Of a DNA stretch of 62,082 bases, positions 1 through 62,082 are shown piece after piece. A program made the translations under genes and the position numbers. The notes under the pieces were generated by a model. The model saw only the letters and a program-made list of their open reading frames with translations, was not told where the DNA came from and ran no database searches. Source of the DNA: Thermodesulfovibrionales bacterium (GTDB lineage: Bacteria; Nitrospirota; Thermodesulfovibrionia; Thermodesulfovibrionales; Dissulfurispiraceae); contig JAGUWD010000033.1 of the NCBI GenBank assembly GCA_020062545.1, positions 1 through 62,082 on the forward strand, given 5' to 3'. Every line of letters starts with the position of its first letter. The stretch's first letter is position 1.

Positions 1-33
1 CAGTATAAGATAAAGGAGTATGGTATTAATTAG

Positions 34-94
34 ATGCAAATATTGCATATGCAAATGCAAATATTGCGTAAAAAGTTTGTATTGCATATGGAAG
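34..94. promoter_or_regulatory. Upstream activator palindromes of the Spy-like gene
   Basis: The stretch contains the 12-bp perfect palindrome TTGCATATGCAA, two copies of GCAAATATTGC and a further ATTGCATATG at about 81-90. It ends some 30-55 bp upstream of a sigma-54 promoter, the usual place for an enhancer-binding activator. Nearly the same sequence lies upstream of the second sigma-54 promoter near 44.2 kb. The function as an activator site is inferred; the repeats are directly visible. Confidence 0.55.
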
Positions 95-121
95 ACACTG
101 CTTTTTGAGCCTTTCCTCATC

Positions 122-138
122 TGGCATGTCAATTGCTT
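122..138 (+). promoter_or_regulatory. Sigma-54 (-24/-12) promoter
   Basis: The sequence TGGCATGTCAATTGCTT has GG and GC in the exact -24/-12 spacing of the sigma-54 consensus (TGGCAC-N5-TTGC). It lies 49 bp before the ATG of the Spy-like gene. The same TGGCAT-N6-TTGC form recurs twice elsewhere in the window. Confidence 0.75.
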
Positions 139-186
139 TAATAAAAACAATTGAGAAAGCCTGATTGAGGAAAGGAGGTGAAGACG

Positions 187-582
187 ATGAAAAAGACAAT
201 AAGCATAGCATTGGCAGTAGTTCTTGTGGCAGCCCTTGTTACAGGTGCAATGGCATTCGGTCCAGGTTATGGTATGGGTAAAGACCATGGCATGATGGCC
301 AGCAATCTCACACCTGAGCAGACGCAGAAGTTTGCACAGTTCCAGAAAGATATACTGCCGCTCCGCCAGAAGATGCTCCAGTTGAGAACCGAGCTCATGG
401 CACTAAGGACACAGACAACCCCTGACTGGAATGCAATAGCAGCAAAACAGAAGGAGATGGTCGATGTCAGGACAGAGATCCAGAAAAAGGCAACAGAAAC
501 TGGTATTACAGGTTTTGGCCACGGTCTTTACAGAGGCAATAAAGGCATGGGTATGATGGGAATGGGCAGAATGGGAATGTAG
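187..582 (+). CDS. Spy/CpxP-like periplasmic protein, Met-rich
   Basis: Exported small helical protein resembling the Spy/CpxP/ZraP family of periplasmic chaperones and metal-stress proteins. A signal peptide (residues 1-20, cleavage after AMA) is followed by an LTPEQ motif and a helix rich in Gln, Leu and Arg (about 40-110), then a Gly/Met-rich tail of repeated GMGMM-type units that could bind metal. The ATG at 187 is chosen over a GTG at 178 because the strong Shine-Dalgarno AAAGGAGGTG overlaps the GTG. It is a single gene behind a sigma-54 promoter and followed by a hairpin. The family resemblance is clear; the actual stress or metal is not known. Confidence 0.75.
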   Translation: MKKTISIALAVVLVAALVTGAMAFGPGYGMGKDHGMMASNLTPEQTQKFAQFQKDILPLRQKMLQLRTELMALRTQTTPDWNAIAAKQKEMVDVRTEIQKKATETGITGFGHGLYRGNKGMGMMGMGRMGM

Positions 583-602
583 TAAGAACAGGTAAAAAAA
601 GA

Positions 603-639
603 TAGAGGTAAAGGAAAAATCAAAATTTCTTTACCTCTA
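603..639 (+). terminator. Hairpin after the Spy-like gene
   Basis: Perfect 11-bp stem TAGAGGTAAAG/CTTTACCTCTA with a 15-nt AT-rich loop, about 20 bp after the stop codon. There is no U-run behind it, so it could be a weak terminator or an mRNA-stabilising structure. Confidence 0.5.
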
Positions 640-691
640 CATAATTTGAGCGATTTTGCAGGTAAGGCACGGCTTAAAGACCTTAGCCCGG

Positions 692-895
692 ATTACGCAA
701 GGCATGGCAGCAGGTGTGCATCAAAGACTTTACAAAGTGTTGTTCTTTATGTACACCAGAAAACTATTAACGATTCAGCCAAAGAAAGGCAATGTAGTAG
801 GTGACGGATTTAAGATGATGTTTTACAATATTTCAAAGTATAAAGTCTTTGATGCACACCTGCTGCCATGCATTAGGCAATACTCGCGTAGTTTT
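692..895. repeat. 200-bp palindromic element, copy 1 (MITE-like)
   Basis: A perfect 31-bp inverted repeat (702-732 and 841-871, beginning GCATGGCAGC) encloses about 108 bp, and the outer ends are related (ATTACGCAA on the left, its degenerate complement on the right). A second copy lies at 34243-34449 with the same layout and a conserved core, GTAGTAGGTGACGGATT. The layout fits a non-autonomous transposable element or a long structured RNA. The centre also keeps an open frame in both copies, so a small coding role is not excluded. Confidence 0.7.
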
Positions 896-1315
896 AGTTT
901 ATGTAAAACAATATTAATTGCAGTTTTTCTGCTTTCTATGGTTTCATTTTCCTATGCCGAGACGGAAATTACAGAGGGATACGATGAGAACACCGAGATA
1001 ACAATCAGGGGGACAGTAATAGAGATAATGCACGGGATGAGGGGGCCGGTTATCCTGAAACTGAAAACAGGAATTAAAACCTATAATGTGGTTACAGCCC
1101 CCGGGTGGTATTTGTCGAGAAATGCCATAACCTTTAGTATAGGCACTGCGCTGGAGGTTACAGGCTCCAGGTACTTTGGAAGAGACGGTAACCTGTATGT
1201 TATTGCCAGACAGATAAGGGATGCTGAAACCGGAAGCGTAACAGTTTTGAGAGATTCGTATTGCAAGCCGCTATGGAGGGGAGGACACAGAATGCATGAC
1301 AGACGCTTGCCGTGA
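815..1315 (+). CDS. Exported small beta-domain protein (paralogue of 43602-44066)
   Basis: A hydrophobic leader (TILIAVFLLSMVSFSYA) precedes a compact beta-rich domain with the pattern GTV-I-(V)L-K, then APGWY, GTALEVTGSRYFGRDG and IARQIRD. A second protein in the window (43602-44066) has the same pattern, including PGWY, EVKGSR and LRD before a W-x-G-W/R ending, so the two are clear paralogues, probably with an OB-like fold. The frame is open back to 656, but 692-895 is a repeated palindromic element. The first usable ATG pair (815/818) lies inside that element, with no good ribosome site. The element may therefore supply the start, or the gene may be partly disabled. The function is unknown. 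Confidence 0.55.
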   Translation: MMFYNISKYKVFDAHLLPCIRQYSRSFSLCKTILIAVFLLSMVSFSYAETEITEGYDENTEITIRGTVIEIMHGMRGPVILKLKTGIKTYNVVTAPGWYLSRNAITFSIGTALEVTGSRYFGRDGNLYVIARQIRDAETGSVTVLRDSYCKPLWRGGHRMHDRRLP

Positions 1316-1321
1316 TATACT

Positions 1322-1344
1322 AACAGGTAAAGGCAATCTTACCT
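1322..1344. terminator. Small hairpin before the pilus operon
   Basis: CAGGTAA and TTACCTG form a 7-bp stem just after the stop codon of the exported protein and 10 bp before the GTG of the mshI-like gene. There is no U-run. It may separate the two transcription units. Confidence 0.35.
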
Positions 1345-1353
1345 GCTCCATGT

Positions 1354-2730
1354 GTGGGGGGATATTTGGCAAGACAGATAGCGGTCAGTTTTGAAAATGA
1401 AGTAATCAGGATTGTATATGCATCTTTAAGGCGCGGTAATCTAATCATTAAAAAAACCCTTGTTCTGAGGGACGAAGAATTCGATGAGTTTCTAAAAAAG
1501 GAAAAAGCCCGCCATTTCACCATAGTCTGCGATTTCAAATCATTTTATCAGGACATATTGCTTCTGCCACCAGTAAAAGAGAGGTTTTTTAAGAATATTG
1601 TCGAGGCCGAGATAAAAAGGAAAGCTCCTGAGTTCAGGGATTGCTCATTCTTTTATGTTATCCTCGGAGAGAGGATGCACGAAGGGAGAAAAATGTATGA
1701 AACACTTGTCTTTGCCGTAAATAATTATGACCTTTCCCGGATAATCGACAGGTTTGACAGGTATGGCAAAAAGATTTCAGCTATATACCCTGCTGCCTTT
1801 ACGATTGCGCAATTGGTGAGCTTCTCTTATGGCATTACCGATGAGCCGATATTGTGCGTGGCAGAATCGGAGTCAGGCAAGATACTGCTTTTAATGAAGG
1901 ATGGGAAACTCTATTTTATGAGGGCTGCGCAGTCATTTGAGAGCGGCTTGCATGACATAGATGTCCAGAGCATCAACATGACAGTAAACTACTGCAGGCA
2001 GACACTGAGATTAACGCCATCACAAGCGATTCTCATAGGCACAGCTTGCAGTAAATATGAAACGACAATGGACTTGCTGCTGCCTGCCCTGTGCATGGAA
2101 CCACCTTCCAATATCATTGCACCAAGAGAGACAATCACAGATTTTATTATCCCCGTGTCAGCCATGTTGAATATCAAGGGGATGAAAGACGGAAATCTCC
2201 TTCCCGAAAGTTACAGGAGTATTTGCAGACAGAAGACGATTCTCTCATATTATACAGCACTATTTCTGATTCTCTCGGTTATAGGCATGGTTTATCTGAA
2301 AATGAAACTATCAGAGACGGCTGATATGAAGAGAAAGATCACATCATTACGGGCAGAAATGAGCGGGATGGAGTCTATCCGCATTGGTTATGAGAACAAG
2401 AAAAAAGAGCTTGATAAGGTTATGCCTTTAATAAATTTTATGAATGCGATGAATTCTTCTCCGGATATGCAGAAGGCATTGGTTGCCCTGTCTTCGATAA
2501 AAGAACTCCGTGATAAAGATATAAACATAGTCTCTATAGATATCAACCCCGAGGGGAACATGGTGCACATAAAATTAAAGGGCAGTGTTGCGGCAGCAAA
2601 CTTCACTGCCATGCAGCAGGCTTACCAGAATCTTGTTAAGGCAATGAAAAAGACAGAAGGGATGGAGATAGTATCCGATAAGATAGATATTAAGGATAAG
2701 AGCTTTTATATAGAGTTAAGGTATACCTAA
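1354..2730 (+). CDS. mshI: MshI-like pilus assembly protein (PilM-PilN fusion type)
   Basis: Inner-membrane platform protein of an MSHA-like pilus/type II machine. The first 290 residues resemble the actin-like PilM/GspL cytoplasmic domain. A single membrane segment follows (about 298-318, with LILSVIGMVYL), then a coiled coil and a PilN-like periplasmic ferredoxin-like domain, so one protein covers PilM plus PilN. It starts the operon that continues with PilO-, GspC- and secretin-like genes. The GTG at 1354 is used; a TTG at 1366, preceded by a run of G, is a possible alternative start. Confidence 0.7.
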   Translation: MGGYLARQIAVSFENEVIRIVYASLRRGNLIIKKTLVLRDEEFDEFLKKEKARHFTIVCDFKSFYQDILLLPPVKERFFKNIVEAEIKRKAPEFRDCSFFYVILGERMHEGRKMYETLVFAVNNYDLSRIIDRFDRYGKKISAIYPAAFTIAQLVSFSYGITDEPILCVAESESGKILLLMKDGKLYFMRAAQSFESGLHDIDVQSINMTVNYCRQTLRLTPSQAILIGTACSKYETTMDLLLPALCMEPPSNIIAPRETITDFIIPVSAMLNIKGMKDGNLLPESYRSICRQKTILSYYTALFLILSVIGMVYLKMKLSETADMKRKITSLRAEMSGMESIRIGYENKKKELDKVMPLINFMNAMNSSPDMQKALVALSSIKELRDKDINIVSIDINPEGNMVHIKLKGSVAAANFTAMQQAYQNLVKAMKKTEGMEIVSDKIDIKDKSFYIELRYT

Positions 2731-2731
2731 A

Positions 2732-2799
2732 TTGAGCGATTTTGTAAGCACAGGCACTGCAGCGCCTGTGCTTACAAATCTAAATACAGAATCGCTTAA
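2732..2799. repeat. Intercistronic palindrome
   Basis: A perfect 15-bp stem (2741-2755 and 2764-2778) with an 8-nt loop is flanked by a second complementary pair, TTGAGCGAT and AATCGCTTAA. The outer sequence TTGAGCGATTTTG also occurs at 647. It sits between the mshI-like and pilO-like genes, where it may tune transcript stability. REP-like. Confidence 0.6.
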
Positions 2800-2822
2800 C
2801 TTGGGTATAAAGTGGAGGCAGA

Positions 2823-3362
2823 TTGAAGAGATCCCTTTCCTGCTACATAATCTCGGGGACATTGTTTTTGATGGTACTGACAGGAGTTATTATCTCAAAG
2901 CGATACAGTGATTCCCTTTCCAATACGCAGAAAAAATTACAGACGGCCAGGATGAATCTTGTTAGTATGAAGGATGCACAGGTTGATATGGAAAAAACAA
3001 TAGCGGATTTGAAGGCTATTGTCCCTTCGGATTTTGCATCGAGGACGCCCGAGGAGCATATTTTTATAGGTCTCGATGAACTGAAATTCAGGATGAAGAA
3101 TGCCGAAATCGTGGTGACCAACATAGAGTATAAAGATGACGAGGTGAGTCTGCCAGTGACCATAAAGTCTTCAATAAGCGGGAAGGCAGCAGGAAAAGGT
3201 TATGCCTCGTTTATGAATGACATAGGGTATCTCCAATCAATGCGTTTTCCGTTCTTCTACATTGGCAGCATATCCATGGTGCAGTCTCAGGACAGGGCAT
3301 CTGTTTCGTATGAGATTAAAGGGGCATTAAAGACATTGAAGACATCAGAAGGCAGGCAATAA
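2823..3362 (+). CDS. mshJ: PilO/MshJ-like pilus assembly protein
   Basis: A short cytoplasmic tail, one membrane segment (about 9-25), a coiled coil (30-65) and a small alpha/beta periplasmic domain give the PilO/GspM layout. These proteins pair with PilN-like partners to link the ATPase/platform to the secretin. The gene lies directly after the PilM-N fusion and before the GspC-like gene, the expected order. The start is TTG at 2823, preceded by GTGGAGG at the right distance. Primary sequence similarity in this family is weak, so the call rests on topology and position. Confidence 0.6.
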   Translation: MKRSLSCYIISGTLFLMVLTGVIISKRYSDSLSNTQKKLQTARMNLVSMKDAQVDMEKTIADLKAIVPSDFASRTPEEHIFIGLDELKFRMKNAEIVVTNIEYKDDEVSLPVTIKSSISGKAAGKGYASFMNDIGYLQSMRFPFFYIGSISMVQSQDRASVSYEIKGALKTLKTSEGRQ

Positions 3363-3365
3363 AAC

Positions 3366-3815
3366 ATGGACAGGATCGATAATAAACAGATAATTGTGCT
3401 AATATCGCCGGTTGTTGTAACTCTTTTCTGCATAATAGCCCTGTCGCATATTAAATTTAAGCCTTCTCTCTCTCCGGCGGAACAGGGACTTACAGGCTTC
3501 TCCTACCAGAAGGCCCAGATAATCCGGCGCCAGCCGCTTGTGGTTCCTGCAATTGAAAGTCCCATTCGTGTGGAAGCGGTTTCTCCAAAGGTTGGTTATC
3601 CGCAGGTGCCCCTTGAGAAGGTGGCGCCCATAGAGCCCGAGGTAGAAATGAAGGTCTCTTTTATCCTCATCAACGGCGGAAGGAAGATGGCAATAATAAA
3701 CGGAATGGTTGTAAAGGAGGGAGACGTATTCAATCAGAATAAAGTTGCAAAAATAGAAAAAAACAGGGTATTAATAAAGGATAAGAAGGGGGAAAGGTGG
3801 ATAAGGATAGATTAG
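3366..3815 (+). CDS. MshK/GspC-like periplasmic connector
   Basis: Bitopic protein with an N-terminal membrane segment (about 9-27), a Pro/Val/Glu-rich periplasmic linker (45-90), and a C-terminal small beta domain with VSFILINGGRKMAIINGMVVKEGD. That domain matches the homology region of GspC, PilP and MshK proteins, which contact the secretin. It starts 3 bp after the PilO-like gene, and its end overlaps the secretin start, so translation is probably coupled. The exact family (MshK, PilP or GspC) cannot be settled by eye. Confidence 0.6.
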   Translation: MDRIDNKQIIVLISPVVVTLFCIIALSHIKFKPSLSPAEQGLTGFSYQKAQIIRRQPLVVPAIESPIRVEAVSPKVGYPQVPLEKVAPIEPEVEMKVSFILINGGRKMAIINGMVVKEGDVFNQNKVAKIEKNRVLIKDKKGERWIRID

Positions 3816-5404
3816 GGAAGCAGGCTATAGGCAATAGGCTATGGGCTATAGGTAAAAGGTTTTTGTCTTTTGCTTCTTGCCTCTTGCCTATAGCCTTTTT
3901 TATCATCTCCTGTTCTTCCACAGACATAAAAAGGGAAATCCGCATTCCAGAAGAGGTCAGGGAGATAAAACCCGAAAGACCTGCTCCGTCTGAGCCCAAG
4001 ATACCGGAATTTATCCCTGTGACAGAAGATATCTCGCCTGTGAAAACGAGGATAGTGGACATAGTTGCAAGGAATACGCCGCTGAGGGATGTCCTGCATG
4101 TAATTGCAGAGGCAACGGGATTGAATCTTGTCATGGAAAAAGGGGTTGCTGCTGAGGCACCCATAACCCTTACCTTAAAAAATGTGAGCGCTGAAGATGC
4201 ATTGAATACCATTTTCACATCTGTGGATTATTTTTACGCTGTCAAAGACAACATGCTTATAGTAAAGGCAGTGGACACGAGGATATTCGAACTCGGCCAT
4301 CCTGCTATTGTTCAGACGTATAATGTCGATGTGGGCGGCGATATACTGGGAGGAGCTACAGGAGCATTAACAGCAGGAGGAACGACAACAGGCGGAACCA
4401 CAACAATAAAGGGGAATATTACGCAGACTTCAAAAAGCGACGCTACTGCCTTTAATTTCTGGGATGCCATAGAAAAATCCATTTCGAGCATACTCGGGAC
4501 AACTGCAGCCGCAGCCCCGGGCCAGCCTGCTGCAGTGCAGCAGAGCTTTACCATTAACAGGCTGACAGGGACAATATTTGTAACAGCCTCAAAGAGAAAC
4601 ATAGAGAGGGTTGAACAATTCCTTAACACCATTAAAAAAGTAATCAGCAGGCAGGTTCTGGTGGAGGCAAAGATCATTGAAGTGCAATTGTCAGAAGGTC
4701 TGAGATACGGAATTGACTGGAGTTTTGTGAATCGGACATTGGGTAATGGACAGATTAATATTACAACTCCTGGTTTCTCGAGCGTTGTTCCTTTAGCAAG
4801 CCCTTACATAAACATGGGGGTTACGAGGGGAGAAAGTTTCAGCACACTTTTAAAGGCGCTGCAATTGCAGGGAGAGGTGAGGACACTGTCCAACCCGCGG
4901 GTGAATATAATGAATGGACAGACAGCTCTTTTGAGCGTTGGCAGGAATGTCAGTTTTATTTCAAAGGTCGAAACAACGACAACTACTGCTGCAGGCGCAA
5001 CGCCGACAACAACATTCACTGTAACAACAAGCAACATACTTTCCGGGATTATTATCGGCATAGTCCCTTATATAAACGAAAACGGCGAGATATCGCTGAC
5101 CATAACACCGATAATATCAGACCTGATACAACTCCAGGACAAGACTATCGGAAGCGGAACCAGTCAGACTCAGATTTCCCTGCCGACTGTTGACCTGAGG
5201 GAGCTCAGCACTACAGTGAAGGTGAAGGATGGTCAGATGATTATAATAGGCGGTTTAATATCAAAGAAAGAAAACCTTCAGGACAATAAAGTTCCTGGAT
5301 TGGGTGATATACCACTGCTTGGAGAGGCATTTAAAAGCCGGGACAAGTCAGAATCGAGATCGGAACTGGTTGTTGTTTTACAGCCTGTGCTGGTGAGTAG
5401 GTAA
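3797..5404 (+). CDS. mshL: Secretin, MshL/PilQ type, lipoprotein
   Basis: Outer-membrane ring through which the pilus passes. A leader ending in the lipobox FIISC (Cys39) suggests a lipid anchor, as in MshL. An STN-like domain follows (about 75-130, RIVDIVARNTPLRDVLHVIAE), then an N1-type domain and the secretin core (about 290-530), with VEAKIIEVQ, LSNPRVNIMNGQTA and the closing LPTVDLRELSTTVKVKDG signature. The first 38 residues are encoded by heptanucleotide repeats (3819-3899), which is unusual. The GTG start at 3797 follows GGGGGAAA and overlaps the upstream gene by 19 bp; the stop overlaps the ATPase start. Confidence 0.85.
   Translation: MDKDRLGKQAIGNRLWAIGKRFLSFASCLLPIAFFIISCSSTDIKREIRIPEEVREIKPERPAPSEPKIPEFIPVTEDISPVKTRIVDIVARNTPLRDVLHVIAEATGLNLVMEKGVAAEAPITLTLKNVSAEDALNTIFTSVDYFYAVKDNMLIVKAVDTRIFELGHPAIVQTYNVDVGGDILGGATGALTAGGTTTGGTTTIKGNITQTSKSDATAFNFWDAIEKSISSILGTTAAAAPGQPAAVQQSFTINRLTGTIFVTASKRNIERVEQFLNTIKKVISRQVLVEAKIIEVQLSEGLRYGIDWSFVNRTLGNGQINITTPGFSSVVPLASPYINMGVTRGESFSTLLKALQLQGEVRTLSNPRVNIMNGQTALLSVGRNVSFISKVETTTTTAAGATPTTTFTVTTSNILSGIIIGIVPYINENGEISLTITPIISDLIQLQDKTIGSGTSQTQISLPTVDLRELSTTVKVKDGQMIIIGGLISKKENLQDNKVPGLGDIPLLGEAFKSRDKSESRSELVVVLQPVLVSR
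3819..3899. repeat. Heptanucleotide repeat tract in the secretin leader
   Basis: Successive 7-nt units GGCTATA, GGCAATA, GGCTATG, GGCTATA, then CTTTTGC, TTCTTGC, CTCTTGC, CTATAGC. The two halves are roughly complementary, so the tract can fold back. It lies in frame and encodes most of the signal peptide. Confidence 0.75.
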
Positions 5405-7050
5405 TGGCGACAATAAGGATCGGCGATTTATTGAGGGCACGGGGGTTCATCAATGACAGGCAGCTTCATGTTGCCTTGATACAGCAAAAGGTAACAGGCG
5501 ACCTTCTCGGCGATACCCTTGTAAAACTGGGTTTCGTATCTTCGAAGGAACTTGGACAGATACTATCGGAGCAGTCTGGAATAGAATTTATAGACCTCGG
5601 AGAGTATGCTATTTCTGAAGATGCCCTGAAGGCAATACCAAAGGACATTGCAGAAAAGACAGGTTTTATACCAATAGATGCTGAGAACGGCAGGCTGAGC
5701 ATAGGCATCACAAATCCGAGCAATATACTTGCTGTGGATACGGTCACGAGGATGACGAAGAACCAGCCCAAGGTGTATATGGTCGATGCCGACAGTTTTC
5801 GCGATGCTGTTGAGAAGGCATACTTCTTTTTAGAAAATCCGATCCAGCACCAGATCGATGGCATTGTGAACGAAATAAAGGCAACCGAGACCGCATCGGG
5901 CACTGCTGTAACAAACCTCGCAAACCTGATAATCATGGACGGCATCAGGAGGAACGCCACAGACATCCACATCAATCCCACAGCGGATATTGTCAATGTG
6001 TTCTACAGGATAGACGGCGTGCTTCAGCACGGACACGGCATTCCAAGGGCTGCGCACAGCGGCATTACATCGAGGATTAAGATACTGTCACAACTCGATA
6101 TAGCAGAACAGAGGTTACCGCAGGATGGCTCATTTACATTTACATTCTTAAATAAAGGCTACGATATACGTGTATCAACAGTCCCCACCATATACGGAGA
6201 AAATATTGTGATGAGGGTGCTTGTGGGCACAGGCCCTCTTTTGAGGATCGAGCGATTGGGATTCGATGAGGAGAATACGAAGAAAATAAAGATCCTTTTT
6301 CACAAGCCATACGGCATAATCCTGATTACAGGCCCTACAGGGAGCGGTAAAACCACAACACTTTATGCGGCCTTAAGGGAGATAGACCTCCTCCAAAGGA
6401 ATGTCCTTACTGTCGAAGACCCTGTGGAATACAAGCTCAGCCTGATTAAGCAGACACAGGTGAACGAAAAGGTTGGCTATGACTTTGCCCTTGCAGGCAG
6501 GAACTTTATGAGGCAGGATCCGGATGTGATGCTTCTCGGCGAAATAAGGGATGAGGAGACCGCAAAGATTGCAATAAGGGCATCCATAACAGGACACCTT
6601 GTGCTTTCAACGCTGCACACCAATGACGCAGTAACCGCAATTCCGAGGCTTATAGACCTGAAAGTGGACAGGTTCCTGATGTCCTCATCCCTTCTCGCCA
6701 TAATGGCGCAGAGGCTTGTAAGAAAAATATGCCATTACTGCAAAGCTGAGTACAGCCTGAATGATTATGAGATTTCGGTATTTAAGGAATACGGTGTATC
6801 TTTAACCTCAGCATTCAAAGGGAAAGGCTGTCCTAAATGCAATGGCACAGGGTATTCCGGAAGGACTGTCATTGGTGAGATATTGATAATCGATGATGAA
6901 TTGAGGGAATTGATATATTCTGCCGCGCCTGTAACTGCATTAAAGGCTGCGGCAGTCAGGAAAGGGATGAGGCCGCTCAAGGACGATGCTGTCAGAAAGG
7001 CTGCCGCAGGGATTACAACTCTGGACGAAGTATTGAGAGTGGCAGGATAA
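5404..7050 (+). CDS. mshE: Type II/IV pilus assembly ATPase (GspE/PilB/MshE)
   Basis: Cytoplasmic hexameric ATPase that drives pilus extension or secretion. The N-terminal domain (1-150) is of the MshEN/T2SSE-N kind, a candidate c-di-GMP-binding region. The ATPase core carries Walker A GPTGSGKTTT (about 310-319), an aspartate box, Walker B with DPDVMLLGEIRDEE (about 370-385) and the His box STLHTNDA. A zinc site (CHYC about 444-447, CPKC about 476-479) is typical of GspE/PilB extension motors rather than PilT. The length of 548 residues is normal. The ATG overlaps the secretin stop. Confidence 0.93.
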   Translation: MATIRIGDLLRARGFINDRQLHVALIQQKVTGDLLGDTLVKLGFVSSKELGQILSEQSGIEFIDLGEYAISEDALKAIPKDIAEKTGFIPIDAENGRLSIGITNPSNILAVDTVTRMTKNQPKVYMVDADSFRDAVEKAYFFLENPIQHQIDGIVNEIKATETASGTAVTNLANLIIMDGIRRNATDIHINPTADIVNVFYRIDGVLQHGHGIPRAAHSGITSRIKILSQLDIAEQRLPQDGSFTFTFLNKGYDIRVSTVPTIYGENIVMRVLVGTGPLLRIERLGFDEENTKKIKILFHKPYGIILITGPTGSGKTTTLYAALREIDLLQRNVLTVEDPVEYKLSLIKQTQVNEKVGYDFALAGRNFMRQDPDVMLLGEIRDEETAKIAIRASITGHLVLSTLHTNDAVTAIPRLIDLKVDRFLMSSSLLAIMAQRLVRKICHYCKAEYSLNDYEISVFKEYGVSLTSAFKGKGCPKCNGTGYSGRTVIGEILIIDDELRELIYSAAPVTALKAAAVRKGMRPLKDDAVRKAAAGITTLDEVLRVAG

Positions 7051-7053
7051 AGC

Positions 7054-7078
7054 GTAAGTGGGACTCTGTCCCCCTTAC
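7054..7078. repeat. GGGAC-type hairpin
   Basis: GTAAGTGGGAC and GTCCCCCTTAC form an 11-bp stem with one mismatch and a 3-nt loop, right after the ATPase stop. Related AAGGGGAC...GTCCCCCTT hairpins occur at 20999-21023 and, inside a gene, near 37120. It looks like a small dispersed palindrome family. Confidence 0.5.
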
Positions 7079-7108
7079 GAGAACCCCCTATCAAAAGAGG
7101 ATGAAAGA

Positions 7109-8329
7109 ATGAATTATTATTCTTACAAAGCTATAGACCCTGATGGTGCAATGGTAAAGGGTGTTGCAGAGGGGGAGGACATCGCCTCTGTTTATGGAGA
7201 TCTATCATCAAAGGGACTTTATATATTGAGCGTAAAAAAGGCGAACGCCGCTATTGCCAATATTAAAAAGGTATTTATGGCACGTAAGATAAAACGGAGG
7301 GATGTGATAGAATTTGCGAACAACCTCTCTGTCATGCTCAGGGCAGGCGTGCCACTCCTTACAGCACTGGGGGACATAACCGCCACAACAGAAAATAAAT
7401 ATCTTAAAACAACCATAGCAGATATAAAGCGCCAGACAGAAATGGGAATGAGGTTTTCAGATGCCGTTGAATTACATAAAAGCGTTTTCCCGGATGTCTT
7501 TGTAAGACTGATAAAGGTTGGAGAGGAAACAGGCCGCCTCGAAAGGAGTCTGGCCGATGTTGCAAGCCACCTCCAGAGAATGGAAGATCTTGCTGCTGCA
7601 ATCAAAAGGGCGCTCATCTATCCTACCTTTGCGATCGTTACGACCATGGGCGCCTTAATCTTCTGGCTTGCATATGTCCTTCCGAAAATAATGACCACAT
7701 TAAAGGAGATGGGCGTGAAGCTTCCCCTCATAACGAGGATATTGCTGCATGTGAGTGATTTTACAAAGGCATACTGGTATCTCATACCCCTTCTGCCTGT
7801 GGCTTTCTTCTTTGCTGTACAGGGTTTAAAACAGAAGGAGATTACGAGGTATTATGTGGATGCAATAAAGATAAAACTGCCGATAGTAAAGTTAGTGGTT
7901 TACAACAAGCTCCTTGCCCTCTTCTCAGAGCAGTTGAGGATATTGATAGTGGCAGGACTCACCATCGACAGGTCATTCGACATAATCGCGGATGTCATGG
8001 GAAGCGAGGTCTTCAAAAGGGCTATCATTTCGTCGAAGGACAGTATATCGTCGGGGAGCAGGATATCAGATGCTTTGAGGGAGCATGCGGTATTCCCTCC
8101 ACTTGTTGTGAGGATGGTGGATATCGGGGAGACGAGTGGAAATCTGGACGAGCAGTTTGCCTTCCTTTCGGACCATTATCTCAAGAAGCTCGATGACATA
8201 TCCGAGAAGATGGGAAAGATGATAGAGCCTATTGTTATTGCAGTTATAGGCATCCTCTTTGCGATAATTATTGTGGGTCTTATGTTCCCGCTCTATGACC
8301 TTATAACACAGTTTGGAAAGGCGAGGTAA
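7109..8329 (+). CDS. mshG: Pilus inner-membrane platform protein (GspF/PilC/MshG)
   Basis: Polytopic platform on which the ATPase acts. Two T2SSF domains are visible (about 50-175 and 255-380). Each contains the FANNLSVMLRAGVPLL- or FSEQLRILIVAGLTI-type signature, and each is followed by hydrophobic helices. The length of 406 residues is typical. The ATG at 7109 is chosen for AGAGG eight bases upstream; an in-frame upstream start at 7058 lies in the hairpin and would add 17 unlikely residues. The stop shares a base with the next ATG, so the genes are coupled. Confidence 0.92.
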   Translation: MNYYSYKAIDPDGAMVKGVAEGEDIASVYGDLSSKGLYILSVKKANAAIANIKKVFMARKIKRRDVIEFANNLSVMLRAGVPLLTALGDITATTENKYLKTTIADIKRQTEMGMRFSDAVELHKSVFPDVFVRLIKVGEETGRLERSLADVASHLQRMEDLAAAIKRALIYPTFAIVTTMGALIFWLAYVLPKIMTTLKEMGVKLPLITRILLHVSDFTKAYWYLIPLLPVAFFFAVQGLKQKEITRYYVDAIKIKLPIVKLVVYNKLLALFSEQLRILIVAGLTIDRSFDIIADVMGSEVFKRAIISSKDSISSGSRISDALREHAVFPPLVVRMVDIGETSGNLDEQFAFLSDHYLKKLDDISEKMGKMIEPIVIAVIGILFAIIIVGLMFPLYDLITQFGKAR

Positions 8330-9558
8330 TGGATTATCTTGAATTTTTCGATTTAAAAGAAGACCCATTCAGGCTGACTCCGGACCCATATTACTTTTAT
8401 CCCTCTGAAAGCCATAACGAGGCATTGTCGTCGTTCAATTACATTGTAGAGCAGAAAGAGGGGTTTTTCATGTGCGTCGGAGATCTAGGCACTGGCAAGA
8501 CCACCCTGCTGAATACCTTTCTGAACACAGAGAAATGGAAGGACAGGGCAGGCATTGCCCTTGTGCTCACGCCCCGGTTGTCTCCAGAGGAGTTTTTGCT
8601 TACGATACTGGAAGATCTGAATGTAAAGGTCAAGAACACGAACAAAAACGAGATTATCAAGGCGTTCAGGGATTTCCTTATTGAGAACTCAATGATCGGA
8701 AGGAGGATTATTATTATCGTTGACGAGGCCCAGAACCTGCCTAATGAGACCCTTGAGGAATTGAGGCTCTTATCCAATCTCGAAACAGAAAAGGAAAAAC
8801 TCCTCCAGATAGTCCTGATAGGACAACCTGAACTAAGAGACAGACTGCTTTCGGACAGTCTCAAGCAATTAAACCAGAGGATAACGGTAAGGGCTACCTT
8901 AAGGCCATTAACAATAAATGAGACCTCAGATTACATAAATTACAGACTGGTAAAGGCAGGGAAAGGGACTGTCATATTTGAGGAAAAGACAAAGAAGCTA
9001 ATACATAAATTATCGAAAGGGATTCCGAGATTGATTAATCTTGTATCTTCTCGGGCAATGATGGCAGCATACCTCGATATGAGCAGATATGTAAGGAAGA
9101 GGCATGTCATGTATGCTGTAAAGCATGTTTCTGACAGCTTCATAAAAACAACGAGGCGTATTGTCACATTTCCACGTATCATTGTCTATTCCCTGATGGT
9201 CTGCCTGATTGTTGCTGCACTAATTGTAATGAATAGAATGAAAGAACATGACCCCGCATCATTAAGCAATAAGCGTCAAGCGTCAATTGTTGAACGTAGA
9301 GCGCCGGACGCCGAAAACACAACATATAACGCACAACGCACAACGCACAACGCAGTGGTTGCTGTAGACGCTGCCAATGTCAGAGCAAAACCCTCACTGA
9401 ATTCTGAAACGATTGGAAGTGTTTCTAAGGAGACTGTCCTTGAGATAATAGATGAGTTTACGGAAACTACTGGTAAGAAGTGGTATAAAGTAAAGATGCC
9501 CGATGGCAAGGAAGGCTGGATAGCGGACAAGACAGTGAAAATAGCTAATGGCTCATAG
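8329..9558 (+). CDS. mshM: ExeA/MshM-like AAA+ ATPase with C-terminal SH3 domain
   Basis: AAA+ ATPase of the ExeA/GspA/MshM group, which helps the secretin through the cell wall. FFDLKEDPFRLTPDP at the N-terminus is the family signature. Walker A is GDLGTGKTT (about 51-59) and Walker B IIIIVDEAQN (about 125-134), followed by a sensor region with LIGQPELRDRL. A membrane segment (about 283-303) leads to a linker and a bacterial SH3 domain (about 340-405, NVRAKPS to KEGWIADK) that probably contacts peptidoglycan. The linker is encoded by heptanucleotide repeats and includes AQRTTHNA. Classical ExeA uses a different wall-binding domain, so the SH3 fusion is a variation. Confidence 0.85.
   Translation: MDYLEFFDLKEDPFRLTPDPYYFYPSESHNEALSSFNYIVEQKEGFFMCVGDLGTGKTTLLNTFLNTEKWKDRAGIALVLTPRLSPEEFLLTILEDLNVKVKNTNKNEIIKAFRDFLIENSMIGRRIIIIVDEAQNLPNETLEELRLLSNLETEKEKLLQIVLIGQPELRDRLLSDSLKQLNQRITVRATLRPLTINETSDYINYRLVKAGKGTVIFEEKTKKLIHKLSKGIPRLINLVSSRAMMAAYLDMSRYVRKRHVMYAVKHVSDSFIKTTRRIVTFPRIIVYSLMVCLIVAALIVMNRMKEHDPASLSNKRQASIVERRAPDAENTTYNAQRTTHNAVVAVDAANVRAKPSLNSETIGSVSKETVLEIIDEFTETTGKKWYKVKMPDGKEGWIADKTVKIANGS
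9270..9354. repeat. Heptanucleotide repeat tract in the ATPase linker
   Basis: Units such as AAGCGTC and CACAACG/ACGCACA repeat with a 7-nt period and encode the linker between the membrane segment and the SH3 domain. The units are degenerate at the 5' side and near perfect at 9328-9354. Confidence 0.65.
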
Positions 9559-9579
9559 CAATTTTTAGCATCTATGAGC
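9551..9579. terminator. Shared terminator-like hairpin between convergent genes
   Basis: GCTCATAG and CTATGAGC form an 8-bp stem around an AT-rich loop. It overlaps the stop codon of the ATPase gene and the end of the opposing TPR gene. The units are the same GCTCATA/CTATGAG heptamers seen elsewhere in the window. Confidence 0.45.
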
Positions 9580-10649
9580 TAATTCCCCAGCAACAGCAGC
9601 CTGTCATTTACCAGTTTTCTTGTCCTGGGATCGATGTTATTCATCGACAATATCTCTCTATAAATCCTGACAGCATCGGAGCTTCTTCCCTGCTTTTCTG
9701 CAATGCGTGCAATGCCTAAATGACCCTGAATGTTGCCCATTTCAGAGAGTTTAGAGAAATAACCATAGGCCCTGTCATTGTCACCGCGCTTTTCGTATAA
9801 AAGCCCGAGGTTTAAGAGGGCGTAGCTGTTTGAAGGCTCTATGGATAGCGCTTTTGAGAGGTATGCCTCTCCTTCTGCCGGATTATTGAGGCGTATATAC
9901 GCAATCCCGATGTTAATTAAAGAAGGGACATAGTCTTTTTTTATGGCGAGGACATTCTTTGCATATTTGATGGACTCTTCAAATGAACCGAGATGGATCA
10001 GCACGCTGGAGATATTGTTCATTATGATGTAGTTGCCCGGATCGATCTCCATTGCCTTTTTATAATTCAAAAGAGCCTGATGGTAATCTTTTTTAGACTC
10101 ATAAGTCCTTGCTGTATATAGGTACACATCTTTTTGGGAGTCCTGTGGTTTTGGTTGTGGCTCCTGGGCTATAGCCGGCTTTTTTTCTGCATCTTTCTGA
10201 AAATTTTCAGCTTTTGGTTCGGCTTTTGGCTCAGGCGTTTTCTTTTGTTCGGGTTTTTGTTTAGGGATCTCTTTTGCCGGCTTGGGTTTGGCAGCCTTTG
10301 GCTTTGTTTTAGATAGCTCGGATTTTGTTGCTGGCGCTTGAGGTTTTGGAGATTCTACTTGTGGCAGAGTTGGTCTGGTTGCAATTTGTGCGGGTGTTGT
10401 TGTTTTTGCCATCCGTTTTTTTGCAGATGGCTTTATATATAACTCCATCAAATAAACAGCGCCGACCCCGGCTGCTATTGCAAGGAGTACAAGAACGGAA
10501 AGTATCAGGATCCTTTTTTTTGTTGCTTCTTTTTCAGCAGAGCTTGATACAACCCGTTTTAAGTCAGGAGGTACGTCGGTCTTGCGTCCTTCTCCCACAG
10601 AGGCGGATTTGTATTTGACCTTTGACAACAGATCTGCAAGAAGGCTCAC
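9579..10649 (-). CDS. MshN-like TPR protein
   Basis: Inner-membrane protein of 356 residues. A short cytoplasmic part is followed by one membrane helix (about 45-66, ILILSVLVLLAIAAGVG), a long Pro/Lys/Glu/Ala-rich linker (80-170) and at least four TPR units (178-345, with A-L-Y and P-N-Y patterns). MSHA loci carry MshN with this same layout, thought to hold the complex together at the wall. It runs opposite to mshM and overlaps the start of the next minus-strand gene by 4 bp (10646-10649). The family call rests on topology and locus. Confidence 0.65.
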   Translation of the reverse strand: MSLLADLLSKVKYKSASVGEGRKTDVPPDLKRVVSSSAEKEATKKRILILSVLVLLAIAAGVGAVYLMELYIKPSAKKRMAKTTTPAQIATRPTLPQVESPKPQAPATKSELSKTKPKAAKPKPAKEIPKQKPEQKKTPEPKAEPKAENFQKDAEKKPAIAQEPQPKPQDSQKDVYLYTARTYESKKDYHQALLNYKKAMEIDPGNYIIMNNISSVLIHLGSFEESIKYAKNVLAIKKDYVPSLINIGIAYIRLNNPAEGEAYLSKALSIEPSNSYALLNLGLLYEKRGDNDRAYGYFSKLSEMGNIQGHLGIARIAEKQGRSSDAVRIYREILSMNNIDPRTRKLVNDRLLLLGN

Positions 10650-11239
10650 CGCGCCTCCATTATTTTCTCCCTTACCCTGAAATAAAGTTCAGAGTGAGGC
10701 TTGTTCTGACTGCTGACTGCTGACTGCTGACTGCTGCCATCGGCCTTTAGCCTTGAGCCTTCAGTCTTGAGGTTGTTGAATATCTTCCATGAATACTTCA
10801 CTCTTTTTGGTGTGCTTGTTGCATTATAACAGCCAACTGCTTCCCATGTATATCCATACCTGTCGATGCACTGTTTTAGCACTTTCGCCCCAATCATTGT
10901 GTTATAACATGGGTCTGAAATGAGTTTGTTTGAGTCCAGCCCGAGGGTTTTGATCCAGAAGGAATTTATCTGCATCAGCCCTATGTCTATAGAGCCGTTT
11001 TGGTTCTTATTCATAGCCTTTGGATTGAGATTTGACTCGATCTGGGCAATGCTCTTAAGAAGGGATGGATTTATACCGTGTTCCTTGCCTGCCTCTTCAA
11101 AGCAAAATGCATAAGCGTCAGTGAATAGTGAACAGTGAACAGTGAACAGTAAAAAAATAGGTAATAGGTAATAGGTGATAGGTGATAGGTAATATGTTTT
11201 TACCCATGACCTCTGACCCTTGACCCATGACCCAATCAT
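10646..11239 (-). CDS. Lytic transglycosylase (SLT family, IagB/PilT-like)
   Basis: Periplasmic muramidase that locally opens peptidoglycan, usual beside pilus and secretion genes. The SLT core starts at CFEEAGKEHGINPSLLKSIA, with the catalytic Glu in IAQIESN, followed by GLMQIN and a late AVGCYNA motif. Cys pairs suggest disulfides. The whole leader (residues 1-44, including the LLPIFLLFTVHCSLFT core) is translated from three successive heptanucleotide repeat families. A second tract gives the insertion QQSAVSS near the C-terminus. The Shine-Dalgarno before the ATG at 11239 is weak. Confidence 0.85.
   Translation of the reverse strand: MIGSWVKGQRSWVKTYYLSPITYYLLPIFLLFTVHCSLFTDAYAFCFEEAGKEHGINPSLLKSIAQIESNLNPKAMNKNQNGSIDIGLMQINSFWIKTLGLDSNKLISDPCYNTMIGAKVLKQCIDRYGYTWEAVGCYNATSTPKRVKYSWKIFNNLKTEGSRLKADGSSQQSAVSSQNKPHSELYFRVREKIMEAR
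10706..10738. repeat. Heptanucleotide repeat (CTGACTG family)
   Basis: Four to five near-perfect units of TGCTGAC lie inside the C-terminal part of the transglycosylase gene. On the coding strand they read CAGCAGT and encode QQSAVSS. The same unit recurs at 20376-20402 in the fumarase beta gene. Confidence 0.8.
11119..11236. repeat. Three adjacent heptanucleotide families encoding a signal peptide
   Basis: On the plus strand: AGTGAAC-type units (11119-11150), ATAGGTA/ATAGGTG units (11157-11193) and TGACCCA/TGACCTC units (11203-11235). On the minus strand they form the complete 5' coding region (leader) of the lytic transglycosylase gene. Confidence 0.8.
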
Positions 11240-11263
11240 AGGTTAAGTATAATTATAAAATTG

Positions 11264-11293
11264 TTGACAAATCAAGAAAATGAGGTTTAGTAT
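11264..11293 (+). promoter_or_regulatory. Sigma-70 promoter of the first prepilin
   Basis: TTGACA, an 18-bp spacer and TAGTAT are followed by a leader of about 165 nt before the prepilin ATG. A poorer sigma-54 look-alike, TGGTTATGGCAATGCT (11392-11407), also lies upstream and cannot be ruled out, since pilin genes are often sigma-54 dependent. Confidence 0.5.
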
Positions 11294-11461
11294 TGAAGGC
11301 AAGAAATATTTAATGATAAAGTTTTATTGCGGATTCACGATTTAAAAGAGGGAAGCATTAAAGTCATAATCTGCCTATATGGGCGCCATGGTGGTTATGG
11401 CAATGCTTAGTGGCGCAACCGGCCTCCAAAGATAGCGGAAAGAAAAAACAGGAGGTCAAAA

Positions 11462-12130
11462 ATGACAGAGCATCAGAGCAGTAAAGCAGCAGGTACAAGT
11501 AAAATCAGAGAATTATTTGCTATGAGCTATCAGCCATCAGCTATGAGTCAGAGAGGTTTTACTCTTATTGAACTGGCAATAGTGCTGGTTATTATTGGTA
11601 TCATCATCGGAGCTGTGTTGAAAGGGCAGGACTTGATTGATAATGCGAGACACAAAAAGCTAATTGCAGAAACCAAGCAATGGGAAACCCTTACATGGGC
11701 ATATTATGACAGAAAGGGGAGATTTCCTGGGGACAGCGACAAAAACGGAATAATTGATGCAAATGTAAAGGCCGATATTCAGAACGCAAAGTTTGTAAAT
11801 GAACCTACGGTTCCTCTTACAATAGGCTCATACTCTTTCTATATATTCCTCGGTGGAAACGCAACTGATAAAAGAAATGCCATTGTAGTTTGTACGACAG
11901 GAGATTGCAATCCAACCTCGGTTAGTGACGAAGAACTCAATTATCTAATAAGCATTGACAGCTCTATCGACGGTGTGGAAAACAAAGGGACTGGAATAGT
12001 TCGCAGTGGGACTGGATTTACAGCAAATAGCGCCACATGGACTGTAACAGGATGGACTGTTGATAACTCTTCCGGTGACTGGACATCTGCAACCAAAGGT
12101 TTGCTTTACTACTTTGACAAAAAACCGTAA
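11462..12130 (+). CDS. Type IV prepilin (MshA-like)
   Basis: Major or minor pilin subunit, processed by a prepilin peptidase. The leader ends in SQRG, followed by FTLIELAIVLVIIGIIIGAV; cleavage falls between Gly32 and Phe33, with the conserved Glu at mature position 5. The globular part has a Cys pair (CTTGDC) and many Gly, Thr and Ser. The leader is unusually long (32 residues), and its AMSYQPSAMSQ part is encoded by GCTATGA-type heptamers. A good Shine-Dalgarno (AGGAGG) precedes the ATG. A strong terminator follows, so the gene is probably expressed as a single transcript. Confidence 0.88.
   Translation: MTEHQSSKAAGTSKIRELFAMSYQPSAMSQRGFTLIELAIVLVIIGIIIGAVLKGQDLIDNARHKKLIAETKQWETLTWAYYDRKGRFPGDSDKNGIIDANVKADIQNAKFVNEPTVPLTIGSYSFYIFLGGNATDKRNAIVVCTTGDCNPTSVSDEELNYLISIDSSIDGVENKGTGIVRSGTGFTANSATWTVTGWTVDNSSGDWTSATKGLLYYFDKKP
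11519..11554. repeat. Heptanucleotide repeat in prepilin leader 1
   Basis: Units GCTATGA, GCTATCA, GCCATCA, GCTATGA and GTCAGAG lie in frame and encode AMSYQPSAMSQR just before the peptidase site. A perfect GCTATGA array would contain a stop; the base changes here avoid it. Confidence 0.75.
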
Positions 12131-12153
12131 ATAATAACCAGTATCCCATATGA

Positions 12154-12185
12154 AAAGGGAGGCGATTGCCTCCCTTTCTTTATTA
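12154..12185 (+). terminator. Rho-independent terminator of the first prepilin gene
   Basis: Perfect 10-bp stem AAAGGGAGGC/GCCTCCCTTT with a GATT loop, followed by CTTTATTATT. It lies 24 bp after the stop codon. Confidence 0.85.
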
Positions 12186-12227
12186 TTAAGCATTGAGAAA
12201 TATTTCCTTCTCATGATAACTTAAACA

Positions 12228-14054
12228 ATGACAAATTCATTGTCTTCTAACCGCTATTTATTGATCATTCTTTCAGTAATCTTACTTTTCCTCATGCACG
12301 TTTTTATGCCAAACATCGGAGGACTTGTAGCCCATCCGAGGGAGTATTTCATATGGCTTGGTATAGGTGCAGTTATTTTTTTAGGAATTTTAAATGTCAT
12401 AGAAAAGAAAAGTTTAATAGAATCTCCATTTAAAATATATATCCTTTTATTTGCTGTACTCCTCCTTTCAAGCAGCATATTCAATCCCATTAAAAACATG
12501 AATATGTTTGTCATAAGCTCTATGAGGCTTATTGCAGGGATTATTTTATGGCTTGCCCTTCTGCAATTTAATTTAAGCACTAAGGAAAGGCTTTCAATTC
12601 TATTAGTTGTATTCATTTCCGCCGTTATAGAATCCATTATAGGGATTATGCAATTTTTTGGACTTTATCGATATGTCCCCATTACACCGGCGCCTGATGT
12701 AGGAATGGTTGGAGGTGCGTTTCAGCAAAAAAACTTATTTGCCTCATGGATAGCAACAGGATTGATTATCAGTCTTTATTTTATAGCTACCAATAGATTC
12801 AAAACCTATACCAATAAGATAAAAATAATTTTTTTTGTATGTATTGCCTTGCTTTCTCTAAACCTGATCATTGCAGGTTCAAGGACGGGGCTTCTTGGCA
12901 CTGCACTCGCAATGGTGATAATGCTTTCAATGAGGAAAAAGCATTACTCTGTTGCCAGAAAAAATCTAATGACATGGCTCATGGTATTTTTCATCGGTAT
13001 GGCAGGTGGTTTTTATTTGGTGAGTATTAAGGATGAACTTGGCATAAAAAAGCTGACGACAAGGCAGATAGAATGGTTCTCTGATGTTCAACAAACATCT
13101 TATACCGAGAGAATACTTATGTACAAAACCTCGCTTGAGATGTTCAAAGAAAGACCCCTGTTCGGGCAGGGTGTTGCAAATTTCGGTAGCCTGTATATGT
13201 ATTATCAGGCAAAGACCAAAAAAGCCAATCCATATTATAAAGATATTGGCAACAGTTACACATCACATCCACATAATGAACTTTTCTTGATACTTTCAGA
13301 AAGCGGTATCGCCGGAATTTTGGGCGTCCTGATCATCATATATGGATTTGTAAAGGTTGCTATGAAGTATGGAAAAGAGCGAATCGGCCTGTATATAGCC
13401 CTTCTAATGCCCATTACTATCCATACCCTTGTAGAATATCCTTTGCAACTATCTACCGCCCATTATCTTTTATTCATAATTCTGATTTATATGGCAACTT
13501 CACACTTTTTAAAGACAACACAGTTAAAGTTATCTCCATATATCACTAAGCCGCTCATTATAATTGTTTCCGGCGCATACATATTTTTCACAGCATACAC
13601 AATAGCAACCTTTAATGAATATAATGGCCTTGTGAGATGGTATATAGACTATACAGAGACAGGCAAGGGTGAATACAGAGATATACTGCCTTCAACTAAT
13701 AATCTGTATCTAAAGAACTGGTCAATACCAATGTATATGTTTGCAAAGTCTGAAGAGGCTCTGAAAGATATAGAAAAGAATAAAGGCTTCATTGATGATT
13801 TCCTTAAATGGAGTAATTCCGAAAAACAGAGACTTCCTGTCATGCCTGTCTTTTACCACGATGCCAGAGTTCTGCTTTCGATGGGCATTTACTACAAGCA
13901 GCATGTCTATTTCGATGAGGCAATGAAGACAGTAGAGGAAGGGCTTTTGCTTTATCCAAATAATGAAGATTTAAAAAAGCTTAGGCCTAAAATAGCTGCC
14001 GAGGCATTTAAGGCGATCTTTGATGGATTTAATAAAGGAAAAACAAAACCTTAA
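12228..14054 (+). CDS. O-antigen ligase/PglL-like O-oligosaccharyltransferase
   Basis: Polytopic membrane protein with about 12 hydrophobic segments up to residue 460, and a C-terminal soluble tail with TPR-like helices. The Wzy_C/WaaL signatures are visible: GSRTGLLGT (about 222) and the periplasmic-loop HPHNELFLILSESGIAG (about 345). WaaL attaches O-antigen to lipid A; PglL transfers glycans to pilin Ser or Thr. The position between two prepilin genes makes pilin glycosylation the better guess. It starts shortly after the prepilin terminator. No lipid-A or O-antigen polymerisation genes are adjacent. Confidence 0.75.
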   Translation: MTNSLSSNRYLLIILSVILLFLMHVFMPNIGGLVAHPREYFIWLGIGAVIFLGILNVIEKKSLIESPFKIYILLFAVLLLSSSIFNPIKNMNMFVISSMRLIAGIILWLALLQFNLSTKERLSILLVVFISAVIESIIGIMQFFGLYRYVPITPAPDVGMVGGAFQQKNLFASWIATGLIISLYFIATNRFKTYTNKIKIIFFVCIALLSLNLIIAGSRTGLLGTALAMVIMLSMRKKHYSVARKNLMTWLMVFFIGMAGGFYLVSIKDELGIKKLTTRQIEWFSDVQQTSYTERILMYKTSLEMFKERPLFGQGVANFGSLYMYYQAKTKKANPYYKDIGNSYTSHPHNELFLILSESGIAGILGVLIIIYGFVKVAMKYGKERIGLYIALLMPITIHTLVEYPLQLSTAHYLLFIILIYMATSHFLKTTQLKLSPYITKPLIIIVSGAYIFFTAYTIATFNEYNGLVRWYIDYTETGKGEYRDILPSTNNLYLKNWSIPMYMFAKSEEALKDIEKNKGFIDDFLKWSNSEKQRLPVMPVFYHDARVLLSMGIYYKQHVYFDEAMKTVEEGLLLYPNNEDLKKLRPKIAAEAFKAIFDGFNKGKTKP

Positions 14055-14065
14055 GGTTATATATT

Positions 14066-14094
14066 TTGACATGCGATATTGCTTTTGCTATCCT
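14066..14094 (+). promoter_or_regulatory. Sigma-70 promoter of the second prepilin
   Basis: TTGACA, a 17-bp spacer and TATCCT lie 18 bp before the ATG at 14112. Spacing and the -35 box match the consensus. Confidence 0.6.
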
Positions 14095-14111
14095 GATATA
14101 AAGATATTAGA

Positions 14112-15968
14112 ATGAACAAAATGAAGCAAAAAAACAAAAAACTATTCGCTATGAGCTATGAGCCATCGGCTATGAGCCAGAGGGGTTTCACCCTCATTGA
14201 ACTGGCGATGGTGCTGGTGGTGATAGGACTGCTTATTGCGCTTGGTGCAAGCCTGATAGGTCCGCTCACTAAGAGGGCTAAGCTGATAGAATCAAGGGAA
14301 GCAGTCAGTCAAGCAAAAGAGGCAGTATTTGGATGGACTGTAAAAAACACTTATTTGCCTCCTGACATAGTGACAGCAGGCGGTAAAAATGTAGATGGAT
14401 TTGGTAAAGACCTTTTTTATATTAAGGCCGCAGAAATTGATGCATCAGGGAAAAATGCATGCCGGAGAATTGCAGCCGACCCTAATAATAAGACCACCCT
14501 TAATATATGCCGCAATGGAGACTGTGTGGCAGGACTTGTTAGAAATATAGCATTTGTTATTGTGAGTGGAGCAGAAAACTACAACATTCAGACCGCTGCA
14601 GGAACGCCTACAGGTTGTCCAAGCGGAGAAACATGTGTCAGGATATATGAAATAGGCACCCCTAACATAGATGATTATACAACAGATATTAATAGACCAG
14701 AGGACTATGATGACATTGTTCAATATGTTTCATTGGACGAAATAAGGACTGCAATGGGCTGTCCTCAGCCGCTGCAGATGGTATCACCTACAACAATAAC
14801 TCAAGGAGAGGAAGATTCTTTTTATTCATATTCGATGCAGGCAATCGGAGGAGTGCCGCCTTATCAATGGTCGGGAACTATCACAGCAGGGACAAGCTGT
14901 GATGCTACACCCGGACTGAATCTTGATGCTTCCGGTTTGATTTCAGGGACTATTAGCTGCAAAGATACTGCTCCTAATTCGGGTGAACTTACTGCTTGCA
15001 GTGCAACTATAAATGTAAGTGCACAGGTAACAGACAATGCTGGCTCAAATCCTGTCAGTTACACAGGAACAATTCCTGTTAGACCCAAGCCGCTAAAGAT
15101 TATAACCGATACGCTTCCATCTGGCACAGAGGGATCGTCTTATAATGCTACACTCTATGCCTCTGGTGGCAATGTCAGCGCATATAACTGGACTGTGGAT
15201 TCAGGCAATCTTCCATCAGGCTTAACTTTATCAACTGTAGGCGTAATCTCTGGAACAATAGCGAGCGACTCTGGCTGTAGCCAGCCATCCCCTTATAATT
15301 TTACTGTTAGGCTTAATGATGGCTGCGGCCAGCCGACATATAAAGGATTTTCTATAACTGTCAATGATCCTGACTGTGCAGGAGGCGGAGGTACAACCAC
15401 TACCACTACAACTACTACCAGCACAACTACCACAACCACTCTTCCTCCTTCACCGACATGCACACTTTTAGCAAGTCCCGGCATAATCAGATACGGGGAA
15501 ACCACACAATTAACTTGGACTATTACAAATGGCCCTGCCAATGGAACCTTCTCTCCAACAAGTGGCACATGCACAAGCTTTTCAGGTTCAACCGGCGGAT
15601 CGTGTACTACTGGCGCTCTTACGACAGCAGGTGCAAATACTTTCACGCTTACTCTTTCACCTGGAGGAAATACTTGTCAAGTAATCGTATATGTAGGATG
15701 CCAGGATTACAGGGTTTGGAATGATTATGGATCAAGAAGGGATTTCCGTATAGATGGAACTTGCAAGAGAGTAAACAACAATTCAGAAATAACAAATCCG
15801 CAATATCTTAACACTGGAGAAATTATTCAAAGATACGGCACACAAGACAGGTCATGCGGGGGTGCTGTTCAGGCAACACTTTCCTACGATCAGGCTATGA
15901 ATGCAGATGTGGGTATCAATGGTGGCGATGGCGACTGTCAGGTTAATTTCTCAGGTACAGATAGGTGA
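14112..15968 (+). CDS. Prepilin-like protein with Ig-like domains (tip pilin or adhesin candidate)
   Basis: Large pilin-like protein of 618 residues. The leader ends in SQRG, and the mature part starts FTLIELAMVLVVIG (cleavage Gly25/Phe26, Glu at +5). A pilin domain with Cys pairs (about 40-210) is followed by two putative Ig-like (He_PIG type) repeats with the GLxLxxxGxISGT pattern (about 225-420), a run of Thr (about 430-445, encoded by ACC/ACT/ACA codons) and a Cys-rich C-terminal domain. This suggests an adhesive minor pilin presented at the tip. The Thr run is a likely O-glycosylation target for the neighbouring transferase. The leader repeats that of the first prepilin. Confidence 0.8.
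   Translation: MNKMKQKNKKLFAMSYEPSAMSQRGFTLIELAMVLVVIGLLIALGASLIGPLTKRAKLIESREAVSQAKEAVFGWTVKNTYLPPDIVTAGGKNVDGFGKDLFYIKAAEIDASGKNACRRIAADPNNKTTLNICRNGDCVAGLVRNIAFVIVSGAENYNIQTAAGTPTGCPSGETCVRIYEIGTPNIDDYTTDINRPEDYDDIVQYVSLDEIRTAMGCPQPLQMVSPTTITQGEEDSFYSYSMQAIGGVPPYQWSGTITAGTSCDATPGLNLDASGLISGTISCKDTAPNSGELTACSATINVSAQVTDNAGSNPVSYTGTIPVRPKPLKIITDTLPSGTEGSSYNATLYASGGNVSAYNWTVDSGNLPSGLTLSTVGVISGTIASDSGCSQPSPYNFTVRLNDGCGQPTYKGFSITVNDPDCAGGGGTTTTTTTTTSTTTTTTLPPSPTCTLLASPGIIRYGETTQLTWTITNGPANGTFSPTSGTCTSFSGSTGGSCTTGALTTAGANTFTLTLSPGGNTCQVIVYVGCQDYRVWNDYGSRRDFRIDGTCKRVNNNSEITNPQYLNTGEIIQRYGTQDRSCGGAVQATLSYDQAMNADVGINGGDGDCQVNFSGTDR
14148..14183. repeat. Heptanucleotide repeat in prepilin leader 2
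   Basis: Units GCTATGA, GCTATGA, GCCATCG, GCTATGA and GCCAGAG encode AMSYEPSAMSQR. The tract is nearly the same as in the first prepilin, so duplication of the 5' end is one explanation. Confidence 0.75.
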
Positions 15969-15991
15969 TATAGAAAAGACTTCAAGTTGTC

Positions 15992-17938
15992 TTAGTGAAA
16001 GGTTAGCTCAACATTGTTTGAATTTGGTATTACTGCCATGAATGCAGGTGAGACGAGGAACGGGCCTTCTGCTCCTTTAACTTTCCAGTGAGGGAAATAA
16101 GATATTTTTATCATGTGTGGAATCCCGATGGCACTAGTGTGAAAGTGGATAGTATTTTTTTCAAATCTTGTTACCATAACTTTAATATCCCGGTTAAATT
16201 CGGCTTTGTTGAATAATTTTGCCTCGCTGTTACTTTTTATAAAGACTATCGGTTTTGATAAATCTCCTGTTTTATACCAGTCTATGGATTCAGAAAGCCA
16301 ATTTTTAGTTTTTTTCTTAATCTTGAAGGTTCCAATAGGGATAACTATTTGAGGATGTTGGATTTCATAAACTGAAAACGATCCTATGTCTTTCAGTTTC
16401 GGCAAAAGTTTTTCTGCCTCATCCTTTACCTCTTTGGTGTAGGCTATGAAATACCTGACACCAAATAGCTTTAGATGTTCTATCCCCTTTTTGAAATCAA
16501 ATTCCGGATATGAGAAACCCTGCACAGCATGAGTAGAAGTCTTTGTGGTTTCTGCTTGATTGATGAAGTGGAAGGGACTGTTTAGCGCAGATTCTATTAG
16601 CAGTCCTTCCATAGTAGGTTGCTTTGAAAATAACGGAATACTTTCTAAAATGCGCGGCGTTCCAAATCTGTCATATTCGGGTCTATACTCCCACATTATA
16701 CGGCCATGAGGCAGTGTTTTTAAGCAATCAAAAAGAGGCTTTATCTCCTCCCATGATGCCTTTTTCTCAAAACCCTCATAGTTCCACTTAATCCAATGCG
16801 GGATATAAGTTAGCCTTTTGTCTGTCCAAACTATAAATGTAAGTGCAATAATTGGTAGTATCAAATAAAGCTGTGATTTTGCAGGCAATTTACTCAAGAT
16901 GTTGCCCGTAAAATAAGCTGCAATAAGTATAGAACCCATGGTGAAAAAAGGAAGGAATCTCGTGTTCCATATCTTTGAATCATTGAGCAGAAAATATGGG
17001 ATAAGATTTACCACTGCAATAAACAGCAGGATAGAGATACTTTTATCTTTGTTTAAAAAAGAATAGACGATTCCAGCAAGTGCGAGGATTTGTAGTGGAA
17101 TTATTGAAACCGGGAATATGTCAGAAAGCTTAATAAGTCTCCACCACTTCATGATTGATGTGTAATCCAGATACCACAGGAATGGCAATGACCAGAATGA
17201 TGTTATCACAAAGGCAATGGCATATACTTTTGCTATATATAAAAATCTACGATTGAAACGAGGAGTAAATAGAAAAAATGGCAGCAGCAGGATAGATGAT
17301 ATTACTGGTATCGGATGCGATAATACCATTAATGACAGGATGGCTATGTTTATAAATAGATATTTGTTTTCTTCGATTCCCTTTTTCATAGCTGCAATAA
17401 ATATCCAGAAAAGCGAGAAGCTGAAAGAATATGAAAACTCTCCTGCAAGGGTGCTTGGCAGATTGCCGCCATAAATATTGAAGTCCTCAAGGAATATGAA
17501 TGACAGGCTGAATACAGTTCCGATATGCGGGACAGGATCTTTAAACTTTAGCAATCTTAAGCAGAGATAAGAACTTATTGGCAATAGCAATGTTCCGAGT
17601 ATGGTTATTAACTTAAATGCAACATTGATAGGAATTGCATAACTTGAAATTACGGTGAGGATATAGAGAAGAGGAGGATAAAAATACAGGAATGGGAATC
17701 CAGCATACCAATCGTGGGACCAGCTATGTATGGATGGAAATATCTCTCTCAGATAATAGACTATATAGTTGTGGGAGCCTGTGTCGCCGCCTGCGATTGT
17801 TGTATTCATCAGCAGTAAAGAAGGCTTGAGTATGTAAAAAATATAAAAATAAACAATAGCAAATGTAATAAACGCGAGCCTATTGTTTGATATATGTTTT
17901 TTTGATCTTTCTGACATCGGCAAGCATTCTAAAAACAT
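15992..17938 (-). CDS. Polytopic GT-C-like membrane protein (PTPS-related membrane family)
   Basis: Large inner-membrane protein of 640-648 residues. About 12 membrane segments precede a C-terminal periplasmic region (about 400 onward). The early periplasmic loop carries GGDTGSHNYIVYYLREIFPSI, with acidic residues placed as in GT-C glycosyltransferases and the 6-pyruvoyl-tetrahydropterin-synthase-related membrane family. A sugar-transfer or glycan-modifying role fits the preceding GT2 gene, with which the start overlaps (58 bp, or 38 bp if the internal ATG at 17917 is used). I recognise the layout but not a specific function. Confidence 0.55.
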   Translation of the reverse strand: MFLECLPMSERSKKHISNNRLAFITFAIVYFYIFYILKPSLLLMNTTIAGGDTGSHNYIVYYLREIFPSIHSWSHDWYAGFPFLYFYPPLLYILTVISSYAIPINVAFKLITILGTLLLPISSYLCLRLLKFKDPVPHIGTVFSLSFIFLEDFNIYGGNLPSTLAGEFSYSFSFSLFWIFIAAMKKGIEENKYLFINIAILSLMVLSHPIPVISSILLLPFFLFTPRFNRRFLYIAKVYAIAFVITSFWSLPFLWYLDYTSIMKWWRLIKLSDIFPVSIIPLQILALAGIVYSFLNKDKSISILLFIAVVNLIPYFLLNDSKIWNTRFLPFFTMGSILIAAYFTGNILSKLPAKSQLYLILPIIALTFIVWTDKRLTYIPHWIKWNYEGFEKKASWEEIKPLFDCLKTLPHGRIMWEYRPEYDRFGTPRILESIPLFSKQPTMEGLLIESALNSPFHFINQAETTKTSTHAVQGFSYPEFDFKKGIEHLKLFGVRYFIAYTKEVKDEAEKLLPKLKDIGSFSVYEIQHPQIVIPIGTFKIKKKTKNWLSESIDWYKTGDLSKPIVFIKSNSEAKLFNKAEFNRDIKVMVTRFEKNTIHFHTSAIGIPHMIKISYFPHWKVKGAEGPFLVSPAFMAVIPNSNNVELTFH

Positions 17939-18560
17939 CTTTTACTGTTATTGTTGACAAACTGTTCGAGATTTGTTTTATATCCACCACACAGATATTA
18001 TAGTTGAGCATCATAGCAAGATAAAGCGCCTCGATATCAAAGGCGAAGCCATTAGTTGATAATTGCTTAAAAATAGCATCAGCAGCAAGGCTTCTAAATC
18101 CTTTTAACCCACATTGTGTATCGTTAAATGGCATCATGATGTTTCTTTTCACAAAGGCGTTAAATATCCTATGTCCTATCAATCTAAGGATGCTGTCAGG
18201 ATATGGATTTTCTCTATGTCCTATGGCAACATCACAGCCTTTCTTTAACTTTTCTAAAATATGCTTAATGCCTTCTGTTCCATAAGGGAGGTCTGCATCC
18301 GTGAAAATTCTGTATTCGCCTCTGGCGGACAGCATCCCTGTCTTTACACTGTATCCCTTACCCATATTATTGGAGTTTCTGATAAGTTTTATATTTTGAA
18401 TATATTTAACGGCTTCATGGGTGTTGTCAGTACTTCCATCATCCACAATTATCAGTTCGCATGCATGACCAAAGGTTTTTATTATTTCTGCGATACTTTT
18501 TTTAAGGATGCTTCCCTGATTGTAGGCAGGCAAAATAAGAGAAAATTCTATATGTTCCAT
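17880..18560 (-). CDS. GT2 glycosyltransferase, dolichol-/polyprenyl-phosphate sugar synthase type
   Basis: GT-A fold enzyme that likely moves a sugar from a nucleotide donor to polyprenyl phosphate. LILPAYNQGSILKKSI opens the nucleotide-binding domain, followed by ELIIVDDGSTDNT (donor binding) and a DADLP motif (catalytic metal site), then the dolichyl-P-glucose-synthase-like QCGLKGFR segment. The length of 226 residues without membrane helices matches cytosolic forms. The lipid-linked sugar would be used by the GT-C-like protein encoded just downstream, and perhaps by the PglL-like ligase. Confidence 0.85.
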   Translation of the reverse strand: MEHIEFSLILPAYNQGSILKKSIAEIIKTFGHACELIIVDDGSTDNTHEAVKYIQNIKLIRNSNNMGKGYSVKTGMLSARGEYRIFTDADLPYGTEGIKHILEKLKKGCDVAIGHRENPYPDSILRLIGHRIFNAFVKRNIMMPFNDTQCGLKGFRSLAADAIFKQLSTNGFAFDIEALYLAMMLNYNICVVDIKQISNSLSTITVKDVFRMLADVRKIKKTYIKQ

Positions 18561-18643
18561 GGTATTTATAATACAATATTTTGACCGGCTTCCCCCTCCT
18601 TCCCAAACACCGCTCTTTCTGATATACTTTTTTATATATCTTA

Positions 18644-18706
18644 AATGGACTTTGTCCCTACTAAAGACAGTAACGAGTAACGAGTAACGAGAAAGGAACG
18701 AAGTCC
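18644..18706. repeat. Heptamer tract and inverted repeat upstream of the methyltransferase
   Basis: Three units of GAGTAAC (18669-18693) lie between TGGACTTTGTCCC and GAACGAAGTCCC, which are partly complementary and share the GGAC/GTCC core of the other dispersed hairpins. The tract separates the divergent GT2 and methyltransferase genes; no clear promoter was found inside it. Confidence 0.5.
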
Positions 18707-18723
18707 CTCAAAGGAGGTGTCCC

Positions 18724-19506
18724 ATGCTTGTAATTGCAGAAAATCTTAATGTGAGGAACAAGGTGTACATGGAGGCTGTTAAGAATCGGGATAAAAAGAG
18801 CATAGAATCACTTGCTAAAACACTTGCTGATAAAGGTGCTGACATAATCAATGTCCAGTGCTCGCTTGACGGCAGCGGAGATGAAGAGATACTTCCATTG
18901 GTTGCGGAGGCTGTTCAGAAGGCAGCAGAACTGCCCCTCTGCCTTGATTCGAGGAATACAGAGGCTTTGAAAAAGACCCTTACTGTATGTAAAGAGCCTC
19001 CTTTGATAAATTATCTCTCTGCGGATGAAAAAAATGCCGATGAAATTCTCTCCCTTGTAAATAGATTCAAGGCAAATCTCATAATCAGGGCATTGAAGGG
19101 GACCGTGCCCACGACTCTCGAGGCCAAGCTCCTTATACTGGAGGATTTGATAGAAAAGGCTAATGCTGCCGATATACCCAATGAAAGGCTGTTTGCAGAT
19201 CCGTCTGTTGTGCATATAGGCGGGGGCATCGGACAGGAGCATCTCCTCAATACCCATGAATGCATAATTGCCCTTAATGAAATGGTCGATCCTCCCATAA
19301 ACACCATTGCGTGGATTTCCAATGTATCAACAGGGATCCCCAAGAAGTTGAAGCCTCGTGTTAATGCAGGATTCCTCTGCTACATCGCGGGAGCAGGACT
19401 GGATGCTGCCATGGTGGATGTGATGGACGCAGAGGTAATGAAGACTGTATATCTGATAAGATCGTTCAGGGACGAGGTAGTATTTTCGCCTGCTGATATT
19501 TCATAA
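18724..19506 (+). CDS. Pterin-binding methyltransferase (AcsE/MetH-like)
   Basis: TIM-barrel protein of 260 residues in the pterin-binding family with dihydropteroate synthase, MetH and the AcsE methyltetrahydrofolate:corrinoid methyltransferase. Visible motifs are IAENLN near the start, GADIINVQCS, LCLDSRN, and a conserved Asn-containing segment with SNVSTGIP. AcsE passes the methyl group to the corrinoid iron-sulfur protein of the Wood-Ljungdahl pathway. No acs partners are in the window, so other corrinoid partners remain possible. AAAGGAGGTG gives a strong ribosome site. It precedes the fumarase genes by 3 bp. Confidence 0.75.
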   Translation: MLVIAENLNVRNKVYMEAVKNRDKKSIESLAKTLADKGADIINVQCSLDGSGDEEILPLVAEAVQKAAELPLCLDSRNTEALKKTLTVCKEPPLINYLSADEKNADEILSLVNRFKANLIIRALKGTVPTTLEAKLLILEDLIEKANAADIPNERLFADPSVVHIGGGIGQEHLLNTHECIIALNEMVDPPINTIAWISNVSTGIPKKLKPRVNAGFLCYIAGAGLDAAMVDVMDAEVMKTVYLIRSFRDEVVFSPADIS

Positions 19507-19509
19507 AAC

Positions 19510-20370
19510 ATGCTTAAGCTCCGTGACGGCATAATAGAGCTTTACAAAAAAGTTGCCACATCCATTCCCGGCGATGTGGAAGATGCATTAAAGACAGCCT
19601 ATTCAAACGAGACAGAACCCCTTATAAGAGAGTCCCTGAATGTAATTCTTCAGAATATAAAGATTGCAAGGACAACATCCCGTCCCATATGCCAGGATAC
19701 AGGATTTCCTGTGTTTTATGTCAAGGTTCCAAAGGGATTGAGTCATCAACTTATCAGGGATATGATAATGGATGCCACCCGTATTGCCACGGATAAGATA
19801 CCATTAAGACCGAATGCTGTAGATGTAATAACCGAGAAAAATACGGGGGATAATGTGGGTGAATATTTCCCCTTTGTTTATACAGAGGAGACAGGGGAGC
19901 AGTCCCTTATCGTTGACCTCATGCTAAAGGGTGGAGGATGCGAGAATCTGGGGCAGACATATAAGCTGCCAGCGGTTTTAACATTTGGAGACAAAGAAGC
20001 AATAGCTGAGCGCGATTTTGACGGAGTGAGGAAATGTATTTTAGACGCTGTTTTTAAGGCTCAGGGCAAGGGATGTCCGCCATATACTATTGGTGTGGCT
20101 ATAGGAGGTGCAAAGGATCAGGTAACATTCCTCTCCAAAAAGCAACTGATGAGAAGGATTCCAGACATACACACTAATGCTGTAATAGCCGAACTCGAAA
20201 ATAAAATCCTGAACGATATCAACAGACTCGGCATAGGCACTGCAGGATTAGGAGGCAGAACCACAGCCATCGGCATAAAAATCGCAACAGCCCACAGGCA
20301 CCCTGCTTCATATTTTGTTGATATATCCTTTTCATGCTGGGCAAACAGAAGGGGAAGGCTGATATGGTAG
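19510..20370 (+). CDS. Fumarate hydratase class I, alpha subunit
   Basis: [4Fe-4S]-dependent fumarase subunit, interconverting fumarate and malate. Likely cluster Cys are Cys61 (RPICQDTGFP), Cys189 (GKGCPPYTIGVAIGG) and Cys276 (ISFSCWANRRG). The GGGCENLG segment is the family's substrate-loop region. The length of 286 residues fits the two-subunit form found in anaerobes and archaea, where the beta subunit is a separate gene, here next in line. Its end overlaps the beta start slightly. Confidence 0.93.
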   Translation: MLKLRDGIIELYKKVATSIPGDVEDALKTAYSNETEPLIRESLNVILQNIKIARTTSRPICQDTGFPVFYVKVPKGLSHQLIRDMIMDATRIATDKIPLRPNAVDVITEKNTGDNVGEYFPFVYTEETGEQSLIVDLMLKGGGCENLGQTYKLPAVLTFGDKEAIAERDFDGVRKCILDAVFKAQGKGCPPYTIGVAIGGAKDQVTFLSKKQLMRRIPDIHTNAVIAELENKILNDINRLGIGTAGLGGRTTAIGIKIATAHRHPASYFVDISFSCWANRRGRLIW

Positions 20371-21002
20371 AAAAATCAGCAGTCAGCAGTCAGCAGTCAG
20401 CGTCCAAAAGAATAAATACACCTCTGACAGAAGATATTGTCATGAGTTTAAGGATTGGCGATATTGTGTTAGTAAACGGTCTGATTGTTACAGGAAGGGA
20501 TAAGGTTCACAAATTTCTTGCTCATGAAAAGCCTGATAAAAAGGACATCCCCTTTGAACTCCATGACGGGATAATCTATCACTGCGGCCCCATAATCAAA
20601 AAAGTGGACGATACCTATAAGTTAATTGCTGCAGGACCGACAACGAGTATGAGAGTAGAGATGTATGAAGCAGATGTCATTAAGACATACGGCATTAGAG
20701 GCATAATAGGAAAAGGCGGAATGGGCGAAGAGACCCTAAATGCGATGAAGGAATATGGGTGCGTGTATCTGCATACAATTAGCGGTGCAGCAGCATATCT
20801 TGCAGACAGAATCAAGAATGTTAGAGATGGGTGGAAGATAGAGGAATTCGGTGCACCAGAGGCAATGTGGTTACTGGAGGTGGAGGAATTTCCAGCAGTA
20901 GTCACTATGGATGCCCGTGGAAACAGTCTGCACAGAGATATAGAAAAAATATCACTGACGAAATTAAAGGAGTTATTTTTAGAAAAAAGGGGGATTTCAT
21001 AA
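20364..21002 (+). CDS. Fumarate hydratase class I, beta subunit
   Basis: C-terminal partner of the alpha subunit. Conserved segments RIGDIVLVNGLIVTGRDKVHKFL, GGMGEETLNAMKEYG and EFGAPEAMWLLEVEEFP-like are typical. The ATG at 20364 is used because GGGGAAGG sits 5 bp upstream; a start at 20334 is in frame but poorer. Residues 4-13 (KSAVSSQQSA) have no family counterpart and are encoded by CAGCAGT heptamers, the same unit as in the lytic transglycosylase gene. The stop lies within a hairpin region. Confidence 0.92.
   Translation: MVEKSAVSSQQSASKRINTPLTEDIVMSLRIGDIVLVNGLIVTGRDKVHKFLAHEKPDKKDIPFELHDGIIYHCGPIIKKVDDTYKLIAAGPTTSMRVEMYEADVIKTYGIRGIIGKGGMGEETLNAMKEYGCVYLHTISGAAAYLADRIKNVRDGWKIEEFGAPEAMWLLEVEEFPAVVTMDARGNSLHRDIEKISLTKLKELFLEKRGIS
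20376..20402. repeat. Heptanucleotide repeat (CAGCAGT) in fumarase beta
   Basis: Nearly four units of CAGCAGT in the first codons of the gene, giving SAVSSQQSA. Same unit as 10706-10738, on the opposite strand. Confidence 0.8.
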
Positions 21003-21023
21003 GGGGACAAAAGTCCCCCTTAT
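20999..21023. repeat. AAGGGGAC/GTCCCCCTT hairpin
   Basis: ATAAGGGGAC, AAAA loop, GTCCCCCTTAT: a strong palindrome with one bulge at the fumarase stop codon. It matches the hairpin at 7054-7078 and may act as an intercistronic stabiliser. Confidence 0.55.
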
Positions 21024-21032
21024 GAACTCAGA

Positions 21033-21968
21033 ATGAGGTTTTTTATTGCTGGCGGGACAGGTTTTATCGGTAGCCATTTGGTTGATGCCCTTAGCAAAGG
21101 GGAATATGCTTCCCGGTGTTTGGTCAGGACAGAAGAAAGGGCAGCGGTCTGCAAGAAGGCCGGTTTTGAAGCAGCCATAGGCGATATTACAGACAGGGAA
21201 AGCCTGAAAGGAAAACTCGATAATTGCGATATCGTTGTCCATCTTGTCGGCATCATCGAAGAAAAGGGGGATATGACATTTGAAAAGGTTCATGTTGAAG
21301 GGACAAGAAATCTTATAGAAGAGGCAAAAGGGGCAAACATAAAACATATTTTTTATCAGAGTGCACTCGGTGCTTCCATAAACTCGTGGGCAAAGTATTA
21401 CAAGACAAAGGCAGAGGCAGAAGAGATTGTAAGGACATGCGGTATTCCTTACACTATATTCAGACCATCCCTTGTCATCGGAAAGGGTGATGGTTTTACA
21501 GAAAAACTCAAAGAGCTTGTCCGTCTCGGACCCTTTGTCCCAATCCCGGGCAGCGGCAACGGGAAACTTCAGCCCATATATGTGGAAGATTGGGTGAAGT
21601 GCTTTCTGAAAGTTTTTTCTGACGAATCACGCATTACGCATTACGCATCACGCATCTATGAGTTCGGCGGTCCTGAACATCTCACATACAATGAAATAGT
21701 TCTGCAGCTTATGGAGGCAATGCAGATACACAAACCATTGGTGCATATACCTGTAAAGCTGATAAAGCTGAGCCTGCCTTTTTCAGGAATATCTCACAAG
21801 ATAGGCAGCCTGCTCGGCAAAAAAATACCCACGGTTACAGGCGAACAGCTTGGTCTTTTACAGGTGGATAACATCTGCGATATGGATTCTGTGGAAGGGA
21901 ATTTCGGTTTTGTCCCGATGACATACAGAGAGGCGCTAAAAAAGTTCATAGTTCACGGTGAACAGTGA
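21033..21968 (+). CDS. Atypical SDR (NDUFA9-like NAD(P)-binding protein)
   Basis: Rossmann-fold protein with the dinucleotide motif GGTGFIGSHL at residues 7-16, a VVHLVGII strand, and a YYKTKAEAEEIV helix where the YxxxK pair of SDRs would be. It matches the atypical SDR group related to the complex I NDUFA9 subunit and to ubiquinone/lipid-modifying reductases. Substrate unknown. Residues around 199-206 (SRITHYAS) come from CGCATTA heptamers inserted in a loop before YEFGGPEHLTY. It overlaps an upstream frame of the next gene, but the real start of that gene lies after it. Confidence 0.75.
   Translation: MRFFIAGGTGFIGSHLVDALSKGEYASRCLVRTEERAAVCKKAGFEAAIGDITDRESLKGKLDNCDIVVHLVGIIEEKGDMTFEKVHVEGTRNLIEEAKGANIKHIFYQSALGASINSWAKYYKTKAEAEEIVRTCGIPYTIFRPSLVIGKGDGFTEKLKELVRLGPFVPIPGSGNGKLQPIYVEDWVKCFLKVFSDESRITHYASRIYEFGGPEHLTYNEIVLQLMEAMQIHKPLVHIPVKLIKLSLPFSGISHKIGSLLGKKIPTVTGEQLGLLQVDNICDMDSVEGNFGFVPMTYREALKKFIVHGEQ
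21624..21655. repeat. Heptanucleotide repeat (CGCATTA) in the SDR gene
   Basis: About four units of ACGCATT/ACGCATC in frame, encoding SRITHYASRI in a surface loop. Confidence 0.75.
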
Positions 21969-21985
21969 ACGGATAACGGAGAACG
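21951..21985. repeat. Heptanucleotide repeat between SDR and GGDEF genes
   Basis: Units GTTCACG, GTGAACA, GTGAACG, GATAACG and GAGAACG. It covers the last codons of the SDR gene, the stop and the leader of the next gene. Confidence 0.65.
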
Positions 21986-21990
21986 AAATT

Positions 21991-24885
21991 ATGGCTACCC
22001 GAAGGGTGCATGAATTAATGACAATAGATGTTATTACGCTGCCAAAGGACGCGAAATTAATCGAGGCTATTGGAAAATTAGCAGATAACAATATAAGCAG
22101 CATCGTGATAACAGATAAGCAAACACCTTTAGGAATCATCACAGAGCGTGATATAACGAGAATAGCAACCGCTACAAGCAGCACCGATGAAATGAGCAGC
22201 CTGCCTGTTTCTAACTTTATGTCCAAAAACCCTGTAACCGTTTATAAAAATGCAGATGTTGTTACTGCCCTCGAAATAATGGAGAGAAACCGTATAAGGA
22301 GACTCATAGTTACTGACAGAAGCGGGAAAATAAAGGGCATTATCACTTATTCGGATATCCTCAAGAAACTGGAAGAGGAGTTTTTTAAGGTCCACACAAC
22401 CATAGATACTGTGACCACTAAGGGAATTGTGAAGGTATCCGCGGATACGCCGCTTGGGTCGGCAATACACAGGATGTCCGAGGAAAAGAAGAGTTGTATA
22501 CTCGTGACTTTCAGCGATGCATCTGCTGTGGATGTTACGGCAGGAATACTCACAGAAAGGGATATTGTCAAGCTCCTTCTTAAAAAGATACCTATGGACA
22601 CGCCTGTGAAGGATGTATGCACAAAGAATATTGTATACGCAAGCCATGACACCCTTCTCTATGATGCCATAAGGATTATGCATGAGCGAAGGATAAGACA
22701 CCTTGTTGTTGTTGATGACAGGATGCAGCTAAAGGGCATAGTTACCCAGACGGACATCATAGGGCTTCTCCATGAGAACATAACAAAAGGGATAAGGGAT
22801 CAGCTCCAGAGATTCAAGGAATCCCTCGACATATTGCAGACGGGATTTATCGAATTTGAACTGAATAAAGAAGGTACAATCCTATGGATCAATAAACACG
22901 GGGCAAAGGAACTGGGCTTTGACAATGTTGACAGCGCCATAGGCAGTTCTTTTGTCAGGCTGTTGAAAGACAGACAACAGTGGTCTGATTTTGTGAACAA
23001 GGCAAACGGCAGGCCGGTCGCCGTCCCATTTATATTCCATCTGAATATTTCTGGCGGGAAGGTGATAGACGGCTCTTTCAGGATCAGGAAGTTTGCGGCA
23101 GGCGGAATATTCAAGGATATAACAGAGCGGTTCAATGAGAGCGAATGCATAAGGAATGAAAGAAACAGATTTGAGAATATTTTAAAGACCCTGTCGGAAG
23201 GCCTTGTTATATACGATGGTAACGGAGTTATAAAAGAGATAAACCAGACTGCACTGAATATATTCGGCATGACAAAGGCCGAGATGATCGGGATGCCCTA
23301 TTATTCCTCTAATATCACTGTTATGGATGAAGCAGGCAATGTCCTCGATGCCGACAGTTTATGTATATCCCATGTTATGGACAAAGGCACCCCTGCTAAA
23401 AATGTGATAAGGGGGGTAAAAAGGGCAGACGGAACTGTTACATGGTTTACAGCAAGCATTACCCCGGTATTCAATCCAGAAAATGAGATGGAAGAGATAG
23501 TACATGTGCTTACCGATATTACGGAACTTTATAACCTTGAAAAGAGGAATCAGAAGATAATCGAGACAGCGAAGGAGGGTTATTGGGAAGTCTCATTGGA
23601 TGGAAAGATCTTAAAGATCAATAAGTCATTATCTAAATTGCTCGGCTACAGAGAAGACGAGTTGATTGGTAAGAGCATATATGACCTTGTCGATGAAGAC
23701 AATAAAAGGGTATTTGAAGGAGCGCTGGAGAGAAGGAAAGAAGGGGTATCGGAAAATTATGAGATAATGCTCAAGCATAAAAATGGTTCTGATGTTTATG
23801 CCATTGTATCTGCATCGCCGCAGATAGATTCTTCAGGAAGGGCACTTGGCGCCTTTGCTTTTATAACAGATGTCACGGATCTGAAATCAACGCATAATAT
23901 GCTTCATACAATAGCATCATTTTACAAAGACCTCTCACGAGCCCTCACAGAGGCAGAGGCTTATGTAATACTCAAACACTATCTGCTGTCTCTCAGGAAA
24001 GGAGAAACAAAGATAAACGCCATTTATCTTATAAATATAGAGTCGAGCAAACACTATGTGGAGGAAGTAATAAGTCACAATGACTCAGGGTTGCAGGAAC
24101 TGGGCAAATTCCCTGGTCTTGACAAATGCAAGGCTTACATCTATGCGGCGACATTTGTGGTAAATGACCTGTCAAAGGACTATGCATGTCCTTTTCAGAG
24201 GTTCGGCGCGGGTTCCGGGAGTTACTGCTGCACTGCAATTAACATCGGCGGGGCAACAGCGGGAATACTCCATTTATACAGCAGGCATTCCAATTTTTTC
24301 ACAGACGATATCAAAGAGGCAATGGACAGCTTCATTGCCCTGTTCGCCCCTGTTGTGAATAACATGAGACTCCTTGAAATGAATAAAAAGCTGGCGCTCA
24401 TAGATCCACTTACTGGCCTGTATAACAGGAGGTATCTGGAGGCGTTTATGGAAAAGCAGCTTGCTATAGCGGACAGAAACAATCAGCTTTTAAGCATGGT
24501 CATGCTGGATATAGACAATTTTAAATATTTCAATGATACCAATGGACATGAGGCAGGGGATATGGCATTGAGGAGCATCTCCCATGCAATAAGCAAGAAT
24601 ATCAGGGTATCTGATATAGGTGTCAGATATGGAGGAGAAGAGTTTATCATTGTCCTTCCCAATACCGACAAGTTGACAGCCTTTGAAGTAGCAGAGAGGA
24701 TAAGGACTACCATCGAAAGCACCCCTGTGGCTATAGGCCGTGAAAAAAGGATGTTTATAACCGCAAGCTTCGGGGTTGCTACTTATGGCATCGATGCAAA
24801 CAGCTTTGACGCATTGCTTGCAAAGGCTGACAATGCCCTTTACGATGCAAAGAAGACAGGAAAGAACAGGATATGCACGGCGTGA
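21991..24885 (+). CDS. Four-CBS, PAS, GAF-like diguanylate cyclase
   Basis: Cytoplasmic signalling protein of 964 residues that makes c-di-GMP. Four CBS motifs (about 1-260) may sense adenylates. Two or three PAS domains (about 275-640) follow, then a GAF-like domain with several Cys (DKCKAYIYAA, YACPF, YCC at about 700-760), which could bind metal or react with thiols. The GGDEF domain at the end has GGEEF (881-885) and an RVSD I-site five residues upstream (872-875), so product inhibition is expected. No EAL domain. The ATG at 21991 is preferred to an upstream start in repeat sequence. The pilus ATPase in the window could be a c-di-GMP target. Confidence 0.9.
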   Translation: MATRRVHELMTIDVITLPKDAKLIEAIGKLADNNISSIVITDKQTPLGIITERDITRIATATSSTDEMSSLPVSNFMSKNPVTVYKNADVVTALEIMERNRIRRLIVTDRSGKIKGIITYSDILKKLEEEFFKVHTTIDTVTTKGIVKVSADTPLGSAIHRMSEEKKSCILVTFSDASAVDVTAGILTERDIVKLLLKKIPMDTPVKDVCTKNIVYASHDTLLYDAIRIMHERRIRHLVVVDDRMQLKGIVTQTDIIGLLHENITKGIRDQLQRFKESLDILQTGFIEFELNKEGTILWINKHGAKELGFDNVDSAIGSSFVRLLKDRQQWSDFVNKANGRPVAVPFIFHLNISGGKVIDGSFRIRKFAAGGIFKDITERFNESECIRNERNRFENILKTLSEGLVIYDGNGVIKEINQTALNIFGMTKAEMIGMPYYSSNITVMDEAGNVLDADSLCISHVMDKGTPAKNVIRGVKRADGTVTWFTASITPVFNPENEMEEIVHVLTDITELYNLEKRNQKIIETAKEGYWEVSLDGKILKINKSLSKLLGYREDELIGKSIYDLVDEDNKRVFEGALERRKEGVSENYEIMLKHKNGSDVYAIVSASPQIDSSGRALGAFAFITDVTDLKSTHNMLHTIASFYKDLSRALTEAEAYVILKHYLLSLRKGETKINAIYLINIESSKHYVEEVISHNDSGLQELGKFPGLDKCKAYIYAATFVVNDLSKDYACPFQRFGAGSGSYCCTAINIGGATAGILHLYSRHSNFFTDDIKEAMDSFIALFAPVVNNMRLLEMNKKLALIDPLTGLYNRRYLEAFMEKQLAIADRNNQLLSMVMLDIDNFKYFNDTNGHEAGDMALRSISHAISKNIRVSDIGVRYGGEEFIIVLPNTDKLTAFEVAERIRTTIESTPVAIGREKRMFITASFGVATYGIDANSFDALLAKADNALYDAKKTGKNRICTA

Positions 24886-24891
24886 TTAGCT

Positions 24892-24937
24892 AATAGCTGA
24901 TGGCTCATGGCAGAAAAACTATGAGCTATGAAATATG
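24892..24937. repeat. CTATGAG/GCTAATA heptamers between convergent genes
   Basis: Units related to TAGCTAA, TAGCTGA, TGGCTCA and CTATGAG, AAATATG are arranged so the two halves can pair. It sits between the ends of the GGDEF and stress-protein genes and may act as a bidirectional terminator. Confidence 0.5.
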
Positions 24938-24939
24938 AG

Positions 24940-25359
24940 CTACTTTACTACCAGCACCGGACATTTGGAATAATCAACTATCTTTGATGATACGCTTCCA
25001 AGCAGGAATTTCTTTGTGCCGTGCCTTCCATGGGAACCCGTAACAATCATGTCCACCTTCATCTTCTGGGCAGTTTCGAGTATTTTTTCTGCAGGGTCGC
25101 CCTGCCTGATAAGTGTTTTAACCTCCATGGATTTGCCTGACAGAGACTTGCGTATCTTCTCCATTGCCTCGGCAGTCTCCCTCGAAAGTGCTTCGAAGAT
25201 GCGGTTTCTGTCCACATCAGAAAGCTCTGTAAGGTAGAGTTCTGGTATTACGGCAAGCACGGTAAGCGAAGCATTAAAGTTTATTGCCAGCTCTACAGCC
25301 TTTTTCAATGCCTTGTCTGAAGACTTGGAACCATCATGTGCTACGAGTATTTTTTGCAT
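24940..25359 (-). CDS. Universal stress protein (UspA family)
   Basis: Small alpha/beta protein of 139 residues. It starts ILVAHDGSKSSDKAL and ends with the ATP-binding pattern GSHGRHGTKKFLLGSVSSKIVDYSKCPVLVVK (G-2x-G-9x-G-S/T). ATP-binding type. It probably dimerises and responds to stress or energy limitation. AGGAGG precedes the ATG. It follows the epimerase gene by 11 bp on the minus strand. Confidence 0.92.
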   Translation of the reverse strand: MQKILVAHDGSKSSDKALKKAVELAINFNASLTVLAVIPELYLTELSDVDRNRIFEALSRETAEAMEKIRKSLSGKSMEVKTLIRQGDPAEKILETAQKMKVDMIVTGSHGRHGTKKFLLGSVSSKIVDYSKCPVLVVK

Positions 25360-25370
25360 AAATATCCTCC

Positions 25371-26348
25371 TTATTGGGCGTCTTTCAGGTTTCTCACAAA
25401 GTCTCTATTTTCCATATACCAATTCACGGTCTTTTCGATACCCTCCTCTATGGATGTCTTTGGGGACCAATTGAGCCTTTCCTTCGATGAATTTATATCA
25501 GCCCATGTGGCGGTTATGTCTGCAGGATGAAGGGGAAGCCATTGCATCTCTGCCTTTTTGCCGAGCCTTTCCTCTATCATGTTAATAACATACATAAGCT
25601 CCACAGGCCTGTCATTGCCGAGGTTGAATATCTCGTATCCGACACCCTTTAATCCCTTTATCGTACCATCGGCAATATCGTCTATATATGTGAAGTCGCG
25701 TTTCTGCTTTCCATTGCCAAAGACAGGAATGGGTCTGCCGAGGTCTATGTTCTTTATAAACTTGAAGATGCTCATATCAGGGCGGCCTGCAGGGCCATAT
25801 ACCGTAAAATACCTGAAGATGGTTGTATCGATGCCGTATAGGTAATGATAGCTGTAGCACATGACCTCTGCGCCTTTCTTGGTGGCTGAATATGGCGCAA
25901 GGGTATGATCTGTATTATCAGTAACGCTGAACGGCATTTTTTTGTTGTCGCCGTATACACTGGATGTGGATGCGAGGACGAACTTTTTAACGTCATTTGT
26001 TTTGCAGCACTCAAGGAGATTCAGGGTTCCTTTTAAATTCGTATCGAGATATGCCCATGGGTCCTCGACCGATGCCCTGACCCCTGCCCGCGCAGCAAGG
26101 TTGATAACAGCATCTATTTTATAATTAGAGAATACTGTCTTTACCGAATTGTAATCGCCTATGTCGCACTGATGAAAATGAAAGCTGCCATTGACCTTTA
26201 ATTTCTCAAGACGCCACTCCTTCAGCCGCGGGTCATAGTAATCGTTCATACTGTCAACGCCTGTAACGCTATACCCCTGTCCTAAAAGAAGCTCTGAAAC
26301 CTTGTAGCCTATAAAACCACAGCATCCAGTAATAAGAATATTTCTCAA
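25371..26348 (-). CDS. NAD-dependent UDP-sugar 4-epimerase (UDP-glucuronate epimerase-like)
   Basis: Extended SDR of 325 residues acting on nucleotide sugars. NAD motif GCCGFIGYKV (8-17), the DSMNDYYDPRLKEWR segment typical of UDP-glucuronate 4-epimerases, catalytic ASTSSVYG and YSATKKGAE (YxxxK), and FRYFTVYGPAGRPDM. The substrate assignment (UDP-glucuronate to UDP-galacturonate) follows from that family signature. It likely feeds surface polysaccharide or pilin glycan synthesis. Confidence 0.87.
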   Translation of the reverse strand: MRNILITGCCGFIGYKVSELLLGQGYSVTGVDSMNDYYDPRLKEWRLEKLKVNGSFHFHQCDIGDYNSVKTVFSNYKIDAVINLAARAGVRASVEDPWAYLDTNLKGTLNLLECCKTNDVKKFVLASTSSVYGDNKKMPFSVTDNTDHTLAPYSATKKGAEVMCYSYHYLYGIDTTIFRYFTVYGPAGRPDMSIFKFIKNIDLGRPIPVFGNGKQKRDFTYIDDIADGTIKGLKGVGYEIFNLGNDRPVELMYVINMIEERLGKKAEMQWLPLHPADITATWADINSSKERLNWSPKTSIEEGIEKTVNWYMENRDFVRNLKDAQ

Positions 26349-26393
26349 ATTTTCTCCCTTGATATATTAAAAGTTCAACTATTTTACCATATT

Positions 26394-27746
26394 TTACCGA
26401 GACTTCACATGAATCCTTATAGGAGTCCCCTTAAAGGAATACTTTTCCCTCAATGCCTTTTCTATATACCTTATATGATGGTCTTTGACGCCGGATGGAT
26501 AATTTACAAACAGGGTAAAGGCAGGCGGTTTTATGCCAACCTGTGTTATATAGAAAAACTTCAACTCTTTCCCCTTATATGTAGGAAATGGTTTTGCCGA
26601 TATGATTTTTGAAAGGAATTTATTGAGGTCTGCGGTTGGTATTCGTTTCTCCCTCTCAGCAATGATTTCGTCTATCAGAGGGAATATCTTTGTTATCCTC
26701 TTCTTTTCGAGACCCGATGTTGTGATGCACGGGGCATAATCCATGAACCACATCTTGTTTTTCAATTCCTGCGTGATTCGTTTGTATTCTGCCTCTGGTT
26801 CTTTTATAATATCCCATTTATTGAGAAGGAAAAGCGCACCCTTGCCATACTCTGCAACGACCCCTGCTATTTTTTTGTCCTGCTCTACTATTCCTTCGGA
26901 TGCATCGAGAATGATTATTACAACATCCGCCTTTTCTATGCTCCTCATTGCCCTGACAACAGAGAATCTTTCTATGTCAAATTTCTGGGAGTATATCTTG
27001 CCTCTTCTGCGAATGCCGGCAGTATCGATAAAGAGATATTTTTTGCCGTAGTAGCTGCAAACAGAATCAATGGAATCCCTTGTGGTTCCAGGAACAGGAC
27101 TCACTATGAGCCTCTTTTTGCCCAGGAGGGAATTTATCAGCGTTGATTTGCCCACATTTGGTCTTCCAACTACCGCAACCCTGGGCATCTCCTCTTCTTC
27201 GGAGGGTCTGATTTCCGTTTCTTCTGGGATTGCAGCAGCAACCTTATCCATCAGATCGTCAAAGCCGTATCCCGTTACTGCCGATACCGGCATAATCTCC
27301 TCTGCACCTATACTGTAAAATTCCAGAAGCCTGTCTTCCTTTGCCGGGGTGTCTATTTTGTTTGCGACCCACAATATTTTCTTGCCCGATGCCCTGAGGA
27401 TATTTGCCAGTTCCATATCCGAAGGATTAAGGCCTTCCTTTGCGTCAAGGAGATGGATTATCAGGTCGGCTTCTTCTATTGCGAACATGGCCTGCTCCCT
27501 CACCTGACGGAGTATTTCCTTATCCTCGTGGGGTATTTCCTCTGCATAGAATCCGCCTGTATCTATCACAATGAATTTCTTTTCGTCCCATTCTGATTCA
27601 GCGTAGTTCCTGTCCCGCGTAACTCCGGGGATGCTTTCTGTGATAGCGGTGGATTTTGTGCGGTCTGCACCCATTCTCACCATACGGTTGAAAAGGGTAG
27701 ATTTACCCACGTTTGCCCTTCCTACAATTACAATAATTGGTTTCAT
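26394..27746 (-). CDS. der: GTPase Der (EngA), ribosome assembly
   Basis: Two tandem GTPase domains followed by a KH-like domain, the fixed Der layout; needed for 50S subunit maturation. First P-loop GRANVGKST (about 8-16), G3 DTGGF, G4 NKID; second P-loop GRPNVGKST, G3 DTAGIRRRG, G4 NKWD. The C-terminal PSGVKDHHIRYIEKALREKY segment is the KH domain. Odd points: switch I of the first domain carries extra residues (GADRTKSTAITES) before PGVTRDR, and the P-loop has Ala instead of Pro. Confidence 0.95.
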   Translation of the reverse strand: MKPIIVIVGRANVGKSTLFNRMVRMGADRTKSTAITESIPGVTRDRNYAESEWDEKKFIVIDTGGFYAEEIPHEDKEILRQVREQAMFAIEEADLIIHLLDAKEGLNPSDMELANILRASGKKILWVANKIDTPAKEDRLLEFYSIGAEEIMPVSAVTGYGFDDLMDKVAAAIPEETEIRPSEEEEMPRVAVVGRPNVGKSTLINSLLGKKRLIVSPVPGTTRDSIDSVCSYYGKKYLFIDTAGIRRRGKIYSQKFDIERFSVVRAMRSIEKADVVIIILDASEGIVEQDKKIAGVVAEYGKGALFLLNKWDIIKEPEAEYKRITQELKNKMWFMDYAPCITTSGLEKKRITKIFPLIDEIIAEREKRIPTADLNKFLSKIISAKPFPTYKGKELKFFYITQVGIKPPAFTLFVNYPSGVKDHHIRYIEKALREKYSFKGTPIRIHVKSR

Positions 27747-27752
27747 GATCAG

Positions 27753-29120
27753 TTAATTTTTCGGCTCTGAAATCTCGTATGCCTTTATTTTTTTGTGAAG
27801 ATTGCTCCTTTCGACATCTATGACCTCTGCGGTTTTAGACACATTCCAGTTGTTTTCCTTGAGTTTTCTGATTATGAAGTCCCTTTCAAAGGCATCCCGT
27901 GCGTCCTTAAGTGTTTTATGAGAGAAATAATCGTATTCTTTTAAGACCTGCTGACCGAACAGCCCGAGTGCATCTACATCTCTTTTGGTGATGACGTCTG
28001 ACGGTACCATTATCATGAGTCTTTCCACGGCATTTTTGAGCTCCCTTATATTGCCGGGCCAATAATAATCCTGAAATGTCTTAACCACATCAGGGGTAAT
28101 CTCTTTTTGCCTGATGCCGTTTTCGGATGCAAACAACTCTATAAAATACTTGATTAACAGAGGTATGTCGTCGCGTCTTTCCTTCAGCGGAGGAACTATG
28201 ATCGGAATAACATTCAGCCTGAAATAAAGGTCTTCCCTGAAATTCCCGTTTTTAACTTCTTCCATGAGGTTTTTGTTCGTTGCCGCGATAATCCTTACAT
28301 CAACCTTTATATTCTTGCTGCCACCAACTTTCTGGAATGCCTGTGTCTCTATTACCCTCAGCACCTTAGCCTGCGTCTGAAGGGCCATGTCGCCTATCTC
28401 ATCGAGGAATAACGTGCCCCTGTCGGCAAGTTCGAACTTGCCGCTCTTTCTTTCTGTAGCGCCTGTAAAGGCTCCTTTTTCATGGCCGAACAATTCGCTT
28501 TCGATCAACTCCTGTGGTATAGCCGCACAGTTCACCTCCACAAAAGGTCCGCCGGCACGTTGACTTTTCTCATGCAGCAGTCTTGCAACGAGCTCTTTGC
28601 CGGTGCCGCTCTCGCCAAGGATGAGGACCCTGCTGTTGCTCTGGGCAGCCATCTCTATCTGCTGTCTCAGTGTCCGCATTTTTTCGGAGTCGCCTATTAA
28701 TCTGCATTTTTTAATTATATTTTCTTTTAATGAGCGGTTTTCTTCCTCAAGTATTTTACGTTCAAGTGCCCGCTTTGCTGTTATGATTACCTTCTCGAGG
28801 GATAAAGGCTTTTCTAAAAAGTCATACGCACCGAGCCGTGTGGCCTTGACAGCTATTTCTATATTCCCATGACCCGAAATCATAATAACAGGGATGTTTG
28901 CGTCTATCTCTTTCAGCCTCGGCAGTGTTTCAAGGCCGTCCATTTCAGGAAGCCATACATCCAGGAACACGATATCGGGCATATGCTCCTTTGCTATAGC
29001 CAATGCATCCTCGCCTGAAGATGCGGTCAGGACATCGTACCCCTCGTCCTCGAGTATTCCCGAAAGACTCTCCCTTATGCCTTCCTCATCATCTACGATC
29101 AATACTGATTTTCTGGACAT
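27753..29120 (-). CDS. ntrX: NtrX-like sigma-54 response regulator
   Basis: Receiver domain with phospho-acceptor Asp near 54 (IVFLDVWLPEMDG), AAA+ domain with Walker A GESGTGKE and GAFTGA (the sigma-54 contact loop), and a Fis-type HTH at the end (AEVIDVERSNLHKKIKAY). The ERSNLHKKIKAY ending is typical of NtrX rather than NtrC. It pairs with the NtrY-like kinase upstream. The second of two adjacent ATGs (29120) is better spaced from AGGAG. Confidence 0.9.
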   Translation of the reverse strand: MSRKSVLIVDDEEGIRESLSGILEDEGYDVLTASSGEDALAIAKEHMPDIVFLDVWLPEMDGLETLPRLKEIDANIPVIMISGHGNIEIAVKATRLGAYDFLEKPLSLEKVIITAKRALERKILEEENRSLKENIIKKCRLIGDSEKMRTLRQQIEMAAQSNSRVLILGESGTGKELVARLLHEKSQRAGGPFVEVNCAAIPQELIESELFGHEKGAFTGATERKSGKFELADRGTLFLDEIGDMALQTQAKVLRVIETQAFQKVGGSKNIKVDVRIIAATNKNLMEEVKNGNFREDLYFRLNVIPIIVPPLKERRDDIPLLIKYFIELFASENGIRQKEITPDVVKTFQDYYWPGNIRELKNAVERLMIMVPSDVITKRDVDALGLFGQQVLKEYDYFSHKTLKDARDAFERDFIIRKLKENNWNVSKTAEVIDVERSNLHKKIKAYEISEPKN

Positions 29121-29129
29121 CATTTGCTC

Positions 29130-31154
29130 CTAAGTTATCGGTATTTCCACGGTAAAGATACTTCCTTTGGGATTATTGTCCCTGACAAGTATCCTTCCTC
29201 CATGGTCCGATACTATTTTATGTGCTATGGCAAGGCCGAGCCCTGTTCCGTCCTTCCTTTTCGAGAAATACGGTATAAAAAGTTTGCCTTTTTCTTCATC
29301 GCTTATACCCGGCCCTGTATCTGCTATATCGATGATTACTTTATTTTCATCCATCTTTACGGAAATATCAATGGTTCCTGTGTTGTTCATGGCCTTTATT
29401 GCGTTGTCTATAATATTTATCAAAACCCTTTTAATTTGTTCTGAGTCAACATTGACCATTGGGATTTCACCATGTACAGCGATATTTATATCTAAGTTTT
29501 TAAACCCTTTGTATAGGGATACCACATCATCTATCGACTCAGTCAGGTTCGAATGGACCTTGTTTACTTCAGGCATCCTTCCGTATCTGGAGAAAACATC
29601 GACAAGCCTTTTGAGGCTCTCCACCTCTGCGATTATGGTATTTGTCGACTTCTTGAAAACAGCGTCGAAATCCTCGTCTCTCTGTTGCCATTTTTTTATT
29701 AATCTCTCTGTGGACAGCTTGATGGGTGTCAACGGGTTTTTAATCTCATGGGCCATTCTTCTTGCTACTTCCTGCCATGTTATCACCTTCTGTGCCTGAA
29801 TAATATCGGTAAGGTCGTCAAACACCACGAGCATACCCAATGAGCCGGATGTGTATGATTCCCGTATGCCCGATATATAGATTATGAGGGTGAGTATTTT
29901 CCCGTTTATATTGACCTTGACCTCCTTCTTGACTTCCCTTATTTCCTTGCCCTCTATATCCCTGACCATAGCGGACAGGTCTTCGGAATGAAGGCCTGAA
30001 ATAAACTCCTTATAGTTTTTGCCGATTACATCTTCCTGCTTTATGTTGAGAATGGAACATGCCGACTTGTTAATGGTCAGTATCTTACCGGTATTATCGA
30101 GGAATATCACGCCTGAATTAATGTTTTCAAGGATGTTTTCGAGGTAGAGCCTTCTCCTGTCGGATTCTATATATGCCTTCTCAAGAGAATCCTTACCCTC
30201 TTTCAACTGCTTTACCATCTGGTTAAATGAGTTTATCAAAAGACCAACTTCATCCTCGCTTTTCACATCAACATGGATATTCAGGTCCCCCGATGCCACC
30301 TTTTCTGTTGCCATTGCAAGGCTCTGTATAGGGATGGTAATGCTCCGTGATATTTTTAATGAGACCCACAGCCCTGTAAAAACTATCATGAGGGTTAAGA
30401 AACCGAGGATCAGTATGTAATTGAGTCTCAGCGGTTCTTTGAAGGATTCGAGCTTTAAGTAGTCTTCATAAAGGCTCTGTATTTTTTCTGTCTTTTCAGA
30501 AAATGTCCGTGGAAGGACGAGTTCCACCACAACCACGCCCCTCTTTGAACGGTCAGGGACCGCAGCCCTTATAATATCTCCGCTCTCCTTTGAAATGACT
30601 TCAGAGCCTTCTTTGCCGCGGAAGGCATCTTTAATTGTATCTGTTGCATCAGGTGACAGTACGGAATATCTGTGAATTGACATATCGGAAATGATAGACT
30701 GTTTGCCGTTAGAAACCTGTCTTGCGGTTTCCATAACCCTCTCCCTTTCGAGGTCGTAGAATGCCCTGGCGAGCTCAACCGACTTGTTAAACGGCTCTCT
30801 CATCTGTGGAGAGAATATTTTACTGATATAATTGGTTGCAAGACCGCTTGCTGCTACAAAGAGAAATGCCGACGGTATAAAAGTGAGGATAACGAATATG
30901 GCCATGAGTTTTGTTCTGAACTTGTAGCCTAATACTTTATGCTGCTTTTCCATGTATAGCCTGAAGATGTTTTTGCCGACGAAGAACATGAGGGTGAGAA
31001 GGGCAAGAATATTAACTGTGAGAAGAGCTATGAGTAAAATACGTGTCGTTATGTCTACGGACGGCAGCTTTATAAAGTAAAGCTCTACTGCTGTTATTGC
31101 TGCAACTATGAACAGCAGCCCGAACACGATTATCAATGGTCTTAGTACCTTCAT
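29130..31154 (-). CDS. ntrY: NtrY-like sensor histidine kinase
   Basis: Membrane sensor of 674 residues. Three N-terminal membrane segments (about 7-27, 38-62, 88-110) are followed by a periplasmic sensor stretch, another membrane segment (about 248-270), HAMP, PAS, the H-box ARRMAHEIKNPLTPIKLSTERL and a GHKL ATPase domain (N box DNAIKAMN, DTGPGI, GTGLGLAI). This is the NtrY domain order. Genes for DUF4390, NtrY and NtrX lie in one block with overlapping starts and stops (ATGA at 31151-31154). Confidence 0.92.
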   Translation of the reverse strand: MKVLRPLIIVFGLLFIVAAITAVELYFIKLPSVDITTRILLIALLTVNILALLTLMFFVGKNIFRLYMEKQHKVLGYKFRTKLMAIFVILTFIPSAFLFVAASGLATNYISKIFSPQMREPFNKSVELARAFYDLERERVMETARQVSNGKQSIISDMSIHRYSVLSPDATDTIKDAFRGKEGSEVISKESGDIIRAAVPDRSKRGVVVVELVLPRTFSEKTEKIQSLYEDYLKLESFKEPLRLNYILILGFLTLMIVFTGLWVSLKISRSITIPIQSLAMATEKVASGDLNIHVDVKSEDEVGLLINSFNQMVKQLKEGKDSLEKAYIESDRRRLYLENILENINSGVIFLDNTGKILTINKSACSILNIKQEDVIGKNYKEFISGLHSEDLSAMVRDIEGKEIREVKKEVKVNINGKILTLIIYISGIRESYTSGSLGMLVVFDDLTDIIQAQKVITWQEVARRMAHEIKNPLTPIKLSTERLIKKWQQRDEDFDAVFKKSTNTIIAEVESLKRLVDVFSRYGRMPEVNKVHSNLTESIDDVVSLYKGFKNLDINIAVHGEIPMVNVDSEQIKRVLINIIDNAIKAMNNTGTIDISVKMDENKVIIDIADTGPGISDEEKGKLFIPYFSKRKDGTGLGLAIAHKIVSDHGGRILVRDNNPKGSIFTVEIPIT

Positions 31155-31693
31155 TTCCTGTTTATCTCGAATTTCTGAGAATCCTTTGAGATGCTGAATT
31201 CCTTTTCAGGCATAAAGAACAGGAAGTATCCTATAACCGGAGGCAGTTTTCTTATGCGGGAATCAACAGTGATTTTTACGAAATATTCTCCATGCTCCAG
31301 TTCCTTGATGTTAGTCAGTTTTATGTCGATGATATTCATTGCCCATTCAACCATAGACTCTAAATCCTTGAATCTCTTTTCGACCTGCACATTGCCGTCA
31401 ATGCTTGCCGCAACATACTCCCTTTTTATCGGATTGCTTTTCAATATTTTTACCAGTTTTCTGCCCGTGACAAACTCATCGGGCCAGATGCTCCAGACCC
31501 TGAAAAGGTCTATATAGAACGTTAATTCCTTAGATATCCCGTCATTAATATCATTTATGAACTTCTGGTCGGGCTTTAAAGAGGTTGTAACGTATATGTC
31601 ATGGTTGTTTATTTTTATATTAACAGCAGAGACCTCTGTGGCATGAGCAGTGAATAGTGAATAGTAAAAAGTGAATAATAAAAAAAAGTGCAA
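31151..31693 (-). CDS. DUF4390 exported protein
   Basis: Exported protein of 180 residues with the DUF4390 pattern (SLKPDQKFINDINDGI, YIDLFRVWSIWPDE, YFVKITVDSRIRKLPP). Families of this kind often sit before ntrY, as here; the function is unknown, perhaps a periplasmic part of the sensor. The signal peptide (HFFLLFTFYYSLFTAHA) is translated from CTATTCA-type heptamers, and the TTG start lies in the tract. Its LLFT-SLFT-A pattern closely resembles the leader of the lytic transglycosylase, which is unrelated in the mature part. Confidence 0.82.
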   Translation of the reverse strand: MHFFLLFTFYYSLFTAHATEVSAVNIKINNHDIYVTTSLKPDQKFINDINDGISKELTFYIDLFRVWSIWPDEFVTGRKLVKILKSNPIKREYVAASIDGNVQVEKRFKDLESMVEWAMNIIDIKLTNIKELEHGEYFVKITVDSRIRKLPPVIGYFLFFMPEKEFSISKDSQKFEINRK

Positions 31694-31719
31694 CGAGTAA
31701 TGAGTAACGAGTAACGAGT
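31647..31719. repeat. Heptanucleotide tract encoding the DUF4390 leader
   Basis: Plus strand: AGTGAAT, AGTGAAT, AGTAAAA, AGTGAAT, then CGAGTAA, TGAGTAA, CGAGTAA, CGAG. On the minus strand the first group encodes the signal peptide, and the second forms the region just before the start codon. Confidence 0.78.
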
Positions 31720-31789
31720 TTTGTATTCTGTTTTTTCATCTTGACATATAAGGGAAAATTTATTTTCATTATAACATAGACATTAAAAG

Positions 31790-31846
31790 ACAGTAGGCAG
31801 TAAACAGTAAAAATAGTGCTTATTGCGTAGCGCCTACTGCTTACTA
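31790..31846. repeat. CAGTAGG/CAGTAAA heptamers with inverted partner
   Basis: AGTAGGC, AGTAAAC and AGTAAAA units are followed by GCGTAGC, GCCTACT and GCTTACT. CAGTAGGC and GCCTACTG can pair. It lies just before the ribosome site of the adenosine-specific kinase gene, within the divergent intergenic region. Confidence 0.55.
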
Positions 31847-31860
31847 AAGAGGAGGTGTGT

Positions 31861-32343
31861 ATGGAAACAAAAGCAGTAAAGGTTAGTATTCCGGAGGGCT
31901 GCAATATAATACTCGGCCAGACCCATTTTATTAAAACAGCAGAAGACCTTTATGAGATAATCGCCACAACTGTTCCCCATGCAAGGTTTGGAATAGCCTT
32001 TACAGAGGCTTCCGGGCCATGTCTCATAAGGACTGAGGGTAATGATGACGAACTTATAAGCACATGCGCAAATAATCTTCAGGAAATCGGCGCAGGCCAT
32101 GTGTTCTGCATACTGTTGAAAAATGCATTTCCAGTCAATGTCCTTAACCCGATAAAAAACTGTCCCGAGGTATGCAGGATATACTGCGCTACGGCAAATC
32201 CTTTAGAGGTTCTTGTTGCCTCAACAGAGCAGGGAAATGGTATTATAGGCGTTATTGATGGCTTCCCGCCAAAAGGCGTGGAAACGGCTGAAGATAGAAA
32301 AAACAGGAAGGAGTTTTTGAGGAAGATAGGATATAAATTATAG
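31861..32343 (+). CDS. Adenosine-specific kinase (PF04008 family)
   Basis: Small alpha/beta protein of 160 residues. It matches the family built around [34 protein letters not shown] and [36 protein letters not shown]. The family, first studied in hyperthermophilic archaea, is annotated as an adenosine-specific kinase; the biological role in bacteria is not settled. The ATG at 31861 follows GAGGAGG; the GTG six bases earlier is less likely. Confidence 0.8.
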
Positions 32344-32351
32344 GAGGATAG

Positions 32352-32672
32352 ATGCTGCCAGAGCTTAAATACGATGAAAAGGGTCTTATCCCTGCCATAA
32401 TTCAGGACTACGAAAATGGCGATGTGCTGATGATGGCGTATATGAACGAGGCTTCTTTGAAAATGACCATCGATACAGGTTTTACGCACTTCTGGTCGAG
32501 GTCGAGGCAGAAGTACTGGAAAAAGGGCGAGACATCCGGCAATTTGCAGGAGGTAAAGGAGATATTCTACGATTGTGATGCGGACACGCTTTTGATCAAG
32601 GTCAAGCAGCATGGTGGAGTGGCGTGTCATACAGGCAATAGGACATGCTTTTACAGAAGAATAGAAAAATGA
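32352..32672 (+). CDS. hisI: Phosphoribosyl-AMP cyclohydrolase
   Basis: Step three of histidine synthesis, opening the purine ring of phosphoribosyl-AMP. Conserved segments [24 protein letters not shown], the metal-binding DCDADTLL and CHTGNRTCF (two Cys for zinc) are all present. The length of 106 residues fits the monofunctional HisI without the HisE domain. Good ribosome site (AGGAGG) 9 bp after the previous gene. Confidence 0.95.
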
Positions 32673-32727
32673 TAGAAGAAGAAAGGCATCAGCAGGACAA
32701 TGGTATCTGCTTGAAGCGAAATAATGG

Positions 32728-32863
32728 AAGAAGAAAGGCATCGGCCTTCCGCTTCATTCTCGAACGGCATCCAGCCGTTCTCCGAAGCAAAGACAGCCCG
32801 CTTTTAGGCATCCATGCCACGCTTGGGCTGTCCAAGTCGCTACAGGCAGATGCCTTTCTTCTT
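32728..32863. repeat. 136-bp structured element with 15-bp inverted ends
   Basis: AAGAAGAAAGGCATC (32728-32742) is exactly complementary to 32849-32863. Inside are two further hairpins: GAACGGC/GCCGTTC (32762-32780, extended by GCTTC/GAAGC) and GACAGCCC/GGGCTGTC (32792-32832). An extra direct copy of the left end lies at 32676-32690. No gene is apparent in this 220-bp gap between hisI and the HIT gene. It could be a MITE, a multi-hairpin recombination site or a structured RNA. Confidence 0.6.
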
Positions 32864-32892
32864 GAAATAATGATGATTGGGAGGCTTATTAT

Positions 32893-33237
32893 ATGAGCGA
32901 TTGCATATTCTGCAAGATTATCGATAAGAAGATACCTGCCAGAATAATTTACGAGGATGAACACGTACTTGCCTTTGAGGATGTAAACCCGCAAGCCCCT
33001 GTTCACACCCTCGTTATTCCGAGGAAGCATATACCAACGCTCCTCGACATTAAAGAGGAAGACAATAACCTCATCGGCCATCTGGTGAAGGTTGCTAATA
33101 AGATTGCCAATGACAAGGGCATCGCAAAGAGGGGGTTCAGGATTGTGGCGAACTGCAATCCTGAAAGCGGGCAGACGGTTTATCACATTCACCTCCATAT
33201 ACTCGGCGGACGCCAGATGCACTGGCCTCCGGGATGA
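32893..33237 (+). CDS. HIT-family nucleotide hydrolase (HinT-like)
   Basis: Histidine-triad protein of 114 residues; hydrolyses AMP-linked or nucleotide conjugates. CIFCKIIDKKIPA at the start (Cys pair as in many HinT), IPRKHIPTL in the middle, and the active-site triad in QTVYHIHLHILGG. Complete and typical. Ribosome site GGGAGG. Followed 18 bp later by the Nudix gene. Confidence 0.93.
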   Translation: MSDCIFCKIIDKKIPARIIYEDEHVLAFEDVNPQAPVHTLVIPRKHIPTLLDIKEEDNNLIGHLVKVANKIANDKGIAKRGFRIVANCNPESGQTVYHIHLHILGGRQMHWPPG

Positions 33238-33255
33238 TGCAGGTGAAGATGGATT

Positions 33256-33828
33256 ATGGGCATTAAGAAAATGCAAAACATTGATAAAAAGACAGTCTGG
33301 GAAGGAAGGTTTATCAGATCTATAATCCTCTCCTATAAAGACCAATCAGGAAATTTGAGGAACTGGGAGGCTGTGGAGAGGGTTAACTGTAATGGAATAA
33401 TCGCTGTTGTCCCTATAACGAAAAATGGGGAACTTCTTTTGATACGGCAGTTCAGGCCTGTTGTGAATAATTTTGTTATAGAGTTTCCTGCAGGTCTTAA
33501 TGATAAAAATGAAAGTCTTGTTGATGCAGCAAAAAGGGAGCTTATAGAGGAGACAGGCTATTCTGCCGATGATTTTATATTTCTCTGTGAAGGACCGTTG
33601 TCATCCGGCCTGTCCACAGAAATATTAAGTGTATTCCTGGCAAAAAATGTAGTTCCTGCCACAAGTGAATTAAAGCAGCAATATCCAGCAGACGAGACTG
33701 AGGATATAGAGATAATAAAAACGCCTATATCCGAATTGCATAATACCCTCGAAGCCTTCCATAAAAATGGAGATTACATAGACCTGAAGATTTATGGACT
33801 CGTGGAGTTAGCTAAAAAGTATTTTTAG
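33256..33828 (+). CDS. Nudix hydrolase, ADP-ribose pyrophosphatase type
   Basis: Hydrolyses ADP-ribose or related nucleoside diphosphate compounds. The Nudix box begins at GLNDKNESLVDAAKRELIEE and continues TGY (about 94-116), with IRQFRPVVNNFVIEFPAG just before it as in ADP-ribose pyrophosphatases. Length of 190 residues is typical. An internal ATG at 33271 is a possible alternative start. Confidence 0.9.
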   Translation: MGIKKMQNIDKKTVWEGRFIRSIILSYKDQSGNLRNWEAVERVNCNGIIAVVPITKNGELLLIRQFRPVVNNFVIEFPAGLNDKNESLVDAAKRELIEETGYSADDFIFLCEGPLSSGLSTEILSVFLAKNVVPATSELKQQYPADETEDIEIIKTPISELHNTLEAFHKNGDYIDLKIYGLVELAKKYF

Positions 33829-33900
33829 CAATCAGCTGTCAGCAATCAGCATTTAATTAATTCTAAATTTGCTGAAAGCTGACGGCTAATTGCTGAATGA
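33826..33900. repeat. TCAGCAA heptamers between convergent genes (terminator-like)
   Basis: CAATCAG, CTGTCAG, CAATCAG units are followed by inverted GCTGAAA, GCTGACG, GCTAATT, GCTGAAT. The two halves pair to a long imperfect hairpin between the ends of the Nudix and ferredoxin genes. Confidence 0.55.
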
Positions 33901-34086
33901 TTACTCAAACTTTATTGCTTCAACAGGACAGATGCTTGCTGCTTCTTCGCAGTCGCATGTGTCGCATTTGTCGGGTCCTATAACCCATGCCTTGTCATCC
34001 CTTAACTCAAAGACCTCAGGGCATACCTCGGCGCATGAGCCGCAGCCAATGCAAAGATCCATATCAACTACCGGTGTTTTTGCCAT
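33901..34086 (-). CDS. Monocluster [4Fe-4S] ferredoxin
   Basis: Small electron carrier of 61 residues. CIGCGSCAEVCP plus the distant Cys in SICPVEAI bind one [4Fe-4S] cluster. The other Cys (CDTCDC) cannot form a full second cluster and may make the disulfide known in single-cluster ferredoxins. The start is the ATG at 34086, since AGGAGGT lies just upstream; a longer reading frame has no support. Monocistronic. Confidence 0.92.
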   Translation of the reverse strand: MAKTPVVDMDLCIGCGSCAEVCPEVFELRDDKAWVIGPDKCDTCDCEEAASICPVEAIKFE

Positions 34087-34242
34087 AAAAACCTCCTGAA
34101 AATTTTTAATTAAGCTATTATAACAAAAATTTTCCCCCAATATCCTATGATAAAAATCAGTTTTCTGAAAAATTTATTGATTTTGAGGCTTATTTTGAGG
34201 ATAATTTAATAGCTCATTGTTCATAGATAAAAAATGAACCTG

Positions 34243-34449
34243 AATTACGCATTGTATGGCAGCGGGTGTGCATCAAAGCCTTTACAAAGTCATTGTTCTT
34301 TGTGCATACCAGAAGACTAATAACGCTTTTACCTAAAATGGATAGCAATGTAGTAGGTGACGGATTCAAGAGAATGCTTTATAATATTCCAAGGTGCAAA
34401 GTCTTTTCAGCACGCCTGCTGCCATATGCTAAGCAATACTTGCGTAATT
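34243..34449. repeat. 200-bp palindromic element, copy 2 (MITE-like)
   Basis: Second copy of the element at 692-895. Ends AATTACGCA and TGCGTAATT, arms with the GGCAGCGGGTGTGCATCAAA type sequence and its imperfect complement, and the same central GTAGTAGGTGACGGATT. The arms are more diverged than in copy 1. It lies in the 420-bp gap between the ferredoxin and proA genes; I see no other gene there. Confidence 0.68.
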
Positions 34450-34509
34450 TGGGATGAAATTACATTCCTCAATTACTATGAACTATGAACTAATTGTTTG
34501 GAGGCTATT

Positions 34510-35766
34510 ATGGATATAAAGCAGTTTGTTCTTAATAAGGCAAGGGAAGCCAAAGAAGGTGCGAGAAGCCTTGCAAAGGCGTCATCAAAACAGAAAAATA
34601 TTACACTTATAAAAATGGCAGGGGCTTTAAAGGACAGGGCGGGAGAGCTCATTTCCGAAAACAAAAAGGATATAGAGTACGCAGAGAAAAAGGGACTCTC
34701 AAAAGCACTCATCGACAGATTAACCCTGAATGAAAAACGCATTGATGAGATGTCGCAGGGCCTTGTGGAAGTTGCCCAATTGCCTGACCCTGTGGGTGAG
34801 ATAACAAGGATGTGGCAGAGGCCTAATGGCATGACCGTTGGCAGGATGAGGGTGCCAATAGGGGTCATAGGAATAATTTATGAAGCCCGTCCCAATGTCA
34901 CAGCAGATGCAACGAGCCTCTGTTTGAAGGCAGGCAATGCGGTTATATTGAGGGGCGGGTCAGAGGCCATAAATTCCAACAGGGCTATAGTTAATATATT
35001 GAGGGATACTGCAAAGGCAGAAGGTATTCATGAGGGTGCTATTACATTTATCGATATACCCGAGAGGGAAGCAGTAATGGAAATGCTGAAGCTCGAAGGA
35101 ATTATCGACCTCATAATCCCGAGGGGAGGGGAAGGTCTTATCAGAACAGTTACAGAGAATTCGAGGATACCTGTGCTCAAGCATTACAAGGGGGTTTGTC
35201 ACGTGTTTGTTGACCGGGATGCTGATTTAATAATGGCAGAAGAGATATGCTTCAATGCAAAGGTGCAGAGGCCGGGCACCTGCAATGCGATGGAGACAAT
35301 GCTCGTTGATGAGGCTATTGCAGAGGGTTTTTTGCCGAAGATGCTCAAGAGATTTGAGGAAGCAGGGGTTGAGCTGAGGGGGTGTCCGAAGACCATATCC
35401 ATTTACCCTGATATAAACGAGGTTGGGGAGGATGATTTCTACAATGAATACCTCGACCTGATTTTAAATATCAAGGTTGTCAAGGACATGGAAGATGCAA
35501 TGGATCATATTGCGAAATACAGTTCTGCCCATTCAGATGCGATTGTTACCATGAACTATGACAGGGCAATGAGGTTTTTAAAAGAGGTGGATTCTTCTGC
35601 GGTGCTGGTGAATGCATCTACAAGGCTGAACGATGGGTTCCAGTTCGGCCTCGGCGCAGAGATAGGAATATCCACGGATAAGATACACGCAAGGGGGCCT
35701 ATGGGGCTTGAGGAATTGACCTGTACAAAGTTCATAGTTTTTGGAAGCGGACAACTGCGAGAGTGA
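34510..35766 (+). CDS. proA: Gamma-glutamyl phosphate reductase
   Basis: NADPH-dependent aldehyde dehydrogenase fold enzyme of proline synthesis. VPIGVIGIIYEARPNVT, LRGGSEAINSN and VDRDAD are conserved; the catalytic Cys lies in QRPGTCNAMET (family QRPxxCNxxET). Complete at 418 residues. The ATG at 34510 follows GGAGG; an in-frame TTG at 34498 is less likely. The partner proB is not in the window. Confidence 0.95.
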   Translation: MDIKQFVLNKAREAKEGARSLAKASSKQKNITLIKMAGALKDRAGELISENKKDIEYAEKKGLSKALIDRLTLNEKRIDEMSQGLVEVAQLPDPVGEITRMWQRPNGMTVGRMRVPIGVIGIIYEARPNVTADATSLCLKAGNAVILRGGSEAINSNRAIVNILRDTAKAEGIHEGAITFIDIPEREAVMEMLKLEGIIDLIIPRGGEGLIRTVTENSRIPVLKHYKGVCHVFVDRDADLIMAEEICFNAKVQRPGTCNAMETMLVDEAIAEGFLPKMLKRFEEAGVELRGCPKTISIYPDINEVGEDDFYNEYLDLILNIKVVKDMEDAMDHIAKYSSAHSDAIVTMNYDRAMRFLKEVDSSAVLVNASTRLNDGFQFGLGAEIGISTDKIHARGPMGLEELTCTKFIVFGSGQLRE

Positions 35767-35845
35767 GTTAAAGGAACTCTATAAACCCTATAACTCAATC
35801 GCTCAAATGGGGCATATACATATCTGATAAGAGGAGGAAACTAAT

Positions 35846-36124
35846 ATGTCGGAAAAGTTGAGCTATGAGGAGTTTGTAAAAAAGGCAATAGTGAGTCTCA
35901 GGAAAGAGGGGTATAAAGGCATACACACAGTGTATTCAGGATTTAACGATGCATTCAAGAAATACTTTGCAGGAGAAGACCCAATAAAGATAACCAACCA
36001 GCTTGCTGCAGAGGGCAAGATAGTGATAAGACCAGTTAAGGGTGGGGTAATGCTTTATCTTCCTGAAGATGCCCCTGCATCGAGGACAAAGGGAGAAGAT
36101 GCGCTGGAGAAAATGGGGTTATAG
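35846..36124 (+). CDS. Conserved hypothetical, winged-helix-like
   Basis: Small soluble protein of 92 residues, not recognised. It has a helical first half (YEEFVKKAIVSLRKEGYKGIHT), then a helix-turn (ITNQLAAEGKIVIRPVKGGVMLYLP) that reads like the recognition helix and wing of a small winged-helix domain. A strong Shine-Dalgarno (GAGGAGG) precedes it, and nadD follows after 3 bp, so it is a real gene. It might bind DNA or another protein. Confidence 0.6.
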   Translation: MSEKLSYEEFVKKAIVSLRKEGYKGIHTVYSGFNDAFKKYFAGEDPIKITNQLAAEGKIVIRPVKGGVMLYLPEDAPASRTKGEDALEKMGL

Positions 36125-36127
36125 TGT

Positions 36128-36754
36128 GTGCGTTTAGGAATCCTCGGCGGTACATTTAATCCTATACATTTCGGGCATTTGAGGGCTGCAGAAGAGGCGA
36201 GAGAAAGGGTCAATCTCGATAAGGTTATCTTTATGCCTTCCGGGAATCCGCCCCTCAAGATCGTGGATTTAATAGATGCGTTCCATAGATACACAATGGC
36301 AAGGCTTGCAACAGCTTCAAATGTGAACTTCGTTGTTTCAGATCTGGAAATAAGACAGACAGAAAAGTCCTATACAGTAAATACCATTCAGAAGCTTTGC
36401 GGGATTTATCCAGAGGACAAACTCTTTTTTGTTCTCGGGATAGACGCCTTTCTCGATATTCCTAACTGGTGGCAGCCTGATGTGCTGACCGGCATGGTTG
36501 ATTTTATACTGGTGACAAGACCTGGATTTAATTTGATGGATGTCTTGAAGTCCCCTTATGTCCTGAGTGCAGATGATGGTTTAGAACAATTTCGCTTGAA
36601 GAGTGGAAGAAAGGCACTTGTTCTCCAGATGACGCCAATGGGAATATCGTCAACAGAAATAAGGAGGCTTTTAAGGGAAAGCAAAAGCATAAAGTACCTT
36701 TTGCCGGATAAGGTCGAAGAATATATATATCAGCATAACCTATATCATCCATAG
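36128..36754 (+). CDS. nadD: Nicotinate-nucleotide adenylyltransferase
   Basis: Makes deamido-NAD from nicotinate mononucleotide and ATP. GGTFNPIHFGHL (7-18) is the nucleotidyltransferase motif and MGISSTEIRRLL the closing ATP-binding motif. Length of 208 residues is usual. GTG start at 36128, 3 bp after the upstream stop. In many genomes rsfS follows; here a kinase gene does. Confidence 0.94.
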   Translation: MRLGILGGTFNPIHFGHLRAAEEARERVNLDKVIFMPSGNPPLKIVDLIDAFHRYTMARLATASNVNFVVSDLEIRQTEKSYTVNTIQKLCGIYPEDKLFFVLGIDAFLDIPNWWQPDVLTGMVDFILVTRPGFNLMDVLKSPYVLSADDGLEQFRLKSGRKALVLQMTPMGISSTEIRRLLRESKSIKYLLPDKVEEYIYQHNLYHP

Positions 36755-36795
36755 CCTATTGCCTATTGTTTAACGTATCCTGTATCCTGTATCTT
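36750..36795. repeat. GCCTATT/CCTGTAT heptamers
   Basis: AGCCTATT, GCCTATT, GTTTAAC, GTATCCT, GTATCCT, GTATCTT. It fills the whole gap between nadD and the kinase start, leaving no normal ribosome site. Confidence 0.6.
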
Positions 36796-37986
36796 ATGGT
36801 GTTCCTTGATGCGGTTATTAATAATCTTGATGAGGCTATCTTCTTATTCGATAAAAAGGGCAGACTGATTTTCATCAACAAGGCGGGAGAGGAGTTCTTC
36901 GGCAGGAGCAATAAAGAGATAAAACACAGGCAGTTTAAGGATTTGTTTTCGGATGCAAAGGACATTGCAATGCTTATCCAGAAGACTATAACAGAGGGCC
37001 GTTCATTCAACTGCAAGGAAATGGAAGTGGACATAGGCAGGGCTGCCAATATAGACCTCAATCTAACGCCGTTTTATTATGACGATTCTTCTGAAGGTTT
37101 TTCTAAATGGGGGTCACACAGGGGGGACGAAAGTCCAACCTGTGCACATGGTGCTATCCTTTGCATCAGAGAGAATCTGTCATTGACCGAAAGGGAGGAT
37201 TATCAGTTCGATTCCCTTTTATACCTGCTTGGCTCAATTGCACACGAGATAAAGAATCCGTTGAGCGGAATAAAAGGGGCAGCACAGATATTAATGACAA
37301 ATTTAGCCCATGGCTCATCGCCTATAGCTCAAAACAAAAACAATGAAGCCATGAGCCAAAAGAACTATTTAGAGGCTGAAGAGTGCGTGGATATGATATT
37401 AAAGGAGACGGACAGGCTTAACTCTGTTCTACACAGCTACCTCACTATGACAAGGATGCCTGTCTTTAACAAGTTGAACATCCATGAGGTTTTGGAGCAC
37501 GCACTGAAGGTAATGAAGACATCCATCGAAAAAAAAAGGATTACTGTAAATAAATCCTATGACCCCAGTCTTCCTAATATAGCCGGAGACGAAAGTAAAC
37601 TGCTACAGGTATTTATAAATCTCCTCAAGAATGCTGCTGAGGCCATGAAGACATCCAGAAGCAGAATGTTAAGAATTTCCACAAGGCCTTCCAATGAATA
37701 TATGGTAATCTATGAAAATAGTGGCGCCGGCAGGAAGAATACAAAGACAAAGAAGCAGAGGTGGGTTGTTGTCAGCATAGAAGATACCGGCATGGGCATA
37801 CCAAAGGATGAGATCAACAGGATATTCCTCCCTTTCTATACAAAAAAAGACGGGGGGAGTGGCCTAGGCCTTGCCCTTTCAAAGAAGATAGTGAAGGACC
37901 ACGGCGGGATTATAAAGGTCAAGAGCAAAGAGGGTGCCGGCGCAATATTCAGTATATATCTGCCTATGACAGGCGAAGGTAAATAA
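36796..37986 (+). CDS. NtrB-like histidine kinase
   Basis: Soluble kinase of 396 residues. PAS domain (about 5-110, NNLDEAIFLFDKKGRLIFINKAG), H-box GSIAHEIKNPLSGIKGAAQIL, and GHKL domain with N box (LLKNAAEAM), DTGMGIP and GSGLGLALSKKI. The domain order and the following NtrC gene give an NtrB/GlnL-type pair. Two insertions are odd: a GGGGAC-type hairpin sequence near residue 108 and a heptamer-derived loop (AHGSSPIAQNKNNEAMSQK) right after the H-box helix. No clear ribosome site precedes the ATG; a TTG at 36766 lies in repeats. Confidence 0.82.
   Translation: MVFLDAVINNLDEAIFLFDKKGRLIFINKAGEEFFGRSNKEIKHRQFKDLFSDAKDIAMLIQKTITEGRSFNCKEMEVDIGRAANIDLNLTPFYYDDSSEGFSKWGSHRGDESPTCAHGAILCIRENLSLTEREDYQFDSLLYLLGSIAHEIKNPLSGIKGAAQILMTNLAHGSSPIAQNKNNEAMSQKNYLEAEECVDMILKETDRLNSVLHSYLTMTRMPVFNKLNIHEVLEHALKVMKTSIEKKRITVNKSYDPSLPNIAGDESKLLQVFINLLKNAAEAMKTSRSRMLRISTRPSNEYMVIYENSGAGRKNTKTKKQRWVVVSIEDTGMGIPKDEINRIFLPFYTKKDGGSGLGLALSKKIVKDHGGIIKVKSKEGAGAIFSIYLPMTGEGK
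37119..37147. repeat. GGGGAC hairpin inside the kinase gene
   Basis: ACACAGGGGGGAC, GAAA loop, GTCCAACCTGTG: the same kind of hairpin as at 7054 and 20999, here within the coding region between the PAS and kinase domains. Confidence 0.5.
37305..37358. repeat. Heptamer-derived insertion in the kinase H-box region
   Basis: GCCCATG, GCTCATC, GCCTATA, GCTC and, after a gap, GCCATGA, GCC: degenerate GCTCATA/GCTATGA units that encode a loop not expected in the dimerisation helices. Confidence 0.5.
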
Positions 37987-37989
37987 TCG

Positions 37990-39378
37990 ATGAGTAGAAA
38001 GATACTTGTCATAGATGACGATGAAAGCGTAATCTGGGTTATCAGAAAGTCCCTTGAGCCCCTCGGTTATGAGATAGAGGCAAAGACCAATATAAGGTCG
38101 GGCATAAAGGTAATCGATAAATTCAAGCTTATACTCCTTGACCTGATGCTCCCTGATGGAAGCGGGATGGATGCCTTGAAGGAGATAAGGGTCTTTAATC
38201 CCGATGCCCTTGTTATCATGGTCACAGCGCATGGAAGAATGGAGAGCGCCATTGATGCAATGAAGGAAGGGGCATACGACTATCTTGAGAAACCTTTCGA
38301 CATCGAAGAACTCAAAATAACTGTGGAAAAGGCATTCAGAGACATATCCATGAGGGAAGAGCTTTTAAAATTGAGGCAGAGCAAAGAAGAAGTATTGCCT
38401 TTTCAGATAATAGGAAAATCAAAAGGCATGCTCAAGGTGTTTAAAGAGATAGGCAGGGCTGCACCAAAAGATGTCACTATTCTTATTTCCGGCGAGAGCG
38501 GAACAGGGAAAGAGCTTGTCGCCAGGGCAATACATAATAACAGCAGGAGGAAGTTCGGGCCTTTTATTGCCATAAATTCAGCCTCGATTCCGAAGGAGCT
38601 CATGGAGGCAGAGTTGTTCGGCTGGGAAAAGGGTGCATTCACAGGTGCAGTGGGCAAGACAGCAGGGAAGGTGCAGGCTGCAGACGGCGGAACAATCTTC
38701 CTTGACGAGATCTCCGAGCTCGACATCGACCTTCAGGCAAAGCTGCTCAGGTTTCTCCAGGAGCAGGAGTACAGCCCTCTCGGAAGCAATAAGATAATAA
38801 AGGCTGATGTGAGGATAATAGGCGCTACAAATAAAGACCTCATGGAATGCATAAAGAACAATCTTTTCAGGGAAGATCTATATTACAGGTTTAATGTTAT
38901 TGAGATAAAGCTGCCTCCGCTGAGGGAGAGAAAAGAGGACATTTTATCACTTGCACAGCACTTTCTCACGGAATCCATAAAGACGTTTGAGCTTCAACCA
39001 AAGGATTTTTCAAGGGATGCTGCAAAGGCCCTCACCGGATATAACTGGCCGGGTAATGTAAGGGAGCTGGAAAATACCATTAAGAGGGCTGCCATACTTT
39101 CAAAGGGGAGCCTTATAGAGAGAAGGGATTTGTTTTCTAATGATTACACACTGTGCTCCATAAAAGAATTTCTGGAAGGCAAGCTCAATGGGTTTCTGAA
39201 CAAGATGGCAAAGATCGAGAATTCGAACCTCTACGAGGCTGTGGTATCGGAGGTTGAAAAGGCGCTCTTCAGCATAGTGCTCAAAGAGACAAATGGCAAT
39301 CAGGTCAGGGCTGCAAAAATGCTGGGAATAAACAGGAACACACTTAATAAAAAGGTAAAAGAATATAAACTCATTTGA
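37990..39378 (+). CDS. NtrC-like sigma-54 response regulator
   Basis: Receiver with phospho-Asp51 (LILLDLMLPDGSG), AAA+ domain with GESGTGKE and GAFTGA, and a Fis-like HTH (NQVRAAKMLGINRNTLNKKVKEY). It partners the NtrB-like kinase 3 bp upstream. It resembles NtrC/GlnG in length (462) and HTH type. Target promoters cannot be read from this gene alone, but sigma-54 promoters exist at 122, 44141 and 51793. Confidence 0.9.
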   Translation: MSRKILVIDDDESVIWVIRKSLEPLGYEIEAKTNIRSGIKVIDKFKLILLDLMLPDGSGMDALKEIRVFNPDALVIMVTAHGRMESAIDAMKEGAYDYLEKPFDIEELKITVEKAFRDISMREELLKLRQSKEEVLPFQIIGKSKGMLKVFKEIGRAAPKDVTILISGESGTGKELVARAIHNNSRRKFGPFIAINSASIPKELMEAELFGWEKGAFTGAVGKTAGKVQAADGGTIFLDEISELDIDLQAKLLRFLQEQEYSPLGSNKIIKADVRIIGATNKDLMECIKNNLFREDLYYRFNVIEIKLPPLRERKEDILSLAQHFLTESIKTFELQPKDFSRDAAKALTGYNWPGNVRELENTIKRAAILSKGSLIERRDLFSNDYTLCSIKEFLEGKLNGFLNKMAKIENSNLYEAVVSEVEKALFSIVLKETNGNQVRAAKMLGINRNTLNKKVKEYKLI

Positions 39379-39403
39379 TTTTAAATCAGTCTATATGTTA
39401 TAA
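39375..39403 (+). promoter_or_regulatory. Sigma-70 promoter of the rpsF operon
   Basis: TTGATT, 17-bp spacer, TTATAA, followed by a leader of about 60 nt with a small hairpin (GCCTTTT/AAAAGGC). It begins at the end of the NtrC-like gene. Confidence 0.5.
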
Positions 39404-39465
39404 ATATAGTTTCTCCATGCCTTTTCTTTGCAAAAGGCTTTAAATCCATGTGGAGGTACCAAACT

Positions 39466-39825
39466 ATGGTATCAATGAACATCTATGAGAATGTAGTTAT
39501 CCTGAACCCGTCCCTCAATGAAGAGGAACTAAAGTCTGCCGTAGATAAAATCACAGACCTAATAAAAAATTCAGGCGGAGATGTCCTTAAGGTCGATAAC
39601 TGGGGAAAGAAAAAACTCGCATACGAGCTCAATAAGCAGAAAATGGGGGTTTACTTCCTCTTTTTATTTAAGGCGCCTTCTTCTGCAGTGAAGAAGGTCG
39701 AGGATTACTTTAAGGTCTTCGACCCTGTAGTGAAGTTTATGGTCGTAAAGCTCGGCAAGAAACAGATAGCCGCACTTCCTAAAGACATTACAGAGATGCT
39801 TGTTGCATCCCGTGAAGCGGCTTAA
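39466..39825 (+). CDS. rpsF: Ribosomal protein S6
   Basis: Small-subunit protein that pairs with S18 on 16S rRNA. NIYENVVILNPSLNEEEL opens the domain; VDNWGKKKLAYELNKQKMGVYFLFLF is the core sheet. The ATG at 39466 is used because GGAGG is 9 bp upstream; an upstream in-frame start at 39448 overlaps that site. First gene of the usual rpsF-ssb-rpsR cluster. Confidence 0.96.
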   Translation: MVSMNIYENVVILNPSLNEEELKSAVDKITDLIKNSGGDVLKVDNWGKKKLAYELNKQKMGVYFLFLFKAPSSAVKKVEDYFKVFDPVVKFMVVKLGKKQIAALPKDITEMLVASREAA

Positions 39826-39838
39826 GTGTTAGAGATCG

Positions 39839-40240
39839 ATGTTTAACAGAATAATATTGATAGGCAATTTGACCAAGGATCCGGATGTGAGGTACACGCC
39901 GGGAGGGACACCTGTCACAACCATGAGGCTGGCTGTAACAACCAAGTACAAGCAAGGCGATGAGATGAAGGACGATACCCTTTTTATAGACGCTGTTGTT
40001 TTTGGCAAGCAGGCCGAAAGCTGCGGACAGTACTTGAGCAAGGGCAATCCGGTACTTGTGGAAGGCAGGCTGCGTGAAAGGAGATGGGAATCCGAAGGAA
40101 CCCAGAAGAGCAGGTTTGAAGTAATAGCAAATAGCGTGAGATTCCTGCCGAAAAGGGAATCCCGTCAGGCAAGGGCCGAGGAGTCAGGCACTTCTGACAT
40201 TACACCGCCTGATGAGATTACAGACTTAGAGCCATTTTAA
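39839..40240 (+). CDS. ssb: Single-stranded DNA-binding protein
   Basis: OB-fold protein of 133 residues. NRIILIGNLTKDPDVRYTPGGTPV at the start is diagnostic, and the C-terminus ends in the acidic DLEPF tail that recruits partner enzymes. Lies between rpsF and rpsR in the common order. Confidence 0.97.
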   Translation: MFNRIILIGNLTKDPDVRYTPGGTPVTTMRLAVTTKYKQGDEMKDDTLFIDAVVFGKQAESCGQYLSKGNPVLVEGRLRERRWESEGTQKSRFEVIANSVRFLPKRESRQARAEESGTSDITPPDEITDLEPF

Positions 40241-40255
40241 AGAAGGGAGATAAAT

Positions 40256-40480
40256 ATGCAGCAGAAGAGATTTCAGAGAAGAAAGTTTTGCAGGTTCTGT
40301 GCTGATAAGGTTTCGTTCATAGATTACAAGGATTTGAAAACCCTTAAAAGCTATATGACAGAACGCGGCAAGATACTTTCGAGGAAGATGACAGGCACAT
40401 GCTCTGACCATCAGAGGGAGTTGACGGTTGCAATAAAAAGGGCGAGAACCATAGCCCTTCTTCCATTCATGGAAAGATAG
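40256..40480 (+). CDS. rpsR: Ribosomal protein S18
   Basis: Small basic protein of 74 residues. [11 protein letters not shown] with a later Cys (TGTCSDHQ) marks the zinc-binding (C+) form. [17 protein letters not shown] and the C-terminal helix are typical. Good ribosome site AAGGGAGA. Confidence 0.97.
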
Positions 40481-40481
40481 T

Positions 40482-40763
40482 ATGCGCATACCTAAGAGTT
40501 GGGTGCCGTCCATGGCAAGGCGGATTGTAGACAACCTCATAAAAAAGGAGCTTATTGAGCCGGCCATTCCTGTGAATACCCTTATAGAGGAAACAGAAAG
40601 GCTTCTTATGGATGAGCTTATGGTTGAGGACAGGCTCAATGAAGAGGTGCGCCAGATGTTGAGGAAATACGAGTCAGAGATAGAAAAGGGAAGGCTTGAC
40701 TACAGGAAGCTCTTTGACATGACAAAGCAGAAACTGGTGAAAGAGAGAAGTATCGTATTATGA
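40482..40763 (+). CDS. DUF507 protein 1
   Basis: Helical protein of 93 residues with the DUF507 pattern: an N-terminal IVDNLIKKELIE helix, then VNTLIEETERLLMDELMVEDRLNEEVRQML. Function unknown. It starts 2 bp after rpsR and overlaps the next gene, a homologue, by 4 bp, so the two proteins may work as a heterodimer. Confidence 0.85.
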   Translation: MRIPKSWVPSMARRIVDNLIKKELIEPAIPVNTLIEETERLLMDELMVEDRLNEEVRQMLRKYESEIEKGRLDYRKLFDMTKQKLVKERSIVL

Positions 40764-41038
40764 TGCTTTCCAATGATAAGATAACCCATATGACCCATGT
40801 TGTGCTCAAGGGCTTGATGGATAAGGGTCTGATAACCTTGAAAGAGGACGACAGCCTGCTCAGGAGAGAAATAAAAAGGACGATAATGAATGAACTGAAG
40901 ATAGGCGAAGATATTGACGAGGCAGTGAGAAGAAAACTCCAGTCTTTCTCAAAGAAGCTTATAGAAGGCAGTCCCGAATGGGAAGTCCTTTACAAAAAGT
41001 ATTACGAAGAAGAGGAAGTAAAGAGAGGAAGAAGGTAG
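40760..41038 (+). CDS. DUF507 protein 2
   Basis: Second DUF507-type protein of 92 residues (VVLKGLMDKGLI, then IKRTIMNELKIGEDIDEAVRRKLQSF), a paralogue of the preceding one. The paired arrangement is common in related bacteria. Its stop TAG shares a base with the GTG of the HNH gene. Confidence 0.85.
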   Translation: MMLSNDKITHMTHVVLKGLMDKGLITLKEDDSLLRREIKRTIMNELKIGEDIDEAVRRKLQSFSKKLIEGSPEWEVLYKKYYEEEEVKRGRR

Positions 41039-41325
41039 TGCAGTTTGTTTCTGAAGTTACAGGTGAAGATATAAAAAGAGAGCGAAGAATAGCCCGTGAT
41101 CTTCGCAAGAGCGCATGGTGGAAGAGGAAGTGCGCTGACGGTAGATGCTACTACTGCGACACAAAAATCCATCCTGGTGAACTCACCATGGATCACATAG
41201 TGCCCCTCATCAGGGGCGGCAGATCAACAAAGAGCAATATTGTTACAGCCTGTAAGGAATGCAATACCAGGAAGAAATATATGCTTCCCATAGAATGGGA
41301 GGAGTATATTAACGGCCTGAATTGA
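41038..41325 (+). CDS. HNH endonuclease-like protein
   Basis: Protein of 95 residues with a complete HNH core: CYYCDTKIHPGELTMDHIVPLIRGGRSTKSNIVTACKECN split over two zinc-Cys pairs (CYYC, CKEC) around the DH catalytic motif. GTG start at 41038 by coupling to the upstream stop and a GAGGAAG site; longer versions overlap the DUF507 gene. Small stand-alone HNH proteins may act in repair, defence or host processing; the housekeeping setting argues against a mobile element. Confidence 0.85.
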   Translation: MQFVSEVTGEDIKRERRIARDLRKSAWWKRKCADGRCYYCDTKIHPGELTMDHIVPLIRGGRSTKSNIVTACKECNTRKKYMLPIEWEEYINGLN

Positions 41326-41387
41326 TTTTTTGATTTTGACCAGCATATTTTAACTATTATTCCCCTTTTGTGTTATTATATTCACAA

Positions 41388-43535
41388 ATGGGAAAGTCAG
41401 ATACCCTCGGAAAAGGCATCATTTCTCTGCTTAACAAAGTCATTGATAAACTCATAAAGATTAAAATTTGCCATTTATTATGGATGTCTGTCCTTGCTTC
41501 AGAAATATTCACCGCAGTAATCGTCTCTATAATGAGCATTGCATTTTACGGAAGGGTTACCAATGATTATTTAATCACAGGCTCTGTTACCGCACTCCTT
41601 GTTTCTTTTGTAGTCGTTTTTGTCCTTTTATCCATTTTAAAACAGATGAGGAGAACAGAGGCAGAGCACAATCGGCTCCTGAATATCCTTAAGGCCAGCC
41701 TCAACGAAATCTATACCTTTGATCCTGATACGCTGCGTTTAAGTTATGTTAATGCCGGTGCGGTTCGCAACCTTGGATACAGCATGGATGAATTGAAGAT
41801 GATGACGCCCCTTGACCTGAAACCGGAATTTGATGAGGTATCCTTCAGAAATCTCATTGCCCCTCTTATCAACCACGAAAAAGAAAAACTCATATTTCAA
41901 ACCGTTCATCGCCGTGCGGATGGAAGCCTCTATCCTGTTGAAGTGCATCTACAGCTCATCGGATATGATGGAGAAAAGGTATTTTTGGCTATAATCCTCG
42001 ATATAACAGAGCGAAAAGAGGCAGAGGAATTCATGAGAGGCATTCTCGAAAGTGTCGGCGAGGGATTTTTAGTGATAGACCCTGCATACAGGATTATTTT
42101 GGCGAACAAATCGTATTGTGAACGGACAAAGACGTCCCTCAATGCGATTAAAGGCAGATGCTGTTATGAGATTTCCCACCGCATAGATAAACCCTGTTTT
42201 GAAGCAGGGGAGATATGTGCGCCAAGGCATACCTTTGAGACAGGGGAGGCTTGTACAGCCCTTCATACTCACTATGATAGGGACGGCAATCCCATATATG
42301 TTGAAACAAGGTCATTTCCAATGAATGATGCACATGGGAATGTAATTGCAGTTATAGAGATTGTAGATGACATTACAGAGAAAAAGAGGCTTGAAGACCA
42401 GTTAAGGCAGTCCCAGAAGATGGAGGCAGTCGGCAAGCTCGCAGGTGGCATCGCCCATGACTTCAATAATATCCTCACAGCAATAATTGGATATGGAAGT
42501 CTCTTGCAGGCAGATATAGGAGAAGACAGCCATCTGATTTCCCGGTTGGAACATATACTCACCTCGGCGGGAAAGGCGGCCAATTTAACCAGGCAGCTCC
42601 TCGCATTCAGCAGAAAACAGATAATGAGCCCAAAGCCTGTAAATCTCAATGATATCATAAGGGATATGGAGAAACTACTGACAAGACTGGTCAGCGAAGA
42701 CATCGAAATTAAAATCATGCTTTCTGAGAAAGATTTAACGATAATGGCAGACAGTGGACAGATAGAACAGGTGATAATGAACCTTGCGACAAATGCGAGG
42801 GATGCCATGCCGCATGGAGGACAATTAACAATAACTACAGAGACTTTCAGAATGGAATTGGGATTTATAAAGGAAAAGGGTTTTGGCAAAAGAGGAAGAT
42901 ACGCATGCATATCGGTTGCAGATACGGGCGAAGGATTGGATGAGAGGACGAAAGAGAGGATATTTGAGCCGTTCTTCACAACAAAAGATGTCGGCAAAGG
43001 AACGGGATTGGGCCTTGCTGTTGTCTATGGGATAGTCTCACAGCACAATGGTTATATAGATGTACAGAGTGAATTGGGCAGGGGTACGACATTTAAGATA
43101 TATCTTCCATTGACTGAAAAAGAGATAGAAGAAGCCGAACCGAGCGTATCAGAGCCGGTTGGCGGTACAGAGACGATACTCGTTGCAGAGGATGACGAAA
43201 TTGTAAGGGGACTCGTAAAGGAAACCCTTGAGGGGTTTGGTTACAGGGTAATAGAGGCTATGGATGGAGATGATGCGATTGCAAAATTTATGGAGGATAA
43301 AGACGAAATCCAACTGCTCCTCTTTGATGTGGTGATGCCTAAGAAGAGCGGCAAGGATGCATATGAAAATATAAAGAAAATAAAACCGGATGTGAAGATT
43401 GTATTTATGAGCGGCTATACGGCTGATATTGTCCATAAAAAGGGCATATTTGAAGAGAAGATACCGTTCCTTTTTAAACCTGTCTCTCCTGGCGAAATTT
43501 TAAGGAAGACAAGGGAGGTGCTGGATAGAAAATAA
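41388..43535 (+). CDS. Hybrid PAS sensor histidine kinase with receiver
   Basis: Two N-terminal membrane helices (about 30-50 and 60-85), then two PAS domains, kinase core with GGIAHDFNNILTAIIGYG and GHKL boxes (NLATNARDAM, DTGEGLD, GTGLGLAVVYGI), and a C-terminal receiver (LLLFDVVMPKKSG). The second PAS holds a Cys-rich stretch (RCCYEISHRIDKPC, GEICAPRH, GEACTA) that could sense redox or metal. Orphan hybrid kinase. The ATG at 41388 is used; an upstream TTG is possible and no ribosome site is obvious. Confidence 0.88.
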   Translation: MGKSDTLGKGIISLLNKVIDKLIKIKICHLLWMSVLASEIFTAVIVSIMSIAFYGRVTNDYLITGSVTALLVSFVVVFVLLSILKQMRRTEAEHNRLLNILKASLNEIYTFDPDTLRLSYVNAGAVRNLGYSMDELKMMTPLDLKPEFDEVSFRNLIAPLINHEKEKLIFQTVHRRADGSLYPVEVHLQLIGYDGEKVFLAIILDITERKEAEEFMRGILESVGEGFLVIDPAYRIILANKSYCERTKTSLNAIKGRCCYEISHRIDKPCFEAGEICAPRHTFETGEACTALHTHYDRDGNPIYVETRSFPMNDAHGNVIAVIEIVDDITEKKRLEDQLRQSQKMEAVGKLAGGIAHDFNNILTAIIGYGSLLQADIGEDSHLISRLEHILTSAGKAANLTRQLLAFSRKQIMSPKPVNLNDIIRDMEKLLTRLVSEDIEIKIMLSEKDLTIMADSGQIEQVIMNLATNARDAMPHGGQLTITTETFRMELGFIKEKGFGKRGRYACISVADTGEGLDERTKERIFEPFFTTKDVGKGTGLGLAVVYGIVSQHNGYIDVQSELGRGTTFKIYLPLTEKEIEEAEPSVSEPVGGTETILVAEDDEIVRGLVKETLEGFGYRVIEAMDGDDAIAKFMEDKDEIQLLLFDVVMPKKSGKDAYENIKKIKPDVKIVFMSGYTADIVHKKGIFEEKIPFLFKPVSPGEILRKTREVLDRK

Positions 43536-43570
43536 AAAGCCCTGCCTCCGGCTCAAGGCAGGGCTTTCTT
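43536..43570. terminator. Bidirectional rho-independent terminator
   Basis: Perfect 11-bp stem AAAGCCCTGCC/GGCAGGGCTTT with a 10-nt loop, A-rich on the left and TTTCTT on the right. It serves the kinase gene and the opposing exported-protein gene. Confidence 0.9.
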
Positions 43571-43601
43571 GAATCTTGAATTTTAAATCTATAATTTCAG
43601 A

Positions 43602-44066
43602 TTATCTTCTCCATCCTGACCATGCAGGGATGCCATTTTCATCCCTGAGCTTCAGTACATTATCGCCTTTCTTCACCTCTGCTGCGATAATTGCGGGTTT
43701 GCCCATCATTGTTACCCTTGAACCTTTGACTTCGATCTTATCGCCTTTTTCGATTTTTGTATCGAGTCTTTCAATATACCAGCCCGGGCCGAGGTGGACG
43801 GATACAGTCTCCTTGTCTGTTTTTACAGTGATATGAACGCCGTAAGACATGCCTTTCATTGGAGTGATCTTATCAACCGATTCGACTGTGCCTGATATAG
43901 TCTCTACCGTTGCGGGATTGTACATCCTCTGATACTGTGTACCCATGCCCCATCCGCTGCTTCCACGCCATTTCATCATACCTTTCATTGGCTGTGCAAA
44001 GGCAAATGAAGCAGCCAAAACCAATGATAATGCCACCAATAGACTTAAAACTTTTCTCGTTCTCAT
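43602..44066 (-). CDS. Exported small beta-domain protein (paralogue of 815-1315)
   Basis: Clean signal peptide (residues 1-24, AFA cleavage), a short Met/Gly/Trp stretch (KGMMKWRGSSGWGMG), then the beta domain: ISGTVESVDKI, VHLGPGWYIERLDTKIEKGDKIEVKGSR, PAIIAAEVKKG, LRDENGIPAWSGWRR. The same pattern occurs in 815-1315. AAGGAGGT lies 4 bp before the ATG. It is expressed from a sigma-54 promoter (44127-44141). The Met-rich segment and its Spy-like co-regulated partner suggest an envelope or metal stress role; this is inference. Confidence 0.75.
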   Translation of the reverse strand: MRTRKVLSLLVALSLVLAASFAFAQPMKGMMKWRGSSGWGMGTQYQRMYNPATVETISGTVESVDKITPMKGMSYGVHITVKTDKETVSVHLGPGWYIERLDTKIEKGDKIEVKGSRVTMMGKPAIIAAEVKKGDNVLKLRDENGIPAWSGWRR

Positions 44067-44126
44067 AACTACCTCCTTGAGCCGGATTTTTTTAAAATAT
44101 AGCACTTTAACTATATCTTTGAAATT

Positions 44127-44141
44127 GCAACTGCTATGCCA
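44127..44141 (-). promoter_or_regulatory. Sigma-54 promoter of the exported protein
   Basis: Read on the minus strand: TGGCATAGCAGTTGC, with GG and GC at sigma-54 spacing and the TTGC -12 element intact. It is about 60 bp before the ATG. Confidence 0.75.
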
Positions 44142-44160
44142 GGTTAGAAGGTCTTTAAAA

Positions 44161-44388
44161 TCAAAGTGTTTGGGAATATATATTTTTTAATAAGTGCATT
44201 TTTTGCATATGAAATGCAGATATTGCATTTATATTTTTAATGCGCTGTCCGGCTTTAATGTCTCTAAGTCCTTCTTTATACTTTTTGTCGATGACTATTC
44301 TACCTTCTACATCGGATATCGTCCAATGGCGAGGAATGTTTTTTATAGATGTTTTAACAAAGCCTATGGGTGTTAATTCTATTTTCAT
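44161..44388 (-). pseudogene. Truncated TrmO/TsaA-family methyltransferase
   Basis: The first 55 residues match the TrmO (tRNA N6-threonylcarbamoyladenosine methyltransferase) family: IELTPIGFVKTSIKNIPRHW, then DVEGRIVIDKKYKEGLRDIKAGQRI. After QRI, where the family continues into its catalytic core for another 80 or more residues, the sequence switches to unrelated codons and stops. The break lies at the TTGCATATG-type palindrome cluster. The start overlaps the end of the arsA fragment. It is a remnant. Confidence 0.7.
44196..44232. promoter_or_regulatory. Upstream activator palindromes, second site
   Basis: TTGCATATGAAATGCAGATATTGC-like sequence: TTGCATATG, AATGCA and GATATTGC in the same order as at 44-67, differing by one deletion and one base. 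It ends 55 bp upstream of the -24 box at 44141, matching the geometry at the other promoter. Confidence 0.55.
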
Positions 44389-44872
44389 AATGTTGAATCT
44401 TGCTGAGTTCATCTGTAACCGCATCTATCGCATTTTTCAACGAAGCAAGTCCTTTTATTTCCTCCTGCATCATTGGAATCCGGAGCACGGGAAGGTTAAA
44501 TCTGTCGTTAATCTCGGCAAGGTAACGCATCTGCATTGCTCGCCTGCTTTTGAAAAAGTCATTTATGCAGACTTCTTCAGGCAGTATGAGATTTGCCACT
44601 ACAAGCTGAGTCTCTATACCGGCATCTTTCAAATCAAGCATTGCCCTGTATGATTCAAGAATGGGAGTTGATTCAGGATATAGAACAAGACTGAATACTG
44701 TGCGATCTTTGTCTTTCAATATATTGATTATCTCCCTGAACCTGTTCTGCGTCTACTCTTTTGCCTTTAATGCCAGAACAGCATCATTCATTTTTACCAG
44801 CACAGGGTCTATGCTCGGACCGCACAGCCCTGAAGAGCAGCACATCGCCGGATCGTAAATTTCAATTTTCAT
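44354..44872 (-). pseudogene. Fused remnant of arsD (5' part) and arsA (3' part)
   Basis: From 44872 the frame reads the N-terminus of the arsenite chaperone ArsD (IEIYDPAMCCSSGLCGPSIDP, with the three arsenite-binding Cys) for 39 codons to a TAG at 44753-44755. Past that stop, in the same frame, it continues as the C-terminal part of the ArsA ATPase (FREIINILKDKDRTVFSLVLYPESTPI, later VVANLILPEEV). The middle of both genes is missing, so an internal deletion joined them. Neither product can be functional as an ATPase; the Cys-bearing peptide might still be made. Confidence 0.8.
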
Positions 44873-44874
44873 AG

Positions 44875-45927
44875 CTACAGCCTCCCCCTGAATAATTTGT
44901 TCTGCGTCGTCTTTGCAAACCAGACGAGTGCAAGCATCACAGGCACTTCAATCAATGGTCCAATGACAGTTGCAAGTGCTACTGTAGGATTAAATGCAGT
45001 AATAGCAATAGCAATCGCTATCTCAAAATCCCTTCCTGTTGAATTGAAGCCTACAGCCACTGCATCCTTATAATTCAAACCCAGTTTCCATCCCGTAAGG
45101 TAAACAACTACAAACATTACCCAGAAAAACAGGGTCATTGGTATCGCCATCTGGACGATAAACATCGGTTTTTCAAGAATCAGATCGCCCTTAAGAGCAA
45201 ACATAACAATTAAAGTAAAAAGCAGCCCCACGATTGACAATGTATCAAGATGGAATTTAAGCTTGTGAAACCACTCTTCTCCGAATCTTTTTACGCCAAG
45301 AAACCTCGTAAGCATTCCTGCCACAAGTGGTATGCCGAGGTAAAGAAGCACGCTTTCTCCGACAACCCATACATCAAAATGGACATCTCCGAGTAGGATC
45401 TTTGCATAGACAGGTATGAGGATCATCTGGATGATCGAGTTCAATGCAACAAGTATTATTGCAAGTGGGCCATTGCCTGCCGAAAGGTAGGTGAAGACTA
45501 TAACCATCGCAATGCATGGCGCAAGACCATAAAGGACAAGTCCTGTGTATAAATCGGGCTCACCGCTCAAAAATATCTTTGCAAGCAGAAGCATAAAAAA
45601 CGGGGCAATGGCATAGTTGAAGAAGGCTACAATAAGGAGCTGTCTCGGCGAGCGTGTTGCCTTTCCGAGGTCTTCGAACTTTATATTCGCCATTGCAGGA
45701 TACATCATCATGAAAAGCCCGATCACTATTCCAAGCGCAAGGGTGTTGCCTATGCTGAATTCATAAGTCCCTCGAAAGATTGATTTAATCGCATCGATCG
45801 GCGGTGTGAGTTCAAAGTTTGAGATTCCGTACCACTTGCCTATTGCAATGCCTATGACCATGCTGACAATTACAAAAATCGGCAGCAACCTGAAGTTGTG
45901 GAGTTTTTCAAGAAGTCTTCTAATCAT
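44875..45927 (-). CDS. acr3: Arsenite efflux permease Acr3
   Basis: Ten-helix arsenite/H+ antiporter of 350 residues. FNYAIAPFFMLLLAKIFL and the YGLAPCIAMVIVFTYLSAGN segment (conserved Cys of the transport path) match Acr3, as does GFNSTGRDFEIAIAIAITAFN. It follows arsR by 3 bp. The downstream arsD/arsA genes are decayed, so the pump probably works alone on the membrane potential. Confidence 0.94.
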   Translation of the reverse strand: MIRRLLEKLHNFRLLPIFVIVSMVIGIAIGKWYGISNFELTPPIDAIKSIFRGTYEFSIGNTLALGIVIGLFMMMYPAMANIKFEDLGKATRSPRQLLIVAFFNYAIAPFFMLLLAKIFLSGEPDLYTGLVLYGLAPCIAMVIVFTYLSAGNGPLAIILVALNSIIQMILIPVYAKILLGDVHFDVWVVGESVLLYLGIPLVAGMLTRFLGVKRFGEEWFHKLKFHLDTLSIVGLLFTLIVMFALKGDLILEKPMFIVQMAIPMTLFFWVMFVVVYLTGWKLGLNYKDAVAVGFNSTGRDFEIAIAIAITAFNPTVALATVIGPLIEVPVMLALVWFAKTTQNKLFRGRL

Positions 45928-45930
45928 TTT

Positions 45931-46308
45931 TTACCTCCCGCAGCAGTTGCTTTTATTTTTAATTGGAATAATCTCTGCCTTAGCGCCTTTGTTTTTCATA
46001 AATTTGTCCAGTCTCTTTTTGTCTTCTGTTACTTCGCCTTCAGAAACTTTTTCGAGCACGGAGAGGACTAAAAACCTCTTGAACATATCAGAATCATCAA
46101 TTCTGTAATGTATCCACTTTCCCTGTTTTCTGTCTTTAATTAATCCTGCATTTTTTAGTATGCCGAGATGAAAGGATACCTTTGGCTGAATCATGTCAAG
46201 TGCAGCAACAATGTCGCACACGCAGAGTTCGCCATGCTCAAGGAGCTTTAGTATCCTGAGCCTTGTCTCGTCAGAGAGTGCCTTGAATATGTTTGATAAT
46301 TTCCGCAT
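45931..46308 (-). CDS. arsR: Arsenic-responsive repressor ArsR
   Basis: Winged-helix repressor of 125 residues. [13 protein letters not shown] carries the Cys-Val-Cys arsenite site in the recognition region; [22 protein letters not shown] is the HTH and wing. An extended tail ends in NCCGR, giving extra thiols. It should repress its own operon through the operator near 47550. Confidence 0.92.
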
Positions 46309-46309
46309 G

Positions 46310-46549
46310 CTATATTTCCGACTTTATTAATTCTTTTACCTTATCGGGATTTGGCAAAGGCTTGCCCGAATGCTTAAGCTTTCCATTGACCACAAGCCCG
46401 GGAGTTGACATGGTGTATTTCATTATCTCCTGAATATTGGTAACCTTCTCAATCTTTACATCAATCCCAAGTTCCTTTACAGCCTTCTTTGCCATCTCTG
46501 CCATCTTCTCACAATTTGCACATCCCGGACCTAATACCTTAATCTCCAT
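46310..46549 (-). CDS. Small thioredoxin-like protein
   Basis: 79-residue glutaredoxin/thioredoxin-fold protein with [10 protein letters not shown] (CxxC) and the cis-Pro segment [11 protein letters not shown]. This family is usual next to arsP-type permeases and may reduce disulfides or pass metal(loid)s. It starts directly before arsR. Confidence 0.9.
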
Positions 46550-46562
46550 TTCCTTAATCCTC

Positions 46563-47513
46563 CTATAAAATTACATTAAATATATAGCCTACTGCTATTA
46601 TTGTTACTGTCATTATCCCTGCAAAGACTCCGAGCAAGGGCATCTTCAACACCTTTCTCAAAATTATCATCTCAGGAAGTGACAGAGCAGTTACAGCCAT
46701 CATAAATGCAAGCACAGTTCCTGCACTCAGCCCCTTTTCCATTAAGGCATATACAATTGGCAATACCCCTGCTGCATTAGAATAAAGTGGAACTCCCAAT
46801 AACACTGCAACAGGTACGGCAAAGGGATTCCCTTTGCCTGCATAATTTACCAGAAAATCCTCTGGCACATAACCATGTATAAATCCTCCTATGCCAATAG
46901 CAATAATGATAAAAAGCCATACTTTTTTCAGTATGTCTGCTGTATTCCATTTTGCATACTGAAGCCTCTCCTTGAATGTCTGTTTTATTATCTCCTGTCC
47001 CTGTCCTGTATGGAATTTGTAAACATACTCCTCGACCCATTTCTCAAGCTTGAGTTTTCCGATGATGAATCCACCGAAGATAGCAACCAGGAGTCCTGTC
47101 CCCATATAGATAGCCGCAATCTTCCATCCAAAAAGTCCCCAGAGAAGGACAACCGCTACCTCATTTACCATTGGCGATGATATTAAAAACGAAAATGTCA
47201 CGCCGAGAGGCACTCCTGCCTCAACAAAGCCAATAAAGAGTGGCACTGCCGAGCAGGAACAGAAGGGGGTAACCACTCCGAGCAGCGCCGCAAGGATATT
47301 TCCTATAAATTCTTTTTTATGCGAAAGTATTTTCTTTGTCTTCTCCGGAGGGAAGTAACTCCTGATTATGGATACGATGAAAATGATAACCGAAAGAAGC
47401 AGAAATATCTTTATGGTGTCATATATAAAGAATTCTATGGCATCTCCGAGTCGTGAGCCTTGCTCAAGCATTATAAGACCATATGTAACATATGATGCAA
47501 ACTCTTTCAACAT
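46563..47513 (-). CDS. ArsP/DUF318-type permease
   Basis: Polytopic membrane protein of 316 residues with two homologous halves. The motif TPFCSCSAVPLFIGF in the first half and the PLYSNAAGVLPIVYAL motif in the second are those of UPF0718/ArsP permeases; ArsP members export organoarsenicals. First gene of the arsenic operon. The specific substrate is not proven. Confidence 0.85.
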   Translation of the reverse strand: MLKEFASYVTYGLIMLEQGSRLGDAIEFFIYDTIKIFLLLSVIIFIVSIIRSYFPPEKTKKILSHKKEFIGNILAALLGVVTPFCSCSAVPLFIGFVEAGVPLGVTFSFLISSPMVNEVAVVLLWGLFGWKIAAIYMGTGLLVAIFGGFIIGKLKLEKWVEEYVYKFHTGQGQEIIKQTFKERLQYAKWNTADILKKVWLFIIIAIGIGGFIHGYVPEDFLVNYAGKGNPFAVPVAVLLGVPLYSNAAGVLPIVYALMEKGLSAGTVLAFMMAVTALSLPEMIILRKVLKMPLLGVFAGIMTVTIIAVGYIFNVIL

Positions 47514-47540
47514 CTTATACCTCCAGATTGTCTTAAGAAT

Positions 47541-47569
47541 ATATAAACAAAATTTGATATGTTTGTCAA
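47541..47569 (-). promoter_or_regulatory. Promoter and likely ArsR operator of the arsenic operon
   Basis: On the minus strand TTGACA (47569-47564), 17-bp spacer and TTATAT (47546-47541). The spacer contains the palindrome CAAATTTTG (47548-47556), well placed for repression by ArsR. Confidence 0.6.
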
Positions 47570-47696
47570 GACCGTAATCCGTAAAGAAACCCTATCAAAA
47601 GGAAAGCAGGCACCTGCTTTGCTTGATTACTGATTATGGTAATGATTGTCCTTTAATCGCATTTTTGTTGTACAATTAAAAAGGGGAGAAGACGGG

Positions 47697-48818
47697 GTGA
47701 CCAACCTTTATCAAATTTTTTTTCTTAACCTTGCACTGGGTCTAATATTGGGCTTTGTATTCCATAGGTCTGACCTTTGCATGGCCGGAATATTCCGCGA
47801 CATATTTCTTCTGAAGCGCACCTTCCTGCTAAGGATACTTTATTTGCAGGTGATTGTTACAATGGCGCTTTTCTTTATCGCAAAGAAAGGAGGGCTTATC
47901 GGCCTCTATCCCCCACCAAATCTTAACATCGCATCACTTGGGACACTGGCCGGAGGCATGATATTCGGAATAGGGATGGTGCTGGCAGGGGGTTGTGTAA
48001 TAGGAACCCTTTATAAAATGGGCTCAGGAAGTGTTATCAGCATTATTGCATTTGCAGGACTTATTATCGGAAGCGCTGTCTTTGCAGAGTTCTACCCCTT
48101 CTGGGCAGAGTTTTCGAAAAGAACCAGGGTCTCTGAAGCTGTATTGCTGCCGCAGCTTATTAATGAACATTTTATTATGCTCCCCATCCTGTTTATATCA
48201 TCAATGCTTATTTTCAGATGGATGCGCTCCAAAAAATTGCATCAGAAGGCCTATGCAGAGGGGTATATCCATCCGTGGAAGGTTGTAATTATCATTGCCC
48301 TCTTGAATTTGATCATTTATATAAGCTCCGATATGCCTATGGCTGTTAGTACCGGATATGCCAAAATTGCTGCATATCTGGAAAGGATCCTTGTTCCGGA
48401 TCATTTTGAAACTGTAGCATTTTTTAAAAAGGAATCATATTCTGTTTTACATCCGGATAGTAAAGCGTTAATTGCAGGTGGTCCTGGTGCTAAGTTTGAC
48501 CACATATCCTCCACCGAGATTTCATTAATCGTAGGGGTCATATTCGGGTCTTTTATATCCGCAATCTCGATAGGAGAGTTCAAACTGACTCTAAGTGCGC
48601 TCCCCCCTTTGAGACAGAACATATCTGCCTTATTGGGTGGCATACTACTTGCTTTAGGTTCGAGAATGGCAGGGGGGTGCAATGTGAAGTTTCTCATGAG
48701 CGGTCTTCCCCTGCTTTCCATTCAGGCATTCTTGTTTCTTTTCGGGATGCTGCCCGGTGCCTGGCTTGGAACTTATTTATTCAAAAAATTTGTTATTAGC
48801 TACGACAAGGAGGGGTAG
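47697..48818 (+). CDS. YeeE/YedE-family sulfur transporter 1
   Basis: Membrane protein of 373 residues with about 9-10 helices in two repeats. SDLCMAGIF (Cys28), VLAGGCVIGTL and RMAGGCNVKF carry the conserved Cys that relay thiosulfate or sulfane sulfur in YeeE (TsuA). GTG start at 47697 behind GGGGAG; the longer frame from 47646 has no ribosome site. The next gene is tusA-like, the typical partner. It opens an operon that ends in a kinase and an NtrC-type regulator. Confidence 0.88.
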   Translation: MTNLYQIFFLNLALGLILGFVFHRSDLCMAGIFRDIFLLKRTFLLRILYLQVIVTMALFFIAKKGGLIGLYPPPNLNIASLGTLAGGMIFGIGMVLAGGCVIGTLYKMGSGSVISIIAFAGLIIGSAVFAEFYPFWAEFSKRTRVSEAVLLPQLINEHFIMLPILFISSMLIFRWMRSKKLHQKAYAEGYIHPWKVVIIIALLNLIIYISSDMPMAVSTGYAKIAAYLERILVPDHFETVAFFKKESYSVLHPDSKALIAGGPGAKFDHISSTEISLIVGVIFGSFISAISIGEFKLTLSALPPLRQNISALLGGILLALGSRMAGGCNVKFLMSGLPLLSIQAFLFLFGMLPGAWLGTYLFKKFVISYDKEG

Positions 48819-48820
48819 AG

Positions 48821-49099
48821 ATGGCAGATAAATCAGGGATCAATCTTGATGTAATTAACCTGGATATTCGGGGACAGATATGTCCTGCATGCCTCCTCAT
48901 TTCCTTAAAGGAAATTAATAAGCACAAAGGGCTCCTGAGGGACGGCGAGGCAAACCTGATAGTAAAGACTGACCACAGGGATGCCACAAGGACGATTCCT
49001 GATGCAGCCATTGCAATGGGATATGCAGTTTTTGTGGAAAAGAAAAAGGGGTACTACGAAATTACGGTAGGGCGAAAAGATGAAGACCAAAAAGCATGA
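48821..49099 (+). CDS. TusA-like sulfur carrier 1
   Basis: SirA/TusA-fold protein of 92 residues. LDIRGQICPACLLISLKEINKH carries the active Cys in CPAC; most TusA have CPxP, so the second Cys is a variant that could form a disulfide or trisulfide. Residues after 75 (RKDEDQKA) are a charged tail. It overlaps the kinase gene by 20 bp, so sulfur transport and sensing are translationally coupled. Confidence 0.87.
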   Translation: MADKSGINLDVINLDIRGQICPACLLISLKEINKHKGLLRDGEANLIVKTDHRDATRTIPDAAIAMGYAVFVEKKKGYYEITVGRKDEDQKA

Positions 49100-50378
49100 A
49101 AACCACACATATATTATAGAAAGTGAAGATATGGAGAGAAAGAACGAGATGCTTCTTCAATACATCAAGGAGAAGGTAAACCAACTCCTGCAGATTATGG
49201 GGACAAAACCCCTGAGGGATGAAGAGCTTAACGACGAGAGCCTTATTGCCATAGACCCTATAGGCATCATCGCTGAATCCTTTGAACAGGTGCTCGATCA
49301 CCTGAAAGAGAGCAACAGGCAGTTGCAGCTTGCGAGGGATTATCTGCAAGCTGTCTTTGACACTGCAGGCGTTGGCATATCTATTATTGACAGGGATTTG
49401 AAAATAATCAAATGCAATGAAAAGCAAAAGGAACTCCTGGTAAACGGCGTATCGCAGATAGAAGGCAGACACTGCTATGAGGTTTATTGCGGGATAGATT
49501 CTCCTCCTTTAATATGTCCTGCCATAGAAACACTGGAGATGGAGCGTGCAGTATTTTTAAAAGAGGTTACTAAGAAGGGAAAGGTTTTTCAAATAGTCAC
49601 ATCGCCCCTCAGGGATAGGAGCGGAAGCATATCCGGCGTCATTGAGGTGTCTATGGACATCACGGAAAAAAAGAGGGCACTGGAGGCGATGTGCCAATCA
49701 GAAAAGTTAGCTGCTGTAGGACAGCTTGCAGCAGGCATTGCCCATGAATTGAACAATCCCCTTGGCAATATCCTCGGTTATGCAAAGCTGCTTCTTATGG
49801 AGCAAGATACTACGGAATTTCAGAAGAACAGGCTGGAGGTTATTATAGAGCAGGCAAAGAGAGGCAGCAGCATCATAAAAGGGCTGCTTGAATTTTCACA
49901 CCAGAAGATGCCTGTTTTCGAAAGGATTTCCCTTAATGCGTGCATAGAGCTGGCACTCCGGTCCCTGAGCGATGAAATCAGAAGCAACAATATAGAGATT
50001 TTGACAGGTCTTGGTACTGTTCCATATGTAATGGCCGATCCAAAACAGATGGAGCAGGTAATCTATAACATACTCCTCAATGCTATACAGGCCCTGGAAG
50101 GAAAAGGAGGCATTGTGGAGATAAAGAGCGAGGCATTAAACGGTTCTGTGGAGGTAACCATAAAGGATAACGGCCCGGGCATACCAAAAGAGCATTTGAG
50201 CAGAATCTTCGAGCCTTTTTTTACAACAAAACCTGTAGGGAAGGGTACCGGGCTTGGCCTCAGTATATGCGCAGAGATATTGAAAAAGCATAGCAGCAAT
50301 ATCTGTGTTGAGAGCGAAGTGGGGAAAGGGACTAAATTTTCCTTCAGGATAATGGGTGGAGTAACGGGCAATGTTTGA
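49080..50378 (+). CDS. Soluble PAS histidine kinase of the sulfur island
   Basis: 432 residues without membrane helices. A coiled N-terminal region (1-85), one PAS domain (about 87-200) with Cys132, Cys137 and Cys146 (RHCYEVYCGIDSPPLICP), H-box GIAHELNNPLGNILGY (His222), and GHKL domain with NAIQALEGKGG, DNGPGIP and GTGLGLSICAEI. The Cys group makes a thiol/persulfide or metal sensor plausible. The regulator gene overlaps its end by 8 bp. Confidence 0.9.
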   Translation: MKTKKHENHTYIIESEDMERKNEMLLQYIKEKVNQLLQIMGTKPLRDEELNDESLIAIDPIGIIAESFEQVLDHLKESNRQLQLARDYLQAVFDTAGVGISIIDRDLKIIKCNEKQKELLVNGVSQIEGRHCYEVYCGIDSPPLICPAIETLEMERAVFLKEVTKKGKVFQIVTSPLRDRSGSISGVIEVSMDITEKKRALEAMCQSEKLAAVGQLAAGIAHELNNPLGNILGYAKLLLMEQDTTEFQKNRLEVIIEQAKRGSSIIKGLLEFSHQKMPVFERISLNACIELALRSLSDEIRSNNIEILTGLGTVPYVMADPKQMEQVIYNILLNAIQALEGKGGIVEIKSEALNGSVEVTIKDNGPGIPKEHLSRIFEPFFTTKPVGKGTGLGLSICAEILKKHSSNICVESEVGKGTKFSFRIMGGVTGNV

Positions 50379-51708
50379 TATCCTGGCAATAGAAGATGAC
50401 CAGAGGATGAGGGAGCTTCTAAAAGAGATACTCAGTAGGAATGGGTGCTCTGTATTTACTGCAAAGAATGGTGAGGAAGGGATCGGCCTTCTCGAGAGAA
50501 GGACATTTGATCTTATTATTACGGATCTCAAGATGCCTGATATAGACGGCATCACCATCCTCTCAAAGGCACGGGAGCTTAATCCCGAGAACCTTGTTAT
50601 TGTAATTACCGCATACGGCACCGTGGAATCAGCTATAGAGGCCATGAAACTCGGCGCCTATGACTATATCCAGAAGCCCTTTGAGCCGGAGGAGCTGATG
50701 CTGGTTATAAAGAAGGCACTGGACTATAAAAGGCTTGCCGATGAAAACTTAAGGTTATCAAGCCAGCTCGAATCCTGCAGGTCAGAGGAGTTGATAGGGA
50801 CAAGCCCGCGGATGACCGAGGTTAAGATACTTATGGAAAGGATATCGCCTCTCGATACTACTGTAGTGATAGAAGGTGAGACAGGAACAGGGAAAAACCT
50901 TGTTGCAAAGACAATCCACAGGATAAGCAAAAGGTCATCAGGCAAATTTCTGAGCATAAACTGTGGTGCACTCACAGAGACATTGCTTGAATCAGAGCTT
51001 TTCGGACATGAAAAAGGGGCATTTACCGGAGCCATAAAACAGAAACAGGGTCTTTTTGAGGCTGCACATGGAGGGACACTGTTCCTTGATGAGATAAACA
51101 ATGCGAGCCTCAACATGCAGATAAAACTCCTTAAGGTATTGGAAGAGGGAAGGATTATGCGTATTGGCTCCACAGAATCCGTTCCTGTAGATGTCCGCAT
51201 AATTGCTGCAAGCAACATCCCGATTAAAAAAGAAGTGGACGAAGGGAAGTTCAGGCAGGATCTGTACTATCGCCTCAAGGTGGTTACTGTTACTATGCCT
51301 TCTCTCAGAGAAAGGCGTGATGATATACCGCTTCTGGCGCATCACTTTCTTGACAGGTATCGTGAAAGGTTCAACAAGGAGATCCAGGGCTTCACAACAG
51401 AGGCAATGGATACTCTTCTTACTTACGATTGGCCAGGCAATGTGAGGGAGCTTGAACATGTGGTCGAGAGAGGAGTTATATTAGAACATGGCAAGAAGAT
51501 AGGTATATCTTCCCTTCCTGCAGAACTTCGTTCAAGGCCGAAAGAGATCATGTCGTCGAAAAGTGTAATGAGGCTTGAAGATATGGAAAGGCAATTAATC
51601 CAATCCGCATTGAGGTTTTTCAATGGCAAGAGAGATTCTGCTGCCCGTGCATTGGGTATAAGCACTGCCACCCTCTGGAGAAAGCTCAAAAAATATAATC
51701 TTGATTAA
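50371..51708 (+). CDS. NtrC-type activator of the sulfur island
   Basis: Receiver with phospho-Asp52 (LIITDLKMPDIDG), AAA+ with EGETGTGKN and GAFTGA (about 216-221), HTH at the end (RDSAARALGISTATLWRKLKKY). Length 445. The GAFTGA loop shows it activates sigma-54 polymerase, and a sigma-54 promoter with twin upstream palindromes lies in the 142 bp between it and the rhodanese gene. It is the obvious candidate to switch on that operon. Confidence 0.92.
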   Translation: MFDILAIEDDQRMRELLKEILSRNGCSVFTAKNGEEGIGLLERRTFDLIITDLKMPDIDGITILSKARELNPENLVIVITAYGTVESAIEAMKLGAYDYIQKPFEPEELMLVIKKALDYKRLADENLRLSSQLESCRSEELIGTSPRMTEVKILMERISPLDTTVVIEGETGTGKNLVAKTIHRISKRSSGKFLSINCGALTETLLESELFGHEKGAFTGAIKQKQGLFEAAHGGTLFLDEINNASLNMQIKLLKVLEEGRIMRIGSTESVPVDVRIIAASNIPIKKEVDEGKFRQDLYYRLKVVTVTMPSLRERRDDIPLLAHHFLDRYRERFNKEIQGFTTEAMDTLLTYDWPGNVRELEHVVERGVILEHGKKIGISSLPAELRSRPKEIMSSKSVMRLEDMERQLIQSALRFFNGKRDSAARALGISTATLWRKLKKYNLD

Positions 51709-51718
51709 CTCAAATTTC

Positions 51719-51749
51719 TTTCACTTTGAAATAATCTTTCATTTTGAAA
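51719..51749. promoter_or_regulatory. Twin TTTCA-N3-TGAAA sites (activator binding)
   Basis: TTTCACTTTGAAA (51719-51731) and TTTCATTTTGAAA (51737-51749), two near-identical palindromes 18 bp apart centre to centre, 44-75 bp upstream of the sigma-54 -24 box. The arrangement is that of an NtrC-type enhancer. Confidence 0.65.
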
Positions 51750-51792
51750 TGCTCACCAATCAAACTTTTTAGGAATATCACCATTTTCCCTC

Positions 51793-51808
51793 TGGCATAT
51801 CTATTGCT
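51793..51808 (+). promoter_or_regulatory. Sigma-54 promoter of the sulfur operon
   Basis: TGGCATATCTATTGCT with exact GG/GC spacing. It is 43 bp before the ATG of the rhodanese gene and shares TGGCAT with the two other sigma-54 promoters in the window. Confidence 0.8.
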
Positions 51809-51850
51809 TTACTGGTTTATCAATAATTTTTGCAAAGAGGGAGGTACGAG

Positions 51851-52849
51851 ATGAAGGGGAAGACTTTATTGGCAATGGTGATGATGGTGGCCTTTGTGGC
51901 CGTGTCAACTTATGCCTATGGATGGGCAAATCCGGATCTTTTAATGAACCCAGACGATGTGGAAAAGGTTGCTGCAAAACCTGACTGGGTAATCCTTGAT
52001 TGCCGCGGCAAAGAGGCATATGAGAAAGGGCATATCCCCGGAGCCATAGTTCTTGATTGCAGGAAGGACCTGAGGGATGGGACAGAAAGGGTATTGAAGC
52101 CTGCCGCACTGGAAAAGATACTCGGGAATGCAGGCATCAGTAATGACAAGCATGTTGTTGTATATGGAGATGCAAAGCAGATTGTTCATGCATCCGTGGG
52201 GTTCTGGATACTTGAATACATAGGCCATGATAAGACTCATTTTTTTGACGGAGGCCTCACTGAATGGAAAGCGGCTGGAAAACCTGTAACTACAGAGCCG
52301 AGGACTCTGCCGCCGGCAACATTCAAGGCCCATGTTGTTCCATCCAGGTATGCTCCAACTGAGGAGATACTGAAGATTGCAAAGGGCGAGACAAAGAGTG
52401 TTCAGGTTATAGATGCAAGGACAGAGAAAGAATATAATGGCAAAGAGTCACGCTCTTTAAGGGGAGGCCATATTCCAAATACAAACATAAATGTATCCCA
52501 CGAGCTTACATACGACAAACGCACAGGAAAACTGCTTCCCGAAAAGTTTTTAGAGAAATTTTATGGCAATCTCGATAAGAGTAAAAGGACAATAGGGTTG
52601 TGCCAGACAGGCTCCCGTTCTACACTCACATATCTGCAGTTGAGGCTTATGGGTTTTAAAGACCCTGCAAACTATGATGATTCATGGATTGTGTACGGCA
52701 ACAGCATTTATCCACCATATCCAGTGGAGAACGAACAATGGATAAACCTTGAAGGCCTTGTGAAAATGTCGGCTGACATAAAGAAACTTAAGAAAGAGAT
52801 CGAAGACCTGAGAAAAGAGTTAAAACTGCCGCCGAAAGAAGCACATTAA
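51851..52849 (+). CDS. Exported two-domain rhodanese
   Basis: Periplasmic sulfurtransferase of 332 residues. Signal peptide (1-23). First rhodanese domain (27-145) has VVVYGDAKQ where the active Cys should be, so it is inactive; the second (165-295) has GLCQTGSRST with Cys251 in the loop. A coiled coil closes the protein (306-328, KKLKKEIEDLRKELK). It likely accepts sulfane sulfur from thiosulfate, polysulfide or elemental sulfur outside the cytoplasm. ATG at 51851 after GGGAGG; first gene behind the sigma-54 promoter. Confidence 0.88.
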   Translation: MKGKTLLAMVMMVAFVAVSTYAYGWANPDLLMNPDDVEKVAAKPDWVILDCRGKEAYEKGHIPGAIVLDCRKDLRDGTERVLKPAALEKILGNAGISNDKHVVVYGDAKQIVHASVGFWILEYIGHDKTHFFDGGLTEWKAAGKPVTTEPRTLPPATFKAHVVPSRYAPTEEILKIAKGETKSVQVIDARTEKEYNGKESRSLRGGHIPNTNINVSHELTYDKRTGKLLPEKFLEKFYGNLDKSKRTIGLCQTGSRSTLTYLQLRLMGFKDPANYDDSWIVYGNSIYPPYPVENEQWINLEGLVKMSADIKKLKKEIEDLRKELKLPPKEAH

Positions 52850-52867
52850 TGGATTGAAGAGGTCAGC

Positions 52868-53386
52868 ATGGGTGAACAAATAAAAATAGTTCCGCTCGGT
52901 GAAGTTGACGGGGGTATCATGATGGAAGTTGCAACTCAGGTCAGCATAGTTTTTGGAATAACTGCAACAGTTAATGAGATGCAGCGCTGTCATGAATCTG
53001 CCTATAACCACCAGAGGAACCAGTATTCTGCCGAGGCCCTTTTAAAATTTATGGAAGGAATTCGGGGGGAAACCCCTCACAGGTTGCTCGGCATCACCGA
53101 TGTTGACCTCTATATTCCGGATTTGAATTACGTATTTGGCCTTGCAGATAAATCCGGTGCTGTTGCCGTTGTTTCTGTTTCGAGATTTAAAAAAGGGAAT
53201 AGGAAGGTTGTCGAGAGGGCTGTTAAAACTGCAGTCCATGAGATTGGACATACATACGGGCTTGGCCACTGTCATGACAACAAATGCGTGATGTATTTCT
53301 CTTACAACCTTTCGGATACTGACTACAAGGGTAAAGAATTCTGCATCAAATGCCAGAAGATACTGGGCAGAAGGAATATCACATGA
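52868..53386 (+). CDS. Archaemetzincin (AmzA-like zinc peptidase)
   Basis: Cytoplasmic metallopeptidase-like protein of 172 residues. HEIGHTYGLGHC (His124, Glu125, His128, His134) is the metzincin zinc site. It is followed by the family's extra zinc site with Cys135, Cys140, Cys159 and Cys162 and by the Met-turn VMYFS. The family is mainly archaeal and of unknown role. Being inside a sulfur operon is unexpected. Its stop overlaps the next start (ATGA), so it is truly part of the operon. Confidence 0.9.
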   Translation: MGEQIKIVPLGEVDGGIMMEVATQVSIVFGITATVNEMQRCHESAYNHQRNQYSAEALLKFMEGIRGETPHRLLGITDVDLYIPDLNYVFGLADKSGAVAVVSVSRFKKGNRKVVERAVKTAVHEIGHTYGLGHCHDNKCVMYFSYNLSDTDYKGKEFCIKCQKILGRRNIT

Positions 53387-53685
53387 AACTCGGCATTTTA
53401 GTAAACACAGACAGAAACCTCGCTCATATATTGGGCGTCACAAAGGCGGCTATAGAGAGCGGGCATGAAGTCATAATATTCAATATGGATGAAGGGGTCA
53501 GACTTTTCAGGGAACCAGCTTTTAGAGACCTCTGTAATACCAAAGGTGTATCAATGAGTTTTTGCGACCACAGCACGCATGTTCTGAATGTATCAAAGGA
53601 AGGTATCCCTAAAGAAATAATCTGCGGCAGTCAGTACAACAATGCTGTTATGAACCATGATGCAGACAGAATTATTGTTTTGTAA
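53383..53685 (+). CDS. DsrE-like protein
   Basis: 100-residue DsrE/TusD-like alpha/beta protein: KLGILVNTDRNLAHILGVTKAA, GHEVIIFNMDEGVRLF and several Cys (LCNTKG, SFCDHS, IICGSQ). DsrE-family proteins carry persulfides between TusA and the sulfur enzymes. Start at 53383 overlaps the previous stop. First of a trio with the next two small genes. Confidence 0.8.
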   Translation: MKLGILVNTDRNLAHILGVTKAAIESGHEVIIFNMDEGVRLFREPAFRDLCNTKGVSMSFCDHSTHVLNVSKEGIPKEIICGSQYNNAVMNHDADRIIVL

Positions 53686-53696
53686 GGAGATCGGGT

Positions 53697-53978
53697 GTGG
53701 ATAAAAAGAAGATTGCAGTAATCGTCAGAGACAGGCAGGCAGAGGCATTCAGGATGAGCGTGGGTCTCACTGTCCTTGACGACATAATAGATGTTTTTAT
53801 AACAGAGTCTATCGGGGATGATAAGGAGACCCTTACTCAACTTGATGGGGTAAAGGAGATGAAGGAACTGGGCATCATAAATCTCTTCACAACTGTTAAA
53901 GGGACAGACTTTGAATTTATAACTGTAGAAGATATGGCAGGGAAGATCCTTGAATATGACCACATATTGCCGTATTAA
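53697..53978 (+). CDS. DsrF/TusC-like protein
   Basis: 93-residue protein with the DsrE-like fold pattern KKIAVIVRDRQAEAFRMSVGLTVLDDIIDVFI and DILP/YDHILPY near the end. It has no Cys, as in structural (TusC/DsrF) subunits. GTG start with AAGGAGA seven bases before. Position between DsrE- and DsrH-like genes supports the call more than sequence alone. Confidence 0.7.
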   Translation: MDKKKIAVIVRDRQAEAFRMSVGLTVLDDIIDVFITESIGDDKETLTQLDGVKEMKELGIINLFTTVKGTDFEFITVEDMAGKILEYDHILPY

Positions 53979-53987
53979 GGAGGATGA

Positions 53988-54158
53988 ATGAAGGTTTTGC
54001 ATTTGCTTAAATCTGAGCCTGACGAAACTGCAAGGAAAATAATGGAAATACATAAAGCAGAAAATGAAGTGAAGGTCATTGACCTTACAAAGGGCGATTT
54101 TTCTTATGAGAGTATCATAGAGGACATATTTAGTTATGACAAAGTCATATCGTGGTAA
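53988..54158 (+). CDS. DsrH/TusB-like small protein
   Basis: 56-residue product, starting KVLHLLKSEPDETARK and ending YDKVISW. TusB/DsrH proteins also begin with a short LH-L strand and end in a Trp, but are longer (about 95). It follows a perfect AGGAGG 5 bp before its ATG and lies 9 bp after the DsrF-like gene. It has no Cys. It completes a compact DsrEFH-like set; the assignment is tentative because of the small size. Confidence 0.6.
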   Translation: MKVLHLLKSEPDETARKIMEIHKAENEVKVIDLTKGDFSYESIIEDIFSYDKVISW

Positions 54159-54191
54159 TAAAACTGTAATAAAAAATAAAGGAGGGCAAAA

Positions 54192-54356
54192 ATGGGTGAG
54201 GTAAGGGGAGGTCTGACATTACCATGGCTTTGGGTAGCAGTTGTTATTGCCTTTTTAGCATTGGGCTTTATACTGCCGCCCCTTGATAAACCATTAAGGG
54301 ACCTTGCCAAACAGGCAGAGCAGATGAAGACAATGCAAGAACATATGTCGCAGTAA
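54192..54356 (+). CDS. 54-residue membrane protein
   Basis: Unrecognised. An N-terminal cytoplasmic stretch (GEVRGGLTLPWLW), one membrane helix (about 12-30, VAVVIAFLALGFILPP) and a charged C-terminal helix (PLRDLAKQAEQMKTMQEHM). Strong Shine-Dalgarno (AAAGGAGGG) and normal spacing in the operon show it is real. It might anchor or link the neighbouring exported protein and transporter. Confidence 0.7.
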   Translation: MGEVRGGLTLPWLWVAVVIAFLALGFILPPLDKPLRDLAKQAEQMKTMQEHMSQ

Positions 54357-54391
54357 AAAGATTTTTAAATAAAAACACGGAGGTGTAAAAA

Positions 54392-54871
54392 ATGAAAGCG
54401 AAAAAGAAAATAATAGTATTGGCGGTTATGCTGTTATTGGCATTTTTGACAATGCCTCTGATAGGCGGATTAAAAACAACACAGATTGAAGTTTCATTGG
54501 TATCCGTGGCACATGCCGAGGATGCCAAGGGTTTTAAATGGATACCGAGAAGGCCGGGAATTACAAGGGCACAGATAGCCCTCGGAAGGGCTGTTACAAT
54601 ACCCTTTGAATTTACAGTTACAGGAAATGTGAAAAAAGTGAGGTTTGAATTGCCAAAGAAGTTTACAAGCCTCGGCATTGATATTCTGGAGGATGAAGTG
54701 GCTGTCAAGGGCGGCAAGGCTTCCTCGGCTGTGTTGTTCACTGTACCCCCGGGAAAACCACTGGGGAAATTTGACATGGTGGTCACGGCAAAGGATGCCG
54801 CAACAGGAAAAGAGATAGGCAAAGGCACTATTCCATTTATGCTTTTGCCGCCGGGCGTAGGCGGATGTTAA
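54392..54871 (+). CDS. Exported protein ending in GGC (SoxY-like sulfur carrier candidate)
   Basis: 159 residues. A long leader (cleavage after AHA, about residue 42) precedes an Ig-like beta domain (VTIPFEFTVTGNVKKVRFELP, then AVLFTVPPGKPLGKFDMVVTAKD). The last residues are PPGVGGC: the only Cys of the mature protein is the final residue, on a flexible Gly arm. SoxY carries sulfur on the Cys of a C-terminal GGCGG arm and has an Ig-like fold. I therefore infer a SoxY analogue that receives sulfur from the rhodanese and delivers it to the YeeE-type transporter downstream. SoxY homology itself is not evident. Confidence 0.55.
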   Translation: MKAKKKIIVLAVMLLLAFLTMPLIGGLKTTQIEVSLVSVAHAEDAKGFKWIPRRPGITRAQIALGRAVTIPFEFTVTGNVKKVRFELPKKFTSLGIDILEDEVAVKGGKASSAVLFTVPPGKPLGKFDMVVTAKDAATGKEIGKGTIPFMLLPPGVGGC

Positions 54872-54900
54872 AGGTAAAAACAAAAGGGGAGGGATGATAT

Positions 54901-56307
54901 ATGAGCGACTTTGATTTTGGCATAAAAGGCTGGTGGGACACGTGGTACAAAAAATTCTTCAGGGAAAAATGGCCACTCTGGATAGCAGCCATATTCATGG
55001 CGCTCTCAGGGATAATAGCATACGGAGTAGCCGTATGGTCGCTGGCAAGGACAGTCTCTGGAGAAAATCCATATGATCAGGCAAAACCACTCGGGACATT
55101 CCTTGGACTCAAAGAACTTGGCGGCATTATCAACAGTTTTCTTGGCAAGATAGGTCTGCCCCACTATCCTTTCAACGGCTATATATGGCCTGACGGGCAG
55201 ACCATAAATTATTTTGTCCAGTATCCCAATCCGTTTCTTGAGCCGACAGCAGGGACGATGCTCGGCATACTCTTCGGAGGGCTGATCGCCGCACTTTTGG
55301 CAAAGGAGTTTGCACTCAAGGTGCCGCTTGACAAGACGGAGTACGGACTTGCGCTTTCCGGCGGTGTGATGATGGGTATAGGCGCGGTCTTTATGTTCGG
55401 TTGTCCACTGGTAAGTACAACCAATATAGGGGCTATGAGTGTCCAGGCCATTGAAATGGTTATAGGCATGACCATAGGTTCGTTCTTTGGAGCAAAAATA
55501 ATTGTCTGGCTTGAGAAGCGAAGGCTGGCATCCCTCGCATGCGCTGCTGATGGCGCAGGCTATAGACCGTTAATGCATTTTGAAAAGACAAAGACCATAT
55601 GGCCTAAAATGCCGGCTAATGCGGACGGAGGCGAACCATTTGGCATCAGATTTCAGCCCGTAATGGCAATAATTCTTACAGTCGTTATGTTTATAGTTCT
55701 GGCACGGTTTACCAAGATCGGCTACCCTGCCCTCTCCATGTCATTTCTGGCAGCAACACTTACAGGGTTTGCAATGCAGAGGGGAGGCATGTGCTTTGCC
55801 TATGCATACAGAGAGCCATTTTTAACAGGCTTCAGCGATATGTCGAGGGCAATGGCGCTACTCTATGCACTGTTGGTAATAGGTTTTCTTCCATTCAAAC
55901 TTCTTGGCTCTGTGTCCCCTGATATTGCCTATGCTGAGATATTCGCCATAAGCCCTGCAGGTATCGGAATACTCCTTGGTTCAGCCCTGTTCGGGCTCGG
56001 CATGGCGCTCAATGGAGCGTGCGTCAGCGACAGCCTCTGGAGAACTGCTGAAGGACAGGTAAAGATATGGGTAGGTCTCTTAACACTCATCTGCGTTTCC
56101 TCATGGTTATTCCCGATGAGAGAGGAGACATGGTTCAAGACAATCTTTGCGCCATACGGCTCAAAGAATATAACGGATGTTTATCTGCCCCAGATATTCG
56201 GGAGCTATCCCATAGCGGTCGTTTTTACAATAAGTGTAGTGCTTTTATGGGCGCTTTTGATGACATGGTTTGCAGGCAGGACATTCAAAAAATATATGGA
56301 AGGATAG
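54901..56307 (+). CDS. YeeE/YedE-family sulfur transporter 2
   Basis: 468-residue membrane protein with two pseudo-repeats of helices. Conserved Cys positions are Cys168 (MFGCPLVST), Cys298 (QRGGMCFAYAYREP) and Cys374 (LNGACVSDSLW), which in YeeE form the sulfur relay through the membrane. It is longer than transporter 1 because of an extra N-terminal periplasmic loop (about 55-115). Next to a TusA gene, so sulfur taken in probably goes onto TusA. Confidence 0.9.
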   Translation: MSDFDFGIKGWWDTWYKKFFREKWPLWIAAIFMALSGIIAYGVAVWSLARTVSGENPYDQAKPLGTFLGLKELGGIINSFLGKIGLPHYPFNGYIWPDGQTINYFVQYPNPFLEPTAGTMLGILFGGLIAALLAKEFALKVPLDKTEYGLALSGGVMMGIGAVFMFGCPLVSTTNIGAMSVQAIEMVIGMTIGSFFGAKIIVWLEKRRLASLACAADGAGYRPLMHFEKTKTIWPKMPANADGGEPFGIRFQPVMAIILTVVMFIVLARFTKIGYPALSMSFLAATLTGFAMQRGGMCFAYAYREPFLTGFSDMSRAMALLYALLVIGFLPFKLLGSVSPDIAYAEIFAISPAGIGILLGSALFGLGMALNGACVSDSLWRTAEGQVKIWVGLLTLICVSSWLFPMREETWFKTIFAPYGSKNITDVYLPQIFGSYPIAVVFTISVVLLWALLMTWFAGRTFKKYMEG

Positions 56308-56317
56308 GAGGGGTGAA

Positions 56318-56554
56318 ATGACAACAGAAGTGAAAATTGACAAGGTGCTCGATGTTAAAGGCCTGGTATGTCCGAGGCCTATGGTAATGACCATGAATAC
56401 ATTAAAAACAATGGAAAAGGGGCAGGTTCTTCATGTTTTAGCAAATGACAGCAGCACCAAGCACAGCATCCCGGCCCTCTGCGAGAGGAGCGGCTATAAA
56501 CTTGTGGAGATGAAAGACGAGGCCGGTACTATCAGCTTCATAATTCAAAAATAA
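56318..56554 (+). CDS. tusA: TusA-like sulfur carrier 2
   Basis: 78-residue TusA with the canonical VKGLVCPRPMVMTMNTLKTM motif (CPxP, active Cys). Small alpha/beta fold, cytoplasmic. It should accept sulfur from the transporter directly upstream and pass it to DsrE-like proteins. A second Cys (ALCERSG) is common. Start at 56318 behind GGAGGGG. Confidence 0.92.
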   Translation: MTTEVKIDKVLDVKGLVCPRPMVMTMNTLKTMEKGQVLHVLANDSSTKHSIPALCERSGYKLVEMKDEAGTISFIIQK

Positions 56555-56579
56555 CCGGGCAGAAGTAATTGGAGGTTTT

Positions 56580-57038
56580 ATGTATAAGAATATTTTATTG
56601 CCGACAGACGGCTCGGAACTCTCGGAGGAAGCAATAAAAAGCGGTGTTGCCCTTGCTAAACTCCTTAATGCAAAGGTTACAGGGCTTTATGTGATACCAA
56701 AACCTACTTCAGGCGACATCTGGGATGTATGGGCACCCGAAAACACCGAAGAGGGAAGAATGTTCAGGACTAAGTTCGAGGCATCATTTGAATGTGTGGC
56801 AACAAGATACATATCAGTAATTGAGAATGCAGCAAAAGAGGCAGGAGTGCCCTGCGAATGTTTTTATGTAAAAAGCGAGTCCCCTTCAGAGGAAATAATA
56901 AAAACAGCAGTGGAGAAAGGCTGCGACCTCATCTTTATGGCATCCCACGGCAAGAGAGGTATAGGCGCTATCCTCGGAAGTGTGACAACAAAGGTTTTGA
57001 TGAGTTCAAATGTCCCTGTGCTGGTACATAGAGTATAA
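56580..57038 (+). CDS. Universal stress protein 2
   Basis: UspA-family protein of 152 residues: NILLPTDGSELSEEAIK and the ATP-binding ASHGKRGIGAILGSVTTKVLMSSNVPVLV. It has a longer loop (about 45-85) than the first stress protein of the window. Last gene of the sulfur operon, followed by a terminator. Its role in the sulfur system is unclear. Confidence 0.9.
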   Translation: MYKNILLPTDGSELSEEAIKSGVALAKLLNAKVTGLYVIPKPTSGDIWDVWAPENTEEGRMFRTKFEASFECVATRYISVIENAAKEAGVPCECFYVKSESPSEEIIKTAVEKGCDLIFMASHGKRGIGAILGSVTTKVLMSSNVPVLVHRV

Positions 57039-57078
57039 GCGGGAGGCGGAACCTCTGGAACCCTCCATTCCGCCAATT

Positions 57079-57108
57079 GGGCGAACCTTAGTGTTCGCCC
57101 TCCTTTTT
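57079..57108 (+). terminator. Terminator of the sulfur operon
   Basis: GGGCGAAC/GTTCGCCC stem with a 6-nt loop, followed by TCCTTTTTAA. It ends the plus-strand operon and reaches the stop of the opposing trpC gene. Confidence 0.85.
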
Positions 57109-57889
57109 AACCTTCCATTATCTCATCGATCTTTCTTCCGATATCCGCTGCTTCCATCAATGATGTGCCGATAAGCATGGCATCAATTCCTGCGTCTTCT
57201 AATTTAATTACATCATTTCTATTTTTGATTCCGCTTTCGCTTACAACTATTTTGTCCTTTGGTATGTCTTTCTTGAGTCTCAGCGTGGTTGATAAATCGA
57301 TCTTTAATGTTTTCAGATTTCGATTGTTAATTCCGATAATGTCTGCATCTATCAAGAGAGCCTTCTCCAGATCATCTTCATCGTGGACCTCGAACAATAC
57401 ATAAAGTCCCAATTCCTTTGCAAGATGAAGGTATTCACTGGCCTGATTTTTATCGAGTATGGCTGCAATCAAGAGTATGGCATCTGCATGATTTACCCTT
57501 GATTCGTATATCTGGTATTCATCGAAAATGAAATCTTTTCTTAACACGGGCGTAGATGTAATGCCTTTAACTTTTTGTATATACGACAGATGTCCCTGAA
57601 AAAAATCCTCTTCTGTGAGAACTGATATGGCATTTACATCTTTTTTATCATATATGGATGCTATTTTGATGGGATCGAAGTCTTTTCTGATAATGCCCCT
57701 TGAAGGTGATGCCTTTTTTATCTCTGCTATGAGCTTTATCTTTTTGCCATTTCTTTTTATGGCACTTCCAAAGTCCCTTGTTTTATCTATATCCAGCAGG
57801 CGATTTTTTAGATCATTAATGGGAATGGCGATTTTTGAATGCCTTAACCGTTCAGCTTTCTTTTTGACAATTTCATTTAAGATGTCCAT
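57107..57889 (-). CDS. trpC: Indole-3-glycerol phosphate synthase
   Basis: TIM-barrel enzyme of tryptophan synthesis, 260 residues. LIAEIKKASPSRGIIRKDFDP, VLRKDFIFDEYQIYESR, FEVHDEDDLEKAL, IGINNRNLKTLKIDL and SESGIKNRNDV are all conserved catalytic or phosphate-binding segments. The ATG at 57889 fits the family's N-terminus (DILNEIVKKKAERL); the frame runs on upstream for 60 codons without homology. No other trp genes are nearby. Confidence 0.95.
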   Translation of the reverse strand: MDILNEIVKKKAERLRHSKIAIPINDLKNRLLDIDKTRDFGSAIKRNGKKIKLIAEIKKASPSRGIIRKDFDPIKIASIYDKKDVNAISVLTEEDFFQGHLSYIQKVKGITSTPVLRKDFIFDEYQIYESRVNHADAILLIAAILDKNQASEYLHLAKELGLYVLFEVHDEDDLEKALLIDADIIGINNRNLKTLKIDLSTTLRLKKDIPKDKIVVSESGIKNRNDVIKLEDAGIDAMLIGTSLMEAADIGRKIDEIMEG

Positions 57890-58068
57890 CCGAAATTTTA
57901 CTTGAATTTCAAAAAAGAAAACAACCTTTTCCCCATTACCCGGATGTCTTCCAGACGACAGCATAGTGCGGCTATATTTACTATCATGGAGTATGGATTT
58001 AGGAATTTTCAAGCCTGATAGGGGGGCGAGGGAAAACCACAAGAGACAAAAGGTTAAAGGAGGGCACA

Positions 58069-58626
58069 ATGAAGAGACTTTTCTATGTATTGGTCTTGGT
58101 TATTTTTGTACTGGGCATGGTAGCTCCTGTGTTTTCAGGGGAGATTACCTCAAAAATGCAGCTCAAAATAGAAGCATATAAGAAAAAGGCTGTAACATGG
58201 GCGGGCGATCCAGCTATTATAAAGGCGGTAAGAGAAAGCAATGCCAAGGGGCCTATTCCGGGTATGGGGAACGCCAAGTGGCGGGAACTGAAGGAGAATG
58301 ATAGAATAGTCCGGAGTTTCATTACCAGCCCGACCGGTCAGCTCCTTACACAATGGATGAATACAGATGCAAAAGGCATAAACAAAATTGTCCTCAGCGG
58401 CGATAAGAGCCACCGCGTCGCATTTACATCGATGCCGGCTATCTACCTTGGTAAAGGCAAACCAAACTTTGATGAAGCTTTTAGCGGTAAGGTGTGGCAG
58501 CAAGGCGAATCCAAACCCGATCCCAGCACTAACATTGATACTATCCAGATTGCTGTCCCTGTTAAAGATGGGGGTAAAACTATTGGAGTGCTTCTTGTGA
58601 GCCTCACAGCAGCGAATCTCAGGTAA
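58069..58626 (+). CDS. Exported Cache/PAS-like sensor domain protein
   Basis: 185 residues. Signal peptide (1-23), a helix (SKMQLKIEAYKKKAVTWAGDPAIIKAVRESN), then a single small-molecule-binding domain with GDKSHRVAFTSMPAIYLGKGKPNFDEAF, and DTIQIAVPVKDGGKTIGVLLVSL. That pattern is the membrane-distal half of a Cache domain, but no membrane anchor or signalling domain follows, so it is a free periplasmic binding protein. It may deliver a ligand to the anion transporter encoded next. Confidence 0.7.
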   Translation: MKRLFYVLVLVIFVLGMVAPVFSGEITSKMQLKIEAYKKKAVTWAGDPAIIKAVRESNAKGPIPGMGNAKWRELKENDRIVRSFITSPTGQLLTQWMNTDAKGINKIVLSGDKSHRVAFTSMPAIYLGKGKPNFDEAFSGKVWQQGESKPDPSTNIDTIQIAVPVKDGGKTIGVLLVSLTAANLR

Positions 58627-58635
58627 GGGGGGAGC

Positions 58636-60177
58636 ATGAAAAGCATGAATGAAACAAAAGATACGACAGGTATAGCGGCATTCCCGTCAACCAACACTTT
58701 CTTCGGCCGGTTTTTAGAAAACATTCGTGCACGGGGACGCGCTCCGGCAAAGACCTTAATTGGTTTTTTTGTTGCATGGGCGGTGTTTTTCTTTATCTTA
58801 TGGATTATGCCGCTTCCCGAAGGCATGTCGAATGCAGGAAAATCAACACTGGCAGTTCTGGCATGGGCTACACTTATGTGGATAACCGAAGCGCTGCCTG
58901 TGGGCGTTACGGGATTGCTTATTCCCATGCTCCTGGTCATGGGGGGTGCAGTTGGCAAGTTTCCCGCGGCTGCCGGCGGTTTTAGCCAGCCAGTAGTTTT
59001 TTTAACACTGGCCGCGTTCATGCTTGCTGCCATAATGCAGACTGCCGGTCTTGATCGGCGCATTGCCCTCACGCTCCTGAAAAAAATGCGCGTTAAAGAG
59101 GTGGGTGGCATTATTTGGGCAATGTTTGGAGCCAACCTTGTTTTATCATTTATTATTCCTGCGGCCAACGCTCGCGCTGCTACACTACTGCCAGTAGTGA
59201 ACGGTATTACGAAATTGTTTGGTGATACACCCGAGGAACGCGCAGGCAAAAAGGCGATTGTGATTCAGACGCTGGTCTATGGCTCAATGATTAGCGGCAT
59301 GTGCATCATGACCGCGCATCTGCCGAATCTGATACTTGTCGGGCTTTTTGAAACAGAGTTGGCCTATCACCTATCCTATTTTAACTGGTTCCTGTTGCAG
59401 TGGCCGTACCTCGGCATGTTTGTTATAACACAATGGTGGGTACGCCGTTACTTTAAGACGCGAGGGGTTAAAATCCCTGGCGGTATAGAAAGGGTAAAGG
59501 AAATGCATGCTGAGTTACCTAAAACCAGCCAAACCGAATGGCTGATAATAGCCGTATTCGCCTTTGTAGGACTCATGTGGATGACGGAATCTTTGCACAA
59601 AATAAAAGCACACAATGCAGCGTTGATGGGTATTGCGCTCATTTTTACGCCGGGACTGTTTGGCTTTAAATGGAAGGCCCTTCAGGATCGGACTATCTGG
59701 GGCACCTGGCTGCTCCTGGCCGGTGCCATGTCCATGTCAGCAGCCATGGGTTCATCGGGTCTGGCGAAATGGTTATCTGACGTAATCCACCCTCTTGCCA
59801 CAGGACATCCATGGCAGGTGATTCTGCTTATACTCATGGTTGGTACGCATATTATGCGGCTGGGGATGCTCTCCAATGTCGCGGCTATTGCCATGCTGGC
59901 TCCCATCCTGATAGCCTTAGCGCCTAAACTGGGACTTCATCCGGTGGCATTCACCATGCTGGTGTCCGATACGGATACCTTTGCTTATATACTGCCGACA
60001 CAGATCACTGCAGCAGTGATCGCATACAGCAGCGGCACTTTCAGTATGGCAGATTATGCCAAAGTTGGCTGGGTGGCGGTGCTTATTGCTATTGCATACG
60101 GCATTCTTATTATGGCGCCATGGTATGCATTTATGGGGATGCCCGTCTGGAACCCCTCTGCACCATGGCCTTTTTAA
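58636..60177 (+). CDS. DASS/SLC13-family anion symporter
   Basis: 513-residue sodium-coupled transporter for dicarboxylates, sulfate or related anions, with about 11-12 helices. LAWATLMWITEALPVGVTGLLIPMLL in the first repeat and the hairpin motifs typical of DASS. The expected SNT motif near the first binding site appears changed (IIPAANARAATLLP), so the ion or substrate may differ. Codon use stands apart from the neighbours: CGC, CGG and CGT arginines are frequent (RRIALTLL, ERAGKK), unlike the AGG/AGA bias elsewhere, which suggests recent transfer. Confidence 0.85.
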   Translation: MKSMNETKDTTGIAAFPSTNTFFGRFLENIRARGRAPAKTLIGFFVAWAVFFFILWIMPLPEGMSNAGKSTLAVLAWATLMWITEALPVGVTGLLIPMLLVMGGAVGKFPAAAGGFSQPVVFLTLAAFMLAAIMQTAGLDRRIALTLLKKMRVKEVGGIIWAMFGANLVLSFIIPAANARAATLLPVVNGITKLFGDTPEERAGKKAIVIQTLVYGSMISGMCIMTAHLPNLILVGLFETELAYHLSYFNWFLLQWPYLGMFVITQWWVRRYFKTRGVKIPGGIERVKEMHAELPKTSQTEWLIIAVFAFVGLMWMTESLHKIKAHNAALMGIALIFTPGLFGFKWKALQDRTIWGTWLLLAGAMSMSAAMGSSGLAKWLSDVIHPLATGHPWQVILLILMVGTHIMRLGMLSNVAAIAMLAPILIALAPKLGLHPVAFTMLVSDTDTFAYILPTQITAAVIAYSSGTFSMADYAKVGWVAVLIAIAYGILIMAPWYAFMGMPVWNPSAPWPF

Positions 60178-60283
60178 AACATTTGCTGATAAGGACTTTG
60201 ATCTAATGTCCCTGCTGCCAGAGCAGCAGAGACATTATAAGATTTGTAAGTTTTTTCAGGTTAACAAAGACAGGAGGAACAAT

Positions 60284-61039
60284 ATGAAGAAAGTCATATG
60301 TACTTTAGCAACAGCTATGGCCTTGTTGTTGATATGCAGTGTCGGCGCCTTTGCAGATGAAATCAAAATAGGAGCAGGCGCAGCGCCTGTAAGTATATTA
60401 AAAACAGTAAAGGAATATTTTGAAAAGGCGAGCGCGGTTAAAATTACTATTGTAGAAGTAGGACCTAAGATAGCAATGCAAGACCTGTTGAAAGGCACTA
60501 TAGATGTTGCGGGTGCAGGAGTTACACTTGATGAGTGGATTGCTGTCATGAAAAAGGATGGAATTGAGGTCAATAAAGCAGAGTTGCAAAGTTTCGTTAT
60601 CGGAAGAAGCAGGGCAGCGGTTTTTATAAATAAGTCTAACCCTGTTTCAAGACTTACAAAAGAGCAATTAAAGGGTATATTCACCGGAAAAATAACTAAC
60701 TGGAAGGATGTAGGCGGGAAAGACATGCCAATCATTATAGTATGGGGAAAACTGACTCCGGGAATGAACACATTATTCATAAGCAAGATACTTGATGGAG
60801 AATCTCCAACAAAGGATGTCCTTGAAGCCGTTACCGGTCCTGATGTAAAACAAAATATAGCATCTAATCATGAGGCAATAGGGATTGTAGCTTCAAATGT
60901 AGCTGATGATGCAATCAAGGTTCCTGAGATACCGGAAATATCGAGCGATATAATCCTTGTTACTAAAGGCAAACTATCTCACAATATTCAGAAACTTATT
61001 GATTTTATTAAAGGAGAGGGACAGAAGTATATCAAATAG
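60284..61039 (+). CDS. PstS-like periplasmic substrate-binding protein
   Basis: 251 residues. Signal peptide (1-22, AFA), then a phosphate-type binding fold: GAGAAPVSILKTVKEYFEKAS, INKSNPVSRLTKEQLKGIFTGKITNWKDVGG is the strong PstS signature, and ASNHEAIGIVASN. A shortened PstS-like protein without transporter genes nearby; ligand may be phosphate, tungstate, sulfate or another oxyanion. ATG at 60284 after AGGAGG. It may be co-expressed with the DASS transporter. Confidence 0.82.
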   Translation: MKKVICTLATAMALLLICSVGAFADEIKIGAGAAPVSILKTVKEYFEKASAVKITIVEVGPKIAMQDLLKGTIDVAGAGVTLDEWIAVMKKDGIEVNKAELQSFVIGRSRAAVFINKSNPVSRLTKEQLKGIFTGKITNWKDVGGKDMPIIIVWGKLTPGMNTLFISKILDGESPTKDVLEAVTGPDVKQNIASNHEAIGIVASNVADDAIKVPEIPEISSDIILVTKGKLSHNIQKLIDFIKGEGQKYIK

Positions 61040-61157
61040 TAAGACGGGGTGAAAAAAAAGAATGCCTCTATGGACAAAGTTATGATGGAGAGTTAAACTG
61101 AATTATTGATTGTGAGGGCAAGAAATGTTTAAAAAATTAATACTTAGCTGATAATTT

Positions 61158-61847
61158 ATGGAAAAACGCTGGTATTTAAGCGCCATAGATATTATCAATG
61201 AATTGCCGGAAGGCGAAAGATCATTTTTTTACCAAAAATCACACAGGAAAAAATATTCCAAAAACAGCGTTATCTTTTCTCCGGGTGACCAGGGCAATTT
61301 AATCTATTATGTTTTAAGCGGCAGGGTTAAGATCTATAACCTATCTGAGTGCGGAAAGGAGATCATATACTGGTTCTGTCAGCCAAAGGATTTTTTTGGC
61401 CTTGCAGAGGTCTGTGGCGGTGAGATGAGGACTGTCTTTGGAGAGGCAGTGGAGGATACCGAGGTCTTGTGCATAAATAGAGCGAATTTTGAAGAACTAA
61501 TTAGCAGAAGTCCTAAAATAGCCGTCTTTATTATGAGGATACTTGGCAGCAGGATAAGACAGGCGCATGAGACCATAAAGGATCTTATTATATGCGATGT
61601 GCACACCCGGTTGGCTCAGCTCCTTATTAAACTTGGCCAGATATGCGGCTTATCCCACAATGGCGTTATCACAATAGAAAAGAGATTTACGCATCAGGAG
61701 ATGGCAAATATGATAGGAGCCACAAGGACAACTGTGACAGAGGTGATGAACGAGTTTAGAAAAAACGGGGTTATTGAGTGCGATGGCAGCAGGATTACCA
61801 TTCTCGATTATGCAAGGCTTGTCAAACTTATAGATTCTTCTGACTAA
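61158..61847 (+). CDS. Crp/Fnr-family transcription regulator
   Basis: 229 residues: cNMP-binding-like beta-barrel (25-130, with [33 protein letters not shown]), dimer helix, and C-terminal winged helix ([31 protein letters not shown]). The N-terminal Cys set of FNR is missing, though internal Cys are present ([14 protein letters not shown]). Likely a global or stress regulator; the effector cannot be read from sequence. Confidence 0.92.
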
Positions 61848-61984
61848 ATTTTCTTATAGTGCTGGGGTTATTCCTTTCTGCTATTTCAGAAGATTCTTGT
61901 AGGTTAAAAATAATTGTCGTCTATACAACACACTCCAAAGGTTATTATATGGCAATATTGGTTCAAACCAAAAAGGAGAAATTC

Positions 61985-62082
61985 ATGAATCCAGACAACA
62001 TCAAATATCACAAGGAACACACATGGGTAAAGGTATCAGGCAAGAAGGCAACGGTGGGAATAACAGATTACGCACAGGATGC
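61985..62082 (+). CDS. gcvH: Glycine cleavage H protein (5' part, cut by window end)
   Basis: First 32 residues: [31 protein letters not shown], the invariant start of GcvH, the lipoyl carrier of the glycine cleavage system. AAGGAG precedes the ATG. The rest lies outside the window. In related organisms H-protein-like lipoate carriers can also serve sulfur oxidation (LbpA), so the lipoyl domain and neighbours outside the window decide. Confidence 0.85.

Follow-up and report, generated by a model that had tools for sequence, protein, structure and literature searches.

The segment at positions 51719-51808 of the DNA stretch analyzed here (hereafter, the window; 62,082 nucleotides of a Thermodesulfovibrionales genome) with high probability controls a sulfur operon by way of sigma-54; the activator would be the adjoining two-component regulator, and the proposed sulfur input to this regulator would come via the YeeE-like membrane protein YeeE1 and the sulfur carrier TusA1. 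The paired palindromes and the sigma-54 promoter in this segment are very probably the switch for expression of this sulfur-handling operon. A circuit in which a sulfur cassette leads to a sigma-54-driven operon had been proposed by a sequence-only reading of the locus, and is supported by the recurrence of the site at all 25 comparable loci, its co-occurrence with the regulator and the preserved synteny. The locus provides a specific candidate switch, site and signal chain by which anaerobes that live on intermediate sulfur compounds may sense them.

Anatomy of the locus

Two perfect copies of the dyad TTTCA-N3-TGAAA can be read directly in the control region, TTTCACTTTGAAA at 51719-51731 and TTTCATTTTGAAA at 51737-51749 (both on the plus strand). 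These are the only perfect copies in the window and two of the six in the whole 2.62 Mb genome, and their centers are 18 bp apart. The center of the second dyad is located 51 bp 5' of the GG of the -24 element in the predicted sigma-54 (-24/-12) promoter, TGGCATATCTATTGCT at 51793-51808 (+), which contains the GG-N10-GC core. All these coordinates are exactly those given by the sequence-only reading. Sigma-54-like matches with at most two mismatches number 15 in the 62-kb window, compared to 17 expected, so that such a match is not significant by itself and the case rests on position and conservation. Upstream dyad sites, which here are in tandem and phased to one face of the helix, are a feature of sigma-54/NtrC-type promoters, and the genome encodes RpoN (PF04552, 1.7e-61) as well as DsrA. 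Elsewhere in the window, a perfect sigma-54-like site (TGGCATGTCAATTGCT, 122-137) lies upstream of a ZraP-like gene (178-582; 7.6e-11), a position that agrees with the known sigma-54 control of zraP, and another sigma-54-like site (TGGCATAGCAGTTGCA, 44141-44126, minus strand) precedes a gene for a small secreted, weakly MamS-like protein (43602-44105, minus strand).

Upstream of the control region, four collinear genes form a cassette. YeeE1 (47646..48818, +; PF04143, 2.4e-51), the presumed entry point for thiosulfate or sulfane sulfur, matches the solved YeeE of Spirochaeta thermophila (4.6e-24) and starts either at the TTG at 47646 or further downstream; it contains the three cysteines that characterize YeeE/SoxT transporters (PMC11582611), and these relay residues are invariant in the 20 aligned orthologs that cover them. 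TusA1 (48821..49099, +) still matches the TusA family (PF01206, 1.2e-10) but has CPAC in place of CPxP; CPAC is invariant in every cassette TusA1 that covers the motif, and TDHRDATRTIP is invariant in the cassette proteins as well. The histidine kinase (49080..50378, +; PAS, HisKA and HATPase domains) is soluble, with no transmembrane segment. Four cysteines of its PAS domain (Cys112, 132, 137 and 146) are invariant in 20 cassette kinases, and Cys112 and Cys137 are missing from both outgroup kinases. The response regulator (50371..51708, +) combines an N-terminal receiver domain (PF00072), an AAA+ domain with GAFTGA (PF00158) and a Fis-type helix-turn-helix (HTH; PF02954), with orthologs at all cassette loci. 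The Cys-rich PAS domain and the NtrC-type activator with an intact GAFTGA just before the sites, both noted previously, are thus borne out. The TusA1 and kinase frames overlap, as do those of the kinase and the regulator, which supports a single transcript for the YeeE1-TusA1-kinase-regulator cassette, the synteny of which is kept across relatives.

Several observations concern yeeE genes. In three relatives (L041, L044 and L046), an additional dyad pair is located 5' of yeeE1, with a divergent M54 gene in L044 and L046, which suggests local autoregulation at these loci. The sigma-54-like site before yeeE1 in the window (AGGCACCTGCTTTGCT, 47608) is not conserved, so we make no general claim of autoregulation, and a sigma-54-like site within yeeE1, at 48638, was rejected as a consequence of the protein motif GG[IM]LLA, the synonymous positions of which are not kept. 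A second, TsuA-like YeeE (L133:1441-2490; C19:127742-128713 in the genome that contains the window) scores 254 bits when TGA is read as selenocysteine. Its in-frame TGA codons coincide exactly with two of the three conserved relay-cysteine positions, and this protein is therefore probably a selenoprotein transporter; genes for paralogs of DsrE and of the conserved small protein sm93 are located 5' of it.

The putative target operon starts with a secreted two-domain, SseA-like rhodanese (51851..52849; PF00581, 2.8e-29, two stretches), followed, all on the plus strand, by an archaemetzincin-like M54 metalloprotease (52868..53386; PF07998, 3.2e-29), a DsrE-like protein (53383..53685; PF02635, 4e-4, slightly below the curated cut-off) and sm93 (53697..53978), which is kept 3' of DsrE in relatives. 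After a gap of 414 bp (53978-54392) come a secreted protein with an invariant C-terminal GVGGC (54392..54871), a YedE-like membrane protein, YedE2 (54901..56307; PF04143, 6.1e-35), a canonical TusA with CPRP (56318..56554; NF001423, 1e-17) and a universal stress protein (56580..57038; NF011581, 2.7e-6, below the cut-off), which is syntenic in close relatives and probably the last gene. A second promoter may lie within this gap, and the YTD genes are therefore only candidates for co-transcription with the rhodanese gene. In its AlphaFold model, the GVGGC protein is an Ig-like beta-sandwich, and a SoxY/Z homology is not claimed, there being no SoxYZ among its 50 best Foldseek matches; its end resembles a free sulfur-carrier arm, and several relatives encode a second paralog that ends in EC[LM]C or has CMC near the end.

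Conservation, co-occurrence and helical phasing of the paired site

Kinase orthologs with more than 50% identity are present in approximately 14 other genomes of the phylum, nearly all within the YeeE-TusA-kinase-regulator cassette. Searching 84,980 species genomes with a TusA1 alignment yielded 23 loci, all from Nitrospirota MAGs except for L094, labeled Caldimicrobium, and L079, which is labeled only as an uncultured bacterium and lies on a contig that also belongs to G040 of this phylum. The sequence-only reading had made its proposal depend on conservation of the palindromes where the regulator occurs. All 25 related loci with a readable promoter region, from about 24 genomes that represent several families and one outlier, retain the pair along with the sigma-54 site. 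The pair has a gap of 4-6, centers 17-19 bp apart and 0-3 mismatches of 20; in the same place 3' of it, before the operon beside the regulator, is a site of the TGGCAY-N5-TTGCW type with 0-1 mismatches. For 24 of the 25 regions, none of the 200 dinucleotide shuffles equaled the native pair; L076 is the exception because the search was limited to 450 bp and its perfect pair sits farther upstream.

A blind scan for the pair (gap 5) across 296 genomes of the phylum demonstrates its association with the regulator. Pairs with at most one mismatch were detected in 12 genomes, each of which has the regulator cassette; accordingly, such a pair is present in 12 of the 21 cassette genomes vs none of the 275 others (Fisher p = 4e-16), with eight other genomes in the scan having 2-mismatch pairs only. 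The distribution of YedE2 is similarly narrow (12 of the 296 genomes, every one with this circuit). In 10 of these 12 genomes, a single contig carries YedE2, the dyads and at least the 3' end of the regulator gene. The two others are G211, whose YedE2 is on a different contig from the cassette, and G254, where the contig is interrupted but the 3' end of the regulator gene, the pair and operon genes are seen on two further contigs.

The distance between the second dyad center and the -24 GG ranges from 51 to 222 bp (51, 54, 63, 64, 74, 75, 86, 87, 88, 97, 108, 122, 132, 175 and 222) and falls on multiples of 11.3 bp. Over periods of 9.5-12.5, the phasing (Rayleigh R=0.844, n=19; bootstrap 11.15-11.6) was matched by 0 of 400,000 uniform random sets; related genomes yield distances that are partly interdependent, and a subset of 14 lineages gives p=5e-5. 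The GG-to-start-codon distance, used as a control, showed no periodicity (p=0.78). The period is within the published in vivo looping repeats of approximately 11 to 11.6 bp per turn (PMC1762422, PMC8501960). Such quantization would follow from a requirement that the activator and the polymerase meet on one side of the helix, and can be seen as the evolutionary imprint of helical phasing in uncultured bacteria.

Neither a chance pair nor an RNA element would be expected to show helical phasing relative to the promoter. It might be supposed that the inverted repeats act at the RNA level, as a hairpin for termination or processing where the regulator gene ends, a notion that draws on L043, L045 and L082, in which the dyads are mirror images that make up one long AT-rich inverted repeat. 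Yet, no terminator-like hairpin was found between the regulator and the operon, the RNA folding of the twin-dyad region is ordinary relative to shuffles (z = -0.03), and the pair travels with the operon promoter, not with the regulator end. In L037, where approximately 3.5 kb separate the regulator and the rhodanese gene, the latter has both the sigma-54 site and the complete pair next to it, and one solitary dyad is left at the regulator end; L042 and L094 likewise contain intervening DNA, and there too the pair remains at the operon promoter. We therefore reject the RNA reading as extremely unlikely. It is somewhat less improbable, but still very unlikely, that some other enhancer-binding protein or transcription factor occupies the dyads and the neighboring regulator acts elsewhere. 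A genome of this group encodes about 14-17 strong NtrC-type regulators, so another one could in principle bind the dyads; however, across the 296 genomes, the pair tracks this regulator even at loci with different downstream genes, and the extra pairs 5' of yeeE1 fall within the same cluster. Specifically, at L047, L048, L049 and L052-L055, where YeeE-TusA or YTD genes are absent and another rhodanese operon is served, the pair is still kept with the kinase and the regulator. At the distant kinase-regulator loci L051 and L056, no pair was found; their regulators are 54-55% identical, and the HTH turn reads GID versus GIS. The persistence of the pair through rearranged and altered loci and its absence from the distant ones indicate that it goes with this regulator and with the promoter under its control. 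Binding of the dyads by the adjoining regulator, and transcription of the operon from the sigma-54 promoter, are strongly suggested.

Proposed signal flow

Under the proposed mechanism, YeeE1 would probably admit thiosulfate or sulfane sulfur and pass it to TusA1 (CPAC), the load of which would be read by the soluble kinase through the four-cysteine PAS domain. The phosphorylated regulator would then bind as dimers to the two tandem 13-bp dyads, centered approximately 51 and 69 bp 5' of the -24 GG, oligomerize, and contact the sigma-54 polymerase at 51793-51808 from the same helix face, and its GAFTGA AAA+ domain would open the promoter of the rhodanese-M54-DsrE-...-YedE-TusA (YTD-like) operon. 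We infer with moderate confidence that the signal is a sulfur compound; a direct relay of sulfur from TusA to the kinase is speculative. That YeeE1-TusA1(CPAC) is a dedicated sensor and not a supply line, such that external thiosulfate or sulfane sulfur moves via the YeeE cysteines to TusA1 and on to the four-cysteine PAS, is a serious possibility, albeit one that falls short of probable. If so, a transporter-coupled sulfur relay would be the input to a two-component sigma-54 switch, and a sulfur-disproportionation-type (YTD-like) operon would for the first time have a regulator assigned to it.

The circuit could also function as described with YeeE1-TusA1 being only a regulated sulfur-uptake pair and the PAS cysteines of the kinase sensing, for example, redox state or a metal, which we consider possible but rather doubtful. 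Cys-rich PAS domains are common among anaerobes, the contact between TusA1 and the kinase is hypothetical, and one genome (G290, L047) retains the kinase, the regulator and the pair without adjoining YeeE-TusA. Against this stands the coupling of YeeE-TusA to kinases even in sister modules (L186-L188, L190-L195 and L197) that contain hybrid or longer kinases and lack both the NtrC-type regulator and the pair. The TusA proteins of these modules have CP[AS][ST] and TDNRDA vs CPAC in the cassette, so that the second cysteine goes with the sigma-54 branch; the sole exception outside that branch is L189 (G192), where CPAC is present but the TDHRDATR motif is not, and no kinase was detected. Moreover, the YeeE-like SoxT1B is a proven signaling element in Hyphomicrobium. 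The sister modules apparently have the same input wired to another output.

Comparison with known systems

The sequence-only reading further held that sigma-54 control of sulfane sulfur trafficking is not well described. This is too broad because TspS/TspR and TcsS/TcsR of Acidithiobacillus exert sigma-54 two-component control of sulfur metabolism (PMC6335251), and, in Cupriavidus and Acinetobacter, the sigma-54 activator FisR turns on genes for sulfide/persulfide oxidation (PMC7315123); an input by YeeE-TusA and a YTD-like output do appear undescribed. The literature searched includes no report of a sigma-54 switch with a YeeE-TusA input or of any regulation of the YTD cluster: regulation is nowhere mentioned in the main text of a recent survey of sulfur disproportionation, and none of the sulfur terms searched is present in the Desulfovibrio vulgaris sigma-54 regulome paper. 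As far as searched, the combination with the YeeE-TusA input, the TTTCA-N3-TGAAA pair and the control of a YTD-like cluster seem to be new.

The YTD cluster of sulfur disproportionators consists of YedE-related, TusA, DsrE-related and conserved unknown genes (PMC8780430, PMC12998232) and is a candidate marker of sulfur disproportionation metabolism. The operon described here includes YedE-related, TusA, DsrE-related (slightly below the Pfam cut-off) and two unknown genes, with the rhodanese and M54 genes added. It is assigned to the YTD type by gene content. YedE2, a candidate ortholog of the canonical YTD YedE, is only 25-31% identical to the TusA-adjacent YedE of Thermodesulfobacteria, and a search at E<=1e-30 in 297 genomes from the phylum of the Caldimicrobium-labeled MAG retrieved nothing.

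Among the regulators, TspS/TspR of Acidithiobacillus caldus is likewise a sigma-54 two-component system that acts on an adjoining sulfur operon via an upstream palindrome, but in a different phylum, with a single TGTCCCAAATGGGACA site, sox-II as the target and no YeeE-TusA input described (PMC6335251); here, the site is a TTTCA-N3-TGAAA pair and the target a YTD-like cluster without a sox gene. FisR is a one-component protein that senses in its own N-terminal domain, in contrast to the receiver domain and separate kinase of the present system. On the input side, the SoxT1B-SoxR system of Hyphomicrobium denitrificans employs a YeeE-like transporter, with three essential cysteines, to inform a regulator encoded next to it about external sulfur, and TusA has been suggested as a possible intermediary (PMC11582611); its output, however, is an ArsR-type repressor and not a kinase with a sigma-54 activator. 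In YeeE-YeeD (TsuA-TsuB) thiosulfate uptake, as here, a YeeE with a three-Cys relay is adjacent to a TusA-type protein with a carrier Cys (PMC11073785), but YeeD has CPxP compared to CPAC in TusA1, which is coupled to a kinase, and YeeE1 scores 113 bits against the TsuA model (cut-off 400). SoxT1B provides a precedent for a YeeE-type signal unit and YeeE-YeeD for YeeE-to-carrier transfer. The proposed circuit would link YeeE-type import to phosphorelay signaling.
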